From: Microterricola gilva | GTDB lineage: Bacteria; Actinomycetota; Actinomycetes; Actinomycetales; Microbacteriaceae | Assembly: GCF_004217495.1 (NCBI RefSeq) | Contig: NZ_SHLC01000001.1 | Location: 3,472,001 to 3,536,000, forward strand | DNA length: 64,000 nt | Direction: 5' to 3' | Shown: piece after piece, positions 1-64,000 of the stretch | Layout of the letters: each line of letters begins with the position of its first letter | Numbering within the stretch: position 1 is the stretch's first letter | Translations under genes and position numbers: made by a program | Notes under the pieces: generated by a model | What the model was told of the DNA's origin: nothing | The model's database searches: none | What the model saw: only the letters and a program-made list of their open reading frames with translations

Positions 1-346
1 CCATGGCGTTCCACGTGGGCAACAGGCTCTTGAGCATGCGTGCGCGACGCATCTCGCGCAGCGCCCACTGCAGGCCCTCGGCATCCGGACCGTGCAGCCA
101 GAGCATGACGTCGGCGTCGGCACGGAGGCCGGACACGTCGTAGATGCCGCGGAGGGTCACGCCCTGCGCCTGGACCAGCGCGATGGTGTCATCGAGTTCG
201 TGCACGAAGTGCGGAACATCGTGGCCGTCGAAATCATCGGGGTTGTTCGGATCGCGGCGCAAGACGGCGAACAGAGTGTAACCCTGCGGCGATCCCTCGG
301 GTTCGAGCATGTCGGATGGGACCTGACGATCAGTCGGGGCAGTCAT
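1..346 (-). CDS. hemQ: Coproheme decarboxylase HemQ (ChdC), N-terminal part
   Basis: The first 115 codons of a chlorite-dismutase-fold protein run off the left edge. The protein starts MTAPTDRQVPSDM and contains GYTLFAVLRRDP and VTLRGIYDVSGLRADADVM, typical of actinobacterial HemQ. HemQ performs the last step of the coproporphyrin-dependent heme route, oxidative decarboxylation of coproheme to heme b. The ATG was chosen because family similarity begins shortly after it; it is preceded by a purine-rich AGGGG. The neighbouring hemY and hemE support the assignment. The catalytic half of the enzyme lies outside the window, so active-site residues cannot be checked. Confidence 0.88.
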   Translation of the reverse strand, partial: MTAPTDRQVPSDMLEPEGSPQGYTLFAVLRRDPNNPDDFDGHDVPHFVHELDDTIALVQAQGVTLRGIYDVSGLRADADVMLWLHGPDAEGLQWALREMRRARMLKSLLPTWNAM

Positions 347-389
347 GCCCCTAGTCTGCTCCGCTTTGCGCCGCGGGGCAAAAGCAGTG

Positions 390-701
390 TTAGTTCCGGA
401 CCGCGCGAATGATGGCCCAGACGCCGAGGCCGACGGCGGTCGCCGCCGCCAGAGCGACGGCACCGAGGGCGAGCGGGTTCTCTGCCGCCATGCGGCGCAC
501 GCGGGCGCCCGTGCGGTCGGCTGCGAGCCCGATCTGCTTGGGAACGTTGAGCTTGTCTTCGATGGCGTCGAGGGTTGCGGCGAGCTCTGCGCGTGCGCGC
601 GCGGCGTCGGCCTGCAACTCGGCCCGACTGCGGCGCGGCGCTTGCTGCTGCGCGGCGGCCGTGCTCGAGGCGGTCGCGCTGCTCTCAGGCGTGGCGGTCA
701 T
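390..701 (-). CDS. DUF3618 family small membrane protein
   Basis: A 103-aa protein beginning MTATPESSATASS. The central stretch SRAELQADAARARAELAATL followed by DAIEDKLNVPKQIG is the DUF3618 signature (arginine- and alanine-rich amphipathic helix). The C-terminus has one predicted membrane segment (about residues 78-98, rich in A, V and L). It overlaps the end of the holin-like gene upstream by 17 bp, so the two are probably translated together. DUF3618 proteins are often encoded next to holin-III and YtxH-like proteins in actinobacteria. Their function is not established; envelope or membrane stress is a guess from that company. Confidence 0.75.
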   Translation of the reverse strand: MTATPESSATASSTAAAQQQAPRRSRAELQADAARARAELAATLDAIEDKLNVPKQIGLAADRTGARVRRMAAENPLALGAVALAAATAVGLGVWAIIRAVRN

Positions 702-1110
702 ACGATCCCTCTCCCTTGAAGACGTCCATGTCACGGCGCAGATCGACGTCGAACTCGCTCTTGGCCAGGCCGGCCTGGATACGGCCGCGACCGATGAAGA
801 TCAGCAGAATGGCGAGCAGGAAGAGGATCCCGGCCACGATCAGCGCGGCCAGCCAGGCCGGAACGATGAGCGCGAACGCGAGCACGGCACAGGCGACGAG
901 CACTGCGAGTCCGAAGAAGGCGAACCCGGCGGCAACGGCCATGAGCGCAACGCCGAGGCCGATGCGCTGACCCTTCTCGCTGAGTTCGGCCTTGAACTGC
1001 TCGATCTCGGCGCGGACCAGGTCGACGAGCAACCCGGGAAGGTCGCCGATCAGCTCAAAGAGGGACCGCCTGTTCGCCGCCTTCAGTGGGTTTCCGTCAT
1101 GTTCGCTCAT
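685..1110 (-). CDS. Holin superfamily III-type (phage_holin_3_6) membrane protein
   Basis: A 141-aa protein with an N-terminal soluble stretch, SLFELIGDLPGLLVDLVRAE, then two long hydrophobic segments (about residues 48-75 and 80-106) separated by a short turn, and a charged C-terminal tail. This is the layout of the actinobacterial holin superfamily III, usually a housekeeping membrane protein rather than a phage lysis protein. GTG and ATG are adjacent at the start; ATG was chosen because a GGAAAGG lies upstream. The stop codon overlaps the DUF3618 gene. No lysin or other phage gene is nearby, so a lysis role is unlikely. Confidence 0.75.
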   Translation of the reverse strand: MSEHDGNPLKAANRRSLFELIGDLPGLLVDLVRAEIEQFKAELSEKGQRIGLGVALMAVAAGFAFFGLAVLVACAVLAFALIVPAWLAALIVAGILFLLAILLIFIGRGRIQAGLAKSEFDVDLRRDMDVFKGEGSYDRHA

Positions 1111-1143
1111 CACGCACGCACCTTTCCTGGCGATCGGATGCGA

Positions 1144-1557
1144 TCAGCCCTCGGCCTTCGGAGTGGTCTTGGCCGACTTCGCAGCCGTCGGCTTCGAAGC
1201 CGTCGGCTTCGTGGCGGTCGGCTTCGCTGTGGCCGGCTTCGCGGCGGTCGACGTCGCGCTCGCCTGGGCTGGAGTGGCGCCCTGGGTCGCGGTGTCTGAC
1301 GCCGTATCGGCCGCCGCCTTGCCCTGCTTGGTCGCCGCATTCACGAGCTTCTTCGCGTTGTCGAAGAAGGCGTCGGAGACGGTGCCGACCCTGGCGAGGG
1401 CGAAACCCTTGACCTGGTCGACGCCCTGCTGCACGAGCGGCGTGTTCCACACGCTCTGCGCGGCATCCTTGATCTGTTCGTATCGCTTGCGGCCGGCGCG
1501 CGTGCCGAGCACGTAGCCCACCGCCGCACCGGAAACGAAGAGAAGCTTGCCCTTCAT
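1144..1557 (-). CDS. YtxH-like membrane-anchored protein with Lys/Pro/Ala-rich tail
   Basis: A 137-aa protein. The N-terminus, MKGKLLFVSGAAVGYVLGTR, is a single glycine-rich membrane segment followed by AGRKRYEQIKDAAQSVWN, as in YtxH/YtxG-type general-stress proteins. The last 45 residues are low complexity, with repeats of (A)KPTA, resembling a histone-H1-like basic tail that could bind nucleic acid or simply be unstructured. It lies 33 bp upstream of the holin-like gene on the same strand, so the three small genes look like one operon. Family membership is moderately sure; function is unknown. Confidence 0.72.
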   Translation of the reverse strand: MKGKLLFVSGAAVGYVLGTRAGRKRYEQIKDAAQSVWNTPLVQQGVDQVKGFALARVGTVSDAFFDNAKKLVNAATKQGKAAADTASDTATQGATPAQASATSTAAKPATAKPTATKPTASKPTAAKSAKTTPKAEG

Positions 1558-1698
1558 GACACCCCGATCTGTTTCGCTGCTCTGCACAGCGTCGCCTTGC
1601 CTAGAGTAGCCCCGTTCCGGGCATCCCGAACCGGCGAAGTCGAAATATTCCATTTTCGAGATGCATCGGGGCGCGGCCTGCACTCCGCGCCGGTTCCC

Positions 1699-1731
1699 GC
1701 GCTGCGCGCCACGTGTTGTGGCGCACAGCGC
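1699..1731. repeat. Inverted repeat, 13-bp arms
   Basis: GCGCTGCGCGCCA pairs with TGGCGCACAGCGC around a 7-nt loop, with one mismatch. It stands between the YtxH-like gene and hemY. A related hairpin with TGGCGCACAGC lies just upstream of nucS. Confidence 0.6.
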
Positions 1732-1738
1732 AGAAGTT

Positions 1739-1810
1739 GGCGCAGTGAACGGCGCAGAGAACGGCGCAGTGAATGGCGCGGGGAACGGCGCGGCCCGCGG
1801 CGCGGCGCGG
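1739..1810. repeat. 12-bp tandem repeat, six units
   Basis: Six consecutive 12-mers all start with GGCGC. Units 1-4 are GGCGCAGTGAAC, GGCGCAGAGAAC, GGCGCAGTGAAT and GGCGCGGGGAAC; the last two are degenerate. The array ends exactly at the hemY stop codon. The region has no open frame I would defend. Confidence 0.85.
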
Positions 1811-3334
1811 CTAGAGGTGCACGAAGTGGCGGCGGATGCCGGAGGCGGCGGCCGTGGCATCCGGAATCACTGAGGCAAGCCCCGTGCCGCCCAGCCAGGA
1901 TCCCGTCGCGGCGAGCGTCGTCTCCTCCTCGAGCCGCGCGCGCAGGGCCGTGACCCGTTCCCGCTGGCCGATGGCGGCGTGCGAGAGTGCGTCGCGCCAC
2001 GGCGTGCGCGCCGAATCGACGAGCTGGGACGCGGCGAGCGGAACGCCGAGGATGGCGCTCGCGTCGCGCAGGGCGAGGGCGGTGAGCTCGGCGTCGTCGA
2101 GCGCCGCGCTCGGGCTCTCCTGCCCGAGACGGCCGTACGACAGGCGCACGACGTGACGCCCCGGCCCAGCTGCCTCGGCCAGCCACGCCCACTTCGCGGT
2201 GGAGTGGGTGAGCGCCTTCGCGGTGGTGCCTGGTGTGTCGGCGGCCACGAGCACGCCGGTACCGCGCGGAGCGCCATCGAGCTCCGGGGCGTCGAGCACG
2301 AGCGTGACGATCTCCACCGCGGAGCCGGAGGCCCATGCGGAATCGCTCGCCTCGCTCCACTCTGGCCGCGCCGCGGCCAGAAGACCGAGCGAGACGGTCG
2401 CGGGCGCGGCCAGGATGACGGTGCGGGCGGTGACCACGCGCTCGACCCGCTCGGTCACCGGTGTTTCGGTCGCCAGCGCGTCGGGCTCCGGCGCGTCGGA
2501 CTCGGGCGCGGGCCGCTCGGTCGCGGTCAGCGCCCACGTGCCGTCGGCGTTCTCACGCAGGCCCGTCACACGGGAGCCGAGGCGCAGCTCGGCGTCGAAG
2601 TGGGCGGCCTCGGCAAGCAGCGCGTCGACGAGGCGGTGCATGCCACCGCGGATGCCGCGCACGCCCGCTCCCGGCTTGGCGTCGCTCTTCAGCAGGGCAA
2701 CCGCCCCGGAGAGCGACCCGGCGCGGGTGAGCGCGGCGTTCAGCCCCGGTGCGACGACATCGACCTCGAGGTCGTGCGCGTCGGCCGAGTAGACACCGGA
2801 TGAGATGGGCGAGACGAGTCGGTCGAGCACGGCCTTGCCCATGCGCTGTTCGACGAGCTTGCCGAAGTTCTTCTCCGTGCCGATCGTGAGCACGGGGCGC
2901 AGGCGGTCGGAGTATGCGCGGATGGAGTTCTTCCAGCCGATCGCGGCGCGCACGTCATCGGCGAGGGGCGACGAGGGGATGCCGAGCAGCGAGAGCTTCG
3001 GCATCGGCACCGTGATGGCGTCCGTCCCGGTCAGCGGCGGCAGGCGCAGCCAGGCTCCTGCAGGGTTCGGATCGACGATCTCGCCGCCGAGCCCGAGCTC
3101 ACCGAGCAGCTCTGCCACGGAGTCGTTGCGGGTCGCGAAGCCCTCTGCACCGGTGTCGAGGCTCAGGCCGGCGAGCTCGGTGCGGCCGACGCAGCCGCCC
3201 GCGGCATCCGCGGCCTCGAGGATCAGCACCGAGAGTCCGAGCCTGGCGCAGGCGCGCGCGGCGACCAGACCGGCAACGCCGGCCCCGACGACGGCGACGT
3301 CAACGGTTGGCGCCGGGTTCTGCTCGGCGCTCAT
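1811..3334 (-). CDS. hemY: Coproporphyrinogen III oxidase, HemY/CgoX type (FAD)
   Basis: A 507-aa FAD-dependent oxidase. The N-terminal dinucleotide-binding motif [19 protein letters not shown] is followed by the FAD acidic residue in [11 protein letters not shown], and the C-terminal FAD motif [13 protein letters not shown] is present. Size and motifs fit the protoporphyrinogen/coproporphyrinogen oxidase family. In Gram-positive bacteria that carry hemQ the enzyme acts on coproporphyrinogen III, which is inferred here from the nearby hemQ. The start MSAEQNPAP was chosen because its ATG overlaps the hemE stop (ATGA), giving translational coupling; longer versions would extend into hemE with nonconserved sequence. 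A 12-bp tandem repeat begins directly after the stop. Confidence 0.9.
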
Positions 3335-4512
3335 CGGCCGTGCACCAGTTCGACGACGCGGCTGAGCACGGTGGGGTCCGTCTCCGGCGGCACCCCGTGG
3401 CCGAGATTGAGCACGTGGGCCGGTGCGCTCTCGCCGCGACGCAGCACATCGCGCACGTGGGCCTCGAGCACCGGCCACGGCGCGCCGAGCAGCGCGGGGT
3501 CGACGTTGCCCTGCACCGGCACGTCGCCGCCGAGGCGACGGATGCCCTCGTCGATGGCCAGGCGGTAGTCGACGCCGACCACGTCGGCTCCGACGCGGTG
3601 CATGGCCGCGAGCAGCTCGCTCGTTCCGACGCCGAAGTGCACGATCGGAACGCGGTTCCAGACCCGCTCGGGATCGGCCGCCCCGTCGGTGCCGCGCTCG
3701 TAGTAGCCGAGGTCGCTGACGAAGCTCAGAGCGTGGGCGGATGCCGGGGCGACATGCTCCTCGTAGTCCTCAAGCGACAGCGCGCCGGCCCAGGAGTCGA
3801 AGAGTTGCGCGGCGCTGGCGCCGGCCAGGATCTGCGCGCGCAGGAAGCGCCCTGTCACCTCGGCGGTCCAGCGCATCAGCGCGGCCCAGGCCTCTGGCTC
3901 GGAGTGCATCAGGGCGCGGGCGGCGAGGTGGTCCTTCGACGGCCCGCCCTCGACGAGGTAGGCCGCGAGCGTGAACGGCGCTCCGGCGAAACCGATCAAG
4001 GGGGTTACAGATGCGGGCTCGCCGTCGACGCGGTGCGACGGCGCGATGTCGGCGAGTGCCGCGACGGTGCGCGCGACGGCCTCGGAGATCGGAGCCAGCG
4101 AAGCATCGAGAACGTCGGGGTCGAGGGCGGTGAGCTCGGCCACGTCGGCCGCGGTGCGCACGGCCTTGCCCATCACGGGCCCGCGGCCGGCCACGATCTC
4201 GACCTCGACGCCGACGAGCTTGAGCGGAACGACGATGTCGCTGAAGAAGATTCCGGCATCCACCCCGTGCCTGCGCACGGGCTGCAGCGTGATCTCACTG
4301 GCCAGGGCAGGGTCGAGGCAGGCGTCGAGCATCTTCGTGCCGACGCGCAGTTCGCGGTACTCGGGCAGCGAGCGCCCGGCCTGGCGCATGAACCAGACCG
4401 GCGTCACCTCTGGCCGGTCGCCGCGGTAGGCGCGGATCAGGCGCGAGCGGCTGGTGAGGCCGGTGGCGAGGGGGTGCTGAGGCGGCAGAGTCTGGCGAGC
4501 GTCGTGGTTCAC
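3331..4512 (-). CDS. hemE: Uroporphyrinogen decarboxylase
   Basis: A 393-aa enzyme that decarboxylates the four acetate chains of uroporphyrinogen III to give coproporphyrinogen III. The family signature appears as [16 protein letters not shown] at residues 39-53. Other conserved stretches are [33 protein letters not shown] and the C-terminal LNLGHGV. The GTG start (NHDARQ follows) leaves an N-terminal extension of about 25 residues compared with the usual length near 350. GACAAT lies 6 nt before the GTG, similar to the leaderless pattern seen elsewhere in the window, but a later start cannot be excluded. It overlaps hemY and diverges from hemA. Confidence 0.92.
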
Positions 4513-4752
4513 GTGGCCATTGTCTCGCACCCGGCTGCGCGCCGTCTCGGAGCCGCCGCCGGAGGCCGGTGGGCGCGGCATCCGCGGCCGCAGGATGCGG
4601 CATCCGCCCGGGCGCCAACAGCACGACGGGAGGCCTTCGGCGCGACCGGCGGCCGCTGCCGTGAAACGTGGCCTCCCCCGCCCACTTTCACCTCCCGTCA
4701 CGTCGTGCCATCTGCGGTCAGGCTGCTGCCAGCAAGCGGCTTCGACGAGCTG

Positions 4753-4758
4753 TAGAAT
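4753..4758 (+). promoter_or_regulatory. -10 hexamer TAGAAT for hemA, leaderless type
   Basis: TAGAAT is followed by 6 nt and then the GTG start codon of hemA, so transcription would begin at or next to the start codon. No Shine-Dalgarno sequence is possible with that spacing, and the -35 region is weak. Confidence 0.5.
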
Positions 4759-4764
4759 TCTCAG

Positions 4765-6135
4765 GTGCTCATCTGCCTCTCTGCGAGTCACAAGAACTCT
4801 CACTTCGATCTGCTCGAACAGCTCTCTGTCGACGCGGCGGCCATGGGCGAGCGCATCGTGAGCGAACACCGCGCGCTTCCCGGGGCTCCGGCCCTGCAGG
4901 GCGCCGTCGTCGTTGCCACCTGCAACCGCTTCGAGACCTACCTCGATCTCGACGCCCCCTTCGGCCAGTCACCCCTGCCCACCGTGTTCGCCGCGATCGA
5001 CGCGGTCAGCGCCAGCACCGGGGTGAGCAGCGAGGTGCTGCGCGACAGCCTGCAGCTCGTGCACGGCAACGGCGTGGCCGAGCACCTCTTCGCCGTCTCG
5101 GCCGGCCTCGAATCCGTCGTCGTCGGCGAGGGCGAGATCGCCGGCCAGGTTCGCCGCTCTCTGGAGCAGGCACGCACAGCCGGAACGACGAGCCCCGAGC
5201 TGGAGCGCCTCTTCCAGCGCGCATCGCAGACCTCGCGCGGCGTCAAGAACCGCACCGGCATCGGCTCGGCCGGCCGCTCCCTCGTCCGACTCTCGCTCGA
5301 ACTCGCCGAGAGCCGTGTCAGCGACTGGGCCGAGACGAGCGTTCTGCTCGTCGGCACCGGGCGCTACGCCGGTGCGTCGCTGGCCGCGCTGCGCGACCGC
5401 GGAGCCGAGAACGTGCGGGTCTACTCGCCGTCCGGCCGGGCGGAGCGCTTCGCAACCAACCACGGCATCCTGCCCGTCGCGCACGCCGATTTCGCGGGCG
5501 TCGCGGCATCCGTCGACCTCATCGTGACCTGCACGACCGCCGAGACCCACGTCGTCGACGCCGCCCTGCTCAGCGCCGGCCGCGAGGCAGCGGCAACGCC
5601 GAGCGCCCGCCAGTTGCTGATCGACCTCGGCCTGCCGCGCAACATCGACCCCGATGTGGCCGAGCTGACCGGCGTCGAACTGCTCGACCTCGAGACGATC
5701 AGCATCCACGCGCCGCTCGAGGAGCTGAACGCCACGCAGGAGGCCCGCGCCATCGTCGGCAAGGCCGCCCGCACCTTCACGAAGGTCGCGGAGGAGCAGT
5801 CACTCGCCCCCGCCGTCGTCGCGCTCCGCAGCCACGTCTTCGACCTCCTCGACGCCGAGATCGCCCGCGCGCAGAGCAAGGGCGATCCGGACGGACGCAT
5901 CGAGCAGTCGCTGCGCCACCTCGCCGGGGTGCTGCTGCACACGCCCATGGTGCGCTCCCGCGAGCTCGCCCGCGACGGCGAGCAGCAGGCTTGGCTCGAC
6001 GGCCTTGACGCCCTCTTCGGCCTGAAGATCGAGACCCCGGATGCCGCACGCGCCGGTTCCGACATCCCGAGCATCACGGGCACCGCGGCCGGTTGCCCGG
6101 TCGGCGGCGACCGCCTGCGCGCGGCCAACGACTAG
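4765..6135 (+). CDS. hemA: Glutamyl-tRNA reductase
   Basis: A 456-aa enzyme that reduces glutamyl-tRNA(Glu) to glutamate-1-semialdehyde with NADPH, the first committed step of C5 tetrapyrrole synthesis. The N-terminal catalytic domain has [12 protein letters not shown] with the nucleophilic Cys53. [18 protein letters not shown] and the NADPH-domain motif [17 protein letters not shown] follow, and the C-terminal dimerisation helix region includes [13 protein letters not shown]. The GTG start gives the family-typical [11 protein letters not shown] opening. It diverges from hemE across about 250 bp, so both promoters lie in that gap. The gene seems complete; the hydrophilic tail ending in RLRAAND is not unusual. 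Confidence 0.96.
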
Positions 6136-6150
6136 CACGATCGGACGGCG

Positions 6151-6879
6151 ATGAGCTCGGCACCGGACACCACCCCTGACCTCGCAGCGCCGGCGCCCGG
6201 TCTGCCCGATTCCGCGGAGGCCCCGACTCCCCCTCCGGGCTACTTCCACGGCTTCCCCTTCGACAGCGGCCCGCTCGCGATCGCGCCCATCCAGACCGAA
6301 CGGCTCATCCTGCGCCCGCTCACGGTCGACGATGTCGCCGACGTGTGGGAGTACCAGCGGCTCGACGAGGTGCTGCGCTACATCCCCTGGCCGCGCCGCA
6401 CCGCCGAGGAGGGCGCGGCCCACACCCGGCGCCGCGCCGAGTTGCGCACGCTCGACGGCACCGCGGACAGCGCCATCTTCCTGGCCTGCGAGCTGGCCGC
6501 GGACGACGAGCGGGTGGCAGGAAGCGCCGGCCGCGTGATCGGCGACGTCATGCTGCGCCTCAGCAGCGTCGAGACGGCCGAGCTCGAGATCGGCTGGGTG
6601 TTCCACCCCGACTTCGCCGGCAGGGGCTACGCAACCGAGGCGGCGGAGGCCACGCTGCGCCTCGCCTTCGACGGCATCGGCGCCCACCGCGTCATCGCCA
6701 ACCTCGACCCGCGCAACGAGGCATCCGCCCGGCTGTGCGTGCGGCTCGGCCTGCTGCACGAGGCGACCCTGCGCGAGTCGTACTGGGACAAGGGCGAGTG
6801 GAGTGACACCGGCATCTACGGGATGATCGCGCACGAGTGGCGCGCCCGCGAAGACACCCCGGCGCCGCACACACCCTGA
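6151..6879 (+). CDS. GNAT N-acetyltransferase (RimJ/RimL-like)
   Basis: A 242-aa protein of the Acetyltransf_3 type. TERLILRPLTVDDVADVW is the usual opening of the domain (about residue 49). The acetyl-CoA-binding region is seen in ELEIGWVFHPDFAGRGYATE, and the end of the fold in RVIANLDPRNEASARLCVRL followed by GLLHEATLRESYW. A proline-rich leader of about 40 residues precedes the domain. It starts 15 bp after hemA and is probably cotranscribed with it, but nothing links its substrate to heme. Members acetylate proteins, antibiotics or small amines; the substrate cannot be predicted. Confidence 0.85.
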   Translation: MSSAPDTTPDLAAPAPGLPDSAEAPTPPPGYFHGFPFDSGPLAIAPIQTERLILRPLTVDDVADVWEYQRLDEVLRYIPWPRRTAEEGAAHTRRRAELRTLDGTADSAIFLACELAADDERVAGSAGRVIGDVMLRLSSVETAELEIGWVFHPDFAGRGYATEAAEATLRLAFDGIGAHRVIANLDPRNEASARLCVRLGLLHEATLRESYWDKGEWSDTGIYGMIAHEWRAREDTPAPHTP

Positions 6880-6940
6880 GAGCCGCCGGATCACCGCTGC
6901 TCGCCGTAGCGCGGGGTTGCGCGGGGTTGCGCGGGGCCGC

Positions 6941-6998
6941 GCGCCAAAAACCGCGTTACGCGGTAGTTGTTTCTACGGCATAACGCGGCTTCTGGCGC
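6941..6998. repeat. Long imperfect inverted repeat, 26-bp arms
   Basis: The two arms (6941-6966 and 6973-6998) pair at 22 of 26 positions around a 6-nt loop; the cores are CCGCGTTA and TAACGCGG and the ends GCGCCA and TGGCGC. It lies between the GNAT gene and the convergent glyS. There is no T-run, so it may be a small repeat element rather than a simple terminator. Confidence 0.7.
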
Positions 6999-7057
6999 TC
7001 AGGGCAACAATGCCCACCAACGCAACAACCCCGAGATCGCGTCGCGTTCCCGGGGTT

Positions 7058-7118
7058 GCCTTGGTTAAGGCTGCCGCCTTTCGCCTGGCGGCGAATTGAT
7101 CCACTGGATCAATTCGCC
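7058..7118. repeat. Repeat-family fragment plus perfect 14-bp palindrome after glyS
   Basis: GGCGAATTGATCCA and TGGATCAATTCGCC form a perfect stem with a 1-nt centre, 1 bp beyond the glyS stop, and could end glyS transcription. The adjoining GGCTGCCGCCTTTCGC with CCTTGG belongs to a repeat family also found near 10.87 kb and 20.8-21.0 kb. Confidence 0.7.
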
Positions 7119-7119
7119 G

Positions 7120-8505
7120 TTAGGCGCCCTTCAGGCGCTCGGCGAGGTATGTGTACAGCGTCGCGAGCGGCACGCGCTCCTGCTGCATGGTGTCGCGGTC
7201 ACGCACGGTCACGGCCTGGTCGTCGAGCGAGTCGAAGTCGACCGTGATGCAGAACGGGGTGCCGATCTCGTCCTGGCGGCGGTAGCGGCGGCCGATGGCG
7301 CCGGCGTCGTCGAAGTCGATGTTCCAGCTCTGGCGCAGCTCGGCGGCGAGGTCACGCGCCATCGGCGAGAGACGCTCGTTGCGCGACAGCGGCAGGATGG
7401 CGGCCTTGATCGGTGCCAGGCGCGGGTCGAGCTTGAGCACGGTCCGGGTGTCGACGCCGCCCTTCGCGTTCGGCACCTCCTCCTCGTGGTACGCGTCAAC
7501 GAGGAACGCCATCAGCGAGCGGGTGAGGCCGGCGGCCGGCTCGATGACGTAGGGCGTCCAGCGCTCATTCTTCGTCTGGTCGAAGAAGGAGAGGTCCTTG
7601 CCCGACTTCTCGGAGTGGGTCTTCAGGTCGAAGTCGGTGCGGTTCGCGATGCCCTCGAGCTCGCCGAACTCGCTGCCGGTGAAGCCGAAGCGGTACTCGA
7701 TGTCGACGGTGCGCTTGGAGTAGTGCGAGAGCTTCTCCTTCGGGTGCTCGAAGAAGCGCAGGTTCTCCGGGCTGATGCCGAGACCGGTGTACCAGCTCAT
7801 GCGCTGTTCCATCCAGTACTCCTGCCACGTCTCGTCGGTTCCGGGCTCGACGAAGAATTCCATCTCCATCTGCTCGAACTCACGGGTGCGGAAGATGAAG
7901 TTTCCTGGTGTGATCTCGTTGCGGAAGCTCTTGCCGATCTGGCCGATGCCGAACGGGGGCTTGAGGCGAGAGGCCTGCAGCACGTTGGCGAAGTTCACGA
8001 AGATGCCCTGCGCCGTCTCCGGGCGGAGGTAGTGCATTCCCGACTCGTCGTCGACCGGGCCGAGGAAGGTCTTCAGCAGGCCGGAGAACGCGCGCGGCTC
8101 CGTCCAGGTGTGGCGGTTGCCGCAGTTGGGGCAGGCGATGTCGTCGAGGCCGTTCTCGGGCGCGCGGCCCTTCTTCTCCTCGTACTCCTCTTCCAGGTGG
8201 TCGGCGCGGAAGCGCTTGTGGCAGCTCTGGCACTCGACCAGCGGGTCGCTGAAGACCTCGACGTGTCCGGATGCCTCCCACACCTGCTTGGGCAGGATCA
8301 CGCTGGAGTCGAGGCCGACGACGTCGTCGCGGCTCTGCACCATGAAGCGCCACCACTGGCGCTTGATGTTCTCCTTGAGCTCGGTGCCGAGCGGCCCGTA
8401 GTCCCAGGCCGAGCGCGAACCCCCGTAGATCTCACCGGCCTGGAAAACGAATCCGCGGTGGCGGGCGAGGGCGATGACGGCGTCGAGACGGCTGGGTGCG
8501 GCCAT
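7120..8505 (-). CDS. glyS: Glycyl-tRNA synthetase, single-chain class II
   Basis: A 461-aa enzyme that charges tRNA(Gly) with glycine. The opening [20 protein letters not shown] and [20 protein letters not shown] are typical of the alpha2-type (GlyQS) enzyme of actinobacteria. Two CxxC pairs, CQSCHKRF and CPNCGNRH, form the zinc site. Class II motifs include [19 protein letters not shown] (motif 2 region) and [18 protein letters not shown] (motif 3 region). A GGAG precedes the ATG, and a possible -10 TAAACT lies about 55 bp upstream on the same strand. I see no T-box leader. It is monocistronic, with a palindrome right after its stop. Confidence 0.96.
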
Positions 8506-8670
8506 GGTGGCTCCAATGGGGCGTGATCAGGGCGGAAGGGCCCGGCGAACAGTCTTCCTAGTTTACGGTGGGGGCGCCGCACCCCGCACCACGCCGGGGA
8601 CGCAAAGCCGGGTTCCCGGCCCCACGGTCGTAGGATCGAGCCACACCGCGATGGCGGAGCCGGGGGGCAT

Positions 8671-9498
8671 GTGTTGGACAGGCGGGGATTTCTGACGATC
8701 GGTGCGGCCGGAGCCGCACTGCTGCTGGCTTCGTGCGCCGCGGAGCCCGAGGTGCCGACATCCGCGCCTCACCCGCCGCGGCCCGCGCCGCGCCCCGTGC
8801 CAGCGCACCCGCCTGCCCCAGAGCCCGTCGTCACGCCACCGCCAGCGGCCCCGCAACTTGCGCGGGTTCCCGTCGGCGGCGGAACGCTGACCGAGCTGCC
8901 GGGTGACGGCCAGCTGCTTGCCTGGACAGCGGATGACGGCAGCAGCGCCGCCGTGATCGCGGCCTACGCCGCCTTCGCCGCCCAGAGCGGAACACGACTC
9001 ACGCTCTTCGTCACCGGCTGCTATGACGCGTGGGACGCCAATGCCGAGGCGCTGCGCCCGCTCGTCGCGTCCGGGCAGATCCAACTCGCCAATCACACGT
9101 GGTCGCACGCCGATCTCACCTCCCTGCCCGATGACGAGGTGCTCTCGGAGCTCCAGCGCACGCACGACTTCATCCACGAGACGTGGGGCGTCGACGCCAG
9201 ACCCTTCTTCCGGCCGCCATTCGGATACCACGACGAGCGCGTCGACGATCTTGCGGCGAGCATCGGCTACACGGTTCCGACCCTCTGGTACGGCACACTC
9301 TCCGACTCCGGGCTGATCACCGAACAGCAGGTGGTCGACTTCGCCACGCAGTGGTTCCTGCCACAGCACATCGTGATCGGCCACCTCAATTTCGACCCGG
9401 TCACGAAGGTCTTCCCGCAGCTGCTGGCGATCCTGCAGGAGCGCGGACTGCAGACCGTCACCCTGAACGACGTCTTCAGCAGCGAGCAGCACCCCTGA
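8671..9498 (+). CDS. Polysaccharide deacetylase (NodB) lipoprotein
   Basis: A 275-aa secreted lipoprotein. The N-terminus has a twin-arginine-like DRRGFL, then a hydrophobic stretch ending in the lipobox LLLAS-C with Cys22 as the lipidated residue, followed by a Pro-rich linker. The NodB domain runs from about residue 75: ADDG carries the catalytic and metal Asp pair (the usual TFDDG reads TADDG here), NHTWSHADL gives the two metal His, and RPPFGYHDERV gives the Arg/Pro motif. It probably removes acetyl groups from a cell-envelope glycan; the exact substrate is unknown. The GTG start follows a G-rich ribosome site; an ATG one base earlier is in another frame. Confidence 0.85.
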   Translation: MLDRRGFLTIGAAGAALLLASCAAEPEVPTSAPHPPRPAPRPVPAHPPAPEPVVTPPPAAPQLARVPVGGGTLTELPGDGQLLAWTADDGSSAAVIAAYAAFAAQSGTRLTLFVTGCYDAWDANAEALRPLVASGQIQLANHTWSHADLTSLPDDEVLSELQRTHDFIHETWGVDARPFFRPPFGYHDERVDDLAASIGYTVPTLWYGTLSDSGLITEQQVVDFATQWFLPQHIVIGHLNFDPVTKVFPQLLAILQERGLQTVTLNDVFSSEQHP

Positions 9499-9505
9499 GC
9501 TGCGG

Positions 9506-9952
9506 TTGAATGGAGCGGTGACCCCGACACCCAACCACACACTCCCCGACATCGCCGTGGCCGCCGTCGCGCTGATCCGCGATCGCCGCGTGCTCATGGT
9601 CACGGCCCGCGGGCGCGACGTGCTGTTCATGCCGGGCGGCAAGATCGATGCCGGCGAGTCCATCGCGGATGCCGCGGTGCGCGAGGCCCGCGAGGAGATG
9701 TCGATCGACCTCAGGCCGGGCGACCTCCACGAGCTCTTCACCGTGGCGGTGCAGGCACACGGCGAGCCCGTCGGCCGGCTCGTGCGCATGCACGTCTTCG
9801 GGGTGGATGCCGCCGTCGCGGCATCCGTCACCCCCTCGCCGTCGGCCGAGGTGAGCGAGCTGCACTGGGTCGAGGCTGCGGATGTCCACCGCTGCCCGCC
9901 GGCCGGTGCGGAGGTCTTGCAGCGGCTCGCGGCGGCCGAGCTGATCGACTAG
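9506..9952 (+). CDS. NUDIX hydrolase
   Basis: A protein of about 148 aa with the NUDIX box GGKIDAGESIADAAVREARE followed by EM, matching GX5EX7REUXEEXGU except that the last Gly-position region reads EEMSID. The preceding strand DIAVAAVALIRDRRVLMVTA and the later ELHWVEAADV are normal for the fold. NUDIX enzymes hydrolyse nucleoside diphosphates linked to another moiety; the substrate is not predictable. It begins 7 bp after the deacetylase gene and is probably translated from the same mRNA. The start is uncertain: TTG as given, or GTG 12 bp downstream with a close GGAG. Confidence 0.85.
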   Translation: MNGAVTPTPNHTLPDIAVAAVALIRDRRVLMVTARGRDVLFMPGGKIDAGESIADAAVREAREEMSIDLRPGDLHELFTVAVQAHGEPVGRLVRMHVFGVDAAVAASVTPSPSAEVSELHWVEAADVHRCPPAGAEVLQRLAAAELID

Positions 9953-10059
9953 CGCCCGCCAGCCTCGGCGCCCGCGCGGGGACCGGTTGAAGCCACGGCG
10001 CCCGCACGCCGTGCGACGCGGTTTCCGCCCGGCCCGTGCGCTGGCCGGTGCCGGCGTGG

Positions 10060-10065
10060 TAGAAC
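10060..10065 (+). promoter_or_regulatory. -10 hexamer TAGAAC, leaderless type
   Basis: TAGAAC lies 7 nt before the GTG of the Pr6Pr-type gene. A GGAG between them is only 2 nt from the GTG, too close to serve well as a ribosome site. Confidence 0.4.
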
Positions 10066-10072
10066 CGGAGGC

Positions 10073-10816
10073 GTGACGGATTCAGACGACTACGCCCCGA
10101 CCGGCCGCACGACCAGCGTGGACGAGGCCGGCAGGGCCGCCGTCGCCGGTGCGCCAGCGCGGCACTGGGCATCCGCGCTCACGGGCACGACGGCCGCCCG
10201 CGTCTGGCACGGTGTCGTCGCGGCGATGACGCTCACGGGCGTCAGCATGGAGATCTACACGATCCTCGTCGACACGATCCCTGACGTCGGCCAGACCGTC
10301 GTGCTGCTCGGACTGCTCTTCAGCTACTTCACGATCCTCTCCAACGTGCTCGTCGGCGTGACCTGCCTCATGCTCGTGATCGACCCCCACCGCGACGGGC
10401 CGATCTTCCGGATCGCCCGGCTCGACGCCGTGCTCTGCATGGCGATCACGGGCATCGTCTACAACACCGTGCTGGCCGGGTTGCAGGAGCTCTCCAAGGC
10501 CGGAGAGGTCTCGAACTTCTTCATGCACCAGGCCGGCCCGCTCCTCGCCGTGCTCGGCTGGTTCGTCGTCGGCCCGCGGCCGCGCGTCGACCGCTCGACG
10601 ATCTGGTGGTCGATGGCCGCGCCGCTCGCCTGGATCGCCTACACCTTCGTGGCAGGGGCGGTGTCCGGTCACTACCCGTACCCGTTCATGCGGGCCACGG
10701 AGATCGGCTACCCGGCGGCACTGCTCAACACGGGCGTGGTCGTCGTCATCTTCCTGGTCGGTGCCGCCCTGCTCGGCTGGATCGACCGCAAACTGCCGGC
10801 AGCGCCGACGGGCTGA
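10073..10816 (+). CDS. Pr6Pr-type integral membrane protein
   Basis: A 247-aa protein with six predicted membrane segments after a 35-residue hydrophilic N-terminus. FSYFTILSNVLVGVTCLML and the later WIAYTFVAGAVSGHYPYPF are features of the Pr6Pr family of membrane proteins common in Microbacteriaceae and related bacteria. The conserved F(T)xxSN and YPYPF motifs suggest a shared fold with the eukaryotic FAR-17a/AIG1 group, but no reaction is known. The gene stands alone between a NUDIX gene and a convergent hydrolase-like gene. The GTG start is supported by the -10-like TAGAAC just upstream. Confidence 0.7.
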   Translation: MTDSDDYAPTGRTTSVDEAGRAAVAGAPARHWASALTGTTAARVWHGVVAAMTLTGVSMEIYTILVDTIPDVGQTVVLLGLLFSYFTILSNVLVGVTCLMLVIDPHRDGPIFRIARLDAVLCMAITGIVYNTVLAGLQELSKAGEVSNFFMHQAGPLLAVLGWFVVGPRPRVDRSTIWWSMAAPLAWIAYTFVAGAVSGHYPYPFMRATEIGYPAALLNTGVVVVIFLVGAALLGWIDRKLPAAPTG

Positions 10817-10851
10817 GGCGGGCGGGGCGACTGGCCCGCATCGGCGAAAGC

Positions 10852-10905
10852 CCTCGAGGTTTCCTGATTTGGGGGCTGCCGCCTTTCGCGACGCTTCGCG
10901 TCGCG
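10852..10905 (-). repeat. Dispersed hairpin repeat, single copy
   Basis: Read on the minus strand it begins CGCGACGCGAAGCGTCGCG, a hairpin, and continues AAAGGCGGCAGCCC and GGAAACCTCGAG. The same order of motifs occurs twice in tandem near 20.8-21.0 kb. It sits between two convergent genes and may also act as terminator. Confidence 0.75.
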
Positions 10906-10910
10906 CTGCC

Positions 10911-11834
10911 TCAGTGCACGTACTCCAACAGGTCGAGTCCGACCTGGCGCATGCCGTCGAGCACCTCGAGCCTGGCCGCGAGGGCGGTGTCGGCGAAGCT
11001 CATCGAGACCGTGTAGCTGACGCCGGCGCGCGGGCCGCGCAGCACGCCGACCTCGCTGCGCACCCCTGGTTCCGTTCCGGTCAGGTTCACGAGCAGTAGG
11101 CCGTGATCGGGCTCGCGGTGCGCGAGCGGAACGAGGCCGAAGGCGCTGGCGACCATGGAGAGGTCGGCGTTGAGCGAGAGCCAGCCGAGCACGCGCTGCG
11201 AGACGGCTGGCGACACCACCTCGCCGCGGGCCATGGCGGTGAAGAGCCAGCAGAGTTCCTGCGCCGAGCCGACCGAAAGCTGCGGGGCGTCGTCCGGGCC
11301 GCGCTGATCGCGCACGACGTCGAGCAGCGCCGTCTTCGAGAGCCCGAGCGACTCTGCACGTCTGCGCACGGCCTCGAGCCCGACGACCCGCAGCAAGACG
11401 TTGCTGGCCAGGTTGTCGTTGCTCGCTCCGACGAGCGCGGCCAGATCTGCCACGGGCAGCGACGGCGCCTGCAGGTGCTGCCAGATGCCGGCAGCGCCCG
11501 CGGCATCGCCGGCGCCCCGATCGAGGATCACGAGCTCACCGAGACCGTCGTCCGCGCGGTCGGGGTCGCTCAGTTGGGCAGCGACCTCGATGAGGAGCAG
11601 CACCTTGCCGATGTCGGCGGCCGGCATCGCGACGTGGTCATCGACAGAGAACAGCACGCGCCCCGTTGCGAGGTCGCTGGCGCGCGCCGAGACCTGCACG
11701 CCGTCGAGGGCGAGCTGGCCGAGCGCAGCGAAACCGCGCCCGAAGTTCTCGTTCGTCTCGCCGCCCTGGTGCCTGCCCCGCTCGAGTGCCGCCTGCCGCA
11801 CACGGCGTTCCGACTGCTGAGCGGGGGTTGTCAC
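10911..11834 (-). CDS. Class A beta-lactamase-fold protein lacking the nucleophilic Ser
   Basis: A 307-aa protein that aligns by eye with the beta-lactamase2 (serine hydrolase) family. The region that normally reads SxxK is PAADIGKVLLLIEVA, so residue 74 is Asp (codon GAC) while Lys77 is kept. The SDN-like motif is GASNDNLASNVLLR at about residues 136-149, and the KTG region is replaced by RGPRAGVSYTV. No signal peptide is evident, which fits the intracellular members found in actinobacteria. With the serine replaced, hydrolysis by the usual mechanism is not expected; a binding or regulatory role is possible. The GTG start follows AAGGA. Confidence 0.65.
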   Translation of the reverse strand: MTTPAQQSERRVRQAALERGRHQGGETNENFGRGFAALGQLALDGVQVSARASDLATGRVLFSVDDHVAMPAADIGKVLLLIEVAAQLSDPDRADDGLGELVILDRGAGDAAGAAGIWQHLQAPSLPVADLAALVGASNDNLASNVLLRVVGLEAVRRRAESLGLSKTALLDVVRDQRGPDDAPQLSVGSAQELCWLFTAMARGEVVSPAVSQRVLGWLSLNADLSMVASAFGLVPLAHREPDHGLLLVNLTGTEPGVRSEVGVLRGPRAGVSYTVSMSFADTALAARLEVLDGMRQVGLDLLEYVH

Positions 11835-11971
11835 ACGGGTTCCTTCGAGGCTGGATGCGGATCGCGCGGCTCACCCCTCCGCGCAGAGTGCCCCCAGCGG
11901 GAGAGATCTGCTGCGGGTCAGGATGAGTGTAACCCCGGCAGCTGACAGCCGACGACGGCCAGCGACCACGC

Positions 11972-13933
11972 TCACCAGATCGTGACGCGCTCCTCCGGGG
12001 CGAGCCAGGCGGCATCCGTCTCGTTCACGTCGAACGCGCTGTAGAACTCGTCGATGTTGCGCACGATCTGGTTGCAGCGGAACTCGTTCGGTGAGTGCGG
12101 GTCGATTGCGAGCAGGCGAATGACCTCCTCGTCGCGGCCCTTCATCTGCCAGGCCTGCGCCCAGCTGAGGAAGAAGCGCTGCGCACCCGTCAGCCCGTCG
12201 AGCACGGGCGGCTCCTGCCCGTCGAGCGAGATCAGGTAGGCCTTCCACGCGATGGCGAGCCCGCCGAGGTCTCCGATGTTCTCGCCGATGGTGAGGGCGC
12301 CGTTCACGTGGTGGTCAGGCACCTGGGCGGGAGCGAGGGCGTCGTACTGTGCGATCAGGGATGCCGTGCGCTCCTCGAACGCGGCACGGTCGGCCTCCGT
12401 CCACCAGTCGGTGAGGCGGCCGTCGCCGTCGTACTTGGATCCCTGGTCGTCGAAGCCGTGGCCGATCTCGTGGCCGATGACGGCGCCGATCGCGCCGTAG
12501 TTGGCCGCGGCATCCCGTGCCTCATCGAAGAACGGCGGCTGCAGGATCGCCGCGGGGAACACGATCTCGTTGAACCCGGGGTTGTAGTAGGCGTTGATCG
12601 TCTGCGGCGTCATGAACCACTCGTCGCGGTCGATCGGCTTGCCGATCTTGCCGAGCTCGCGGTTGAACTCGAACTCGCTCGTCGCCCGCACGTTGCCGAT
12701 CAGGTCGGTTGCGTCGATGCTGAGCGCCGAGTAGTCGCGCCACTTCGCCGGGTAGCCGATCTTGGGGGTGAACTTGTCGAGCTTGTCGAGGGCGCGCTCG
12801 CGCGTCTCGGCGCTCATCCACTCCAGGGTGGTGATCGACTGGCGGTAGGCCTCGACGAGGTTCGCGACGAGCACGTCCATCGCGGCCTTCGCGGTCTCCG
12901 GGAAGTGCTTCTCGACGTAGATGTGGCCGACGGCCTCGCCGAGCGCGCCCTCCACCAACGAGACGCCGCGCTTCCAGCGGTCGCGCATCTCCGGCGTTCC
13001 GGTGAGCGTGCGGCCGTAGAAGTCGAAGTTCGCCTCGACGATGTCGCTCGTGAGGTACGCGGCGCTGCCGCGCACGACCTGCCAGCTCAGCCAGTCGCGC
13101 CATGCATCGAGCTGGTCGGGCACGAGCAGAGCGCCGATGCCGCTGGTGAAGCTCGGCTGACGCAGCACGAGCTCGTTGAAGACACCGGTCGGTGCGCCCA
13201 TGGCGTCGCGCCACACGGCCAGGTCGGCCGGGACGAGGCTGGCGGCATCCGCCCAGCTCATCAGGTTGTAGGTCTTCTCGCTGTCGCGCGATGCGACGTT
13301 GTCCCAGTGCACGGCGGCAATCGCGGTCTCCAGCGCGAACACGCGCTCGGCCCGCTCGGCCGGATCGCTGAGACCGGCGAGTCCGAACATGCGCGCGAGG
13401 TGGGCACGATAGGCCTCGCGCACGTCGGCGAACTTCTCCTCGCGGAAGTAGCTCTCGTCCGGCAGCCCGATTCCGCCCTGCTCGGCGAACACGAGGTAGC
13501 GCTCAGGGTTGCCAGGGTCGTTGTCGACGAAGAGCTGGTAGAAACCGCTCACGCCGGAGCGCTCGAGCTCACCGAGGGCGGCGAGGAACTCCGGGATCGA
13601 TGCCACGGATGCCGCGGCGGCCAACTGGCCGGCGATGGGCGTGACGCCGAGGCTCTCGATGCGCTCCTCGTCGAGGAAGCTGGCGTAGAGGTCGCCGACC
13701 TTGCGCGCCTCGGTGTCCGGCTCCGCGTCCTGCGACTCCATGATGATGTCGCGCACGGCCTTCTCTGCCTCTTCGTGCAGCACGTAGAACGAGCCGTAGC
13801 GCGCCTTGTCGGCCGGGATCTCGGTGCGCGCGATCCACTTGCCGTTCACGTGGCGGAACAGATCGTCCTGCGGGCGCACCGCGGGGTCGAGTTCGTCGAG
13901 CACAATTCCAGAAGCAGTCGTCGCAGCGGTCAT
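11972..13933 (-). CDS. pepO: M13 family zinc metallopeptidase (PepO/neprilysin-like)
   Basis: A 653-aa peptidase. The N-terminus DPAVRPQDDLFRHVNGKWI is typical of bacterial M13 enzymes. The zinc motif HEIGH lies in AVIGHEIGHGFDDQGSKYD, the third ligand in GENIGDLGG, and the substrate-binding NAYYNP is present. The C-terminal NEFRCNQIVRNIDEFYSAF is also conserved. There is no signal peptide, so it is probably cytoplasmic and cleaves oligopeptides. ATG was chosen over the GTG two codons upstream because TAGGCT, a -10 match, lies exactly 6 nt before the ATG (leaderless pattern). It diverges from yccF across about 100 bp. Confidence 0.93.
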   Translation of the reverse strand: MTAATTASGIVLDELDPAVRPQDDLFRHVNGKWIARTEIPADKARYGSFYVLHEEAEKAVRDIIMESQDAEPDTEARKVGDLYASFLDEERIESLGVTPIAGQLAAAASVASIPEFLAALGELERSGVSGFYQLFVDNDPGNPERYLVFAEQGGIGLPDESYFREEKFADVREAYRAHLARMFGLAGLSDPAERAERVFALETAIAAVHWDNVASRDSEKTYNLMSWADAASLVPADLAVWRDAMGAPTGVFNELVLRQPSFTSGIGALLVPDQLDAWRDWLSWQVVRGSAAYLTSDIVEANFDFYGRTLTGTPEMRDRWKRGVSLVEGALGEAVGHIYVEKHFPETAKAAMDVLVANLVEAYRQSITTLEWMSAETRERALDKLDKFTPKIGYPAKWRDYSALSIDATDLIGNVRATSEFEFNRELGKIGKPIDRDEWFMTPQTINAYYNPGFNEIVFPAAILQPPFFDEARDAAANYGAIGAVIGHEIGHGFDDQGSKYDGDGRLTDWWTEADRAAFEERTASLIAQYDALAPAQVPDHHVNGALTIGENIGDLGGLAIAWKAYLISLDGQEPPVLDGLTGAQRFFLSWAQAWQMKGRDEEVIRLLAIDPHSPNEFRCNQIVRNIDEFYSAFDVNETDAAWLAPEERVTIW

Positions 13934-14040
13934 TGCCACAGCCTATTGGGAACGCATGACGCCGCAGCTGGGATTCCGCCGAGCGCGAAGTGCACTTTCG
14001 CCGAGTCGATGTGCACCGGCGACGGGGAACTGCTTCACTG

Positions 14041-14418
14041 ATGGCTATGAAGACGCTGCTCAACATCATCTGGCTCGTGCTCAGCGGCTTCTGGCTGTTC
14101 CTCGGTTACCTCCTGGCCGGCATCATCTGCTGCATCCTGATCGTGACGATCCCGTGGGGCATCGCCTCCTTCCGCATCGGCCTCTACGCGCTCTGGCCGT
14201 TCGGCAAGACCGTCGTCAACAAGCCGACGTCCGGCGTCTGGTCGTTCCTCGGCAACGTCGTGTGGGTCATCGTCGCCGGAATCTGGCTGGCCATCGGCCA
14301 CATCCTCTCCGGCATCGCGCTCTGCATCACGATCATCGGCATCCCGTTCGGCATCGCCAACTTCAAGATGGTCCCCGTGTCGCTCGCGCCGCTCGGCAAG
14401 GAGATCGTCGACATCTGA
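14041..14418 (+). CDS. yccF: YccF domain membrane protein
   Basis: A 125-aa protein with two copies of the YccF repeat. LLNIIWLVLSGFWLFLGYLL, then IVTIPWGIASFRIGLYALWP in the first half, is mirrored by VVWVIVAGIWLAIGHILSGI and IIGIPFGIANFKMVPVSLAP in the second. Four membrane segments are likely. ATGGCTATG gives two possible starts two codons apart. Function of the family is unknown. The last 100 bp of this gene are duplicated about 1.8 kb downstream, which shows that the gene formed the left edge of a tandem duplication. Confidence 0.88.
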   Translation: MAMKTLLNIIWLVLSGFWLFLGYLLAGIICCILIVTIPWGIASFRIGLYALWPFGKTVVNKPTSGVWSFLGNVVWVIVAGIWLAIGHILSGIALCITIIGIPFGIANFKMVPVSLAPLGKEIVDI

Positions 14419-14650
14419 GTCGGCGGCAGACCCAGTGGATGCCGCGGGTGGGCATGGGTGCCAGGCCCGGCCCCGGTTGGGGGCGAACCCCGACGACTCG
14501 GGCATCCGGGCCACATAACGTTTTCTCTCGGTGCGGCTGACAATCGATTCGCATCGACTCGGTTCAGGCAACGTGTGCCTCTTCTCCCGCCTCCTGCGAC
14601 GGGACCAGGCCCCCCTCCGGTCGCACCCCCCCTCCGAGAAGAAAGCAACC

Positions 14651-16090
14651 ATGTCCATCGCAGAATCCCCCGTATTCACCACGCTCGTCCCGCTGCACCC
14701 CGCCGCGTACAGCGAGCTGGCCGCCCGCATCGACGGCGTCGTCTCCACACCGAGCGACGTCGACTGGAACACCGTGCGACTCGCCTGGAACCTGAGCGCA
14801 GACCAGCGCCCGGACGCCGTCATCGCACCACGTCACGCCGAGGACGTCCGCACCACGCTGTACTTCGCCGACGAGCACCAGCTGCGCGTCGTCGCGCAGG
14901 GCACCGGTCACCTGGCCAGCCCGCTCGGTGACCTGGCCGGCAGCATCCTGCTGCGCACCAGCGCCCTCACCGGGATCACGATCGACCCAGACGCACTCAC
15001 CGTGCGGGTCGGCGCCGGTGTGCTCTGGGGCGACGTCACAACCGCCCTCGCCGAGCACGGCCTCATGGCCCTGGCGGGATCCTCTCCCGATGTCGGCGTC
15101 GTCGGCTACCTGCTCGGCGGCGGCGTGAGCTGGTTCGCCCGCAGCATGGGCCTGGCGACCTCGCACGTGACCGCCATCGAAGCGGTCTCCGGCGACGGGC
15201 GGATGCTGCGCGCCACCGCTGACGAGGAGAGCGAGCTGTTCTTCGCGCTCCGCGGGGGTGGTGGCAACTACGGCATCGTCACGGCCGTCACGTTCCGCGT
15301 GTTCGCCGTGCGCGACGTCTACGCCGGCATGATGCTGTTCCCGATGGAGCGGGCCGACGAGCTGCTCAGCGCCTGGGAGTCGTGGACGCGCGAGCTCGAC
15401 GAGAGCGCGATGACCTGCTTCCGGCTGATGCGGGTCCCCGACCTGCCCGACGTGCCGGAGTTCCTGCGCGGGCAGAAGCTCGTCATCATCGACGGCGCCG
15501 TCGCCATCGAGCAGGCCACCGGCATGCCAGTCGACGAGGCGGAGCGCACGGCGGATGCCGTGGCCCTGCTCGCCCCGCTGCGCGCGCTCGGCCCGTTCCT
15601 GGACACCTTCGGCGTTATGCCGGTCAGCCGGCTCGGCGAACTGCACATGGATCCTCCCGGCCCGGTGCCGGCGACCGGCGACGGCGTGAATCTCGACGAG
15701 CTGCCACATGCCGCGATCGACGTGCTCCTCCGGCTGGCCGGGCCGGACGCCGAGACCCCGCTGATGCTCGTCGACATCCGCCACATCGGCGGCCAGCTCG
15801 CCGTGGCCATGCCGGGCGGCGGTGCCGTCAACCGGCTGCACGGGCGCTTCCTGCTGTTCGCGGGCGGCATGAGCCCCGACCCCGAGTCCGTCGACGCCCT
15901 GCACGCCGCGGTGGCGACGGTGCTCGAGGCCCTGTCCCCGTGGCGTGCCGCCGCCGACTACCTCAACTTCCGCGAGGTGCGCACTCCGGCCGATCGGCTC
16001 TACCCGGTCGACACCCTGGCCAGGCTGCGCGCCGCGAAGCGCCGCTACGACCCGGCAGGGCTAATCCGCTCGGCACACCCGCTGCACTAG
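14651..16090 (+). CDS. FAD-binding oxidoreductase (berberine-bridge-enzyme type), copy 1
   Basis: A 479-aa flavoenzyme of the PCMH/BBE family. RVVAQGTGHLASPLGDLAGS supplies the His (GTGH) that usually carries FAD covalently. VGAGVLWGDV, VGVVGYLLGGGVSWFARSMG and ALRGGGGNYGIVTAVTFRVF complete the FAD domain. The C-terminus YLNFREVRTP is the BBE tail. Where bicovalent members have a Cys before VGxxG, this protein has GSSPDVG, so a single covalent bond is expected. The substrate is unknown (sugars, alcohols or secondary metabolites are typical). GAGAAGAAAG precedes the ATG. A close paralogue follows directly, together with its upstream region. Confidence 0.88.
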   Translation: MSIAESPVFTTLVPLHPAAYSELAARIDGVVSTPSDVDWNTVRLAWNLSADQRPDAVIAPRHAEDVRTTLYFADEHQLRVVAQGTGHLASPLGDLAGSILLRTSALTGITIDPDALTVRVGAGVLWGDVTTALAEHGLMALAGSSPDVGVVGYLLGGGVSWFARSMGLATSHVTAIEAVSGDGRMLRATADEESELFFALRGGGGNYGIVTAVTFRVFAVRDVYAGMMLFPMERADELLSAWESWTRELDESAMTCFRLMRVPDLPDVPEFLRGQKLVIIDGAVAIEQATGMPVDEAERTADAVALLAPLRALGPFLDTFGVMPVSRLGELHMDPPGPVPATGDGVNLDELPHAAIDVLLRLAGPDAETPLMLVDIRHIGGQLAVAMPGGGAVNRLHGRFLLFAGGMSPDPESVDALHAAVATVLEALSPWRAAADYLNFREVRTPADRLYPVDTLARLRAAKRRYDPAGLIRSAHPLH

Positions 16091-16122
16091 CGCCGAGCCG
16101 GGCCGGGTCGCGGCCGCGGCCC

Positions 16123-16239
16123 GGTATCGCGCTCCGCATCACGATCATCGGCATCCCGTTCGGCATCGCCAACTTCACGATGGTGCCCGTGTCGCTCGCT
16201 CCGCTCGGCACGGAGATCGTCGACATCTGAGTCGGCGGC
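16123..16239 (+). pseudogene. Fragment of yccF 3' end left by tandem duplication
   Basis: These 117 bp match the last part of yccF and 9 bp beyond its stop (14311-14427) with only a few substitutions. The reading frame IITIIGIPFGIANF-like to VSLAPLGTEIVDI and the TGA are kept. It has no start codon or first half, so it is a remnant and not a gene. It marks the left end of the second copy of the duplicated unit. Confidence 0.9.
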
Positions 16240-16427
16240 GCTCCCGGGCGCGAGTTCAGGGCTGGCCCCGACGACTGTGCCGTCTGGTCGCCATAGCGTT
16301 GCTTCTCGTTGCGTTGGCACATCGCCACGCAACGCATCGGTTGTGGGCTCCCCTGCCCGCCTCACGCGTATCTGCGACGAGGGCCGCCAGCATTCCGGTC
16401 GCGCCGCATCCCGAGAAGAAAGTCGCC

Positions 16428-17858
16428 ATGACCATCGCAGAATCTTCCCCAGCCGCCGCGCCTGCCCCGCTTGCCCCGCAGGCCTTCGCCGCCCTCGCGG
16501 CACGCATCGACGGCACCGTCACCACCCCGATCGACGCCGGGTGGGACACCGCCAGGCAGGCCTGGAACCTCAGCGCGGACCAGCACCCCGACGCCGTCGT
16601 CGCGCCGAGCAGCGCGGCCGATGTGCGCGCGACGCTGCTCTTCGCCAACGAGCACGGGATCCGGGCCGTCGCCCAGACCACCGGGCACCTCGCCGGACCA
16701 CTCGGCGATCTGACCGGCAGCATCCTGGTGCGCACGAGCGCCCTCTCCAGCATCGAGGTCGATCCAACGGCGCTCACCGTCCGCGTCGGCTCCGGCGTGC
16801 TCTGGGGCGACGTCACCGCGGCCCTCGCCGAGCACGGCCTGATGGCCCTGGCCGGATCGGCCCCGGATGTCGGCGTCGCCGGCTACCTGCTCGGCGGCGG
16901 CGTCAGCTGGTTCGGTCGGAGCCTCGGCCTGGCCACCTCGCACGTCACGACGATCGAGGTCGTCTCCGGAGCTGGGCGCATGCTGCGCGCGTCGGCCACG
17001 GAGGAGAGTGAGCTGTTCTACGCGCTCCGCGGTGGTGGAGGCAACTACGGCGTCGTGACCGCGATCACCTTCCGCGTCTTCGCCGTGCGCGATGTCTACG
17101 CCGGCATGCTGATGTTCCCGCTTGAGAGCGCAGACGAGGTGTTCAGCGCCTGGGAGCTGTGGACCCGCGATCTCGACGAGAGCGCAACGAGCTGCTTCCG
17201 ACTGCTGCGCGTGCCTCCGCTGCCCGAACTGCCGGAGTTCCTGCGCGGCCAGAGTTTCGCCGTCATCGACGGCGCGATCGCGATCGATCAGGGCGCCGGC
17301 TCGGAGGCCGAGCGCTCGGCCGACGCCGCAGCGCTGCTCGCCCCGCTGCGCGCACTCGGCGCCGCCATCGACACCTTCGGAGTGATGCCCGCGAGCCGCC
17401 TCGGCGAGATCCACATGGACCCTCCCGGCCCCGTGCCGGCCGTCGGCGACGGCATCAACCTCGAGGAGCTGCCCCGTGCCGCCATCGATGCGGTGCTCAC
17501 GCTTGCCGGCCCGGACGCCGCGTCTCCGCTGTTGGCCGTCGACATCCGTCACGTCGGCGGGCAGCTCGCGATTCCGGCCCCCGACGGCGGCGCGGTCAAC
17601 TCGATGCCGGGGCGATACCTGCTCTACGCCGTCGGCATGACGCCGACACCGGAGGCGGCCGCCGTCGTACTGGCGGCGGCACAGGCGGTGCTCGAGGCGG
17701 TCGCGCCGTGGCGGAGCGCCACCGACTACATCAACTTCCGCGAGGTGCGCACCGCGCCGGAACAGCTGTACCGCACCGACACCCTGGCCCGCCTGCGCGC
17801 GGCGAAGCTCAGCTACGACCCGAACGACACGATCCGCTCGGCACACCCGCTCGGCTGA
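16428..17858 (+). CDS. FAD-binding oxidoreductase (berberine-bridge-enzyme type), copy 2
   Basis: A 476-aa paralogue of the preceding enzyme, alignable along its whole length, with the same start context (CCGAGAAGAAAG, then an ATG and ACCATCGCAGAATC). It keeps AQTTGHLAGPLGDLTGS (His for FAD), VGVAGYLLGGGVSWFGRS, ALRGGGGNYGVVTAITFRVF and the tail YINFREVRTAPEQLY. GSAPDVG replaces GSSPDVG, so the second covalent Cys is again absent. The two proteins differ at many surface positions (for example QATGMPVDEAE against QGAGSEAE), so the duplication is not very recent. Both copies look intact; substrates are unknown and may have diverged. Confidence 0.88.
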   Translation: MTIAESSPAAAPAPLAPQAFAALAARIDGTVTTPIDAGWDTARQAWNLSADQHPDAVVAPSSAADVRATLLFANEHGIRAVAQTTGHLAGPLGDLTGSILVRTSALSSIEVDPTALTVRVGSGVLWGDVTAALAEHGLMALAGSAPDVGVAGYLLGGGVSWFGRSLGLATSHVTTIEVVSGAGRMLRASATEESELFYALRGGGGNYGVVTAITFRVFAVRDVYAGMLMFPLESADEVFSAWELWTRDLDESATSCFRLLRVPPLPELPEFLRGQSFAVIDGAIAIDQGAGSEAERSADAAALLAPLRALGAAIDTFGVMPASRLGEIHMDPPGPVPAVGDGINLEELPRAAIDAVLTLAGPDAASPLLAVDIRHVGGQLAIPAPDGGAVNSMPGRYLLYAVGMTPTPEAAAVVLAAAQAVLEAVAPWRSATDYINFREVRTAPEQLYRTDTLARLRAAKLSYDPNDTIRSAHPLG

Positions 17859-17902
17859 GCCCAGAGCTTTCTCGGCCGCACCCGAAGCGGCGGAGGAAGG
17901 TT

Positions 17903-17941
17903 GATGGGGAGGAGGGAATCGCAGATTCCCTCCTCCCCATC
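17903..17941. terminator. Perfect 18-bp hairpin between convergent genes
   Basis: GATGGGGAGGAGGGAATC pairs perfectly with GATTCCCTCCTCCCCATC around GCA. It lies between the oxidoreductase gene and the convergent ABC permease gene and could stop transcription from both sides, although no T-run follows. Confidence 0.7.
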
Positions 17942-18017
17942 GCATGTTCTCCCACGGGTACTGTCTCCCGTCGGCACCATCTCCTCCCAAACGGATGCCG
18001 CCGCCCCGCCCACCCGG

Positions 18018-19742
18018 CTACCCGCCGAGGGCGAGGTCCCGCCGACGCACGAGCACCGCGGCGAGCGCCGACACCACGACCGCGAGCCCGAGCATGACCC
18101 AGGTGGCGCTCCAGTCGACGGTTGCCGCGGTCGCGGCCGTGACGATGGGCGTGTGTGAGAACGGGGACGCGTCGCGCACGGCATCCGGCAGCCCGAGCAG
18201 CCCACCGAACTGCCCGATCCCGATCGCGAGCAGCAGCACGACCCAGGCGAGCCAGATTGTGGTGCGCGGCAGCACCGCGAACACCAGCGCGACGATCGCG
18301 AGCAGGAGCAGTACCGCCGGCAGCTGGGCCAGCCCGGCGAGCGCGACGGAGGCCGCGCGATCACCGAGACCGGCGGAGCGGGTGAGCCCGATCACGGCTC
18401 CGAGCACGGCTGAGCCGAGCACGAGCACCGCCGTGAACACCCCGACCGCGAGGTAGCCGCCGAACCAGTGCAGCCGGGTTACGGGCGCGGCGAGCACGAT
18501 CTCGGCGGTTCCGGCTGCCTCGTCCTGCCGCGCCCTGACCATCGCCTGCACGGTTCCGACGGCCGCGATGATGCCGACGAGGCTGAACATGGCCGCCGTG
18601 AACAGATCGATGAACGACCCCTCCGCGCCCGGCCCGGCCAGCGTCGAGAGGGTGTTGCCGAGCGTCTGCGTCACGTCGGCGGCACCCGTGTCTCCTGCCT
18701 GCACGAGCTTCAGCATCGTCTCGCCCAGCGCGCCGATGAGCAGGCCGAAGATGGCGCCGGCCACCATCCAGCCGATCACGGCGTTGCGCTGCATGCGCCA
18801 GCTCAGCCCGAGCGGTCCGCTGAGCGAGCGCGGGGCGTTCAGGCGGCCGGCCCGCTCGGGGATCACGCTCGAGTCGACGTCGCGGTGCGCCTGCATCCAG
18901 AGCGAGGCCACGACGAGCACGGCGCCGAGCGCCAGCCCGGGGGCGAGTGGCCAGAGTAGTTGCCCGGTCTGAGGGGAGAACGGCGCGACGGCCTGCCCCC
19001 ACCCGATCGGACTCAGCCAGCTCGGCCACGCCGCGGTCATGCTCACGCCGTCGGCGTGCACGGTTCCCGTGGCATCCCCGAGCCCGCGCAGCACATAGGA
19101 GAGCGTCACGACCGCGGCGGCCAGCCCGTTCGCCCCGCGCGAGGTGCGCATGAGTTGCGCGGAGAAGAGCCCGACGCCGAGGAAGGCGACACCGGTGACG
19201 GCGAGCGCGGCACCGGCGAGCCAGCTCCCCTCCCGGTCGGCACCGCCGAGCAGGTAGCCGAGCGCCGACACGACGCCGATCACCACACAGAGCACCGTGC
19301 CCTCGATCACCGTCGCGACGAGCGGCGTGCTGCGCCCGGCCGGCGTCGCCCCGATGAGCTCTGCGCGACCGGACTCCTCCTCCGCTCGGCTGTGCCGCAC
19401 GGCGAGGAACGTCGACATCAGCCCGATCAGCACCCCCAGGAAGGCGAACAGCAGGAAGTACTGGAACGCGTCGGCGGCCGGGCCCTGCGGGGTGCCGCGC
19501 AGCATCAGCACGGCCGGCGTCTGCTGGATCAGCTGCAGCACCTCGACGCGCTGCGCCTCCGTGCCATAGGTACTCTCGACCGCGGTGTTGCCGACGGAGG
19601 CGAGCAGGGCGAATCCGGCGATCCAGGCCAGGAGCTGCACGCGGTCGCGGCGGAAGCGCTGCCTGACGAGCGGGAGCAGCGTGCGCGGGGGCTGCGCGGC
19701 GGCCGGCGCGCGCACCGCCGTCGGCGCGAGCGTGGCGGTCAT
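18018..19742 (-). CDS. ABC exporter permease (polyketide-antibiotic exporter type)
   Basis: A 574-aa membrane protein with about twelve predicted membrane segments in two similar halves. The N-terminal half has RFRRDRVQLLAWIAGFALL and AVRHSRAEEESGRAELIGAT. The second half has MVRARQDEAAGTAEIVLAAP at the matching position. This two-times-six arrangement with a conserved EExxGRAEL motif is that of the actinobacterial ABC-2 exporters annotated as polyketide antibiotic exporters (tetronasin-type). The start overlaps the ATPase gene by 4 bp (ATGA), giving a two-gene operon. The substrate is unknown; drug or lipid efflux is likely. Confidence 0.85.
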   Translation of the reverse strand: MTATLAPTAVRAPAAAQPPRTLLPLVRQRFRRDRVQLLAWIAGFALLASVGNTAVESTYGTEAQRVEVLQLIQQTPAVLMLRGTPQGPAADAFQYFLLFAFLGVLIGLMSTFLAVRHSRAEEESGRAELIGATPAGRSTPLVATVIEGTVLCVVIGVVSALGYLLGGADREGSWLAGAALAVTGVAFLGVGLFSAQLMRTSRGANGLAAAVVTLSYVLRGLGDATGTVHADGVSMTAAWPSWLSPIGWGQAVAPFSPQTGQLLWPLAPGLALGAVLVVASLWMQAHRDVDSSVIPERAGRLNAPRSLSGPLGLSWRMQRNAVIGWMVAGAIFGLLIGALGETMLKLVQAGDTGAADVTQTLGNTLSTLAGPGAEGSFIDLFTAAMFSLVGIIAAVGTVQAMVRARQDEAAGTAEIVLAAPVTRLHWFGGYLAVGVFTAVLVLGSAVLGAVIGLTRSAGLGDRAASVALAGLAQLPAVLLLLAIVALVFAVLPRTTIWLAWVVLLLAIGIGQFGGLLGLPDAVRDASPFSHTPIVTAATAATVDWSATWVMLGLAVVVSALAAVLVRRRDLALGG

Positions 19743-20731
19743 CGCCCTGCCTCCCCCCGCGATTCGCTCAGCGTGGCGTCGGCGCTCGGCGGCTGGGCGG
19801 GCGCCGCGGCATCCGCCTGCCCGCCGTAGTGGCGGAGGAACAGCTCCTCGAGCGATGGCGGGTTCACCGTGAGCCCGCTCACCCGCAGCGCGGCCAGCGC
19901 CGCGAGCACCGCCGGCATGTCGTCGCTGTCCACGGTGAAGCGCACACGGGCGGCGTCGCGCAGCAGCTCGTGGGTGCCGGGGATCGTGGCGAGCTGCGCG
20001 TTACTGAGGGCGCTGCCGCCCTGCCCCTCCGCCGCGAACGACACCTCGGTGCGGGTGAGGTGGCGGAGCTCGGCGAGGGTCCCGCTCTCGACGGTTCTGC
20101 CTGCGCGGATGATGCTCACCCGGTCGCAGAGGTGCTCGACCTCGCTGAGGATGTGGCTGCTCAGCAGCACGCTCGTCCCCTCGCCGACCCGCTGTCCGAT
20201 CTGCTCGCGGAACACCGCCTCCATCAGGGGGTCGAGGCCGGATGTCGGCTCGTCGAAGATGTACAGCTCGGCCGGCGTGGCCAGGGCGGCGATGAGTGCG
20301 ACCTTCTGCCTGTTGCCCTTGGAATAGGTGCGGGCCTTCTTGCTCGGATCGAACTGGAAGGCCTCGACGAGCGCCGCCCGCCTGCTCGCGTATGCGCGCT
20401 TGTCTGCATCGCCGCCGCGCAGCCGGGTGAGCAGGTCGATCGCCTCGCCACCGGAGAGGTTCGGCCAGAGGCTCACATCGCCGGGAACGTAGGCGATACG
20501 GGCGTGCAGCGCCGCGGCATCCGCCCATGGGTCCCTGCCGAAGACGGATGCCGAGCCGCCGCTCGCGCGCATCAGACCGAGCAGCACCCGGATGGTCGTT
20601 GACTTGCCTGCGCCGTTGGGGCCGAGGAAGCCGTGGACCTCGCCGCTGGCGACGCTGAGGTCGAGCCCGTCGAGCGCAACCACCCGGCCGAAGTGCTTCT
20701 GCAAGCCCCGTGTTTCAATCACCGTGCTCAT
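19739..20731 (-). CDS. ABC exporter ATP-binding protein
   Basis: A 330-aa ATPase. Walker A is GPNGAGKSTTIRVLLGLM at about residue 38, the signature motif appears as YSKGNRQKVALIAALA (SKGNRQK in place of LSGGQ), and Walker B is LYIFDEPTSGLDPLMEAVF. The N-terminus VIETRGLQKHFGRVVALDGL is typical of drug-resistance-type exporter ATPases, and a C-terminal accessory domain of about 100 residues follows. It partners the permease encoded 4 bp inside its end. TAGCGT lies 7 nt before the ATG, so the mRNA may be leaderless. An imperfect TGTGGGA-TT-TCTCACA about 32 bp upstream could be an operator for an unlinked regulator. Confidence 0.93.
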   Translation of the reverse strand: MSTVIETRGLQKHFGRVVALDGLDLSVASGEVHGFLGPNGAGKSTTIRVLLGLMRASGGSASVFGRDPWADAAALHARIAYVPGDVSLWPNLSGGEAIDLLTRLRGGDADKRAYASRRAALVEAFQFDPSKKARTYSKGNRQKVALIAALATPAELYIFDEPTSGLDPLMEAVFREQIGQRVGEGTSVLLSSHILSEVEHLCDRVSIIRAGRTVESGTLAELRHLTRTEVSFAAEGQGGSALSNAQLATIPGTHELLRDAARVRFTVDSDDMPAVLAALAALRVSGLTVNPPSLEELFLRHYGGQADAAAPAQPPSADATLSESRGEAGR

Positions 20732-20791
20732 AGTCGTGACGCTACGCCGATGCGGCGCCAGTTGTGGGATTTCTCACAGTTTCCTAACGCC

Positions 20792-21016
20792 GCGCGACGC
20801 GCAGCGTCGCGAAAGGCAGCAGCCCACACCAAGGAAGCGTCGAGAACCGCACCCGCACCCGCTCCCGGGCGTCGAGCGCTCAGCCACGTGCGCTGTCAGG
20901 GCTTCGGCGCGACGCGCAGCGTCGCGAAAGGCGGCAGCCCTCACCAAGGAAACATCGAGAACCGCACCCGCACCCGGGCGTCGAGCGCTCAGCCTCGTGC
21001 GCTGTCAGGGCTTCGG
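20792..21016. repeat. Tandem pair of ~110-bp dispersed repeat units
   Basis: Two direct units (20792-20906, 115 bp; 20907-about 21015, 109 bp) each start with the hairpin GCGACGCGCAGCGTCGC. Each then has GAAAGGC-GCAGCCC, CACCAAGGAA, TCGAGAACCGCACCCGCA, GGCGTCGAGCGCTCAGCC and TGCGCTGTCAGGGCTTCGG. Copy 1 has 6 extra bp. A single partial copy lies at 10.85-10.9 kb and a shorter one at 7.06 kb. Confidence 0.85.
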
Positions 21017-21041
21017 GGGCGGCCTCGTTCCTCGGCTGCTC

Positions 21042-21196
21042 CCTCAAGCCAGCGTGCGGAGGCGCGCGACAGGAACCACGCGGAAGGAACCACGCTGGCT
21101 TGAGCGAGCGCGCGGACGCACACAGGAGGAACCACGCTGGCTCGAGCGAGCGGCGCAGCGACGAAGGAGCAGCGACGAAGGAGCAGCGACGCACGC
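21042..21196. repeat. Hairpin and direct-repeat cluster upstream of MATE gene
   Basis: CTCAAGCCAGCGTG and CACGCTGGCTTGAG form a perfect 14-bp inverted repeat about 35 bp apart. AGGAACCACGCTGGCT then GAGCGAGCG occurs twice in direct order. CAGCGACGAAGGAG is repeated in tandem twice with a partial third copy. The gene-free stretch from the ABC ATPase to the MATE gene (about 595 bp) consists almost wholly of these repeats; I see no gene in it. Confidence 0.75.
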
Positions 21197-21314
21197 GAAG
21201 CCCTGAGCGACTCCGCGAATCGGGATGGCCGGGGGGGTCGGTTGGCGCCTGTGGGCGGGCCGTCAGCCCACGACTCCGCCCGTCACCCCGCCGGTCGCGC
21301 CCACACGCCATCGC

Positions 21315-21320
21315 TAGGCT
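21315..21320 (+). promoter_or_regulatory. -10 hexamer TAGGCT before the MATE gene
   Basis: TAGGCT is followed by exactly 6 nt and then ATC, the first sense codon position that would give a full-length MATE protein. The spacing equals that of the leaderless genes in this window. Confidence 0.45.
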
Positions 21321-21326
21321 TGAGCC

Positions 21327-22664
21327 ATCAACGTCTTCCGCCGCCGCCCCATCGATCGCGAGATCCTGCGCCTCGCGGTACCCGCGCTCGGTGCGCTCAT
21401 CGCGGAACCCCTGTTCCTGCTCGCCGACTCGGCGATGATCGGCCACCTCGGCGCGATTCCCCTCGCCGGCCTCGGCATCGCCAGCGCCGTGCTTCAGACC
21501 ATCATCGGCCTGATGGTGTTCCTCGCCTACAGCACCACGCCCGCGGTCGCGCGCCGACTCGGCGCCGGCGACGAACGGGGCGCTGTGGCATCCGGAGTCG
21601 ACGGCATCTGGCTGGCCACCGGCCTCGGCGTGCTCCTGGCCGTCGGCGGCTGGTTCTGCTCCCCCTGGCTCGCCGGGTTGTTCGGCGCGGAAGCCGCCGT
21701 CACAGAGCAGGCCGTGATCTACCTCGGCATCTCGATGTTCGGGCTGCCAGCGATGCTGCTCGTCTTCGCCGCGACCGGCCTGCTGCGCGGTCTGCAGGAC
21801 ACCCGCACCCCGCTGCTCGTTGCCGGAATCGGCTTCGCGGTGAACATCGCGCTCAACTACCTCTTCATCTACGTTCTCGGCCTCGGCATCGCCGGCTCCG
21901 CCATCGGAACCGTCCTCGCACAGTGGGGCATGGTCGCCGTGTACCTCGTCGTCGTGGCCGGGCACGCCCGCCGCGTCGGTGCCGGGCTGCTGCCCCACCA
22001 CGCCGGGGTGCTCGGCGGGGCGACGTCCGGCGGTTGGCTGTTCCTGCGCACGGTGAGCCTCCGCGCCTCGATGCTGCTCGCCGTGTTCGTCGCCACCGGG
22101 CTGGGATCGGCCCCGCTCGCGGCGTTCCAGATCGCCATGACGCTGTTCGCCACGATCGCCTTCGCCCTCGACGCCCTCGCGATCGCCGCCCAGGCACTCG
22201 TCGGCAAGGGCCTCGGCGCCGGCGACGTCGCGAGCGTGCGCGCGGTGCTGGCCCGCTGCCTGCAGTGGGGCATCGGCGGTGGCGCGCTCATCGGCCTGCT
22301 CGTGATGAGCCTTGCCGGCGTGCTCGGCTGGGCGTTCACGAGTGACGCGGATGTCGCAGCGCTGCTGCCGCCTGCACTGCTCGTTCTCGGGCTCTCCGTC
22401 CCGCTCGGCGGGCTCGTCTTCGTGCTCGACGGTGTGCTGATCGGCGCCGGCGACGCCCGTTACCTCGCGCTCACCGGCATCCTGAACTTCGCCGCCTTCG
22501 TTCCGCTCGCCCTCGCGGTCGGCGCATGGGCCGCCCCGGACGCCGCCGGCCTCGCCTGGCTGATGGCGGCGTTCGCGCTCGGCTACCTGGGGGCCAGGGC
22601 GATCACCCTCGGGCTGCGCGCCCGGGGTGATCGCTGGATGGTGGTCGGAACGACGCGCGCCTGA
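21327..22664 (+). CDS. MATE family efflux transporter (DinF type), probable AUC start
   Basis: A 445-aa multidrug/toxin extrusion transporter with twelve membrane segments, homologous to the DinF branch. Conserved features are REILRLAVPALGALIAEPLF in helix 1, DSAMIGHLGAIPLAGLGIAS, ATGLLRGLQDTRTPLLVAGI and ALDALAIAAQALVGKGLGAG. The frame has no ATG, GTG or TTG before the ATG in DSAMIGHLG, which would delete helix 1. A stop lies two codons before the ATC. The ATC is 6 nt after a TAGGCT box, so either AUC is used on a leaderless mRNA or the start codon was mutated. The start is therefore uncertain, the rest sure. Confidence 0.85.
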   Translation: MNVFRRRPIDREILRLAVPALGALIAEPLFLLADSAMIGHLGAIPLAGLGIASAVLQTIIGLMVFLAYSTTPAVARRLGAGDERGAVASGVDGIWLATGLGVLLAVGGWFCSPWLAGLFGAEAAVTEQAVIYLGISMFGLPAMLLVFAATGLLRGLQDTRTPLLVAGIGFAVNIALNYLFIYVLGLGIAGSAIGTVLAQWGMVAVYLVVVAGHARRVGAGLLPHHAGVLGGATSGGWLFLRTVSLRASMLLAVFVATGLGSAPLAAFQIAMTLFATIAFALDALAIAAQALVGKGLGAGDVASVRAVLARCLQWGIGGGALIGLLVMSLAGVLGWAFTSDADVAALLPPALLVLGLSVPLGGLVFVLDGVLIGAGDARYLALTGILNFAAFVPLALAVGAWAAPDAAGLAWLMAAFALGYLGARAITLGLRARGDRWMVVGTTRA

Positions 22665-22673
22665 TCGCGGCCG

Positions 22674-23297
22674 CTAGAGCGTGATCAGCCCGCTCGTGTT
22701 GTCGCGGGCACGCTCGAAGCGGGTGGCCACGTTCTGCCAGTCGACGATGTTCCAGAATGCGCTGACGTAGCTCGCCCGCACGTTCTGGTAGTCGAGGTAG
22801 TACGCGTGCTCCCAGACGTCGAGCATGAGCAGCGGGATGAGGCCGGCAGGCAGATTCCCCTGCTGGTCGTAGAGCTGCACGATGATGGGCTGCGCGCCGA
22901 GGATGTCCCAGGCGAGGATCGCCCAGCCGGAGCCCTGCACGCCGAGGGCCGTCGCGGTGAAGTGCGCCTGGAACTTCTCGAAGGAGCCGAAGCCATCGTC
23001 GATGGCCGCGGCGAGTTCGCCGTCAGGCCGCTCGCTGCCGCCCGGCGTGAGGTTGGTCCAGAAGATGGAGTGGTTGACGTGCCCGCCGAGGTTGAAGGCG
23101 AGATCCTTCTGCAGCTTGTTCACGTTGCCGAGCTCGCCGGCGTCGCGCGCCTCGGCCAGCTGGGCGAGCGCCGTGTTGGCACCCGTGACGTAGGCCTGGT
23201 GGTGCTTGCCGTGGTGCAGCTCCATGATGCGGCCACTGATGGCGGGCTCGAGTGCCGCGTAGTCGTAGCCGAGCTCCGGCAGTGTGTAGAGAGACAT
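22674..23297 (-). CDS. sodA: Superoxide dismutase, Fe/Mn family
   Basis: A 207-aa enzyme that dismutates superoxide. The start MSLYTLPELGYDYAALEP is preceded by AAAGGAAGC, a good ribosome site, and matches the family N-terminus. Metal ligands are seen in RIMELHHGKHHQAYV (His), GGHVNHSIFWTNL (His) and LLMLDVWEHAYYLDYQNVR (Asp and His). GVQGSGWAILAWD is also typical. Whether Mn or Fe is used cannot be decided from the sequence. It is convergent with the MATE gene and stands close to a SoxR-controlled flavin reductase gene, so the region is a small oxidative-stress cluster. Confidence 0.95.
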   Translation of the reverse strand: MSLYTLPELGYDYAALEPAISGRIMELHHGKHHQAYVTGANTALAQLAEARDAGELGNVNKLQKDLAFNLGGHVNHSIFWTNLTPGGSERPDGELAAAIDDGFGSFEKFQAHFTATALGVQGSGWAILAWDILGAQPIIVQLYDQQGNLPAGLIPLLMLDVWEHAYYLDYQNVRASYVSAFWNIVDWQNVATRFERARDNTSGLITL

Positions 23298-23399
23298 TGC
23301 TTCCTTTCGATGGGTTGCTGGCTGAGCCATGGAGTGGCTCAGCGTGGTGGGTCAGCGTGGCGGGTCGGCGAGATGGACCAGCGAGATGGCCGGCCGGGC

Positions 23400-23909
23400 T
23401 CAGTTCAGGATGCTGTGCTGCTGTAGGCCGTGGAAGGCACGGTCGTGGTAGACCAGCGGGCTGCCATCGACGCCCTCGTCGATCTCGAGCACCTCGGCGA
23501 TGACGAGCGTCGAACCACCGACCGCGACCGTCTCCGCGATCCGGCAGCGCAGCATCATCGCGGCATCCGGGAGCAGCGGCTCCCCCGTCGCCCTGGTCGT
23601 CCAGCCCTGCTCGCTGACGAAGCGCGGCGCACCGCTCCGGGCGAATGAACGCGCGATCTCGACGTTCTCGGAGCGCAGCAGGTGGACGACGCACGTCGCC
23701 GCTGCCAGCACGTGGCCGGCAGAGCCGGCCTTCGTCGTCACGGAGAAGACGAGAACCGGCGGTTCAGCCGAGACGGAGGAGACGCTCGAGGCGGTCAGAC
23801 CGACCGGTCCGTCCGGGCCCTCCGCGGTGATCACCGCGACGCCGGCCGGGTGCCGACGGAACGCCGCCTTGAACTGATCAATCATCGCGGCGGCTGGATC
23901 CTCAGACAT
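23400..23909 (-). CDS. Flavin reductase-like FMN-binding protein
   Basis: A 169-aa protein of the flavin reductase (split-barrel) family. IDQFKAAFRRHPAGVAVITA, GPVGLTASSVSSVSAEPPVL and the later FARSGAPRFVSEQGW and PLVYHDRAFHGL match the fold, which binds FMN and reduces it with NAD(P)H or serves as a flavin donor to a monooxygenase. AGGAGAAC precedes the ATG. Its promoter contains a SoxR box between -35 and -10 elements spaced 19 bp apart, so the gene is probably induced by redox-active compounds. It diverges from soxR. Confidence 0.88.
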   Translation of the reverse strand: MSEDPAAAMIDQFKAAFRRHPAGVAVITAEGPDGPVGLTASSVSSVSAEPPVLVFSVTTKAGSAGHVLAAATCVVHLLRSENVEIARSFARSGAPRFVSEQGWTTRATGEPLLPDAAMMLRCRIAETVAVGGSTLVIAEVLEIDEGVDGSPLVYHDRAFHGLQQHSILN

Positions 23910-23957
23910 TGTTCTCCTGTTCGCGCGCCGAGCAGCGTTTCGCGCGGCGCCTCCGCA

Positions 23958-23988
23958 ACGCTAACATCTCAAGTGAACTTGAGATCAA
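23958..23988 (-). promoter_or_regulatory. SoxR-box promoter of the flavin reductase gene
   Basis: On the minus strand, -35 TTGATC and -10 TAGCGT are 19 bp apart, the over-long spacing typical of MerR-activated promoters. The palindrome ATCTCAAGT-GA-ACTTGAGAT (23966-23985) fills the spacer. It closely matches the E. coli SoxR operator CCTCAAGTTAACTTGAGG. soxR itself starts 17 bp from the box on the other strand, so SoxR may also control its own gene. Confidence 0.85.
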
Positions 23989-24001
23989 GGAGGCCCGCAC
24001 C

Positions 24002-24457
24002 GTGACGGACACCCCCACGTCAGCCGACCTCCTGCCCATCGGGCAGATCGCACGGAGGGCCGGGGTTCCGGTGTCGACGGTGCGCTACTACGAGTCCATC
24101 GGGCTCCTGCCCGCGGTGCGTTCGGCCGGCAACACGCGCCAGTTCCCCCGGCACGTGCTGCGCCGCATCGCCTTCATTCAGGTGTCGGTGCGCTACGGGG
24201 TCACGCTCGGCGAGGTCGCCGAGCTCCTCGCGACCCTGCCGAGCGATCACCCGCCGACCCGGGCCGACTGGGCGCGCATCTCTGCCTCGTGGTCTGAGCA
24301 TCTCGCGCGTCAGCAGGCGATCCTGGCGCGCATGCAGGAGGAGCTGACCGGCTGCATCGGATGCGGCTGCCTCTCGCAGACGCGCTGCGCCGTCGTGAAC
24401 TCCCGCGACAGGCTCGGCGACGACGGCCCTGGACCCCGACGCGTGCTCGGGTTCTGA
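24002..24457 (+). CDS. soxR: Redox-sensing MerR-family regulator SoxR
   Basis: A 151-aa regulator. The N-terminal MerR helix-turn-helix is PIGQIARRAGVPVSTVRYYE at residues 12-31, followed by the dimerisation helix. The C-terminal cluster GCIGCGCLSQTRC has Cys at 118, 121, 123 and 129 (C-x2-C-x-C-x5-C), the [2Fe-2S] signature of SoxR. Oxidation of this cluster by redox-cycling compounds activates transcription. The GTG start is preceded by AAGGAGG. A SoxR box lies in the promoter of the divergent flavin reductase gene, the most obvious target. In actinobacteria SoxR usually controls a few quinone or flavin reductases and pumps. Confidence 0.94.
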   Translation: MTDTPTSADLLPIGQIARRAGVPVSTVRYYESIGLLPAVRSAGNTRQFPRHVLRRIAFIQVSVRYGVTLGEVAELLATLPSDHPPTRADWARISASWSEHLARQQAILARMQEELTGCIGCGCLSQTRCAVVNSRDRLGDDGPGPRRVLGF

Positions 24458-24470
24458 GCCTGGCGCGGTT

Positions 24471-25544
24471 TCAGCGTGCGGCGAGTGCCCGGGGCGCGGC
24501 GGTGGTGTTGCCCTGGTGGAAGACGCTGCTGAAGCAGCGGTCACGCGGGTGCTCGCCTGCCAGCATCTGCACGAGCGCCTCGCCGGCCGCGCGCCCCTTG
24601 GCCGCTGACGGCTGCACGAGCGTCGTCAGGTCGTAGGGCGCGAGGCCGTCGACCTGCACGCCGTCGAAGCCGAGCACGCTGACGTCGCCGGGAACGCTGA
24701 GGCCGAGTTCCTCCGCCGCCCTGATCACTCCGGCCGCGAGCAGATCGCTCTGCGCGATCACCGCGGTCGGCCGGGTCTCCGGATCGGCGAGGAGCATGAG
24801 CGCCGCCAGTCGCCCCGCCTCGACGTCGCTCGCCGTCGCAACCACTCCCCCGATTTCGGGGAAGACGGCGCGCGCGCCAGCGATGCGCTCGCTCGTCGTG
24901 GCGGAGGTGCTCGCGGCCTCCCGCTCCGGGCTGAGCGGCCCGTCGCGGCGGTCCGGGTCCAGCGGCAGGGTCACGAGAGCGACCCGGCTGTGGCCGAGCG
25001 CGCGCAGGTGCTCGGCACCGCGGCGCGTGGCATCCTCGTTGTCGATCGAGATCTCGATGATGTCGTCGCCCGCGTGCCCCTCGATGGCGACCATCGGGAT
25101 GCCGCGCTGGCGCAGTTGCGCGACGGAGTGGGCGAGCCGCGGGCTGCAGCCGATCAGCGCGACGGCGTCGACGGGGGCGTTGCCGACGTTCACGGCGCCG
25201 TCGCCGGTATCGGTGAGCAGCAGCAGGCCGGCACCGATCGAGGCGATGCCGTCGGAGATGCCGTCGAGCATCTGGATCTTCACCGGGTCGAGGAAGGCGG
25301 CGCGCACCCGTTCCTCGAGCACGACGCCGACGATTCCGGAGCGGCCGCGGCGCAGCGATTGGGCGCGGGGGTCGGGCCCGGCGTAGTTGAGTTGGCGCGC
25401 CGACTCCAGCACTCGTTCGCGGGTGGCCTCGGAGACCGGGCCGGAGCCACTGAAGGCGAGGGAGGCGGTCGACGGCGAGACGCCGGCGTGGGCGGCGACG
25501 TCGGCGAGGGTCGGTCGGGGATGGGGTGCCGCGGCATCCGTCAT
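24471..25544 (-). CDS. LacI-family transcriptional regulator
   Basis: A 357-aa repressor. The helix-turn-helix TLADVAAHAGVSPSTASLAF is followed by the hinge region ESARQLNYAGPDPRAQSLRR. The periplasmic-binding-type sensor domain continues from GIVGVVLEERV to the C-terminus, with DVSVLGFDGVQVDGLAPYDL near residue 300. The start MTDAAAPHPR is preceded by GAGAGGAGCAACG. It diverges from an MFS transporter gene, and the palindrome in between, ATCGAATCGATTCGAT, has the form of a LacI operator. The regulator therefore probably represses the MFS gene and itself; the inducer is unknown. Confidence 0.92.
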   Translation of the reverse strand: MTDAAAPHPRPTLADVAAHAGVSPSTASLAFSGSGPVSEATRERVLESARQLNYAGPDPRAQSLRRGRSGIVGVVLEERVRAAFLDPVKIQMLDGISDGIASIGAGLLLLTDTGDGAVNVGNAPVDAVALIGCSPRLAHSVAQLRQRGIPMVAIEGHAGDDIIEISIDNEDATRRGAEHLRALGHSRVALVTLPLDPDRRDGPLSPEREAASTSATTSERIAGARAVFPEIGGVVATASDVEAGRLAALMLLADPETRPTAVIAQSDLLAAGVIRAAEELGLSVPGDVSVLGFDGVQVDGLAPYDLTTLVQPSAAKGRAAGEALVQMLAGEHPRDRCFSSVFHQGNTTAAPRALAAR

Positions 25545-25610
25545 CTCGTTGCTCCTCTCGGTGGTCGCCCGGCAAGACGCGCTTGACCGGCTTCCGCCCA
25601 CCTCGGTAGT

Positions 25611-25639
25611 TTAGACGGATCGAATCGATTCGATACGAT
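25611..25639 (+). promoter_or_regulatory. MFS promoter with LacI-type operator
   Basis: -35 TTAGAC and -10 TACGAT are 17 bp apart. The perfect palindrome ATCGAATCGATTCGAT (25619-25634) fills the spacer and touches the -10 element, an ideal place for repression. The -10 of the divergent lacI-type gene may be TAAACT, overlapping the left side. Confidence 0.75.
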
Positions 25640-25689
25640 GTCTCCCAGGCGCGAACGACACCGCCTCCACCTCCAAGCATCGGGAACGC

Positions 25690-26958
25690 ATGTCAGAGTC
25701 GACCTCACCATCCACCAGGACACCGTCGGCGGCCGTGCCTGCCAGCCCGCGACGCGGCCTCGTCGCCTGGCGCAACGCCGTGTTCACGATCTTCTTCCTC
25801 AGCGGGCTCAGCGTCGCCAGCTGGGTCGCCCGCATCCCCGCCGTGCGCGACGACCTGCAGATCTCGCTCGACACGGTCGGCCTCGTCATCCTCGGCATGT
25901 CGGTCGGCTCGATCATCGGCCTCACCTGTTCCGCGGCCATCCTGGCCCGCTTCGGTGCGCGCATCGGCATGATCTTCAGCCTCTGCCTCGTCGCAGGCGG
26001 CCTCGTCTTCATCGGCCTCGGCAGCAGCGTGTTCGGGGTGCTTCCGGTCATCGTCATCGGCATGGCGATCTTCGGATTCGGCAACGGCTCTGTCGACGTC
26101 ATGATGAACGTCGAGGGCGCGGCCGCCGAGCGCGAGATCGGCAAGACGCTGATGCCGCTCATGCACGCCTTCTTCAGCTTCGGCACGATGGCCGGAGCGG
26201 CGCTGGGCGCAGGCGCATCGGCCATCCACCTGCCGGTCGCCGCCCACCTTGCCGCCATCGCGCTGCTCATCGTCGCCGCGGTGTTCGTTACGGTGCGCTT
26301 CATCCCGATTCGCGAGTCGGTCGGCGATGACCCGCACACGGCGGCGCCGCGCCAGCCGTGGGTCGCCCGCCTCCGCGAGAATCTCGCCGTCTTCGCCGAC
26401 ACCCGCCTGCTTCTGATCGGCGTCATCGTGCTCGGCACCTCGTTCGCGGAGGGTTCGGCGAACGACTGGATCGCCCTCGCGGTCGTCGACGGCCACGGCT
26501 TCGACAACACCACCGGCGCCATCGTCTTCGGCGTCTTCGTGACCGCGATGACCGTTGGCCGCGTCGCCGGAGGCCCGATCCTCGACCGCTTCAGCCGCGT
26601 GCCCGTTCTGCGGGCCTGCGCGGCGCTCGGCGTCGCCGGGCTCTCGCTGTTCATCTTCGGCGGCGGCAGCCTGCCCGTTGTCATCGTCGCCACCGTGCTC
26701 TGGGGCCTCGGCTGCGCGCTCGGCTTCCCCGTAGGCATGTCGGCGGCCGCGGATGACGAGAAGCACGCTGCGGCCAGGGTGAGCGCCGTCGCGATCATCG
26801 GCTACTGCGCCTTCCTGGCCGGCCCGCCGCTGCTCGGCTTCCTCGGCCAGCACTTCGGCATCCTGAACGCCCTGATCGTGCTGCTCGGCCTGCTCGTGCT
26901 CGCCGGGCTCTGCGCTCCGGCCGCCCGCGAGGCATCGCGCCGGGTTCCCGCCAACTAG
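25690..26958 (+). CDS. MFS transporter (YbjJ-like)
   Basis: A 422-aa major-facilitator protein with twelve predicted membrane segments. [20 protein letters not shown] and [20 protein letters not shown] at the N-terminus, and [20 protein letters not shown] in the fourth-fifth helix region, resemble the YbjJ branch of MFS proteins, whose substrates are not established. A hydrophilic loop of about 30 residues separates the two halves. The divergent LacI-type regulator and shared operator suggest a sugar or a sugar-like compound as inducer or substrate, but that is only inference. Confidence 0.85.
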
Positions 26959-27001
26959 CCACTCGTGTCCGTGCCGGGCCGGGCAGAGCCCGCGCGGCGC
27001 T

Positions 27002-27062
27002 CTGCGCCAGTTGCTGTGCTGTGCGCCGCAGCATGTGGCGCACAGCACTCACAGTGGCGCAG
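27002..27062. repeat. Long interrupted hairpin upstream of nucS
   Basis: The inner arms GTGCTGTGCGCC and GGCGCACAGCAC are perfect around a 9-nt loop, and the outer arms CTGCGCCA and TGGCGCAG are also perfect. It ends 46 bp before the nucS start and follows the MFS gene. A related, smaller hairpin lies downstream of hemY. Confidence 0.75.
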
Positions 27063-27095
27063 AGGGCGCGCCCGAGAGCACAGCACCCCAGCGTT

Positions 27096-27101
27096 TACAC
27101 T
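27096..27101 (+). promoter_or_regulatory. -10 hexamer TACACT for nucS, leaderless type
   Basis: TACACT is followed by 6 nt and the GTG of nucS. No ribosome binding site precedes the GTG. Confidence 0.5.
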
Positions 27102-27107
27102 CGTACG

Positions 27108-27803
27108 GTGCGCCTTGTCATTGCTACCTGTTCCGTCGACTACGCCGGCCGCCTCGCCGCCCATCTGCCGCTCGCGAAGCGCCTGCTGATGGTCAAGGCC
27201 GACGGCAGCCTGCTCGTGCACTCCGACGGCGGCAGCTACAAGCCGCTGAACTGGATGAGTCCGCCGTGCACGCTCTCGGCGAGCGAGCCGGACGAGGACC
27301 AGGCCGCGGCCGGCATCACCGAGCTCTGGACGGTCACGCACACCAAGACCGCCGACAAGCTCGTCGTCAGCATCTATGAGGTCGAGCACGACAGCGACCA
27401 CCCGCTCGGCATCGACCCCGGCCTGCAGAAGGACGGCGTCGAGGCGCACCTGCAGAAGCTCCTGGCCGAGCAGATCGAGCTGCTCGGCGACGGCCACACC
27501 CTCGTGCGGCGCGAGTACATGACGGCGATCGGCCCGGTCGACATCCTGGCCAGGGATGCCGCGGGCGGCTCCGTCGCCGTCGAGCTCAAGCGCCGCGGCG
27601 ACATCGACGGCGTCGAACAGCTGACCCGCTACCTCGAGCTGATGAACCGCGACCCGCACCTCGCCCCCGTGCAGGGCGTGTTCGCGGCGCAGGAGATCAA
27701 GCCACAGGCGCGCACCCTCGCCGAGGACCGCGGCATCCGCTGCCTCGTGCTCGACTACGACGCGATGCGCGGCCTCGACGACGGACACCACCGCCTGTTC
27801 TGA
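27108..27803 (+). CDS. nucS: Mismatch-specific endonuclease NucS (EndoMS)
   Basis: A 231-aa nuclease that carries out non-canonical mismatch repair in actinobacteria, which generally lack MutS and MutL. The N-terminal DNA-binding domain begins [20 protein letters not shown]. The RecB-like catalytic core has [10 protein letters not shown] (Asp145) and [18 protein letters not shown] (Glu159-Leu-Lys161), matching the PD-(D/E)XK arrangement, and [12 protein letters not shown] follows. NucS cuts both strands at G-T and T-T mismatches and works with the sliding clamp, whose gene dnaN is also in this window. The GTG start follows a TACACT box by 6 nt. Confidence 0.94.
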
Positions 27804-27868
27804 GCGCGCCCTCTGCGACACCCCGGCGCGAAACCCGAGCGAAAGCGGAGTTTCACAGCCGGGGAACC

Positions 27869-27874
27869 TAGTAT
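27869..27874 (+). promoter_or_regulatory. -10 hexamer TAGTAT, leaderless type
   Basis: TAGTAT is followed by 6 nt and the GTG of the HAD phosphatase gene; there is no ribosome site between them. Confidence 0.5.
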
Positions 27875-27880
27875 GGCTCG

Positions 27881-28558
27881 GTGAGTACCCCGACTTTGAC
27901 AACCGCGACCGCGCTGTGGTCCGCCATTCTCTTTGACCTTGACGGCACGATCACCGACTCGGCCCCTGGCATCACGGCCTCCCTCGCGCGCACCTTCGAG
28001 ATCCTCGGGCGGCCCGTTCCGAATGACGCGGAGCTGCTCGCCTACGTCGGCCCGCCCCTGCTCGACTCCTTCCGTGAGCGCGCCGGCATGAGCGAGGAGC
28101 AGGCCTGGGAGGCGATCAACACCTACCGCGCCGACTACAACGGCTCCGCCATCGACACCGCGGTGTACCCCGGTGTCGCCGGTCTGCTCGAGCGCATCCA
28201 CGCCGCCGGCGTTCCGTTGGCCCTGGCCACGAGCAAGCCGGAGAGCGTCGCCACGCGCATCCTCGAGAACTTCGGCCTCGACCGCTACTTCGACGTGATC
28301 TGCGGCGCGACCGACGACGAGAGCCGCAGCGCCAAGGCCGACGTCGTCGCCGAGGCGGTCCGTCGCCTCACCGCGCAGGGTGTCGACGTCAGTCGCACCG
28401 TCATGGTCGGCGACCGCAGCTACGACACCGTCGGCGCCGCGGCGAACGGCATTCCGACGATCCTCGTCGAGTGGGGCTACGGCTCCCCCGCGGAGGCCGT
28501 CGACGCCATCGGCACCGTCTACTCGACCGACCAGCTCGCGAAGAAGCTGCTCGGCTGA
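27881..28558 (+). CDS. HAD-family hydrolase (phosphoglycolate phosphatase-like)
   Basis: A 225-aa phosphatase. Motif I is ILFDLDGTITDSAPGI (nucleophile and acid/base Asp), motif II lies in PLALATSKPES (Thr/Ser), motif III is the Lys in KADVVAEAVRRL, and motif IV is VMVGDRSYDTVGAAANGIPT. The alpha-helical cap between motifs I and II places it in subfamily IA with Gph and PpaX. The substrate could be phosphoglycolate or another small phosphate ester. It begins 77 bp after nucS with its own -10 element and is followed by a DUF2804 gene 33 bp later, probably in the same transcript. Confidence 0.88.
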   Translation: MSTPTLTTATALWSAILFDLDGTITDSAPGITASLARTFEILGRPVPNDAELLAYVGPPLLDSFRERAGMSEEQAWEAINTYRADYNGSAIDTAVYPGVAGLLERIHAAGVPLALATSKPESVATRILENFGLDRYFDVICGATDDESRSAKADVVAEAVRRLTAQGVDVSRTVMVGDRSYDTVGAAANGIPTILVEWGYGSPAEAVDAIGTVYSTDQLAKKLLG

Positions 28559-28591
28559 CCTCGCACCACCCCAACGACGGAGTTCCCGACG

Positions 28592-29629
28592 ATGCGAACC
28601 CAGACGACCCACGAGCGTGAGCTCACCGCGCCCGTCGAGCTCTGCCTGCCGAACGGCCGGTTGAACCCGGCGGCGGTCGGCTGGGCGCGGCATCCCCTGG
28701 TCACCACCGACGGAATCGGCCGTGGCAGCTTCGGCTGGGGGCGCAACAAGCGCTGGGAGTACTGGGCGGTCACCACACCGACGCACATCGTCGGCATCAC
28801 GGTGTCGAGCCTCGACTACGCGAGCCTGCACCAACTCTGGGTGAAGGATCGGCGAAGCGGCGAGGAGATCGATCTCGTGGCGATCAGCCCGCTGAGCGGT
28901 AGCGCGACCCTGCCTGGCACGCTCGGCACCGGGTCGGCCCGCACCCGCACGAAGGCTCTCAGCATCGACATCGACGAGCTCGGCGAGGCGGATGCCGGCT
29001 CGCCGGGCACCCGGCTGCGCGCCGTCTCACCCCGGGTGACCATCGACGTGCTCGCCGAGCGGCCTGCAGGCCACGAGGCCATGGGCGTCGTCGTGCCGTG
29101 GAGCGACAGACTGTTCCAGTACACGGTCAAGGACGTCGCCAGGCCGGCCGGCGGGACGATCACGATCGATGGCGTGAGCCACCGCTTGCCGCGCGCCCGG
29201 TCCTGGGCTGTGCTCGATCACGGCCGCGGCCGCTGGCCGTACTCGATGACGTGGAACTGGGGCGCGGCATCCGGCATCGTCGACGGTCGCACACTCGGGT
29301 TGCAGCTCGGCGGCAGGTGGACGGCGGGAACCGGCTCGACCGAGAACGCGCTCTCGGTCGACGGCCGCATCACCAAGTATGGCGACGAGCTGGACTGGGA
29401 GTACTCGCAGGGCGACTTCCTCGCGCCGTGGCGGATCCGGGGCGAGCACCTCGACCTCGTCTTCACACCGGAGTTCGACCGCTCAGCGCAGACGAACATG
29501 CTCGTGATCGGCTCGGAGACGCACCAGTGTTTCGGCACCTACTCCGGCACCGCGACCGACGAGGACGGCACAACGCTGCGGATCGACGGTCTCTTCGGCT
29601 GGGCAGAGCACGTGCACAACCGCTGGTGA
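28592..29629 (+). CDS. DUF2804 domain protein
   Basis: A 345-aa protein that matches DUF2804 along its length. Typical stretches are RHPLVTTDGIGRGSFGWGRN, WEYWAVTTPTHIVGITVSSL, SWAVLDHGRGRWPYSMTWNW and IVDGRTLGLQLGGRWTAGTG. The Trp- and Gly-rich beta pattern resembles lipocalin/hydroxyneurosporene-synthase-like folds (CrtC-related), but no activity is known. There is no signal peptide. It follows the HAD gene by 33 bp and has a GGAG before its ATG. It is convergent with a TetR-type gene. The family call is good; the function is unknown. Confidence 0.82.
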   Translation: MRTQTTHERELTAPVELCLPNGRLNPAAVGWARHPLVTTDGIGRGSFGWGRNKRWEYWAVTTPTHIVGITVSSLDYASLHQLWVKDRRSGEEIDLVAISPLSGSATLPGTLGTGSARTRTKALSIDIDELGEADAGSPGTRLRAVSPRVTIDVLAERPAGHEAMGVVVPWSDRLFQYTVKDVARPAGGTITIDGVSHRLPRARSWAVLDHGRGRWPYSMTWNWGAASGIVDGRTLGLQLGGRWTAGTGSTENALSVDGRITKYGDELDWEYSQGDFLAPWRIRGEHLDLVFTPEFDRSAQTNMLVIGSETHQCFGTYSGTATDEDGTTLRIDGLFGWAEHVHNRW

Positions 29630-29702
29630 CCACCGTCGCCGGTTGGCACGACTGCCGGCAACCACGTCAGCTGCCGCTCGCGGTCTCCTGCCCGTGCCGC
29701 GC

Positions 29703-30278
29703 TCAGCCGCCGACGGTCGCCGCCGTCGCGATCAGCGCTGCGGCCTCGCCGGGGTTCACCCGGCTGAGCAGGAGAGCACTCGCGGTGATCGCGACGAACA
29801 GCCTGGCGCGTCGCTCGACCTCCTCAGCGGGGAGACCGGCATCGGCCGGGCCCAGCGCGCTTTCGAATGCCCGTTGGAGCGAAGCCCTGTAGCCGTCGAC
29901 CACGGCGCGCTGCTGCTCGTCGTAGCCGGCGATTCCGCTCGCGCTGTTCAGCAGCAGGCAGCCGCGGCGAGGCGAGTCCGGCGGGGTCATGGTGATGAAC
30001 GCCGAGAGCGTCGCCCAGTACTCGCGCAGCGCGGCCGCGGGGTCCTCCGCGTCACGGAGCCGGGCCAGGCGCGGGGCGATGACGGTGTCGAGGTAGTCGG
30101 CGACCGCCGCATCGTAGAGGCCGCGCTTGCTCTCGAAGGCGCGATAGAGGCTGGAGCGATTGAGCCCGGTCGCCTCCTCGAGGTCGGCCAGCGAGGCCGC
30201 CTCGAAGCCCTTGTCCCAGAAGACGTCGCGTGCGGCGGCGACGGCCGTCGCGGTGTCAAAAGCCTGCGTGCGCCCCAT
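29703..30278 (-). CDS. TetR-family regulator
   Basis: A 191-aa repressor. The N-terminal helix-turn-helix runs through FEAASLADLEEATGLNRSSL and YRAFESKRGLYDAAVADYLD. The ligand domain has SPRRGCLLLNSASGIAGYDE, typical of a TetR_C group that senses electrophiles or small organics. The start MGRTQAFDTA follows GGGAGGGC. It diverges from a DUF1304 gene; the spacer has two ACCGATCGGT palindromes overlapping both promoters, so it should repress its neighbour and itself. The repressor resembles others that use the same operator type, but the inducer is not known. Confidence 0.92.
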   Translation of the reverse strand: MGRTQAFDTATAVAAARDVFWDKGFEAASLADLEEATGLNRSSLYRAFESKRGLYDAAVADYLDTVIAPRLARLRDAEDPAAALREYWATLSAFITMTPPDSPRRGCLLLNSASGIAGYDEQQRAVVDGYRASLQRAFESALGPADAGLPAEEVERRARLFVAITASALLLSRVNPGEAAALIATAATVGG

Positions 30279-30305
30279 GCGCCCTCCCGTTTCCACGATC
30301 GGCAC

Positions 30306-30352
30306 TTGCGCACCGATCGGTTCCATTCTATATTGAACCGATCGGTACACAA
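30306..30352. promoter_or_regulatory. Divergent promoters with twin TetR operators
   Basis: Plus strand: -35 TTGCGC, 17-bp spacer, -10 TATATT. Minus strand: -35 TTGTGT, 16-bp spacer, -10 TAGAAT. The operators ACCGATCGGTTC (30312-30323) and GAACCGATCGGT (30335-30346) are mirror images; each core ACCGATCGGT is itself palindromic. Each fills the spacer of one promoter and lies beside the -10 of the other. Confidence 0.85.
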
Positions 30353-30405
30353 TCACAACCCGACGCCAGGGCCCAGCCCAACGGCCGTCAGAAAGCAGCA
30401 GAGCA

Positions 30406-30792
30406 ATGCTCGCCCTGAGCCTCGTCTTCCTCGGCATCGCGGCCGTCATCCACGTCTACATCTTCGTGCTCGAATCCCTGCGCTGGACGGCGCCGTCGAC
30501 CCGCAGGACCTTCGGAACCAGTGCCGCGGATGCCGAGACGACCAAGCCCCTGGCCTTCAACCAGGGCTTCTACAACCTGTTCCTGGCGATCACCGTCGGC
30601 GTCGGCATCGCCCTGGCCGCCAACGGCGCGCTCGCGCCAGGAGCCGCGCTGCTGTTCGCGGGAGCCGGCTCGATGGTCGCCGCCGGGCTCGTGTTGCTGA
30701 TCTCGGATCGGCGCAAGGCGCGTGCGGCCCTCGTGCAGTTGAGCGCCCCGGCCATCGGCCTGATCCTGTTGCTGATCACGCTGCTCGGCTGA
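30406..30792 (+). CDS. DUF1304 family membrane protein
   Basis: A 128-aa protein with four predicted membrane segments. LALSLVFLGIAAVIHVYIFV, LESLRWTAPSTRRTFG and PLAFNQGFYNLFLAITVGVG are the family signature. Members are often next to TetR- or MarR-type regulators and oxidoreductases, and are thought to take part in tolerance to small toxic molecules, but no mechanism is established. Its promoter carries two operators for the divergent TetR-type regulator. A leader of about 65 nt precedes the ATG. It ends 24 bp from the convergent DUF4328 gene. Confidence 0.88.
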   Translation: MLALSLVFLGIAAVIHVYIFVLESLRWTAPSTRRTFGTSAADAETTKPLAFNQGFYNLFLAITVGVGIALAANGALAPGAALLFAGAGSMVAAGLVLLISDRRKARAALVQLSAPAIGLILLLITLLG

Positions 30793-30816
30793 TGCCCTCC
30801 GCGGCCGCCTCTGACG

Positions 30817-31665
30817 TCAGGAGGCGATGCCCGGCGTCGTCGAGACCATGGCCATGATGACGTTCATCATCTGCATGAACCACACGATCACGAGCACGAG
30901 CGAGAGCACGCTCACCGCGAGCGTCGCCCACATCGGGGCGAAGCCCCGGCCGGCCTGGCGGTTGACGACCACGCAGCGTCCGATCACGTAGACCAGGTTG
31001 CTCAGGATCGCCCACGCCCAGTGGAAACGCCGCGAGTAGCCCTGCTGACCGAGCCAGCGCCAGTCGAGCACCGCGAGCACGATCATGCCGGCCGCGATCA
31101 CCCAGCTGCCGACACTGAGCAGCAGGTAGCCGGGGTCGAGCATCATCATCGTGCTGGCAGCCGGGTCGGTCATCGAGGCGAGCATGTAGCCCTCGAAATC
31201 CCAGGCGAAGAGCGTGAGCACCGACAACAGCGGAAGCAGCGTGTACGCCCAGATGAGCCAGTTCGCCGTCGGAGTGCCATCCGGCACCCGACCCTGCGTC
31301 ATCGTCATCCCGTAGGGCTGCGCCGCGTATGGCTGCCCGGCGTACTGCCGCGAGATCGGCTGCGCCGGGTACGGCTGGGCCGAGTAGGAGGGCGCGCTCG
31401 GCGCGTAGGACGGAGCAACGAACGGCTGGGCCGCGACCGGCTCAGCGGTGCCCGGCTGTGCGCCGACCGGCTGCGCGGCGGGAGCCATCTCCCCGTACTT
31501 CGGCACGGTCGGCAGCGGTCCAGCAAACACGGGGGCCGCGGGGGCCACCGGCTCCGGCACGGGAGCGGTGTGATCGCTCCACCGAGCACCATCCCACCAG
31601 CGCAACTGCGCGGCATCCTGCGGGTCGGCATACCAGCCGGCGCTCGGCAAGCCATTCGTGGTCAT
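30817..31665 (-). CDS. DUF2510-DUF4328 membrane protein
   Basis: A 282-aa protein. The first 30 residues, PSAGWYADPQDAAQLRWWDG followed by ARWSDHTAP, form a DUF2510 motif. A flexible Pro/Ala/Gln/Tyr-rich segment with repeats like AQPYxAQP follows (residues 40-120). The rest is a DUF4328 domain with four membrane segments (TANWLIWAYTLLPLLSVLTL, then GYLLLSVGSWVIAAGMIVLA and the C-terminal pair). This combination is common in actinobacteria; the function is unknown. The ATG overlaps the end of the HAD gene upstream (ATGA), so the two are cotranscribed. Confidence 0.8.
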   Translation of the reverse strand: MTTNGLPSAGWYADPQDAAQLRWWDGARWSDHTAPVPEPVAPAAPVFAGPLPTVPKYGEMAPAAQPVGAQPGTAEPVAAQPFVAPSYAPSAPSYSAQPYPAQPISRQYAGQPYAAQPYGMTMTQGRVPDGTPTANWLIWAYTLLPLLSVLTLFAWDFEGYMLASMTDPAASTMMMLDPGYLLLSVGSWVIAAGMIVLAVLDWRWLGQQGYSRRFHWAWAILSNLVYVIGRCVVVNRQAGRGFAPMWATLAVSVLSLVLVIVWFMQMMNVIMAMVSTTPGIAS

Positions 31666-32561
31666 CGCACGTCTCCATCCTGCGTTGCGGTGCCGCGCAC
31701 CATCTCGACCCAGCGGGCGAGGAACGCCGCACCGGCTTCGTCATGAATCAGGTCGCCGGCCGTGAGCACCGGGTACGGCTTCTCCGGCACACCGTCGGCC
31801 GGGCGCACATCGACATGGGCAACAGTATGCCCCTGCTCGTGCAGCCAATCCGCCATTGCGTAGTCGGTGCGCGAGTCGCCGACCGTGCGCCACTGCACGG
31901 GCAGGGCGCCGCCGGGCAGCAGCATCTCGATCGCGCGCATCGCCCCGAGGTCCTTGCCGAGTTGAATCGACTCAATGTCGGTCGAGATGATCGTCGAGTC
32001 CACCCGGTACCCGACGGTTCCATCGGATGCCGCCGCGTTCACGCCGTTGTGCTCGATGCCGAGGTCGTGCAGCCCCATCTCGGCGAAGGCGGCCGCGTCG
32101 AACTCCTTCTGCTGCTGCAGGTAGTCGGCGCTCTGAACGTGCTTGTGCTGCTCGACCGAGACCATCGCCCGCTTGGTCTGGTCGAAGAACATGAAGTCGG
32201 AGAACCGCTCGGAGACGAGCCGCTCGATCGCCTCGCCGTATGCACTCGGCACCGCGAGCTCCTCGGAGACCTCGATCTTGCCTGCACCGGCCGGCGTGAT
32301 CGGGAACCAGACGGCCCCCTTCTCGCAGACGGCGAAGACGCGGGCGTGCGCGGGAAGTCCGGCTGCGACGAGCGGCGCGACGACCTCCTCTCGCAGGAAT
32401 GCATCTGAGCGGCCCGTGTTGAAGACGATCGGGATGCCGGCATCCGCCAGCGTCACGAGGTCACGCGTCACAGAGTCGATCGCGATCGAACGCGTGATGG
32501 GGCTGGCGATCGGGCCGTCGACGTCGAGTAGCAGGCCGAGAAGCGGTACAGATTCACTCAT
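31662..32561 (-). CDS. HAD-superfamily hydrolase (Cof/sucrose-phosphatase-like)
   Basis: A 299-aa protein with the HAD core. Motif I is LLLDVDGPIASPI (both Asp present, Pro in place of the usual Thr), motif II is IPIVFNTGRSDAF, and motif IV is WRTVGDSRTDYAMADWL. A C2-type cap lies between. These features resemble the sugar-phosphate and Cof-type phosphatases. TAGCGT lies 6 nt before the ATG and a GGAG is also present, so the start is secure but the mRNA may be leaderless. It overlaps the DUF4328 gene. The substrate is not known. Confidence 0.85.
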   Translation of the reverse strand: MSESVPLLGLLLDVDGPIASPITRSIAIDSVTRDLVTLADAGIPIVFNTGRSDAFLREEVVAPLVAAGLPAHARVFAVCEKGAVWFPITPAGAGKIEVSEELAVPSAYGEAIERLVSERFSDFMFFDQTKRAMVSVEQHKHVQSADYLQQQKEFDAAAFAEMGLHDLGIEHNGVNAAASDGTVGYRVDSTIISTDIESIQLGKDLGAMRAIEMLLPGGALPVQWRTVGDSRTDYAMADWLHEQGHTVAHVDVRPADGVPEKPYPVLTAGDLIHDEAGAAFLARWVEMVRGTATQDGDVR

Positions 32562-32622
32562 ACTCCGACGCTACCGGGCGCGGAGAGCCGGAGCGGACAG
32601 CTGCCGACCGCTCGGATACCGC

Positions 32623-33240
32623 TCAGAGCGCGGCGAATCGCCGGCGCACCCCGGCGAGTGCTCGCGCACGACCGGCCGCCCCGCGCTGGGTCGAGCGCCC
32701 GATGGAGATGTGCCTGAAGCGGCGGATGCCGATGAGTCGGAACGTGCCGCGACCGAGTATCGCGGTGGCCGGGCGGCCGAACCACCAGCGGTAGAGGGCG
32801 GCATCCGTCGTCATGACCGAGACCACGCTCACCGCGCGCAGCCGCGTCAGCCTGCCGCGCAGGGCGCCACCGATGGTGGGCTCGTCGAAGGCATAACCCT
32901 TGGAGAGCACCCGATCGAGGAATCCCTTGGTGCCGGCCGGCATCGCCATCCACCAGACGGGGAAGACGAAGACGAGGTGGTCAGCGGCGCTCAGCCGGTG
33001 CTGCAGCGCGGTGGCATCCGAGCGCATCTCGCCTCCGGTGCGCCAGGCCCGCAGCTCCGTGGCGCTCATCACCGGGTCGAAGCCCTCCGCCACGAGGTCG
33101 ACGACGTCGACGCTGTGGCCCGCGTCGGCGAGCCCGGTGCGGACGGCCTCGAGCGCGGCCGCCGCGAGACTGCGCCGGTGCGGCACGTTCTCGTGCGCCT
33201 CGGCGCCGTAGGGGTGGTCGAAGACGACGAGAACATGCAT
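32623..33240 (-). CDS. NAD(P)H-dependent quinone oxidoreductase (flavodoxin_2)
   Basis: A 205-aa flavoprotein. MHVLVVFDHPYGAEAHENVP is the phosphate-binding loop region, and VFVFPVWWMAMPAGTKGFLD followed by RVLSKGYAF is typical of the MdaB/KefF/NQO1 group. These enzymes reduce quinones or nitro compounds by two electrons with FMN or FAD. The C-terminal 35 residues are basic and variable. AAAGGCC lies near the ATG. It diverges from a marR gene with a short spacer carrying a palindrome, so it is probably controlled by that regulator, as is usual for quinone-stress systems. Confidence 0.88.
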   Translation of the reverse strand: MHVLVVFDHPYGAEAHENVPHRRSLAAAALEAVRTGLADAGHSVDVVDLVAEGFDPVMSATELRAWRTGGEMRSDATALQHRLSAADHLVFVFPVWWMAMPAGTKGFLDRVLSKGYAFDEPTIGGALRGRLTRLRAVSVVSVMTTDAALYRWWFGRPATAILGRGTFRLIGIRRFRHISIGRSTQRGAAGRARALAGVRRRFAAL

Positions 33241-33294
33241 GATGGCCTTTCATTCCGATGCGGGCGCGCCCCCGCGTCAGTTCTACACGCAACA

Positions 33295-33323
33295 GTTGCA
33301 CGGGCAACCATATTCGTTAGAAT
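33295..33323 (+). promoter_or_regulatory. marR promoter and operator-like palindrome
   Basis: -35 TTGCAC and -10 TAGAAT are 16 bp apart. The inverted repeat GTTGC-ACGG-GCAAC overlaps the -35 element and lies about 55 bp from the divergent quinone reductase start, a plausible MarR operator. The -10 ends 6 nt before the marR ATG. Confidence 0.65.
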
Positions 33324-33329
33324 GAGGCC

Positions 33330-33806
33330 ATGGCAAACACACTCGGCAGGATCGGCGATCCGGCGGCAGAACTCGAGGCCGAGGATCGGGTGATCGCGCT
33401 CTGGCTGCAGGCTCGACACACCGCGGCCGCGATGGAATCGGCGCTCGACGCCGAGCTCCAACGGGAACTCGGTGTGCCACTGACCCGCTACGCCCTGCTC
33501 TGCACCATCGACGACCCGGACTGCGCATACAACCAGCAGGTGATCGCCACCCTGCTCGGCGTGAACAAGAGCAGCGTGAGTCGCCACGTCGACGCCGCGG
33601 CGCAGAGTGGGTTCCTGGTGGCAGAGGTGTCGGCTGGTTCGCGCCGCGACAAGAGCGTTCGCCTGACGGCATCCGGGCGCCGGCTCGTCGAGCGGGGGCG
33701 CGCCATCGTTGCCGGCCACGCACCGACACTCCCCCAACAGCGGCTCGACGAGGCCATCGCAACGCTCGCACTCTTCGCCGCACAGAGCGAGTCCGCGAGG
33801 CCGTGA
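33330..33806 (+). CDS. MarR-family transcriptional regulator
   Basis: A 158-aa winged-helix regulator. The recognition region is TRYALLCTIDDPDCAYNQQV followed by IATLLGVNKSSVSRHVDAAA, and the wing is EVSAGSRRDKSVRLTASGRR. The ATG lies 6 nt after TAGAAT, which suggests a leaderless mRNA, although GAGG is also near. It diverges from a quinone oxidoreductase gene, and the stop overlaps the start of an alpha/beta hydrolase gene. A role as repressor responding to quinones or other phenolic compounds is typical of such neighbours, but the ligand is not visible in the sequence. Confidence 0.9.
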   Translation: MANTLGRIGDPAAELEAEDRVIALWLQARHTAAAMESALDAELQRELGVPLTRYALLCTIDDPDCAYNQQVIATLLGVNKSSVSRHVDAAAQSGFLVAEVSAGSRRDKSVRLTASGRRLVERGRAIVAGHAPTLPQQRLDEAIATLALFAAQSESARP

Positions 33807-34513
33807 TGAAGCGTCTGCTGCGGCCGTTCTGGTGGTGGCTGGACTATGTCTACGCGGGCTGGCAGCAGTGGCGATCGCTGTTCCGGCATCGGACGCCGCG
33901 TCACTTCGGCGTCGGAGACCCCGAGCTGCCGGCCGTCGTGCTGCTGCCCGGCGTCTACGAGACCTGGCTCTTCCTCGAGCCGCTGGCCACGCGGCTGAAC
34001 AGGCGCGGCTATCGCGTCTTCGCCATTCCCGAGCTGTCATTCAACCGGATGCCGGTGCTGCGCTCGGCCGAGGTGGTCGCCGCCGCGCTCAGGCAGCTCT
34101 CCGTCGAGCACGGCATCACGGAGTTCGTGCTGCTCGCGCACAGCAAGGGAGGCCTCATCGGCAAGAAGCTCATGGTGTCCGAACACCCGGGCCTGGTTGG
34201 CATGGTCGCGATCTCGACGCCGTTCAACGGCTCAAGCTACGCGCAGTTTCTGCCGACATCCACGCTGCGCGCCTTCTCGCCGAACGATGAGGTGCTCAAG
34301 GAACTTCTCACCCACCTGCACACCAACGAGAAGATCGTCTCGGTCTACGCCGAGTTCGACCCGCACATCCCAGGCAAGAGTGCGATCGAGGGCGGGCAGA
34401 ACATCGAGCTGCCGATCAACGGCCACTTCCTCCTGCTCGGCAACAAGCTACTCGGCGACACCGTCGAGGCCGCCGTGGATGCCATCCACGGGACAGGCGC
34501 GTCGAACTCGTAG
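33803..34513 (+). CDS. Alpha/beta-hydrolase (lipase/esterase-like)
   Basis: A 236-aa hydrolase. AVVLLPGVYETWLFLEPLAT includes the oxyanion region, and FVLLAHSKGGLIGKKLMVSE has the nucleophile elbow with Ser114 in HSKGG. A His in ELPINGHFLLLGN is the probable third member of the triad. The N-terminal WWWLDYVYAGWQQWRSLF could associate with membranes. GTG and ATG are adjacent at the start; the GTG overlaps the marR stop (GTGA), so translation is coupled. It may be an esterase or acyl transferase; the substrate is unknown. A hairpin terminator follows about 90 bp later. Confidence 0.82.
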   Translation: MMKRLLRPFWWWLDYVYAGWQQWRSLFRHRTPRHFGVGDPELPAVVLLPGVYETWLFLEPLATRLNRRGYRVFAIPELSFNRMPVLRSAEVVAAALRQLSVEHGITEFVLLAHSKGGLIGKKLMVSEHPGLVGMVAISTPFNGSSYAQFLPTSTLRAFSPNDEVLKELLTHLHTNEKIVSVYAEFDPHIPGKSAIEGGQNIELPINGHFLLLGNKLLGDTVEAAVDAIHGTGASNS

Positions 34514-34600
34514 GAAGCCACGCTCTCGCGCCCGAACCACGACCGTTTCTGCGAGCTCGGTGCCGCACGGCCGGCCTGCGCTCACTCTGCTGCACACAAA

Positions 34601-34634
34601 CAAGAAGGCCCCCGATTTCTCGGGGGCCTTCTTG
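34601..34634. terminator. Bidirectional terminator between hydrolase gene and tRNA-Leu
   Basis: CAAGAAGGCCCCCGA pairs perfectly with TCGGGGGCCTTCTTG around a 4-nt loop. T-rich sequence follows on both strands. It serves the minus-strand tRNA and the convergent hydrolase gene. Confidence 0.88.
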
Positions 34635-34668
34635 TTTCTGAATTCCTTGGCAAGGAACTCAATTCGCG

Positions 34669-34752
34669 TGCGCGAGGGGGGACTTGAACCCCCACGCCCT
34701 TTCGAGCACTGGCACCTGAAGCCAGCGCGTCTGCCAATTCCGCCACTCGCGC
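34669..34752 (-). tRNA. tRNA-Leu (anticodon CAG)
   Basis: An 84-nt class II tRNA read on the minus strand. The acceptor GCGCGAG pairs with CTCGCGC, followed by A as discriminator base. The D-arm, the anticodon loop TTCAGGT within CTGGC...GCCAG, an extended variable arm and GGTTCAAGTCC in the T-arm are present. CCA is not encoded. Confidence 0.95.
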
Positions 34753-34991
34753 GAACTTGACGAGATTAGCATCTTCGCGACGCGAGCACCATTTGAGCGA
34801 TTCGGCGGGAGTGTCGGAGGGCCCGAAAAGGTGCGATCATCCAGCAGACCTGTCATCCTCAAGGGCGAGTTTCGACCGGTTCTCGCCCGTGAACATGCGG
34901 GTGAGAGCACAGAAGTGCGCATACAAAGGCGGGTTCCCAGCGGGCCCGACTAACATTTGATAGTCATCAGAACCGGAAAGCGGGAGAGCTA

Positions 34992-35741
34992 GTGGGCTTA
35001 CTGGACAACTTCGAGAAGGGTCTCGAGCGTGCCGTCAACGGCGCTTTTGCGAAGACTTTTCGCTCGGGGCTGCAGCCGGTTGAGATCACCTCTGCCCTGC
35101 GCAGGGAACTCGACACCAAGGCTGCCGTCGTTTCGCGCGACCGCGTGCTCGTGCCCAACAAATTCGTCGTGCGCATGAACGCCGACGACTACAGCCGCAT
35201 GCGCGCGCTCGGCCCCGCCCTCACCGACGAACTCGCCCAGCTCGTGCAGCAGCACGCGGCAAGCCAGGGCTTCCAGTTCGCCGGGGCACTCAGCATCGGG
35301 CTGCAGAGCGACCCGGGGCTCAGCCTCGGCATCGTGCAGGTCGACTCAAGCAACGTCAAGGGCGAAGTCGCCTGGGCCCCCGTCGTCGACGTCAACGGCA
35401 AGCGCTACCCGCTGCTGAAGGCGCGAACCGTGATCGGCCGCGGCAGCGATGCCGACATCACGGTCGAAGACACCGGCACCAGCCGACGCCACGTCGAGAT
35501 CCTCTGGGACGGCAGGCGCGCCAAGGTGCGCGACCTTGGCTCCACGAACGGCTCGAAGCTCAACGGGGCCCCGGTCACTGAAGCCGTGCTCGAACCGGAG
35601 TCCGTCATCACCATCGGCCGCACCAACATCACCTTCCGGGTGCTCGCTCAGGCCGCGCCGAGCGCGCAGCAACCAGAGAGCTTCGGCGATGCGACGCAGC
35701 GCCATGACATGGATGGATTCTGGGGGCCCCGTGACCAGTGA
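34992..35741 (+). CDS. fhaA: FhaA, DUF3662 and FHA domain protein
   Basis: A 249-aa protein, first gene of the kinase cluster. The DUF3662 domain (MGLLDNFEKGLERAVNGAFA, then PVEITSALRRELDTKAAVV) covers residues 1-120. The FHA domain at about 150-225 has TVIGRGSDADITV, SRRHVEI and LGSTNGSKLNG, the residues that read phosphothreonine. In mycobacteria FhaA binds phosphorylated MviN and regulates peptidoglycan synthesis. The linker between the domains is short here. The GTG start has GGGAGAG upstream, and TAACAT about 36 bp before it could be the -10 element of the operon. Confidence 0.93.
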   Translation: MGLLDNFEKGLERAVNGAFAKTFRSGLQPVEITSALRRELDTKAAVVSRDRVLVPNKFVVRMNADDYSRMRALGPALTDELAQLVQQHAASQGFQFAGALSIGLQSDPGLSLGIVQVDSSNVKGEVAWAPVVDVNGKRYPLLKARTVIGRGSDADITVEDTGTSRRHVEILWDGRRAKVRDLGSTNGSKLNGAPVTEAVLEPESVITIGRTNITFRVLAQAAPSAQQPESFGDATQRHDMDGFWGPRDQ

Positions 35742-36348
35742 GCTCACCTTGCTGGTGTTGCGGCTCGGCTTCCTGCTGCTGCTCTGGCTCTTCGTCTTCG
35801 CCATCGTCTACGCGCTGCGTTCCGATCTGTTCGGCCAGCGGGTGCGCAAGCTGCAGCCGACGTCGGATGCCGCGAGCCCCGTGGTTTCGCCAGCTGCAAA
35901 CGGTGGCGGCTCAACTGGCGCTGGCAGTCCAGTCGGCGCCGCGTCCGGTGCGGCCGCCGCTCCCCTGTTCGCCGCCCATGCCCCGGTTTCGGCGGCCTCC
36001 GCGGCCGAGCCGAACGCCCTCGCCCCGAACTTCGGTCGCGAGACCGCAACGGCCGGCGCCGCGCAGCGTCTCGTCATCACCTCCGGAGCCAAGGCGGGAG
36101 CCGAGTTCCCGCTCGGTCGCGACGAGATCACGATCGGCCGGTCGAGCGACTCGGCCATCGTCATCCGGGACGACTACACCTCCACCCACCACGCGCGCCT
36201 CATGCTGTGGAACGACCAGTGGATGTTGCAGGACCTCGACTCGACCAACGGCACCTTCCTTGACGGCGTCCGCGTTGCCGTTCCCACGCCGATTCCGCTG
36301 AACACCCCGGTGAAGATCGGTTCGACGAGCTTCGAACTGCGACGGTAG
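35731..36348 (+). CDS. fhaB: FhaB (FipA), membrane-anchored FHA protein
   Basis: A 205-aa protein with an N-terminal membrane segment (ELTLLVLRLGFLLLLWLFVF followed by AIVYALR) and an Ala/Ser/Pro-rich linker. The C-terminal FHA domain (from about residue 120) has EITIGRSSDSAIVI, STHHARL and LDSTNGTFLDG. In mycobacteria this protein is phosphorylated by the neighbouring kinases and contributes to septum assembly under stress. The GTG start lies 10 bp inside the fhaA gene. The next gene, the phosphatase, begins 5 bp after its stop. Confidence 0.92.
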   Translation: MTSELTLLVLRLGFLLLLWLFVFAIVYALRSDLFGQRVRKLQPTSDAASPVVSPAANGGGSTGAGSPVGAASGAAAAPLFAAHAPVSAASAAEPNALAPNFGRETATAGAAQRLVITSGAKAGAEFPLGRDEITIGRSSDSAIVIRDDYTSTHHARLMLWNDQWMLQDLDSTNGTFLDGVRVAVPTPIPLNTPVKIGSTSFELRR

Positions 36349-36352
36349 GCGC

Positions 36353-37588
36353 ATGGCGAGGGTCTCTGACAGCGCGGCGGTCTCACACGTCGGACGCATC
36401 CGTTCGAACAACCAGGACTCCGGCCTCGCCGGCAGCGGGCTGTTCGTCGTCGCCGACGGCATGGGCGGCCACGCGGGCGGAGACGTGGCATCCGCGATCG
36501 CGATCACGCGCATGGCCGAGGCTGATCAGGACTACTCGACCCCTCAGGAGGCCGAGTTCGCGCTGCAGGCGGCCCTCGTCGCCGCCAACGCCCTGCTGGC
36601 TGAGACGGTCTTCGAGCACACCGAACTGACCGGCATGGGCACGACGGTCAGCGCGCTGGCCGTGCTCGGCGACGAGGTGGCGATCGCCCACATCGGTGAC
36701 TCCCGCATCTATCTCTACCGTGACGGCGACGTCTCGCAGATCACGATCGACCACACCTTCGTCCAGCGCCTCGTCGACAGCGGCCGCATCACGGAGGAGG
36801 AGGCGGCGGTGCACCCCCGTCGCAGCGTGCTCATGCGCGTGCTCGGCGACGTCGACTCTGCGCCGGAGATCGACACCTCCATCCTGGCCACGCGCCCCGG
36901 CGACCGGTGGCTGCTCTGCTCGGACGGCCTGAGCGGCGTCGTCTCGCTCGATCAGATCCGCGCCGAGTTCGCGATGGGCGGCCGTGCCCACGATCTCGCC
37001 CAGCGCCTGGTCAAGGACAGCCTGGATGCCGGAGCACCGGACAACGTCACCGTCGTCATCGTCGACATCGGTGAGACCGCGCCGCTCCGCACCGACCCGC
37101 TCATCGTCGGATCGGCCGCGTCGCCGCTCAGCTTCGCCGCCCCGGAACCGCCGCGAGTCCGCTCGATGCGCCTGCCGCCGTTCCGCCTGCACCCCGTGCG
37201 CGAGAGCCACTTCGAGCCGGACTCCCAGGATTACCTCGACGAACTCATCGAAGAGGACCGCCGCCGCGTCGCCCGCCGCCGGGCCGTCTGGCTCGCCTCC
37301 ATCATCGCGCTGGTCGCCGCCATCGTGATCGCCTGCGTCGTCGCGTACCAGTGGACCCAGACCCGCTACTTCGTCGGCAGTGAGAGCGGCACCGTCGCCA
37401 TCTACCGCGGCGTGCAACAGAACCTCGGCCCGATCGCCCTGAGCGAGGTCTACAAGAAGACCGACATCGCCATTGCCGATCTCAAGCCATATGACCAGAA
37501 GATCGTCGAAGCCACGATCAGCGCCGGTTCGCTGAGCGAGGCCAGAGAGATCGTCACCCGACTGGAGGCCAGTCGTGTCCCGGACTAA
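36353..37588 (+). CDS. pstP: PstP, PP2C-type Ser/Thr protein phosphatase
   Basis: A 411-aa phosphatase that reverses PknA/PknB phosphorylation. The PP2C domain (residues 1-240) has SHVGRIRSNNQDSGLAGSG, FVVADGMGGHAGGDVAS (metal-binding Asp), AIAHIGDSRIYLYRDGDVSQ, LCSDGLSGVVSL and APDNVTVVIVD. A basic stretch at about residues 300-315 precedes one membrane segment (VWLASIIALVAAIVIACVVA), and an extracellular part of about 70 residues follows, shorter than in mycobacteria. The last 14 bp overlap rodA. It lies inside the cluster with both its kinases. Confidence 0.95.
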   Translation: MARVSDSAAVSHVGRIRSNNQDSGLAGSGLFVVADGMGGHAGGDVASAIAITRMAEADQDYSTPQEAEFALQAALVAANALLAETVFEHTELTGMGTTVSALAVLGDEVAIAHIGDSRIYLYRDGDVSQITIDHTFVQRLVDSGRITEEEAAVHPRRSVLMRVLGDVDSAPEIDTSILATRPGDRWLLCSDGLSGVVSLDQIRAEFAMGGRAHDLAQRLVKDSLDAGAPDNVTVVIVDIGETAPLRTDPLIVGSAASPLSFAAPEPPRVRSMRLPPFRLHPVRESHFEPDSQDYLDELIEEDRRRVARRRAVWLASIIALVAAIVIACVVAYQWTQTRYFVGSESGTVAIYRGVQQNLGPIALSEVYKKTDIAIADLKPYDQKIVEATISAGSLSEAREIVTRLEASRVPD

Positions 37589-38993
37589 CGCACGCACGGC
37601 GGATGCCGCCGGGCGCCAGACGCGCAGCTCCACCAACACGGGCAGCGTCCGTCGCATCCGCATTCCGCAGAAGCTCCGCAACCTCGAGCTCGTTCTGCTG
37701 ATCTTCGCCTGCTCGATCAACGCCATCGCCATCGTGCTCGTGCAGCTCGGCGAACTCGGCACCCTCGACACGACGCTCGTCGTGCTCGGCGCCGGGCTCT
37801 CGCTGCTCGTCTTCGGCATGCACGTGGCGATGCGCTTCATCGCCCGCGACGCCGACCCGTTCATCCTGCCGATCGCCACCGTGCTCAACGGCCTCGGTAT
37901 CGCCATGATCTACCGCGTCGACCTGCTGCTCGGCGACACGGGCTGGGACAGCGCGGCCGTGCGCCAGATCGTGTGGAGCGCGATGGCGATCATCGCCGCA
38001 CTGGCGGTCATCATCGTCATCCGCAACCACCGCGTGCTCTTCCGCTACACCTACGTGGCCGGCTTCGTGGCCGTCATCCTGTTGCTGCTCCCACTCGTCC
38101 CCGGCCTCGGCCATGAGGTCAACGGTGCCCGCGTCTGGATCGGCATCGGCGACTTCGCCACCTTCCAGCCCGGTGAGATCGCCAAGATCGCGCTGGCCGT
38201 GTTCTTCGCCGGCTACCTGGTGCGCAATCGCGACAGCCTCTCGATGGTCGGCAGCAAGTTCCTCGGCATGCGGATGCCGCGCATGCGCGATCTCGGGCCG
38301 CTGATCGTGGTCTGGGCCCTCTCGATGTCTGTCATCGTCTTCCAGCGCGATCTCGGCACCGCCTTGCTCTACTTCGGTCTGTTCCTCGTCATGCTCTACG
38401 TCGCCACCGGGCGACTCAGCTGGGTGCTGCTCGGCCTCAGCCTGTTCTTCGGCGGCGCGCTCATCGCGAGCCAGACGCTCGACTACGTGAACGGGCGCTT
38501 CAACAACTGGCTCGACGCCTTCAACCCGGCCGTCTACGAGGCGGCGGGCGGCAGCTACCAGCTCGTGCAGGGCCTCTTCGGCCTCGCCAACGGCGGCCTG
38601 CTCGGCACCGGGCTCGGCCAGGGCCGCCCTGACCTCACCCCCGTCCCACAGAGCGACTACATCATCGCCAGCCTCGGTGAGGAGCTCGGCCTTGCCGGCA
38701 TCTTCGCGATCCTCTCGCTCTACATGCTCTTCATCGCACGCGGATTCCGTATCGGGTTCGCCGGGCAGGACGACTTCGGCAAGCTCCTCGGCGTCGGCCT
38801 GGCCTTCGTCGTCGCCCTGCAGGTGTTCATCGTCATCGGCGGCGTCACCCGCGTCATCCCGCTCACCGGCCTGACAACCCCGTTCCTGGCCGCCGGCGGC
38901 TCATCGCTTGTTGCCAACTGGATCATCGCCGCGCTCCTGCTCAGACTCTCCGACTCGGTGCGCAATCAACCGCGTCTGGTGGTGAACGAATGA
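37575..38993 (+). CDS. rodA: RodA/FtsW-family glycan polymerase (SEDS)
   Basis: A 472-aa SEDS glycosyltransferase with about eleven membrane segments that polymerises lipid II for elongation. NGARVWIGIGDFATFQPGEI is the family signature, followed by FQRDLGTALLYFGLFLVMLY, QSDYIIASLGEELGLAGIFA and the C-terminal GLTTPFLAAGGSSLVANWII. It works with the class B PBP encoded immediately downstream, whose start overlaps its stop by 4 bp. The basic, disordered N-terminus of about 40 residues may be phosphorylated by the nearby kinases. The GTG start overlaps pstP. Confidence 0.94.
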   Translation: MSRTNARTADAAGRQTRSSTNTGSVRRIRIPQKLRNLELVLLIFACSINAIAIVLVQLGELGTLDTTLVVLGAGLSLLVFGMHVAMRFIARDADPFILPIATVLNGLGIAMIYRVDLLLGDTGWDSAAVRQIVWSAMAIIAALAVIIVIRNHRVLFRYTYVAGFVAVILLLLPLVPGLGHEVNGARVWIGIGDFATFQPGEIAKIALAVFFAGYLVRNRDSLSMVGSKFLGMRMPRMRDLGPLIVVWALSMSVIVFQRDLGTALLYFGLFLVMLYVATGRLSWVLLGLSLFFGGALIASQTLDYVNGRFNNWLDAFNPAVYEAAGGSYQLVQGLFGLANGGLLGTGLGQGRPDLTPVPQSDYIIASLGEELGLAGIFAILSLYMLFIARGFRIGFAGQDDFGKLLGVGLAFVVALQVFIVIGGVTRVIPLTGLTTPFLAAGGSSLVANWIIAALLLRLSDSVRNQPRLVVNE

Positions 38994-40444
38994 ACCGCGA
39001 ACTCAAGCGCGTGAGCATCGTCGTCTTCGCGATGTTCCTGGCCCTGTTCACCTCGACGACGATCATCCAAGTCGTCCAGGCCGACAATCTCCGCAACGAC
39101 GCGCGCAACACCCGCACGCTCTACGACAGCTACGAGGTCGAGCGCGGCCCGATCCTCGCCGGCGGTGCGCCGATCGCCGAATCGGTGCCGAGCGACGACA
39201 ACTACCTGTTCCAGCGGGTCTACAGCAACGGAGCGCTCTACGCACCCGTCACGGGCTTCTTCCCCGTCAACGGCGAGCCGACCGCGCTCGAGGGCAAGCT
39301 GAACAGCTACCTCAGCGGCACCGCGAACGCCCAGTTCCTCGACTCGCTCGAACGCCTTTTCACCGGCCAGGGCCGCAAGGGTGCATCCGTCTCGGTCACG
39401 ATCGACCCCGTCGCGCAGCAGGCCGCGTGGGACGCACTCGGCGACTACACGGGATCCGTGGTCGTGACGCAGCCGAAGACCGGCCGCGTCATCGCGATGG
39501 TCTCCAAGCCGAGTTACGATCCCAACACGCTCGCCGTGCACGACAGTGAGATCGTCGACCAGAACTACGAGGCCCTGCTGGCCGACCCGGGCGACCCTCT
39601 CATCAACCGCGCCATCGGCGGCGACATGAACCCTCCCGGTTCCGTCTTCAAGCTCGTGGTCGTCGCGGCTGCGCTCGAATCCGGCCAGTACACGCCGGAG
39701 AGTGAGTTCCCCAACCCGCCGACGTTCCAGCTGCCTGGCACCGACACGATCATCCGCAACAGCGGCGGAGACGACTGTGGAGGCGGCGAGACCGTGACCA
39801 TCGCGACGGCACTCCGTCTCAGCTGCAATGTGCCGATGGCCGAGCTCGGTCTCGCACTCGGCGATGACGCCATCCGCGAGCAGGCGGAGAAGTTCGGCTT
39901 CAACGACGAGTTCCAGATCCCCCTGGATGTCGAGGCCAGCGTCTACCCGCGCGTGCTCGACGATGCCCAGACCGCGATGACCGCGTACGGCCAGTACGAG
40001 GTGCGGGCGACTCCGCTGCAGATGGCGATGGTCTCCGCGGCGATCGCCAATGGTGGCATGGTCATGAACCCGAACATGGTCGAGGCGATCACGGCCCCGA
40101 ACCTCAGCCCGCTCGAAACGTTCGAGCCGAGCGAGTATCAGCGCGCGATCAGCCAAGAAACCGCGGCGACGATGACCGAAATGATGGTCAACGGAGTCGA
40201 AAACGGCGCCGCGAGTAATGCAAGAATAGACGGGGTCAGTGTTGCCGGTAAGACGGGTACGGCAGAGAACGACGGAGATGCTCCGTACACACTCTGGTTT
40301 ACCGGATTTGCCCCCGCAGACGACCCAGAATATGCAATCACCGTCCTCATTGAGGATGGCGGGGGAATGGGCCAAACGGGGTACGGCAATCTACTTGCCG
40401 CACCGGTCGCACAACAGGTACTAGAGGCGGTGCTGAATAAATGA
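38990..40444 (+). CDS. pbpA: PbpA, class B penicillin-binding protein (transpeptidase)
   Basis: A 484-aa transpeptidase. One membrane anchor ([20 protein letters not shown], residues 10-29) is followed by a dimerisation domain and the catalytic domain. The three penicillin-binding motifs are SVFK (nucleophile Ser218), SCN (residues 278-280) and KTG (residues 421-423 in [12 protein letters not shown]). It crosslinks peptidoglycan made by RodA. GxxDY-type PASTA domains are absent, as in mycobacterial PbpA. The ATG overlaps the rodA stop, and its own stop overlaps pknA, so translation is coupled through this part of the operon. Confidence 0.95.
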
Positions 40445-42180
40445 GGCCAACAACAGGGCTCACCTTCGGGGGACGATACGAACTCCTTTCGCGAATTGCG
40501 ATCGGCGGAATGGGCGAGGTGTGGCAAGCCACAGACCTCGTCATCGGTCGTCAGGTCGCCATCAAGATTTTGAAGGACGAGTACCTCGGTGACCCGGGCT
40601 TCCTGGAGCGCTTCCGCGCCGAGGCCCGCCACGCCGCGCTCGTCAACCACGAGGGCATCGCCAACGTCTTCGACTACGGCGAGGAGGAGGGCAGCGCCTA
40701 CCTCGTGATGGAGCTTGTGCCAGGCGAGGCACTCTCCACGATTCTCGAGCGTGACCACGTGCTCTCCAGCGACAAGGTGCTCGACATCGTCGCCCAGACA
40801 GCGTCGGCACTCCACGCCGCGCACGCTGCCGGCCTCGTCCACCGCGACATCAAGCCGGGCAACCTGCTGATCACGCCGGACGGCCGCGTCAAGATCACCG
40901 ACTTCGGCATCGCCCGCATCGCAGACCAGGTGCCGTTGACCGCCACCGGCCAGGTGATGGGAACCGTGCAGTACCTCTCGCCGGAGCAGGCATCCGGTCA
41001 CCCGGCCTCGCCGACCACCGACATCTACTCGCTCGGCATCGTCGCCTACGAGGCCCTCGCCGGCCGGCGCCCGTTCACGGGCGAGTCCCAGGTCGCAATC
41101 GCGATGGCACAGATCAACGAAGCACCGCCAGAGCTGCCCGTCACGATCTCCGAGCCCGTGCGCAACCTGGTCTTCGCCTGCATCGCCAAGAACCCGGCAG
41201 ACCGCCCGGCGTCTGCGGCGCACCTCGCCCGGGCCGCCACGGCGCTCCGCCGCGGCGATGTGCAGGCCGCTGCGGCCTCCGTACCGGCCGTCCTCGGCGG
41301 AGCGGGTGCAGATACCGCCGCGACGATGCTCTTCCCTGCCCAGGGCGCTCCCACCGTCGCGACGACGGTGCTGCCTGCCACCGAGGGCATCGCAGGCTCG
41401 ATGACGCGCGCAGACACGGTCGCGGCAGAGAAGAAGAAGCGCAGCCCGTGGACGTGGCCGTTGATCGCTCTCATCGCCCTGCTCGCGATCGTGCTGATCG
41501 GTGCCGTGTTCGCCCTGACGAATCAGGGTTCCCCGTCGCCGGACAAGACCACCAAGCCGCCGGCCACCTCGAGCACCCCGACGCCCACGCCGACTCCGAC
41601 CACACCGCCGGCTCCGACGACGGCCGCGATCGTCGAGGCCGACTTCATCGGCCTCACCGCCGATGAGGCGCGCGCCAAGCTCAGCGACCTCGGCATGACC
41701 GCCGATGTTCAGGAGGGCAACGCCGCGACCAACAGCAGCGATGCTGGCAAGGTGTACGCCGTCAACCCGACCGGCAAGAATGTCGCGCTCGGCACGACGA
41801 TCACCGTCACCGTCTGGGCGGCTCCGGCGCAGTTGAGCGCCCCGAGTTCCGCTCCGTCACTGGCGGGCGGCAGCGAGCCGTTCGCACCCGGAAGCGACGT
41901 CAAGGTCACCTGGCCGGCACAGAGCTGCCCGGCCGGGCAGACCCTGAGCGGCTACAAGATCGCCGTCTCCGGCGAGGGTGCGGCCATCAGCGTCGAGGAC
42001 ACCAGCGCCAACGGTTCGCGCTCGGCGGTCATCACCGCCGGAAGCGCACCGTTCTCGGTCACCTTCCAGTACTTCTGCGGTGAGTTCGCCTCCCCCAGCT
42101 CGCCGGCGCTTGACGTCGACGTGCAGGAGCCACAACCGACCACCGGGCCCGATGCGGGAGGTCCTGCTGCCGGCCAGTAG
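40441..42180 (+). CDS. pknA: PknA-like Ser/Thr kinase with PASTA and extra extracellular domain
   Basis: A 579-aa membrane kinase. The kinase domain (about residues 12-270) has [15 protein letters not shown] at the nucleotide loop, Lys42 in [26 protein letters not shown] and SPEQASGH. A linker of 65 residues is followed by one membrane helix ([20 protein letters not shown]), a Thr/Pro-rich stretch, one PASTA domain ([20 protein letters not shown]) and then an added beta-rich domain of about 100 residues with a Cys pair (QSCPAG and YFCGEF). Classical mycobacterial PknA has no PASTA domain, so this kinase differs. It is coupled to pbpA by a 4-bp overlap. Confidence 0.9.
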
Positions 42181-42244
42181 CACCGGCCCGGATTTTCGCG
42201 GGTAACATTGTCCGCTGTGTGCCGAACCATGAGGGAGATTCGCT

Positions 42245-43942
42245 GTGTCTGAGGAAGGTCGCCTGATCGCTGGGCGCTACCAGGTTGGCGACCTCATCGG
42301 CCGCGGCGGCATGTCCGACGTGCACCGCGGAACGGATTCCCGCCTCGGGCGCACGGTGGCCATCAAGCTGCTTAAGCCGTCGCTCGCCAGCGACCCGGCG
42401 TTCCGCACGCGCTTCCGTCAGGAGGCGCAGGCCGCCGCGCGCATGGCCCACCCGACGATCGTGCGCGTGTTCGACGCCGGCGAGGAGACGATCACCGACG
42501 CGAACGGCCACGAGTCGCAGCTGCCGTTCATCGTGATGGAGTACGTCGACGGCACGCTGCTGAAGGATCTGATCAAGCAGGGGCCGCTCTCGTCGGCCGA
42601 GGCCGTTCGCATCCTCGACGGCGTCCTCACCGCGCTCGAGTACTCGCACCGTGCCGGTGTCGTTCACCGCGACATCAAGCCGGGCAACATCATGATCACC
42701 CGCAACGGCCAGGTGAAGGTGATGGACTTCGGCATCGCCAGGGCCATCTCCGATTCCTCGACGACGGTTGCTCAGACGACCGCGATCCTGGGCACCGCCT
42801 CCTACTTCTCTCCAGAGCAGGCCAAGGGCGAGATCGTTGATGCGCGCACCGATCTGTACTCGACCGGTGTCGTGCTGTTCGAGATGTTGACGTCTCGGCC
42901 GCCGTTCCGCGGCGACACGCCGGTGGCGATCGCCTACCAGCACGTGTCTGAGACCGCACCCAAGCCCAGCAGCTTCAACCCCCAGGTGTCGCCGGCGCTC
43001 GACGTCGTCGTGGCCAGGGCGATGACGAAGGACCGCGAGCAGCGCTACCAGAGCGCCGCCGAGTTCCGCGCGGACCTCGACCTGGCCGGCGCAGGTCAGG
43101 TTCCCATTCACCGGGCACCCGATTCCTCCGCGACCTCGCTCTTCAGCCAGGACCCGCACAGCATCTCCGGTTCCGAACTGGCGCTCAAGCAACTCTCCGA
43201 AGACACCAACATGGTGCGCACGCAGCGCCGCCCACCTGCGCTGTGGATCTGGGCCGGCGTGCTGAGCGTGATCGTGATCGTGATCACGGTCATGATCTGG
43301 GTGCTCAACCTGAACACGGAAACCGAGCTGCCACCGACCTCACGCGAGGTTCCCGTACTCACCGGGCTGAGTTTTGCCGAGGCCCAGGAAGCCCTGGCCG
43401 GGCTCGAACTGCAGTCCGTGGAGGCGCGGGAGGCCAGCTCGACGGTTCCCGTCGATCAGGTGATCCGCACCATGCCGGCCGCTGGAGGCATTGTCAGTCC
43501 AGAGACCATGATCACCGTGTACGTCTCGTCTGGCAAGGTTGTGATTCCCATTCCGGATGTCGCCAACCTCAGCATCGCGGATGCCGAGGCGAAGCTGGGC
43601 GAAGCCGGCTTCGTCCTCGGGCTCACGACGAAGCAGAATTCGCCGACGATTGCGGCCGACGTCGTACTCGAGACAGACCCGGCCGGCGGGGCATCCGCCC
43701 ACGAGGGTGACACCGTGAATCTCACCGTGTCCAGCGGCCTCGTGACTCTGCCTGATCTCACGAGCCAGACACTCAGCGCGGCGACCTCGATCCTCGCCGG
43801 GCCCGATCTGCAACTCACAGCCGAACCCGTGCCCGACCCAGCCTGCGCGGCACAGCCGGGCGATCCGATCACGCACCAGTCGTTGGTCGGCGACGTGCCG
43901 CAGCGCTCAACGGTGCAGCTCAGCTACTGCTCGGGCGACTGA
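42245..43942 (+). CDS. pknB: PknB-like Ser/Thr kinase with three PASTA domains
   Basis: A 565-aa kinase, last gene of the cluster. The kinase domain has DLIGRGGMSDVHRG, Lys41 in [28 protein letters not shown] and SPEQAKGE. One membrane segment (about residues 337-357) is followed by three PASTA domains, REVPVLTGLSFAEAQEALAG, IPDVANLSIADAEAKLGEAG and LPDLTSQTLSAATSIL. The third has a Cys pair (PACAAQ and SYCSGD) that could form a disulfide. The PASTA part senses muropeptides or lipid II. The GTG start has GGGAG upstream, and TAACAT about 36 bp before it may be a second promoter for pknB. Confidence 0.93.
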   Translation: MSEEGRLIAGRYQVGDLIGRGGMSDVHRGTDSRLGRTVAIKLLKPSLASDPAFRTRFRQEAQAAARMAHPTIVRVFDAGEETITDANGHESQLPFIVMEYVDGTLLKDLIKQGPLSSAEAVRILDGVLTALEYSHRAGVVHRDIKPGNIMITRNGQVKVMDFGIARAISDSSTTVAQTTAILGTASYFSPEQAKGEIVDARTDLYSTGVVLFEMLTSRPPFRGDTPVAIAYQHVSETAPKPSSFNPQVSPALDVVVARAMTKDREQRYQSAAEFRADLDLAGAGQVPIHRAPDSSATSLFSQDPHSISGSELALKQLSEDTNMVRTQRRPPALWIWAGVLSVIVIVITVMIWVLNLNTETELPPTSREVPVLTGLSFAEAQEALAGLELQSVEAREASSTVPVDQVIRTMPAAGGIVSPETMITVYVSSGKVVIPIPDVANLSIADAEAKLGEAGFVLGLTTKQNSPTIAADVVLETDPAGGASAHEGDTVNLTVSSGLVTLPDLTSQTLSAATSILAGPDLQLTAEPVPDPACAAQPGDPITHQSLVGDVPQRSTVQLSYCSGD

Positions 43943-44017
43943 CGCTGATCGTCGGCTGACGGAGGAACGAGCGAGGCCATGAGCGTTGGCCCGAAGTCGT
44001 CTCCTCGCGGGTGAGAC

Positions 44018-44656
44018 TCAGCTCAGGCGTACCAGCGGGTTGAGCCCGACGGCCCGGTCCGCGGCGCCGGCCAGGCCGGCGCTCTCGAGCCAGTTGCCGA
44101 GCATACGGTAACCGCCCTCCGTGAGAACGGATTCCGGGTGGAACTGCACTCCATACAGCGGCGCCGTCGCGTGGCGGAGACCCATGATCACGCCGCCCTG
44201 CGTGCGTGAGGTCACGACGAGCTCCTCGGGAACCGTGGACTCGACGACGGCGAGCGAGTGGTACCTGGTGGCCGTGAACGGCTGCGGTACGCCTGCGTAG
44301 AAGTCGCTGTCGTCGTGGCTGACGAGTGAGGTCTTGCCGTGCATGAGCTCCTCGGCGTTCGTCACGGTCGCCCCGAATGCCTCGGCGATGGCCTGGTGCC
44401 CGAGGCAGACGCCGAGCAGCGGCTGTCCTGCGGCGAATGCGGCGCGCACCGTCGCGATCGAGACGCCGGCGTCGGCGGGCTTGCCGGGGCCTGGCGACAC
44501 CAGCACGGCGTCGAACTCGGCGGCACGCGCAGCGGCATCCGCGGCGGAGTAGTCGTCGTTGCGCACGACGACGGTCTCTGCGCCGAGCTCCTGCAGATAC
44601 CCGTTCAGGGTGTAGACAAAGCTGTCGTAGTTATCGATGACGAGTATGCGAGTCAT
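44018..44656 (-). CDS. pabA: PabA/TrpG, glutamine amidotransferase component II
   Basis: A 212-aa amidotransferase that supplies ammonia from glutamine to an aminodeoxychorismate or anthranilate synthase. The start MTRILVIDNYDSFVYTLNGY is typical, with SPGPGKPADAG, the active-site Cys84 in LLGVCLGHQAIAEAFG, and the His/Glu pair in YGVQFHPESVLTEGG. In actinobacteria this position near the pknB cluster is usually occupied by the folate-pathway enzyme (pabA), hence the symbol, but trpG activity is possible. Its ATG overlaps the stop of a 52-aa membrane protein gene, and the sortase gene precedes that, so three genes are linked. Confidence 0.9.
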   Translation of the reverse strand: MTRILVIDNYDSFVYTLNGYLQELGAETVVVRNDDYSAADAAARAAEFDAVLVSPGPGKPADAGVSIATVRAAFAAGQPLLGVCLGHQAIAEAFGATVTNAEELMHGKTSLVSHDDSDFYAGVPQPFTATRYHSLAVVESTVPEELVVTSRTQGGVIMGLRHATAPLYGVQFHPESVLTEGGYRMLGNWLESAGLAGAADRAVGLNPLVRLS

Positions 44657-44811
44657 GTTCCGACCGTTGCTTCCTGGTTGTTGATGAGCGTCTCCACCCA
44701 CGGGAAGACCCAGGTGAAGAGGGAGTAGAGGACCGCGACCACGAGCAGCAGCACGAGAATGATGCGTACCCAGATCGGTCCGGGGAGAACCCGCCACAAT
44801 GCACCGTACAT
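44653..44811 (-). CDS. Small single-pass membrane protein between sortase and pabA
   Basis: A 52-residue reading frame beginning MYGALWRVLPGPIWVRII, with a strongly hydrophobic helix (IILVLLLVVAVLYSLFTWVF) and ending NNQEATVGT. It overlaps the pabA start by 4 bp (ACATGAC) and begins 3 bp after the sortase stop, with AGGAGGG about 10 nt before its ATG. The precise fit between its neighbours and the ribosome site make it a real gene. I recognise no family. A link to the sortase or to the cell division genes is only suggested by position. Confidence 0.8.
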   Translation of the reverse strand: MYGALWRVLPGPIWVRIILVLLLVVAVLYSLFTWVFPWVETLINNQEATVGT

Positions 44812-44814
44812 CGG

Positions 44815-45609
44815 TCAGCCCTCCTGCGCCTGAGCGGCGACTTGTGCGGCAATCTCGGCCGGCGGCCCAGCGCTGAGAGGCTGCCAGCTCTCGAACACGC
44901 CGTAGGCGATGATGCGCTCGTCGGTGGAGAGCAGCGGATTGCAACTGGTCAATGTGATGAGCCGCTCAGCGGGCGCGACGCCCTCCTGGCGTGGAACGGG
45001 CGCGAGAACGTCACCAGCACTCGGCTGCACATACTCAAGATTGCGGAATCGGTATGTGTAGTAGCCGTCCGGCGTCTGCACGTAGATCCCGTCGCCGAGC
45101 TGGAGCTCGTTGATCAGGTGCATGCCCCCGCCCCACGCACTGCGGTGCGCCGCCAACGCCATGTTTCCGACCTCGCCGGGCATCTGGGTGTTCTCGTAGC
45201 GTCCGACGCCGAGATACATGCTGTTCAGGACATCAAAGGTCGTGCCCACCGCGATGTTGCGCGCATACTCCGGCCCATAGCGCGGAACATAGAGCACGCC
45301 GAGAATCTCGCCGTGTTCGGGAGGGGCGGCCACGGGTGGCTCACCGTAGTCGATCGGCGTCGCCGGGTCCGCCGGCTCCTGCGGGGTGACGGGTGCTTCG
45401 GCTTGCCCAATCCATTCCTGGCTCTGGGATGCCGCGGAACTCGTCTGTTGATTGGCCATCACGGCGTCGTTCCACCACAGCTGCCAGGCGAGGAAGAGCA
45501 GCACGAGCACGCCGGCGGTGATCAGTAACTCACCGAGGACACCAACGACGCTGACGCGTCGCCTGGCGCGACGCCGCCTCGTCGGGGTCGCAACGTGGGC
45601 CTCGGTCAT
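44815..45609 (-). CDS. srtE: Class E sortase
   Basis: A 264-aa sortase. A basic N-terminus (TRRRRARRRVSVV) precedes one membrane segment (residues 21-43) and a Pro/Ala-rich linker. The sortase barrel begins near residue 100 (EILGVLYVPRYGPEYARNIA). The triad is His155 in NMALAAHRSAWGGG, Cys223 in LITLTSCNPLLSTDERII and Arg232. Class E enzymes attach LAXTG-type proteins or pilins to the wall. TAGGAT lies 6 nt before the ATG, so it may be leaderless; crgA diverges about 80 bp away. No substrate with a sorting signal is encoded in the window. Confidence 0.93.
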   Translation of the reverse strand: MTEAHVATPTRRRRARRRVSVVGVLGELLITAGVLVLLFLAWQLWWNDAVMANQQTSSAASQSQEWIGQAEAPVTPQEPADPATPIDYGEPPVAAPPEHGEILGVLYVPRYGPEYARNIAVGTTFDVLNSMYLGVGRYENTQMPGEVGNMALAAHRSAWGGGMHLINELQLGDGIYVQTPDGYYTYRFRNLEYVQPSAGDVLAPVPRQEGVAPAERLITLTSCNPLLSTDERIIAYGVFESWQPLSAGPPAEIAAQVAAQAQEG

Positions 45610-45674
45610 GGCCCAATCCTATTCGAGCCATGCCCGGCGCCCCGCTGTGCTCAGCAACTCCGAGGTGATCAGGA

Positions 45675-45680
45675 TAGAAT
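45675..45680 (+). promoter_or_regulatory. -10 hexamer TAGAAT for crgA, leaderless type
   Basis: TAGAAT is followed by 7 nt and the ATG of crgA. There is no ribosome site in the 7 nt. Confidence 0.5.
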
Positions 45681-45687
45681 CGCTCGC

Positions 45688-45930
45688 ATGGCACGCACGA
45701 AATCATCGAAGCCCGCACCTGTGGTTGACAACCGTTCCGGTGAAGACGCCCCGAACGCGGTCTGGTTCAAGCCCGTGATGTTCGGCTTCATGCTGCTCGG
45801 GCTGGTGTGGATCATCGTCTTCTACGTCAGCCAGGGCGCCTGGCCCGTCGCCGCGCTCGGTTCGTGGAACATCCTGGTTGGCTTCGGCATCGCCTTCATC
45901 GGCTTCCTCATGACGACCCGCTGGCGCTGA
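45688..45930 (+). CDS. crgA: Cell division protein CrgA
   Basis: An 80-aa actinobacterial septation protein. A basic N-terminus (MARTKSSKPAPVVDN) is followed by NAVWFKPVMFGFMLLGLVWI, a short loop and the second membrane helix WNILVGFGIAFIGFLMTTRW. CrgA interacts with FtsZ, FtsQ and PBPs in mycobacteria and Streptomyces. The size and the two-helix layout fit the family closely. It diverges from the sortase gene, and a strong terminator follows 21 bp after its stop. Confidence 0.95.
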   Translation: MARTKSSKPAPVVDNRSGEDAPNAVWFKPVMFGFMLLGLVWIIVFYVSQGAWPVAALGSWNILVGFGIAFIGFLMTTRWR

Positions 45931-45951
45931 CGCCACCCCCATCGACGATCT

Positions 45952-45983
45952 GGTCGCCGCCCCATGGGGCGGCGACCATTTTT
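45952..45983 (+). terminator. Rho-independent terminator of crgA
   Basis: GGTCGCCGCCCCA and TGGGGCGGCGACC form a perfect 13-bp stem with no loop bases beyond the centre, followed by ATTTTTG. It points away from crgA. Confidence 0.92.
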
Positions 45984-46031
45984 GTGTCGGCTGGCGGTCG
46001 CGACCCCGAGCGGTGTAACCCCATTAGAAAG

Positions 46032-46131
46032 TTATCCACAGCCGTTTACCCGTGTGGAAAGTTACATCCGTGTAATTATCCCCAGTGTTAATAACCCTGT
46101 GGATAGATTCTGTGGAGAACTCTGTGGAGAG
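46032..46131. other. DnaA-box cluster between convergent genes
   Basis: One perfect box TTATCCACA (46032-46040); three with one mismatch: TTATCCCCA (46076-46084), TGTGGATAG (46098-46106), TGTGGAGAA (46111-46119); two weaker: TGTGGAAAG (46053-46061) and TGTGGAGAG (46123-46131). The stretch is AT-rich for this genome and includes TTACA-N4-TGTAA and TTAATAA. It lies after the crgA terminator and just beyond the rhomboid gene stop, so it is not a promoter of either gene. Confidence 0.75.
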
Positions 46132-46142
46132 ATTCGGGCCCG

Positions 46143-46997
46143 TCAGAACAGCGGGAAGAAGAAATAGCGCAGGCTGAGGAGCACCAGAACGAGCGAGAAC
46201 GCCACGAGGAGGACGATCTGCAGCTTCTGCTGATCGCGCTTGCGCGTCTCGACGAAGATCAGTCCGACGACGGCACCACCGATGAGACCACCGAGGTGCG
46301 CCTGCCATGCGATGTTCATGCCGGGGATGAAGCCGATGACGAGGTTGATGCCGACCAGCACCAGCAGCTGCGTGGCATTGCCACCGAGCCGCCGCTGAAT
46401 AACGAGGAACGCACCCATCAGAGCGAAGATGGCGCCGGAGGCCCCGACCACAGGGGTGAGGGGGTCACTCAGCAGCAGAACGCCGACCGATCCGGCGAAT
46501 CCGCCGATCAGGTAGAGCGCGAGGAACCGCCAGCGCCCGAGCAGCTGTTCGAGCAACTGCCCGAAGATCCACAGCGTGTACATGTTGAGCAGCACGTGGA
46601 AGATGAAGCCGGTCGAGTGCACGAACATCGACGTGATCATGCGCCACGGCTCGAACGATCCCGGGTGCGAGTACACGCCGGCGTACCAGAGCGCGCCGGT
46701 CACCTGGCTGCCGATGACGGGCAGGACCTGCAGCACGAAGACGAGCAGGGTGATGCCGATGAGGCTGTATGTCACAACCGGTGCGCCGCGTCCCGTCATC
46801 CGGGTCAACAGCGCCGACTTGGTGCGGGGCGCCGATGCCCGCTGCTCACGCATGCACTCAGGGCAGATAACGCCAACTGCCCCGACTGTTTGACAGTCGG
46901 GGCAGATGGTACGGCCACAACGCTGACAGAGCACGAAGCTCTGACGCGAGGGGTGCCGGTAGCAGTAGTTTGCCGCCGAGTCCGGCACCGAGCTCAT
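46143..46997 (-). CDS. Rhomboid-family intramembrane serine protease
   Basis: A 284-aa protease. The N-terminal 50 residues hold a B-box/zinc-ribbon-like set of Cys and His (CYRHPSRQSFVLCQRCGRTI, CPDC and CPEC). The rhomboid domain with six or seven membrane segments follows: HVLLNMYTLWIFG (His134/Asn138), the nucleophile Ser187 in VVGASGAIFALMGAF, and the catalytic His234 in WQAHLGGLIGG. It cleaves single-pass membrane proteins; the substrate is unknown. It lies 7 bp after ppiA on the same strand and is probably cotranscribed. A DnaA-box cluster lies just beyond its stop. Confidence 0.93.
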   Translation of the reverse strand: MSSVPDSAANYCYRHPSRQSFVLCQRCGRTICPDCQTVGAVGVICPECMREQRASAPRTKSALLTRMTGRGAPVVTYSLIGITLLVFVLQVLPVIGSQVTGALWYAGVYSHPGSFEPWRMITSMFVHSTGFIFHVLLNMYTLWIFGQLLEQLLGRWRFLALYLIGGFAGSVGVLLLSDPLTPVVGASGAIFALMGAFLVIQRRLGGNATQLLVLVGINLVIGFIPGMNIAWQAHLGGLIGGAVVGLIFVETRKRDQQKLQIVLLVAFSLVLVLLSLRYFFFPLF

Positions 46998-47004
46998 GCG
47001 AAGC

Positions 47005-47544
47005 CTAGAGCTGCTCGATGGTGATGCTCTCGATGACGACGTCGTCGAGGGGACGGTCACGGCCGTCGGTGGGAACCGAGCCGAGCTTGTCGACGATGGC
47101 GCGAGAGTCGGCGTCTTCGACGGCGCCGAAGATGGAGTGCTTGCCCTGGAGCCAGGTGGTCGGGGCAGTGGTGATGAAGAACTGCGAACCGTTGGTTCCG
47201 CGACCGCCCTGGATGCCCGCGTTGGCCATGGCCAGCATGTAGGGCTGGGTGAAGTCGAGGTCGGGGCTGATCTCATCGTCGAACTGGTAGCCGGGGCCGC
47301 CGATGCCCTGGCCGAGCGGGTCGCCGCCCTGGATCATGAATCCGGGGATGATGCGGTGGAAGACGACACCGTTGTAGAGCGGCGTGTTGCTCTTCTCGCC
47401 CGTGCTCGGGTGGGTCCATTCCTGCTCACCGGTGGCGAGTCCGACGAAGTTGCGGACGGTCTTCGGGGCATGGTTGCCGAACAGGTTCACCTTGATCGGG
47501 CCGTAGTTGGTGTTGAGCGTTGCGACAGCGGTGTGCTTGGACAT
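47005..47544 (-). CDS. ppiA: Peptidyl-prolyl cis-trans isomerase, cyclophilin type
   Basis: A 179-aa cytoplasmic cyclophilin. KVNLFGNHAPKTVRNFVGLA, VVFHRIIPGFMIQGGDPLGQ (the catalytic Arg and Phe region), GTNGSQFFITTAPTTWLQGK and HSIFGAVEDADSRAIVDKL are typical. It catalyses proline isomerisation during folding. There is no signal peptide. In actinobacteria ppiA commonly lies near gyrA and the rhomboid gene, as here. GAGAAT precedes the ATG by 6 nt, resembling the leaderless genes with one base changed. Confidence 0.95.
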   Translation of the reverse strand: MSKHTAVATLNTNYGPIKVNLFGNHAPKTVRNFVGLATGEQEWTHPSTGEKSNTPLYNGVVFHRIIPGFMIQGGDPLGQGIGGPGYQFDDEISPDLDFTQPYMLAMANAGIQGGRGTNGSQFFITTAPTTWLQGKHSIFGAVEDADSRAIVDKLGSVPTDGRDRPLDDVVIESITIEQL

Positions 47545-47678
47545 AGCAACATTCTCTCACAGGCATCCTGGCCGTCCCGCGATGTTCGCGCGCAACGAAC
47601 TGCAAACTCTCGCCCCGTTCACAGCCCATTCGGTGGCAAGATGGTAGCTGTTCGCCAGAGACACGATGGAGGGTCCGA

Positions 47679-48203
47679 ATGAGCCTGTCACGAAAGCGTC
47701 GCAAAGAACTCGACCACCTGCGCAGTAGCGCCGAAGAATTGTGGGAGCACCAGCAGGCCGTCCTCGACCACGCCAACGGCGTCGCCCGCGAGGCCAGCCG
47801 TCAGCTCGGCCACCTCACCCGCGAAGAGGTCGCCCCTCGCGTGCGGGAGAGCTACGCGACCTACGTACGCCCGGGAGTGGACACCGCCCGCGAGTTCGCC
47901 AGGGGAACCGGTGCAACGATCGAGCGCGCCGTCGTGCCCGCACTCGGCAACGCCATCGGCGCTGTGATGAGCGTCGGCGACGTCGCCCGTGATGCCCGAG
48001 TGCGTGCCGCCTTCAACCGCGTCGCACAGCAGAAGGTCGTCGTGCCGGAGAAGAAGAGTTCCGGTATCGGCGGAACGATTGCCCTGACGGCGGCCGTGCT
48101 GGTCGCTGCGGGCGTCGCCTACGCGGTCTGGCAGACCTTCCGAGCGGATGACGAGCTCTGGGTCGCCGATGACGAGACCCCGTTCGACGGGCCGCGCGCC
48201 TAG
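47679..48203 (+). CDS. Conserved actinobacterial membrane protein, unknown function
   Basis: A 174-aa protein beginning MSLSRKRRKELDHLRSSAEE. The first 120 residues are charged and probably helical, with repeated Ala-rich segments (VAREASRQLGHLTREEVAPR, SYATYVRPGVDTAREFARGT). One membrane segment (GIGGTIALTAAVLVAAGVAY, about residues 128-150) is followed by an acidic end. GGAGGG precedes the ATG. I do not recognise a named family; the shape recalls DUF5324-like or YtxH-like envelope proteins of actinobacteria. It is encoded alone, divergent from ppiA, and ends in a good terminator. Confidence 0.75.
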   Translation: MSLSRKRRKELDHLRSSAEELWEHQQAVLDHANGVAREASRQLGHLTREEVAPRVRESYATYVRPGVDTAREFARGTGATIERAVVPALGNAIGAVMSVGDVARDARVRAAFNRVAQQKVVVPEKKSSGIGGTIALTAAVLVAAGVAYAVWQTFRADDELWVADDETPFDGPRA

Positions 48204-48220
48204 TCGAACCCAGTCGATCG

Positions 48221-48248
48221 GCCGTCACCCCGCGGGGTGGCGGCTTTT
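48221..48248 (+). terminator. Rho-independent terminator
   Basis: GCCGTCACCCC and GGGGTGGCGGC form an 11-bp stem (one G-T pair) around GC, followed by TTTTCG. It lies between the membrane protein gene and the convergent NUDIX gene. Confidence 0.85.
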
Positions 48249-48284
48249 CGTTTTCTTCACCCGCTGGTCTGCTGGTAGCGCAGC

Positions 48285-48731
48285 TCAGCGCTCATCGGGG
48301 ATGCCGTTGGCCGGCATACGCTCATTCAGTGCCAGGGCAATGCGCACGAGCTCGACGGTCTTGAGGCTCTCGAGCTCGTCGAGTGGAACCCACCGCGCCT
48401 CGTCACTGGAACCGTCGAGCTCGTGGGTGATCTCCCCCGAGATGATGTGCGCCCGGTAGAGCACGCGAATGGCGTTGAGCGGGTGTGTGGCACCCGCGAT
48501 GCGTGAGCGGGCGGATATGACGTGATTGTCGATGCCCAGGAGCACATCGAGGCCCGCGTGGTAGCCGGTTTCCTCGAAGATCTCCCGCACGGCGGTCTGC
48601 GCTGGGTTCTCGCCGCCCTCCAGGCCGCCTCCTGGAAGCGTCCATCCGCTTCGCCCGTGCTCATTCCAGTGTGCGAGCAGAATGCACCCGTCGCGAATGA
48701 TCACCCCGTAGGCAGCAACCCTGATGTCCAT
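48285..48731 (-). CDS. NUDIX hydrolase
   Basis: A 148-aa enzyme. The NUDIX box is GGGLEGGENPAQTAVREIFE followed by ETGY, fitting the consensus G-x5-E-x7-REUxEExGU. RVAAYGVIIRDGCILLAHWN and the later ARWVPLDELESL belong to the fold. The substrate is not predictable. TAGTGT lies 6 nt before the ATG, so the mRNA may be leaderless. It is convergent with the membrane protein gene and downstream of the two tRNA genes, from which a terminator separates it. Confidence 0.9.
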   Translation of the reverse strand: MDIRVAAYGVIIRDGCILLAHWNEHGRSGWTLPGGGLEGGENPAQTAVREIFEETGYHAGLDVLLGIDNHVISARSRIAGATHPLNAIRVLYRAHIISGEITHELDGSSDEARWVPLDELESLKTVELVRIALALNERMPANGIPDER

Positions 48732-48777
48732 GCCGCAACACTAGTGCCGCTGACGACTCGATCGACCGGTTAAACAG

Positions 48778-48805
48778 AAGAAGGCCGACTCTCGTCGGCC
48801 TTCTT
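48778..48805. terminator. Terminator after tRNA-Ala
   Basis: AAGAAGGCCGAC pairs perfectly with GTCGGCCTTCTT around a 4-nt loop. The minus-strand tRNAs run into it, and T-rich sequence is found on both sides. Confidence 0.85.
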
Positions 48806-48821
48806 TTCTGATCTGTGACTG

Positions 48822-48894
48822 TGGAGCCTGGGAGAATCGAACTCCCGACATCCTGCTTGCAAAGCAGGCGCTCTACCAACTGAGCTAAGGCCCC
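48822..48894 (-). tRNA. tRNA-Ala (anticodon TGC)
   Basis: A 73-nt tRNA. The acceptor GGGGCCT pairs with AGGCTCC, with A as discriminator. The anticodon loop TTTGCAA gives TGC, and the T-arm has GTTCGATTC. CCA is not encoded. It lies 67 bp after tRNA-Ile, the usual pair near gyrA in actinobacteria. Confidence 0.96.
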
Positions 48895-48961
48895 GCGGAG
48901 AAGATTCTGGGAATCTTCACCGTAGGAATGACCGGTGCAATTACTTGTTCCAGCCATTTCG

Positions 48962-49035
48962 TGGGGATACCAGGACTTGAACCTGGGACCTCTTCGTTAT
49001 CAGCGAAGCGCTCTAACCGCCTGAGCTATATCCCC
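48962..49035 (-). tRNA. tRNA-Ile (anticodon GAT)
   Basis: A 74-nt tRNA. The acceptor GGGGATA pairs with TATCCCC, with A as discriminator. The anticodon loop CTGATAA gives GAT, and the T-arm has GTTCAAGTC. CCA is not encoded. It is followed by tRNA-Ala on the same strand. Confidence 0.96.
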
Positions 49036-49105
49036 GAATGGGCAGATATGAGACTACCTGACCACTGCCCGAAAGGTGAAATCGGGCACGTATTCCCGCG
49101 CGCGT

Positions 49106-49510
49106 CTAATTGTTCGTGAAGCCGACGAGCACGCCGCCGGTGACCTTCACGCTGAGGTTGTAGAGCACGGCCATGATGGCGCCGAGCGCCGTCACGACGA
49201 CGAGATCGAGCAGCGCGACGACGACGGTGAACCCCATCACCTGCGGCAGGGAGAGGATCTCGGAGAGGCTCTGAGCCCCGCCGGTGATGTCCTTGAAGAG
49301 CTTGTCGGCCTCATCGAAGATGCCGGTCGAGTCAAGCACCGTGTAGATCAGGAACGTGCCGACAATCGTGATGATCGCCAGGCAGATCGAGACCAGGAAC
49401 GACAGCTTCACGGCCGACCAGAAGTCGACGTAGACCAGCTTCAGGCGCACCTGCTTGGTCGACGGACGTCGATTGGATTTCTTCGCCAGCTTGTCAGCGA
49501 CACTACTCAT
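49106..49510 (-). CDS. DUF3566 membrane protein
   Basis: A 134-aa protein with two membrane segments. [20 protein letters not shown], then [20 protein letters not shown], is the DUF3566 signature, and [20 protein letters not shown] forms the second hydrophobic region. It overlaps the end of gyrA by 8 bp and is encoded at the same position in most actinobacteria (next to gyrA). In mycobacteria a related protein (CwsA-like region) affects cell wall growth, but equivalence is not shown here. The ribosome site is inside gyrA. Confidence 0.88.
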
Positions 49511-52085
49511 TTACGGTTTCATCCTTCCCGGGTTCGCCCTCTGGCGCATCCGACTCCTCGTCGGCGTTCTCCAGATTGCGTTCGGTGTTTTTCGCGATGG
49601 CGATGATTCGATCGTCATCGGCAAATTTGGCGAATACAACGCCCATTGTGTCGCGCCCCTTGGCAGGGACTTCAGCGACGTCAGAGCGTACCACCTTGCC
49701 GCTGGCAAGAACCACAAGGACCTCGTCCTGCTCCTCGACGATGATCGCGCCGGCCAGATCGCCACGGTCCTCGCTCAGCTTGGCCACCTTGATGCCCAGA
49801 CCGTTGCGGTTCTGCAGTCGGTACTGGTCGACGGACGTGCGCTTGGCGTATCCGCCCTCGGTCACGACGAAGACGTAGCCCTCGTCGCTGACGACCGATG
49901 CGTCCAGCAGCTCGTCGTCACCGCGGAAGTGCATTCCGCCGACGCCGGAGGTGCTGCGGCCCATCGGGCGCAGGGCCTCGTCACTGGCCTTGAAGCGGAT
50001 CGACATTCCCTTGCGCGAGACGAGCAGCACGTCGTCGTCCTCGTTCAGCAGCATCGCCGAGACCAGGGCGTCGCCCTCGCGCAGCTTGATGGCGATGATG
50101 CCGCGGGACCGATTGGTGTCGTACTCGGAGAGCGCCGTCTTCTTGATCAGGCCGTCACGGGTGGCGAGCACCAGGTACGTCGCAACCGCGTAGTCGCGGA
50201 TGTCGAGGATCTGTGTGATCTCCTCGTCCGGCTGCATCTCGAGCAGGTTCGCGACGTGCTGGCCCTTCGCGTCGCGGCCGGCCTCCTGGATCTCGTAGGC
50301 CTTGGCACGGTAGACGCGGCCGGCGTTGGTGAAGAACAGGAGCCAGTGGTGCGTCGTCGTGACGAAGAAGTGCTCGACGACGTCATCCGCGCGCAGCTGG
50401 GCGCCCTTGACACCCTTGCCGCCACGGTGCTGGCTGCGGTAGTTGTCGCTTCGGGTGCGCTTGACGTAGCCGCCGCGGGTGACGGTGACGACCATCTCCT
50501 CCTCGGGGATGAGGTCTTCGATGCTCATGTCGCCGTCGTAGCCGTACATGATCTCCGTGCGGCGGTCATCACCGAACTTCGCGGTGACCTCGGCCAGCTC
50601 GTCGATGATGATCTGGCGCTGGCGGGTCTCGGATGCGAGGATCGCGTGGAACTCGGCGATCGCCAGCTCGAGCTCGTTCAAGCGGTCGATGATCTTCTGG
50701 CGCTCGAGGGCGGCCAGTCGACGCAGCTGCATGGCGAGGATCGCGTCGGCCTGCAACTGGTCGACGCCGAGCAGGTCCATCAGGCCGAGGCGTGCCTTCT
50801 CGACATCCGGGGAGCGGCGGATGAGGGCGATGACCTCGTCGAGGGCGTCGAGCGCCTTCACGTAGCCGCGCTGGATGTGTGCCTCTGCTTCGGCTTTCTT
50901 CAGGCGGAACTGGGTGCGGCGGACGATGACCTCGACCTGGTGCATGACCCAGGCGTGGATGAAGCCGTCGATCGAGAGCGTGCGCGGGATGCCATCGACG
51001 ATGGCGAGCATGTTCGCACCGAAGTTCTCCTGCAGCTGGGTGTGCTTGTAGAGGTTGTTCAGCACGACCTTGGCGACGGCGTCGCGCTTGAGCACGATGA
51101 CGAGGCGCTGGCCGGTGCGACCGGAGGTCTCGTCGCGGATGTCGGCGATGCCGCTGATCTTGCCGTCCTTGACCAGGTCGGCGATCTTGATCGCGAGGTT
51201 GTCCGGGTTGACCTGGTACGGCAGCTCGGTCACGACCAGGCAGGTACGGTTCTGGATCTCTTCGACATTGACGACGGCGCGCATCGTGATGGAGCCGCGG
51301 CCGGTGCGCTGGGCGTCGTGGATCCCCTTGACGCCGAGGATCTGGGCGCCGGTCGGGAAGTCGGGCCCCTTGATGCGCTGCATGAGCGCCTCTTGCAGCT
51401 CTTCGCGCGTCGCGTCGGGGTTCTCGAGGTACCACTGGGCACCGGCTGCCACCTCGCGCAGGTTGTGCGGCGGGATGTTCGTGGCCATGCCGACCGCGAT
51501 GCCGACCGAGCCGTTGACGAGCAGGTTCGGGAAGCGGGACGGCAGAACCGACGGCTCCTGGGTGCGGCCGTCGTAGTTGTCCTGGAAGTCGACGGTGTCC
51601 TCGTCGATGTCGCGGACCATCTCGAGGGCGAGCGGGGCCATCTTGGTCTCGGTGTATCGCGGGGCTGCGGCGCCGTCGTTGCCGGGTGAGCCGAAGTTGC
51701 CCTGGCCGAGGGCCAGCGGGTAGCGCAGGCTCCACGGCTGCACGAGGCGCACCAGCGCGTCGTAGATGGAGCTGTCACCGTGCGGGTGGAACTGGCCCAT
51801 CACGTCGCCGACGACGCGCGAGCATTTGGAGAAGGCCTTGTCCGGGCGGTAGCCGCCGTCGAACATCGCATAGATAACGCGGCGGTGCACCGGCTTCAGA
51901 CCGTCGCGTACATCGGGAAGCGCACGCCCGACGATGACGCTCATGGCGTAGTCGAGGTAGGACCGCTGCATTTCCAGCTGCAGATCGACCTGGTCGATCT
52001 TGCCGTGCGCCTTGAACGTGTCGGCGACCTGCTGCTCGTCGGCGCTCAGCTGTTCGCCACCGGTGATGTTGTCTTCGTCTGCCAT
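49503..52085 (-). CDS. gyrA: DNA gyrase subunit A
   Basis: An 860-aa type II topoisomerase subunit that cuts and rejoins DNA. The catalytic Tyr144 is in [14 protein letters not shown]. The quinolone region [15 protein letters not shown] has Ser105 and Asp109 at the positions of E. coli Ser83 and Asp87, which are the drug-sensitive residues. The GyrA box appears as [10 protein letters not shown] in the C-terminal wrapping domain, and the protein ends in an acidic tail. It is downstream of gyrB on the same strand, with a repeat-rich 146-bp spacer between, and its end overlaps the DUF3566 gene. Confidence 0.98.
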
Positions 52086-52165
52086 TTGTCTTCTCGTCTA
52101 CTTCTTACTCAAGTTCGTACGGGTGCTCTCAGAGGCTTCGCCGCAGCGCGTGCCGTGAGGGCTTC

Positions 52166-54217
<2,052 letters not shown>

Positions 54218-54332
54218 TTAGGCTCCTGACCGTCGTTTAGGCGACTCCCCATGCTACCAAGAAGGGCACCATCCCCGGGGAGATTTCGCGATCTGACGGC
54301 CTTGATTTCGGCAGTTGACCGAATTTGTTTGC

Positions 54333-54908
54333 CTAGCCGTAGGTATCGCGTGGGCCACGCCCTGGAATCGATCTGGGGCCCTTTTTCCAGGAAGGGGCGT
54401 TCGGCCCCTGAAAGCGGATGGACACGACACCTGCTTCGGTGAACTCCGTGACGATGCGCGTCATGATCTCAACACGCATGAGTCGCAGCTGCGTCGCCCA
54501 CGCCGTCGACTCGCATTGCACAGTGAGCACCCCGTCGTCGATCCCGAGCGGCGTCGAGTGCTTGGCGGTCTCGGCTCCGGCGATATCCGCCCAGGAGTTC
54601 AGGAGATCGGCCTGGGTGAGCGGCGCCCGCCAGCCCAGCTGTTTCGTGAGCAGTTCGAGGGAGTCACCGAGCCCTTTCGGGTCGCGGCCGATGCCGAATG
54701 CCTGGCTCTCCGTCGGGTCGAGACGTTTCTTGCGCTTGAGGCGTGCTCCGCGTGGGAATCCCCCGAAAACCTCTTTGAGGTGCAGGTAGACCCGGCTCGC
54801 CTCCGTCTCGTCCGGCAGGGCAGACCGGTGCTGGACCGTTGCTTTCGCCGCGTCGTCCTGGTCCGCGGGTTCCCCTGGGCTCCCCGGCACAATCGGCAGA
54901 TCAGGCAT
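54333..54908 (-). CDS. dciA: DciA-like DUF721 protein (helicase loader)
   Basis: A 191-aa protein. The DUF721 domain (about residues 85-170) has LLTKQLGWRAPLTQADLLNS, WADIAGAETAKHSTPLGIDD and LTVQCESTAWATQLRLM. The start MPDLPIVPGSPGE overlaps the end of recF by 8 bp. DciA is the DnaB loader in bacteria that lack DnaC or DnaI, and in mycobacteria the homologue at this place (Rv0004) is essential for replication. The N-terminal 50 residues are acidic and probably disordered. Position between recF and gyrB is diagnostic. Confidence 0.9.
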   Translation of the reverse strand: MPDLPIVPGSPGEPADQDDAAKATVQHRSALPDETEASRVYLHLKEVFGGFPRGARLKRKKRLDPTESQAFGIGRDPKGLGDSLELLTKQLGWRAPLTQADLLNSWADIAGAETAKHSTPLGIDDGVLTVQCESTAWATQLRLMRVEIMTRIVTEFTEAGVVSIRFQGPNAPSWKKGPRSIPGRGPRDTYG

Positions 54909-56124
54909 CGACGACCTCCCCTGCACGGATGTGGATCGTATGGGCAGCGAGAGCCGCAGGCACGTCTTCGAGGACGGCAGCGGTGATGAGCACCTGCTCG
55001 TAACCGGTGACGGCGTCGGCCAGGCGGCTCCTGCGCTGCTGGTCAAGCTCGGCGAAGACGTCGTCGAGGATCAAGACGGGGTCGCCGGCTGCGGTCTCGC
55101 GGCGGAGGATCTCGGCAGCGGCCAGCTTGAGGGCGAGCGCGAACGACCACGACTCACCGTGGCTCGCGTAACCCTTGGCAGGGAGGGCATTCAACATGAA
55201 GATGAGGTCATCGCGGTGTGGCCCGACCAGCGTGATCGCGCGATCGAGCTCCTTGCCGCGCACCGCTGCGAGTGCAGAGCGGAAGCGCTCAGCCGTGCCG
55301 CCGCTCCCGCCGTTCAGGCCATCGCCGGCCCTGGGGTCATGCCCGTTGCTCTGGCCAGGCCCGCCCTGGACCTGCCGAAGGGGCGACATCACGGGGCCGA
55401 GCTCATCGTCACCGTCGATGTCCGCGCCGAGAATGCTCAATTGCGGGCGCAGATCGGGGCCGTGGTCATCGCCGGCGACGGCGTGGTAGGCGCGGCGCAG
55501 CGGGTCGAGGAGCGCGCGGATCAGCTCCAGGCGCTCATCGATGATCTCTGAGCCCAGTGCGACCAGGCGCTCATCCCAGATGTCGAGGGTCGACAGTGCG
55601 TCGCCGCGCACCCCGCGTGCCCTGGCCGATTTCAGCAGCGTGTTGCGCTGCTTCAGCACACGGTCGTAGTCGGTGAGCACACCGGACAGACGCGGGGAGC
55701 GCAGGATCAACAGCTGGTCGAGGAAGCGCCTCCTGCCAGACGGTTCGCCCCGCACAAGCGCGAGATCTTCCGGCGCGAACAGCACGCTGGAGAAGTAGCG
55801 CGGTAACTCACGCGGCTTGATCGCGGATCGGTTGATCTGTGCCCGATTCGCTCCGACCCGGTTGATCTGGACCTCAGCGAGAATCGACCGCTGCCCATGC
55901 TCGAGCCTGGCCCGGATGATCGCGGCGTCCTGGCCGGCGCGGATCATCGCATGATCGTTCGACACGCGATGCGAGCCGAGCGTGCTGAGATAGCCGAGCG
56001 CCTCGACGAGGTTCGTCTTGCCCTGCCCGTTCCGCCCGACGATGAGATTCGCACCGGGGCGCAACTCGACCTCGGCGACCGCATAATTGCGGAAGTCGCT
56101 GAGACTCAGATGCGAAACGAACAC
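54901..56124 (-). CDS. recF: RecF DNA repair ATPase
   Basis: A 407-aa SMC-like ATPase that loads RecA at gaps. It begins VFVSHLSLSDFRNYAVAEVE. Walker A is IVGRNGQGKTNLVEALGYLS, and the signature/Walker B region is ALALKLAAAEILRRETAAGD followed by PVLILDDVFAELD. Residues about 243-274 form a Gly/Asn/Pro-rich insertion (SPLRQVQGGPGQSNG onward) not expected in the family, encoded by DNA that looks like a dispersed repeat. TAAAGT lies 7 nt before the GTG, so the mRNA may be leaderless. The stop overlaps dciA. Confidence 0.95.
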   Translation of the reverse strand: MFVSHLSLSDFRNYAVAEVELRPGANLIVGRNGQGKTNLVEALGYLSTLGSHRVSNDHAMIRAGQDAAIIRARLEHGQRSILAEVQINRVGANRAQINRSAIKPRELPRYFSSVLFAPEDLALVRGEPSGRRRFLDQLLILRSPRLSGVLTDYDRVLKQRNTLLKSARARGVRGDALSTLDIWDERLVALGSEIIDERLELIRALLDPLRRAYHAVAGDDHGPDLRPQLSILGADIDGDDELGPVMSPLRQVQGGPGQSNGHDPRAGDGLNGGSGGTAERFRSALAAVRGKELDRAITLVGPHRDDLIFMLNALPAKGYASHGESWSFALALKLAAAEILRRETAAGDPVLILDDVFAELDQQRRSRLADAVTGYEQVLITAAVLEDVPAALAAHTIHIRAGEVVDA

Positions 56125-56168
56125 GGCCCCAACTTTATCGGGCTCCCTCTGACAGCCCGCCGGTCACT

Positions 56169-57059
56169 CTAGCCTTCGGCCTTCTTGACCTCGTGCCCGC
56201 CGAACTGGTTGCGCAGAGCGGCGACGGCCTTCATGGCGGGCGAATCGTCCTGTCTGGAGACGAAGCGGGCGAAGATCGACGCGCTGATCGTCGGGACGGG
56301 GACGGCGTTGGCGATGGCTTCCTCGACGGTCCACCTACCCTCGCCGGAGTCGTCGACGTAGCCTTCGATGTCGCTGAGATCGGCGTCCTCGTCCAGCGCG
56401 CGCACGAGCAGCTCGAGCAGCCAGGAACGCACGACGGTGCCGCGCTGCCAGGCCTTGAATGTTCCCGGCACGTCCTTGATCAGGTCGCTGCGTGCGTCGA
56501 GGAGTTCATAGCCCTCGGCGTAGGCCTGCATCAGGGCGTATTCGATGCCGTTGTGCACCATCTTGGCGTAGTGGCCGGCGCCGACCTCACCGACGTGCAC
56601 GAAGCCTTCCTCACGCGGGCCGTCAGGGCGCAGTGCGTCGAAGACGGGCATGACGCGCTCGACCTGGGCGGCGCTGCCGCCGACCATCAGGCCGTAACCG
56701 TTCTCACGGCCCCAGACTCCACCGGACACGCCGGCGTCGATGTAGTCGATGCCCTTGGTTCCGAGCAGCTCGGCGTGCTTGAAGTCTTCGGTGAAGCGGG
56801 AGTTGCCTCCATCGATCACCAGATCCCCGGGCTCGAGCAGCTCGTTCAGCTCACCGATCACGGCATCCGTGATGGCGCCGGCCGGAACCATCACCCAGAC
56901 GGTGCGGGGCGCGGGCAGCGCGGCGACCATCTCGGCGACGGTCGCGACATCCGTGACGTCGGGGTTGCGATCGAAGCCGGTGACCTCGATGCCCTGTGCG
57001 CGCAGGCGGCTGCGCATGTTGCCGCCCATTTTTCCGAGACCGATGAGACCGATGTGCAT
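56169..57059 (-). CDS. gnd: 6-phosphogluconate dehydrogenase, decarboxylating (short NAD-type)
   Basis: A 296-aa enzyme converting 6-phosphogluconate to ribulose 5-phosphate and CO2. The Rossmann motif is IGLIGLGKMGGNMRSRLRAQ, followed by the substrate-binding GVSGGVWGRENGYGLMVGG and catalytic KMVHNGIEYALMQAYAEGYE (Lys and Asn). The length near 300 is that of the short GntZ/YqeC class rather than the 470-residue form. FDRNPD after the Gly motif suggests preference for NAD over NADP, but this is only inference. It lies between recF and dnaN, as in many actinobacteria. Confidence 0.94.
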   Translation of the reverse strand: MHIGLIGLGKMGGNMRSRLRAQGIEVTGFDRNPDVTDVATVAEMVAALPAPRTVWVMVPAGAITDAVIGELNELLEPGDLVIDGGNSRFTEDFKHAELLGTKGIDYIDAGVSGGVWGRENGYGLMVGGSAAQVERVMPVFDALRPDGPREEGFVHVGEVGAGHYAKMVHNGIEYALMQAYAEGYELLDARSDLIKDVPGTFKAWQRGTVVRSWLLELLVRALDEDADLSDIEGYVDDSGEGRWTVEEAIANAVPVPTISASIFARFVSRQDDSPAMKAVAALRNQFGGHEVKKAEG

Positions 57060-57155
57060 GGTGTTTCCTTGGCTTGAGGTGCAGCCACGACGGATGCCGT
57101 GGCTATCGTGCGAGTGGCGCGACGTTGCGTCAAGTTCGGGGTTGGAGGATGCGGC

Positions 57156-58304
57156 CTAGCGCAGCAGCAGGTTGGGCTGCAGCAGGTACTTGTAGCTGTC
57201 GGCGCTCGGCTCTTCCTTCGAGCTCTGGCTGGTGATCAGCACAGGGCCTGGCTTGTTCGGGTTCTCGGTGCGAGTGAACGAGATGCGCACGAACTCGGAG
57301 TGGACGGCGCCCAGGCCATCGAGCAGGAACTGGGGCTTGAGCGAGACGACGATCTCGTCGCCGGTGAGCACGGCGTCGATCGTCTCGGAGGCTTGCGCCT
57401 GCTCGGAACCGATGGCCTCGAGCGTGAGGCCGTCAGCCGAGAAGCTGTAGCGAAGGGCGGCTTCACGTTCCAGGACGAGGGCGACGCGACGCGTTGCCTC
57501 GATGAGTTCCGCCGTGTTCATCACGGCGTGGTTCGGCGTGGTCTCGGGGAACAAGCGGCGAACGGGCGGGAAGTTGCCCTTGATCAGCAGGCTGGTGACC
57601 GTCTTCTTGTTCGCCGTGAACGCGATGAGTTCCCGGTCGTCGTTGTTGGTGATGGCGACCGAGATCGTTCCGGCGTTGCCGAAGGTCTTGCCGACTTCCT
57701 GCAGCGTGCGAGCCGGCACCAGGGCGGTGATGGTCTCGCCACTGGCGTTGTTGCCGCCATCCCAGTTGATCTCGCGAACGGCGACGCGGTAGCGGTCGGT
57801 GGCGACGAGCCCCAGGCTGTTCTCGCTGACCTCGAGCTGGACGCCCGTGATCACCGGGGTGACATCGTCACGCGAAGCGGCGACGGCGACCTGAGCCACG
57901 GCGGCGGCGAACTCCTCGGCGGGCACGAGCCCGGACTCGGAGCTGATCTGCGGGATGCTCGGGTATTCCTCAACCGGCATGGACAGCAGCGTGAAGCTGG
58001 CCGATCCGCTGCTGACGATGATGCGGCTTTCCTCGGTGCTGAAGCGCACGGGCGCATTGGGAAGCCTGTTGGCGATCTCGGCGAGGAGACGGCCGGAGAC
58101 GAGCACAGTGCCTGTCTCCTCGACATCGGCTGCGATCTCCGTTTGCGCCGAGACCTCGTAGTCGAACGACGACAGGATCAGCCCGGTCTCCGTGGCCTGG
58201 ATGAGCACACCGCTCAGAATCGGCAGCGTTGTGCGCTGCGGGAGGAGCTTGACGGCGAAGGAAACCGCCTCGCTGAAGACATCCCGATTGGCCTGAAACT
58301 TCAC
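57156..58304 (-). CDS. dnaN: DNA polymerase III beta subunit (sliding clamp)
   Basis: A 382-aa clamp made of three similar domains. KFQANRDVFSEAVSFAVKLL starts domain 1, IPQISSESGLVPAEEFAAAV starts domain 2 and INWDGGNNASGETITALVPA lies near the junction to domain 3. The C-terminal VLITSQSSKEEPSADSYKYL is near the protein-binding pocket. The GTG start has AGGAG upstream. The clamp also interacts with NucS in this group. It flanks oriC on one side, with dnaA on the other, and all three lie on the same strand. Confidence 0.97.
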   Translation of the reverse strand: MKFQANRDVFSEAVSFAVKLLPQRTTLPILSGVLIQATETGLILSSFDYEVSAQTEIAADVEETGTVLVSGRLLAEIANRLPNAPVRFSTEESRIIVSSGSASFTLLSMPVEEYPSIPQISSESGLVPAEEFAAAVAQVAVAASRDDVTPVITGVQLEVSENSLGLVATDRYRVAVREINWDGGNNASGETITALVPARTLQEVGKTFGNAGTISVAITNNDDRELIAFTANKKTVTSLLIKGNFPPVRRLFPETTPNHAVMNTAELIEATRRVALVLEREAALRYSFSADGLTLEAIGSEQAQASETIDAVLTGDEIVVSLKPQFLLDGLGAVHSEFVRISFTRTENPNKPGPVLITSQSSKEEPSADSYKYLLQPNLLLR

Positions 58305-58459
58305 GAAGGCGCTCCTGTTCGCTGCTTGTCGATTGCGCCAGACAGCGGGGCTGACTGGCTGGGCTCCATGCTAACCCCTGCCATTACGGCGTGGGTTTCT
58401 TGTCATTCGTTTCGGGTCGTGGGCGGCTCGGCCGTCCACAAGGTTGTCGCATGGGAGAT

Positions 58460-58700
58460 CTCTTTAAGAATTCTTTAACGGTCTTAACCGCTGTGGAAAC
58501 TGTGGATAACTATGTTAATTCGTTGTATACACAGAGAACTACGCGGCTGTCACTTGTTGAAGCTGTGTGAGCGTTAATGCCCTCATGCATGAGGTGTGGA
58601 CCGCGGCGAAGGGCTGAAACCCACAAGAACACGGCATTCTTCAACAGCTTCATGCGAGTTGCTCATTAACTATCCACAAGTTATCCACAACATGTGAGTA
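58460..58700. other. oriC: Replication origin oriC (dnaA-dnaN spacer)
   Basis: The 437-bp gap between dnaA and dnaN has the origin features. DnaA boxes: TGTGGATAA (58501-58509) and TTATCCACA (58681-58689) are perfect; CTATCCACA (58670-58678) has one mismatch and TGTGGAAAC (58492-58500) two. CTTTAAGAATTCTTTAACGG at about 58461-58480 is AT-rich and may be the unwinding element. A perfect palindrome CCTCATGCATGAGG (58581-58594) and an inverted pair TGAAGCTGT/ACAGCTTCA (58558-58566 and 58644-58652) lie between the boxes. Confidence 0.92.
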
Positions 58701-58741
58701 GTGGAATATTCTGGCGGCCCGGGCGCGTCGAGCGCAAGCCC

Positions 58742-60217
58742 CTACTTGTAGCGGTGGTTCTGCTTGATGCGGTTGGTGAGCTCGGTGACCTGGTTGTAGA
58801 TCGAGCGACGTTCCTTCATGAGCTCGCTGATCTTCTTGTTGGCGTACATCACCGTGGTGTGGTCGCGGTTGCCGAACAGCTGCCCGATCTTGGGGAGTGA
58901 GAGGTTGGTGAGCTCACGGCAGAGGTACATCGCGATCTGCCTGGCCGTGGCGACGGCCTGCGAGCGGCTCGAGCCGTAGAGGTCGTCAACGGTGAGCTTG
59001 AAGTAGTCAGCGGTGTTCGTGATGATGTCCGCCGGCGCGATCACATTGTCCTCATCGAGGGTGATCAGGTCCTTCAATACCGTCTGCACCAGATTCATGT
59101 CGACCGGCGTGCGGTTGAGGCTGGCGAAGGCGGTGACACGGATCAGCGTTCCCTCGAGCTCCCGGATGTTGGAGGACACCTTGGTTGCGATGAACTCGAG
59201 GATGTCGTCCGGGGCCTGCATCCGCTCTGACTGCGCCTTCTTGCGCAGAATGGCGATGCGGGTCTCGAGGTCGGGCACCTGCACATCGGTGATGAGGCCC
59301 CACTCGAAGCGGCTGCGCATGCGATCCTCGAAGCCGGTGAGCGCCTTGGGGGGCAGGTCGCTTGTGATGACCACCTGCTTGTTGTGGTCGTGCAGCGTGT
59401 TGAAGGTGTGGAAGAACGCTTCCTGGGTCTCGGCCTTGCCCTGCAAGAACTGGATGTCATCGATCAGGAGGATGTCGATGTTCCGGTATCGGGACTGGAA
59501 GACCGCTCCCCTGTTATTGGCGATCGAGTTGATGAAGTCGTTGGTGAACTCCTCCGAGCTCACGTAGCGAACGCGCACCCCGGGGTAGAGGCTCATGGCG
59601 TAGTGCCCGATGGCGTGCAGGAGGTGGGTCTTGCCCAACCCGGAATCGCCATAGATGAAGAGAGGGTTGTATGCCTTGGCCGGCGCCTCGGCAACGGCGA
59701 CCGCCGCAGCGTGCGCGAATCGGTTCGACTGGCCGATGACGAAGTTGTCAAAGCTGTACTTCGGGTTCAACCGGGTGTCATTGGACTGTTCCGGTGAGCT
59801 GTGCTCGAAGACGGACTGTGGGGTCGCCGGGGTCTCGACGACATTGGGTGGTGTCATCGGGGCGACAGGCTGCTGAGCCGGCATCGTCTGAGGCGCCCCC
59901 AGGGACTCCGGGGACTCGAATGCCTGCTGTGTCGCTGCGTCGTTCTCCAGCTCGGGATTGACGACGACATAGAAGTTGGTGATCGCTGGCGTTCCGATGG
60001 CACTCATCGCCGCAAGCAGCGACGTCCGCATGCGCTGGTTCAGCATGCTCGCGGTGAAGTCGTTCGGAACCTCCAGATAGAAGGTGCCCGCCGCGATCCC
60101 CTTCGGCTCGACGAGGTTGAGGAAGCCGTACAGCATCGGGGTGATCGTGCTGTCCGATGTGAGTCCCGCGAGCACATCGCTCCAGGTGTTCTCGATCGGC
60201 TGTTCGACGTCGGCCAT
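58742..60217 (-). CDS. dnaA: Chromosomal replication initiator DnaA
   Basis: A 491-aa AAA+ initiator. Domain I (ENTWSDVLAGLTSDSTITPM) is followed by a Pro/Gln-rich domain II of about 70 residues. Domain III has Walker A YGDSGLGKTHLLHAIG (about residue 190) and Walker B DILLIDDIQFLQGK. Domain IV has SLPKIGQLFGNRDHTTVMYA, the DnaA-box-reading helix. The start MADVEQPIENTW is preceded by GTGGAGAAC. It binds the boxes of oriC on its 3' side and those upstream of its own gene, so autoregulation is likely. Confidence 0.98.
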   Translation of the reverse strand: MADVEQPIENTWSDVLAGLTSDSTITPMLYGFLNLVEPKGIAAGTFYLEVPNDFTASMLNQRMRTSLLAAMSAIGTPAITNFYVVVNPELENDAATQQAFESPESLGAPQTMPAQQPVAPMTPPNVVETPATPQSVFEHSSPEQSNDTRLNPKYSFDNFVIGQSNRFAHAAAVAVAEAPAKAYNPLFIYGDSGLGKTHLLHAIGHYAMSLYPGVRVRYVSSEEFTNDFINSIANNRGAVFQSRYRNIDILLIDDIQFLQGKAETQEAFFHTFNTLHDHNKQVVITSDLPPKALTGFEDRMRSRFEWGLITDVQVPDLETRIAILRKKAQSERMQAPDDILEFIATKVSSNIRELEGTLIRVTAFASLNRTPVDMNLVQTVLKDLITLDEDNVIAPADIITNTADYFKLTVDDLYGSSRSQAVATARQIAMYLCRELTNLSLPKIGQLFGNRDHTTVMYANKKISELMKERRSIYNQVTELTNRIKQNHRYK

Positions 60218-60640
60218 TGTTCTCCACACTGCTTGGTGTTTCTGCGATGCTCGTGCCTACCTCGGGGCCGCGGCAGTGGTGCTGCGTGCGGATGGCGGTG
60301 CCATGGATCCGAGAAAGATGAAAAGTACTCACAGAGTTATCCACCGCTGTGGGTAACTCAGACAAAACTAGCGGAACTATGGGTATCTTGCTGGGGATAA
60401 CTTCGTGGTGAATGCTCAGATCCGACCCGGAGACCAGCAGAATATTGGGCGGGGCGCCCGCGTGTCGCTGCTGCGCAAGCTGTGAAGATCATGGAGAATC
60501 CGCAGCCGATCAGGCATCCGGTTTGACCGGAGCCTGCTCAGGCCGTAGTTTTAATAGGTTGACCCCAGCCTTCTGGCTGCCCAAATTTCTTTCCCGGCCA
60601 CATCGAGGCTCGTGGAGATCCAAGACGTGGAGTACACACA
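60218..60640. promoter_or_regulatory. dnaA-rpmH divergent intergenic region with DnaA boxes
   Basis: This 423-bp gene-free stretch must hold the promoters of dnaA (leftward) and rpmH (rightward). Facing imperfect DnaA boxes TTATCCACC (60337-60345) and TGTGGGTAA (60348-60356) lie in the inverted repeat GAGTTATCCAC...GTGGGTAACTC, about 120 bp upstream of the dnaA start. TGGGGATAA (60392-60400) is a third weak box. These fit DnaA autoregulation. I see no gene in the region. Confidence 0.75.
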
Positions 60641-60778
60641 ATGAGCAAGAGAACGTTCCAGCCGAACAACCGTCGTCGCGCCAAGGTGCACGGTTTCCGC
60701 CTGCGCATGCGCACGCGTGCCGGCCGCGCGATCCTCGGCGCTCGTCGCCGCAAGGGTCGCGTCGAGCTTTCCGCTTAA
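60641..60778 (+). CDS. rpmH: 50S ribosomal protein L34
   Basis: A 45-aa basic ribosomal protein, [20 protein letters not shown] and the rest ending [11 protein letters not shown], conserved in all bacteria. GTGGAG lies about 10 nt before the ATG. It is divergent from dnaA and followed by rnpA 25 bp later, the universal order near the origin. Fewer than 60 residues, it is easy to miss but certain. Confidence 0.98.
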
Positions 60779-60803
60779 GCACCCAGGCTCGATCTCAAGC
60801 CCA

Positions 60804-61187
60804 GTGCTTGCCAAGGCGAACCGCATCACGACGGGCGACGACTATAAAGGAGTCGTACGTCGGGGGCGGAGATTCGTCACGCCTCACTTCGTGACGTATG
60901 TGCGTTCTGATCCCGAAGCAGCTGCTTCGCGCGGTCAGGGCGCTCGTTTTGGCTTTATCGTCGCAAAGACGGTCGGCGGTGCAACGCAACGCAATCGCGT
61001 GCGCAGACGACTCAAGGCGGCCAGCTATCTGATGCTTGACCGGGTGCAACCGGGCGTCGACGTGGTCATCCGCGCGCTGCCCGATTGCTCCACAGCTTCG
61101 TGGGAAACCCTGCGGAGTGAGCTCGCGGAGTCTTTGACTCGTTCAGCGAACTCAAGCACATCTCGTCGCCGGGAGAGTTCCTCGTGA
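60804..61187 (+). CDS. rnpA: Ribonuclease P protein component
   Basis: A 127-aa RNA-binding protein that assists the RNase P RNA in maturing the 5' ends of tRNAs. VLAKANRITTGDDYKGVVRR, then the family motif TQRNRVRRRLKAASYLM and VDVVIRALPD are typical. The GTG start gives the usual N-terminus; a longer start would run through the end of rpmH in another frame. There is no clear ribosome site, so translation may be coupled to rpmH. Its stop overlaps yidD by 4 bp. Confidence 0.93.
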   Translation: MLAKANRITTGDDYKGVVRRGRRFVTPHFVTYVRSDPEAAASRGQGARFGFIVAKTVGGATQRNRVRRRLKAASYLMLDRVQPGVDVVIRALPDCSTASWETLRSELAESLTRSANSSTSRRRESSS

Positions 61188-61492
61188 ACAGACTTGTCGC
61201 AACTGCACTGCTTGTGCCGCGCAACATCGTCGTTCTACTCCTGCGCGTCTATCGCGCCGTGATCTCACCGCTCTATGGCGATGTGTGCCGTTATTACCCA
61301 TCGTGCTCCCAGTACGCGCTCACCGCTGTGCAAGATCGCGGTGTCGTCGTCGGCGGGGCGCTGGCGGCCCGCCGTATCGTGCGGTGCCACCCCTGGGCCG
61401 AGGGCGGAATCGACGACGTTCCCCTCAAACGTGTGCGGCGCTATCGCGTGACGGCATCCGGCTTCGTCGTCGCAGGCCAAGGAAAGGGCTGA
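61184..61492 (+). CDS. yidD: Membrane protein insertion efficiency factor YidD
   Basis: A 102-aa protein. RNIVVLLLRVYRAVISPLYG and CRYYPSCSQYALTAVQDRG are the family signature with its conserved Cys residues, and RIVRCHPWAEGGIDDVP follows. It associates with the membrane and helps YidC and Sec insert proteins. The GTG start overlaps the rnpA stop, and yidC starts 8 bp after it. The conserved order rpmH-rnpA-yidD-yidC makes the assignment sure. Confidence 0.96.
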   Translation: MNRLVATALLVPRNIVVLLLRVYRAVISPLYGDVCRYYPSCSQYALTAVQDRGVVVGGALAARRIVRCHPWAEGGIDDVPLKRVRRYRVTASGFVVAGQGKG

Positions 61493-61500
61493 CCCCAACA

Positions 61501-62484
61501 ATGGACTTGATCTCGATCGTTCTGTGGCCACTGAAGTGGGCTGTTGAGCTACTCCTCGTCGGCTGGCACTGGCTGTTCAGCGCGATGGGCATGGACCCTG
61601 CCGCCGGCCTCACCTGGGTGCTGGCCATCGTCGGCCTCGTGGTGGTGGTGCGTGCCGCTCTGATCCCGATCTTCGTCAGGCAGATCAAGAACCAGCGCCG
61701 CATGCTGGAGGTTGCTCCGCAGCTGAAGAAGATCCAAGAGAAGTACAAGGGCAAGAAGGACCAGTTCTCGCGCGAGGCGATGTCGCGCGAGACGATGGAG
61801 CTCTACAAGAAGACCGGCACCAACCCGCTGAGCTCGTGCCTGCCGCTGCTGCTGCAGATGCCGATCTTCTTCGCACTGTTCTCGGTGCTCAATGACGCCC
61901 AGCACGGCAAGACCGGCGTCGGCCCGCTCAACGCCGAGCTGGCCAAGCAGTTCGGTGACGCCGAGCTCTTCGGCGTCGCGCCGCTGCACAGCTCCTTCGC
62001 CTCACAGTGGACGCTGATGCTCGAGGGTGAGCCGTTCAGCGCTTCCGTCATGATCATCGCCGCCGTCATGGTCGTGCTCATGACCGCCTCGCAGTTCATC
62101 ACCCAGCTGCAGATCGTCTCGAAGAACATGTCGCCGGAGACCAAGGCGAGCCCGATGTTCAAGCAGCAGCGCATCATGCTCTACCTACTCCCCCTCGTTT
62201 TCGCCTTCTCCGGTGTCGCCTTCCCGCTCGGCGTCATGTTCTACTGGCTCACCTCGAACATCTGGACCATGGTTCAGCAGTTCGTCGTCATCCGGAACAT
62301 GCCGACCCCCGGCAGCGAGGCGGCCAAGGCCCGCGAGGAGCGTCTGGCCCGCAAGGGCAAGCTCGTCGCCACCGACGGCACCGTGATCGTCGTCGACGAA
62401 GAGGCGGCCAAGAAGACCCAGCGGCAGCAGCCGATCAGCAAGAACCGGGCGAAGAAGCAAACCAAGCCCGGCGACCAGAAGTAG
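61501..62484 (+). CDS. yidC: Membrane protein insertase YidC
   Basis: A 327-aa insertase with five predicted membrane segments. WPLKWAVELLLVGWHWLFSA, then the cytoplasmic hairpin RMLEVAPQLKKIQEKYKGKK and the motif NPLSSCLPLLLQMPIFFALF, FAFSGVAFPLGVMFYWLTSN and VQQFVVIRNMPTPGSEAAKA are typical. The C-terminus is a basic tail (KKTQRQQPISKNRAKKQTKP) that may bind ribosomes. There is no cleaved signal peptide, as usual in Gram-positives. AAGGGC lies upstream of the ATG; jag follows 7 bp after its stop. Confidence 0.97.
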   Translation: MDLISIVLWPLKWAVELLLVGWHWLFSAMGMDPAAGLTWVLAIVGLVVVVRAALIPIFVRQIKNQRRMLEVAPQLKKIQEKYKGKKDQFSREAMSRETMELYKKTGTNPLSSCLPLLLQMPIFFALFSVLNDAQHGKTGVGPLNAELAKQFGDAELFGVAPLHSSFASQWTLMLEGEPFSASVMIIAAVMVVLMTASQFITQLQIVSKNMSPETKASPMFKQQRIMLYLLPLVFAFSGVAFPLGVMFYWLTSNIWTMVQQFVVIRNMPTPGSEAAKAREERLARKGKLVATDGTVIVVDEEAAKKTQRQQPISKNRAKKQTKPGDQK

Positions 62485-62491
62485 GACGCAG

Positions 62492-63073
62492 ATGACCGAC
62501 GTTCAGAACACCACCACCGTTGACGCCTCTGCTCTCGAGGCACCGGAGCAGGGCACCGCTGCCACCTTCGAGGCGGCAGCGGAAGGCACGGAGCGCACCG
62601 CAGCGCCCTCCCAGGCCCAGCTCGAGCAGGAGGGCGACATCGCCGCGGACTACATCGAGGAGTTCCTCGACATCTGCGACCTCGACGGCGACATCGACAT
62701 CGACGCCCGCAACGGCCGTGCGTACCTCTCGGTGAACGCCGGCGCTGGGGCGAACATCTCTGTGCTCTCGAAGCCGGACACGGTCAACGCTCTGCAGGAG
62801 CTCACGCGCCTCGCCGTGCAGAGCAAGACGGGCGGATTCTCGCGTCTCATCCTCGACATCGGCGGCTCCCGCGACGCCCGCGAGGCCGAGTTGACCGCCC
62901 TCGTGACGCGCGCCATCGAGCGCATCGAGGGCGGAGCGGCGTCGGCGGCTCTGCCCGCCATGTCCTCCTACGAGCGCAAGCTCGTGCACGACATCGTCGG
63001 TGAGCGGGGTTACACCTCCGAGTCCAACGGCGAGGGTCGCGACCGCCACACCGTCATCACGCGCCGCGCATAG
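62492..63073 (+). CDS. jag: Jag/KhpB RNA-binding protein
   Basis: A 193-aa protein with an acidic, disordered N-terminus of about 40 residues. A KH domain (DYIEEFLDICDLDGDIDIDA, then RAYLSVNAGAGANISVLSKP) and a C-terminal R3H domain (MSSYERKLVHDIVGERGYTS, then GEGRDRHTVITRRA) follow. KhpB proteins bind RNA with KhpA and affect cell division and elongation in Gram-positives. The gene follows yidC at once. Its TAG stop overlaps the left edge of a parS site that fills the gap to rsmG. Confidence 0.93.
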   Translation: MTDVQNTTTVDASALEAPEQGTAATFEAAAEGTERTAAPSQAQLEQEGDIAADYIEEFLDICDLDGDIDIDARNGRAYLSVNAGAGANISVLSKPDTVNALQELTRLAVQSKTGGFSRLILDIGGSRDAREAELTALVTRAIERIEGGAASAALPAMSSYERKLVHDIVGERGYTSESNGEGRDRHTVITRRA

Positions 63074-63087
63074 TTTCACGTGAAACC
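63072..63087. other. parS: parS site (ParB binding)
   Basis: AGTTTCACGTGAAACC contains the perfect 14-bp palindrome GTTTCACGTGAAAC; the bacterial consensus is TGTTTCACGTGAAACA. It sits exactly between the jag stop, which it overlaps, and the rsmG start. The adjacent parA gene makes a functional parS site near oriC very likely. Confidence 0.93.
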
Positions 63088-63717
63088 ATGACTGACACCC
63101 TTGAGTCGGAACCACTCGTTGCCGCCGAAGTCTTCGGCGAGCAGCTGACGCAGGCGCGGGCATTCACCACAAACCTCGCGACGCACGGTGAGGAGCTCGG
63201 CCTGATCGGGCCGCTCGAGCTTCCCCGTCTGTGGACCAGACACATCCTGAACTGCGCGATTGTCGCGCCACTGCTGCGCCCTGGCCTCGTCGGCGACGTC
63301 GGCAGTGGTGCTGGCCTCCCCGGTCTCGTGCTCGCCATCGCCCGACCAGACGTGAATTTCGTCCTGATTGAGCCGATGGAGCGCCGCGTCGCGTGGTTGA
63401 ACGACCAGGTGAAGGAACTCGGACTGGCCAATGTCGAGGTTCTGCGCGCTCGCGCCGAGGAGACCAAGCGCGAGGGCACGTTCGATCAGGTGACGGCCAG
63501 GGCCGTCAGCGCGCTGCGCACCCTGATCCCGCTCACCGCTCCCCTGCTCCGTTCCGGCGGTGAGCTCGTGCTGATGAAGGGCGCAGGCGCCCCTGGCGAG
63601 ATCACGGCGGCCGAGAAGGCGATCCGCAAGTACAAATTGCGCGATGTCGAGGTTCTTGTGCTCGGCGAAGGCATTCTGAGCGAAGAAACCCGCGTCATCC
63701 GGGCTACAGTGGGTTAG
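63088..63717 (+). CDS. rsmG: 16S rRNA (guanine-527 N7)-methyltransferase RsmG
   Basis: A 209-aa SAM-dependent methyltransferase. The SAM motif is VGDVGSGAGLPGLVLAIARP, followed by FVLIEPMERRVAWLNDQVKE and RARAEETKREGTFDQVTARA. Loss of the enzyme gives low-level streptomycin resistance in other bacteria. The ATG begins one base after the parS palindrome, so ParB binding could affect its translation start region. It belongs to the jag-rsmG-parA row, with a 116-bp gap before parA. Confidence 0.95.
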   Translation: MTDTLESEPLVAAEVFGEQLTQARAFTTNLATHGEELGLIGPLELPRLWTRHILNCAIVAPLLRPGLVGDVGSGAGLPGLVLAIARPDVNFVLIEPMERRVAWLNDQVKELGLANVEVLRARAEETKREGTFDQVTARAVSALRTLIPLTAPLLRSGGELVLMKGAGAPGEITAAEKAIRKYKLRDVEVLVLGEGILSEETRVIRATVG

Positions 63718-63833
63718 TCGACTCCTCTCGTCGCCGGTTGCTGCGTACGACGCATGCTGTGCTCGTTCGTTCGGTTCCGGCACCGCGGTGTCGGCGCTCT
63801 CGTGAGACGACCGACACAGGGAATGGATTGCAG

Positions 63834-64000
63834 ATGGCGAATGCCGCGAGCCGTGGATGGTTCCACAAGAAGGGGCGCGATGAGTCCGCCCCGCCCGCCG
63901 CAGATGCAGTCGACACCCTGAGATCGTCCGACGACCACTCCCCCGTCGTCTCCCTGGCCGCATTTGATGCGATTGTCGGCGCACGACTCGGCGCCGAGTC
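63834..64000 (+). CDS. parA: ParA chromosome-partitioning ATPase, N-terminal part
   Basis: The first 55 codons, MANAASRGWFHKKGRDESAP and on, run off the right edge before the Walker A motif. They form a hydrophilic leader like those of actinobacterial ParA. AGGGAATGG lies before the ATG. The assignment rests on position after rsmG and beside parS rather than on a domain, which is not in the window. ParA with ParB would move oriC regions after replication. Confidence 0.7.
   Translation, partial: MANAASRGWFHKKGRDESAPPAADAVDTLRSSDDHSPVVSLAAFDAIVGARLGAE

What the first reader, a model, noticed from the sequence alone, without database searches (positions are those of the whole stretch)
46032..46131. 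Second DnaA-box cluster about 12 kb from oriC, between convergent genes
Within 100 bp there is one perfect DnaA box (TTATCCACA), three with one mismatch and two weaker ones, in AT-rich sequence including TTAATAA. The cluster lies after the crgA terminator and just past the rhomboid gene stop, so it cannot be a promoter of either gene. In other bacteria such clusters titrate DnaA (datA-like) or are secondary origin elements. I know of no described locus of this kind next to crgA in Microbacteriaceae.
Basis: partly seen in the sequence, partly recalled or inferred. Interest (0 to 1): 0.78.

Follow-up and report, generated by a model that had tools for sequence, protein, structure and literature searches.

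The report
Conserved DnaA control site near crgA
Next to a cell-division gene, about 12,000 bases from the replication origin, actinobacteria keep a short stretch of non-coding DNA that combines landing sites for the replication starter DnaA with what looks like a landing site for a cell-division regulator, so it may link starting replication to cell division.

Summary
In detail: 46032-46131 hold one exact DnaA box, three with one mismatch and two weaker ones. The cluster is not peculiar to this genome. A 56-bp core (palindrome TTACA-N4-TGTAA, then three boxes: one +, two -) recurs between crgA and the rhomboid gene across Microbacteriaceae (66 of 73 gaps hold a box) and after crgA across the class. 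By place and palindrome it matches the M. tuberculosis Rv0010c-Rv0011c site, which Hicks et al. 2020 showed DnaA binds (its M. smegmatis homologue in vivo) and where palindrome mutations recur in patients. So a described counterpart exists; its authors saw no correspondence in other species. New here: class-wide conservation, architecture, and that the palindrome also sits between -35 and -10 of the whiB2 promoter (29 of 30 Microbacteriaceae loci). At crgA it has DnaA boxes and no -35; at whiB2 the reverse. Best reading: an ancient DnaA-control site (works like datA/DARS, shown member of neither) that also carries an operator of a division regulon. The regulator, and whether the site raises or lowers DnaA activity, are unknown.

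The parts
45688..45930 (+). crgA, cell-division protein CrgA
   Evidence: Pfam PF06781, E 4.9e-27
45950..45985 (+). probable crgA terminator: hairpin plus T-run, separate from the box cluster
   Evidence: sequence; RNA fold -27.0 kcal/mol
46032..46040 (+). DnaA box III' (exact TTATCCACA), outer box of the left, mirror-image arm
   Evidence: the left arm is also hit by profile R1 on the - strand, 46029-46075, 29.2 bits
46053..46061 (-). weak DnaA box I' (CTTTCCACA, two mismatches), left arm, next to the palindrome
   Evidence: sequence
46060..46077 (.). dyad-symmetric operator-like palindrome AGTTACATCCGTGTAATT (exact TTACA-N4-TGTAA at 46062-46075)
   Evidence: same motif in whiB2 promoters
46076..46084 (+). 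DnaA box I (TTATCCCCA), abuts the palindrome
46086..46094 (-). weak DnaA box II (TGTTAATAA here; TGTGGATnA in many relatives), 1 bp after box I
   Evidence: alignment A1
46098..46106 (-). DnaA box III (CTATCCACA; exact TTATCCACA in most relatives), 3 bp after box II
46111..46119 (-). additional DnaA box (TTCTCCACA)
46123..46131 (-). additional weak DnaA box (CTCTCCACA, two mismatches)
   Evidence: sequence
46054..46109 (+). conserved 56-bp core used as profile R1
   Evidence: 34 aligned sequences, 84% mean column identity; pairwise identity 0.77 in the core, 0.28-0.29 in flanks
46143..46997 (-). rhomboid-family protein gene, convergent with crgA
   Evidence: Pfam PF01694, E 3.7e-34
58305..58741 (.). 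oriC region (dnaN-dnaA gap) with three DnaA boxes, 12.2 kb away

Best explanation
An ancestral actinobacterial non-coding control site for DnaA. DnaA loads on the strong box III and spreads to the weak box II (same direction, 3 bp) and the opposed box I, about 12 kb from oriC, so the site is copied almost as soon as replication starts. Right beside it, sharing its edge with box I, is a dyad operator of a second regulator that also sits between -35 and -10 of the promoter of whiB2, the Wbl division regulator. I take the site to set how much active DnaA is free (by holding it, or by changing its nucleotide state) and the second protein to gate that, so that initiation responds to the division programme. 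SHOWN HERE: the boxes, the conserved geometry, the palindrome, its second home at whiB2. SHOWN BY OTHERS for the mycobacterial counterpart: DnaA binding; longer cells when the site is mutated. INFERRED: control of DnaA activity, gating, the link to division. Sign of the effect and identity of the regulator unknown (WhiA, perhaps with WhiB2, is my leading candidate, about 35%).
For: Conservation: 66 of 73 crgA-rhomboid gaps have a box, 59 of 73 an exact one; box density 11.7 per kb in the gap, 4.9 in oriC, 0.10 in the rest of 49 loci. Core pairwise identity 0.77 against 0.28-0.29 in flanks, n = 34. Class: R1 hits 238 of 393 genomes, own family included; crgA lies beside the hit in 45 of 49 loci read; 18 of 20 hit-less genomes examined (of 155) have a box within 400 bp after crgA. 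Control windows: a box in 4 of 208, palindrome in 1 of 208. In 18 of 19 mycobacterial-type loci the palindrome ends 66 bp before the (M/V)QQT codon of the next gene (in one of the 18, L155, that codon reads TCC); Hicks et al. place their palindrome 65 bp before Rv0010c and report IDAP-seq, EMSA, ChIP-seq, recurrent palindrome mutations and longer cells (PMC7738170). Operator reading: palindrome in 29 of 30 whiB2 promoters, control 0 of 60; class 22 of 27 at 11/14, 17 of 27 at 12/14, control 0 of 27. TTGAC beside it 29 of 29 at whiB2, 0 of 58 at crgA; DnaA box 2 of 29 against 58 of 58.
Against: No DnaA binding was measured in this family. Seven of 73 gaps have no box, three of them in genomes of 1.4-1.5 Mb, so it is dispensable there. 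Hicks et al. saw no change of initiation rate in their dnaA mutants and read the palindrome itself as two DnaA-box-like sequences. The regulator is unidentified: WhiA's known motif is a short asymmetric GACAC read by a monomer, whereas this genome's half-sites are TTACAC and TTACAT. HigA2 was reported to bind the M. tuberculosis site in vitro, completely at 8 uM; whether HigA2 exists outside mycobacteria was not tested. One genome of eight has no more palindromes than its reversed control (G135, 3 and 3), and some genomic palindromes lie inside genes (L314, L324, L329). Fractions depend on the score cut-off; class whiB2 promoters of three loci (f23) score only 8-9 of 14.
Confidence: 0.6

Rival explanations
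1. Pure DnaA sink: an origin-proximal high-affinity cluster that only titrates DnaA, the palindrome being two more weak DnaA sites. (Overlaps in part with the best explanation, so the odds do not sum to one.)
For: Distance of 10.6-17.2 kb from dnaN in 53 loci suits titration; E. coli boxes also crowd towards oriC (PMC12371093, abstract and passages); S. coelicolor and B. subtilis clusters repress untimely initiation (review PMC5742627, passage); Hicks et al. call the palindrome DnaA-box-like.
Against: The palindrome occurs without DnaA boxes in whiB2 promoters (27 of 29 Microbacteriaceae, 17 of 17 class). A sink needs number, not a fixed 56-bp geometry. Site mutants in M. tuberculosis resemble dnaA alleles that the authors compare with hypomorphs, the opposite of freeing DnaA.
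Confidence: 0.2
2. DARS-like reactivation site: ADP-DnaA on opposed boxes exchanges ADP for ATP. (Overlaps in part with the best explanation.)
For: Box I opposes boxes II and III as in DARS cores (review text; E. coli sequence); II-III gap 3 bp in both; loss phenocopies presumed hypomorphic dnaA alleles.
Against: I-II gap is 1 bp, not 5; the strong box is the outer one, not the middle one. DnaA mutants showed no difference of initiation rate.
Confidence: 0.2
3. DnaA and the second protein regulate transcription of a neighbouring gene.
For: In mycobacteria the site lies upstream of a gene of the same direction; the palindrome is a promoter operator elsewhere; Rv0010c was reported up-regulated in a higA2 mutant (PMC11205783).
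Against: Here both neighbours end at the site; no TTGAC beside the palindrome in any of 58; expression of Rv0010c and Rv0011c is unchanged in dnaA mutants (PMC7738170).
Confidence: 0.1
4. Chromosome-organisation or origin-positioning site (anchor near oriC) in which DnaA is structural.
For: Constant place near oriC and next to a divisome gene.
Against: No direct evidence; parS and other anchor motifs were not searched for.
Confidence: 0.07
5. Secondary or bipartite replication origin.
For: Box cluster in AT-richer DNA (45% against 68% G+C); local cumulative GC skew minimum at 43877, 2.2 kb away.
Against: Nothing outside the 56-bp core is conserved; the local skew appears to follow gene direction; the usual oriC with its own boxes is at dnaN-dnaA. 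Whole-genome skew was not computed.
Confidence: 0.02
6. Bidirectional terminator or structured RNA.
For: Inverted boxes and the palindrome can pair (-11.4 kcal/mol for the core).
Against: crgA has its own terminator; the one arm position left free by the search does not covary (49 of 98 complementary, 46.6 expected; the innermost pair exceeds expectation, 58 against 42.7, but adjacent bases cannot pair in a hairpin); no Rfam family reaches its threshold at 45600-46500; the box letters are kept exactly.
Confidence: 0.01

Closest known systems
M. tuberculosis Rv0010c-Rv0011c DnaA site and its M. smegmatis homologue (Hicks et al. 2020, PMC7738170)
   Same: Immediately after crgA; DnaA boxes beside a palindrome; mycobacterial loci show the same core 66 bp before the next gene's (M/V)QQT codon.
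   Different: Known as a binding site of open function with 'no obvious correspondence' in other species; here it is shown class-wide and the palindrome is tied to whiB2. Gene arrangement differs (convergent rhomboid here).
E. coli DARS1/DARS2
   Same: Three-box core with box I opposed to II and III; II-III 3 bp apart.
   Different: I-II spacing 1 against 5 bp; order of strong and weak boxes; partner site is a palindrome rather than IHF/Fis sites; no activity known.
E. coli datA
   Same: Non-coding DnaA-box cluster with a second protein's site.
   Different: No IHF-type site is known here (none was sought); 12 kb from oriC; compact 56-bp core.
S. coelicolor DnaA-box clusters (Smulczyk-Krawczyszyn 2006; seen only as cited in PMC5742627, details recalled)
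   Same: Actinobacterial clusters that restrain initiation. A large-genome family (f24) has boxes after crgA in the one locus read (L161).
   Different: Whether one of those clusters is this locus could not be checked; the palindrome was not found in L161.
WhiA/WhiB regulon of Streptomyces (PMC3781837, PMC4850268; abstracts and passages)
   Same: Division genes are targets; half-site GTGTNATT includes GTGTC, the reverse of GACAC.
   Different: WhiA motif is 5 bp and asymmetric; 'DnaA' does not occur in the main text of either paper.

Membership tests
Orthologue of the mycobacterial crgA-adjacent DnaA site | Directly downstream of crgA | tested here: met
   window; 45 of 49 class loci; 106 of 120 pattern hits
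Orthologue of the mycobacterial crgA-adjacent DnaA site | Palindrome about 65 bp before the next gene, with DnaA boxes, in mycobacteria | tested here: met
   66 bp to the (M/V)QQT codon in 18 of 19 loci (L155 reads TCC there; L238 gave no match) (frames)
Orthologue of the mycobacterial crgA-adjacent DnaA site | Bound by DnaA | not testable with these tools
   shown for M. tuberculosis and M. smegmatis only (PMC7738170)
DARS | Three boxes, box I opposed to II and III | tested here: met
   definition from PMC5742627
DARS | Same spacing as E. coli DARS cores | tested here: not met
   I-II 1 bp against 5 bp; II-III 3 bp in both
DARS | Promotes ADP release from DnaA | not testable with these tools
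   needs purified DnaA
datA | DnaA-box cluster outside oriC | tested here: met
datA | IHF-binding site and IHF-dependent ATP hydrolysis | not tested
   no IHF-type site was sought; hydrolysis needs an assay
datA | Deletion causes extra initiations | not testable with these tools
   no experiment
Replication origin (oriC-like) | AT-rich unwinding element next to boxes | tested here: inconclusive
   cluster is 45% G+C, but no AT-rich stretch outside the 56-bp core is conserved
WhiA target site | GACAC/GTGTC motif | tested here: inconclusive
   half-site NACAC/GTGTN; the N makes GACAC/GTGTC in some lineages, T/A in this genome
BldD target site | Regulator present throughout the class; matching operator | not tested
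   literature only: bldD lost many times (PMC4255298 passage); the BldD box as recalled has a spacer one base shorter

The most novel reading that the evidence does not exclude
Across the Actinomycetes one cis-element next to crgA and oriC joins DnaA to the regulator of the whiB2 division regulon: a DNA switch through which the division programme sets the initiator's activity. The clinically selected palindrome mutations in M. tuberculosis would then hit that regulator's operator rather than a DnaA box.
Probability: 0.42. Interest if true: 0.9.

Novelty: new variant of a known kind. Interest (0 to 1): 0.77.

Why it matters
How actinobacteria time the start of replication is poorly known compared with E. 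coli. A non-coding element kept across the class with a fixed geometry names a testable control point and a partner protein to look for. It also gives an evolutionary frame to a mycobacterial site under selection in patients and suggests what to seek there.

Tried and rejected
Rejected: chance (shuffles of each gap gave 0.00-0.18 boxes); terminator or RNA; promoter of crgA or rhomboid here. Secondary origin: disfavoured, not excluded.

CopY-, BldC-, MtrA- and BldD-type operators were considered from memory and not adopted (spacing or arrangement differs); none was tested against a database of operators.

DARS1 was first sought in the wrong gap, uvrB-ybhK, then found in bioD-uvrB.

Literature: no paper in the held library has 'DnaA boxes' with 'crgA', nor any of six spellings of the palindrome; the 'Rv0010c' search gave six papers. 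The 2006 Streptomyces paper did not appear in the listings (each shows at most 20). Whether its H69 cluster is this locus stays recalled and unchecked.

The scan for other clusters in this genome is incomplete: one search printed only part of its 132 boxes, none of the one-mismatch boxes beyond about 3.0 Mb.

Structure prediction and fold search were not used: the feature is not a protein.

Origin membership was lowered to inconclusive, the BldD row to not tested.

Full report
WHAT IS THERE. The window holds 12 boxes with at most one mismatch against 1.92 expected. It is a stretch of a complete 3.67-Mb genome. The nearest named relatives among the 80 printed pattern loci are Glaciibacter superstes (L183, rhomboid 72% identical) and Cryobacterium (L206, L190), so the family is Microbacteriaceae; no call named the species.

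WITHIN THE FAMILY. CrgA was found in 198 of 199 genomes of the family. From the places listed I took 73 loci, about one per genus with a few second species, plus the window. In 73 of these 74 loci a rhomboid gene converges on crgA; the exception is L037. Of these 73 gaps 66 hold at least one box with at most one mismatch and 59 an exact TTATCCACA. The seven without are L040, L045, L047 (gap of 22 bp or none), L058, L064, L088 and L100. Dinucleotide shuffles of single gaps predict 0.00-0.18 boxes each; four gaps (over 2.5 kb or under 30 bp) were not shuffled. In 49 loci that also contain dnaN and dnaA, the density is 11.7 boxes per kb in the gap, 4.9 in the dnaN-dnaA gap, 1.1 from dnaA's start outwards and 0.10 in the remaining 715 kb. 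The distance from the rhomboid stop to dnaN is 10.6-17.2 kb, median 12.2, in 53 loci.

ARCHITECTURE. An anchored comparison and alignment A1 of 34 sequences show a 56-bp core: (GGGG) AATTACACCGGTGTAATTATCCCCA-G-TGTGGATAA-nCC-TGTGGATAACTT. In words: a palindrome TTACA-N4-TGTAA; box I (TTATCCCCA, +) abutting it; one base; a weaker box II (-); three bases; box III (TTATCCACA, -). A1 holds loci with this exact I-III spacing: 38 were found and 34 aligned (L034, L035, L056 and L068 left out). Other loci have similar parts with I-III spacing changed by one or a few bases, and some fit poorly. Pairwise identity is 0.77 in the core and 0.28-0.29 in the 100 bp on either side. The exact palindrome occurs once in the 64-kb window and once in each of 55 of the 112 loci then held, some of them overlapping, in none twice. 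In this genome a mirror-image left arm adds boxes on the other side (29.2 bits on the - strand). In the whole genome R1 finds no other locus above 18.4 bits, against 57.3 here.

ACROSS THE CLASS. R1 hits 238 of 393 genomes of the class at E <= 0.01, by genus 76 of 123; genomes of the own family are among them. Of 49 loci read from that search (29 of the best-scoring, 20 that I chose to span families) crgA is beside the hit in 45. The others are L156 (a second copy), L166 (oriC itself), L167 and L170 (rhomboid gene near, crgA not found). Of 155 genomes without a hit I examined the 20 that the tool named: all have crgA, 18 have a box within 400 bp after it, 12 a palindrome matching at least 11 of 14 positions and 6 at least 12; L297 and L311 have no box. 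Of these, 106 lie 7-313 bp after the end of the CrgA match: 70 of the 80 printed and 36 of the other 40. The ten printed misses are L175, L195, L209, L215 and L228 (titles outside the class), L198 and L214 (match near the end of the fetched stretch), L185, L240 and L246. The four others are L257, L260, L273 and L291, of which L257 and L273 are at a stretch end. In control windows (1 kb further on, or upstream of crgA where the locus was short) a box occurs in 4 of 208 and a palindrome of 12/14 in 1 of 208. Downstream of crgA the palindrome reaches 12/14 in 58 of 74 family loci, 28 of 29 and 15 of 16 class loci; the class loci were chosen by R1, the family loci by CrgA alone.

KNOWN COUNTERPART. 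Hicks et al. 2020 (PMC7738170; abstract, sections 7, 9, 10 and passages read) mapped DnaA in M. tuberculosis. Rv0010c-Rv0011c is one of five strong sites (IDAP-seq), confirmed by EMSA; ChIP-seq in M. smegmatis found homologues of the same five. Rv0011c is crgA (recalled). Recurrent clinical mutations and insertions fall, with one exception, in a small palindrome 65 bp before Rv0010c; engineered variants made cells longer, as dnaA variants do. [quoted passage not shown] In the mycobacterial-type loci here the palindrome (mostly AATCACAC-N2-GTGTGATT) ends 66 bp before the (M/V)QQT codon of the next gene in 18 of 19 loci; in L155, one of the 18, that codon reads TCC, and L238 gave no match. I conclude the sites are orthologous; the M. 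tuberculosis sequence itself was not fetched.

WHAT THE PALINDROME IS. A looser class form, AATNACACNNGTGTNATT with up to two mismatches, has 2-11 places per genome in eight genomes against 0-3 for the reversed control; in G135 the two are equal. One further place in this genome (737 kb) and one in a sister species are upstream of a WhiB-family gene. Tested directly, the palindrome is in the whiB2 promoter in 29 of the 30 best Microbacteriaceae loci (of 80 genomes) at 12/14 or better (control 0 of 60). In 27 loci of the class (28 best new hits of 88 genomes; L386 gave no anchor) it reaches 11/14 in 22 and 12/14 in 17 (control 0 of 27). There it follows TTGAC at the distance of an operator between -35 and -10; promoter activity is inferred. 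The two settings separate cleanly. At crgA, TTGAC is near 0 of 58 palindromes (class 1 of 43) and a DnaA box near 58 of 58 (43 of 43). At whiB2, TTGAC is near 29 of 29 (14 of 17) and a DnaA box near 2 of 29 (0 of 17). In several large-genome families the half-site GTGTNATT appears as direct repeats 14 bases apart (L374, L377, L380, L383, L384), which suits a protein that reads half-sites singly. Further copies in two mycobacterial genomes lie beside lexA and before a few other genes; three of the 20 places fetched lie inside genes and may be chance (L314, L324, L329).

MECHANISM. DnaA binding is established for the mycobacterial counterpart and expected here from box sequence and a 3-bp double-box spacing, which E. 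coli DnaA prefers (2 or 3 bp; PMC11317965, abstract and passages). Control of the free, active DnaA pool is inferred from the type of site and its place near oriC. The sign is open: closeness to oriC favours a sink; the opposed box I and the resemblance of site mutants to presumed hypomorphic dnaA alleles favour a DARS-like role. That a second regulator shares the site is inferred from the operator-like palindrome. WhiA is the leading candidate because it is in nearly all actinobacteria (PMC4255298 passage), works with WhiB on division genes (PMC4850268 passages) and reads GACAC (PMC3781837 passages). The fit to this genome's half-sites is imperfect, WhiA's own presence in this genome was not checked, and HigA2 has been reported on the M. 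tuberculosis site in vitro (PMC11205783 passages).

VERDICT. Not an artefact and not ordinary: an ancient composite element whose mycobacterial member is described, and whose breadth, anatomy and link to whiB2 I found in none of the papers listed by the searches. It works like datA/DARS; on present tests it is shown to be a member of neither.

Noticed in passing
L156 3535-3589; L240 about 6008-6029: Two mycobacterial genomes carry the element away from crgA, both near a gene whose product contains an RSQIE-(N/A)-W-(D/E)-T-(S/A)-HL stretch; in L156's genome this copy outscores the crgA copy (38.9 against 33.9 bits).
   Followed up: partly
L317 2055; L331 2015: The palindrome also lies in the gap between lexA and a LysM-domain gene (place of the DNA-damage division gene Rv2719c, recalled) in two mycobacterial genomes.
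   Followed up: partly
L319 2066; L322 2002: Identical palindrome near the start of a membrane-protein-like gene (MPSIPQSLLWISLVVLWLFVLVPM) next to a moeA-like gene in two mycobacterial genomes; it resembles SepX (recalled; no Pfam family found).
   Followed up: no
window 60220-60400: Four further DnaA boxes at and upstream of dnaA's start (rpmH-dnaA gap), matching another of the five mycobacterial DnaA sites.
   Followed up: no
L101 925-933 and 993-1001 (genome 3602.9-3603.0 kb): Two exact DnaA boxes 68 bp apart about 72 kb from oriC on the other side, a possible further cluster.
   Followed up: partly
L003, L014, L017: In these three loci a CGAAC-N4-GTTCG-like inverted repeat (SOS-box-like, recalled) directly precedes the palindrome; it could also be the crgA terminator.
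   Followed up: no
L082: dnaA and dnaN lie on the opposite strand relative to crgA compared with the other loci, suggesting a local inversion around oriC.
   Followed up: no
window 43877: Cumulative GC skew within the window has its minimum here, not at oriC; the skew seems to follow gene direction.
   Followed up: partly
L036, L059, L068, L086, L111: In some genera 1-2.7 kb separate crgA and the rhomboid gene, yet DnaA boxes (one to five) persist in the enlarged gap.
   Followed up: no
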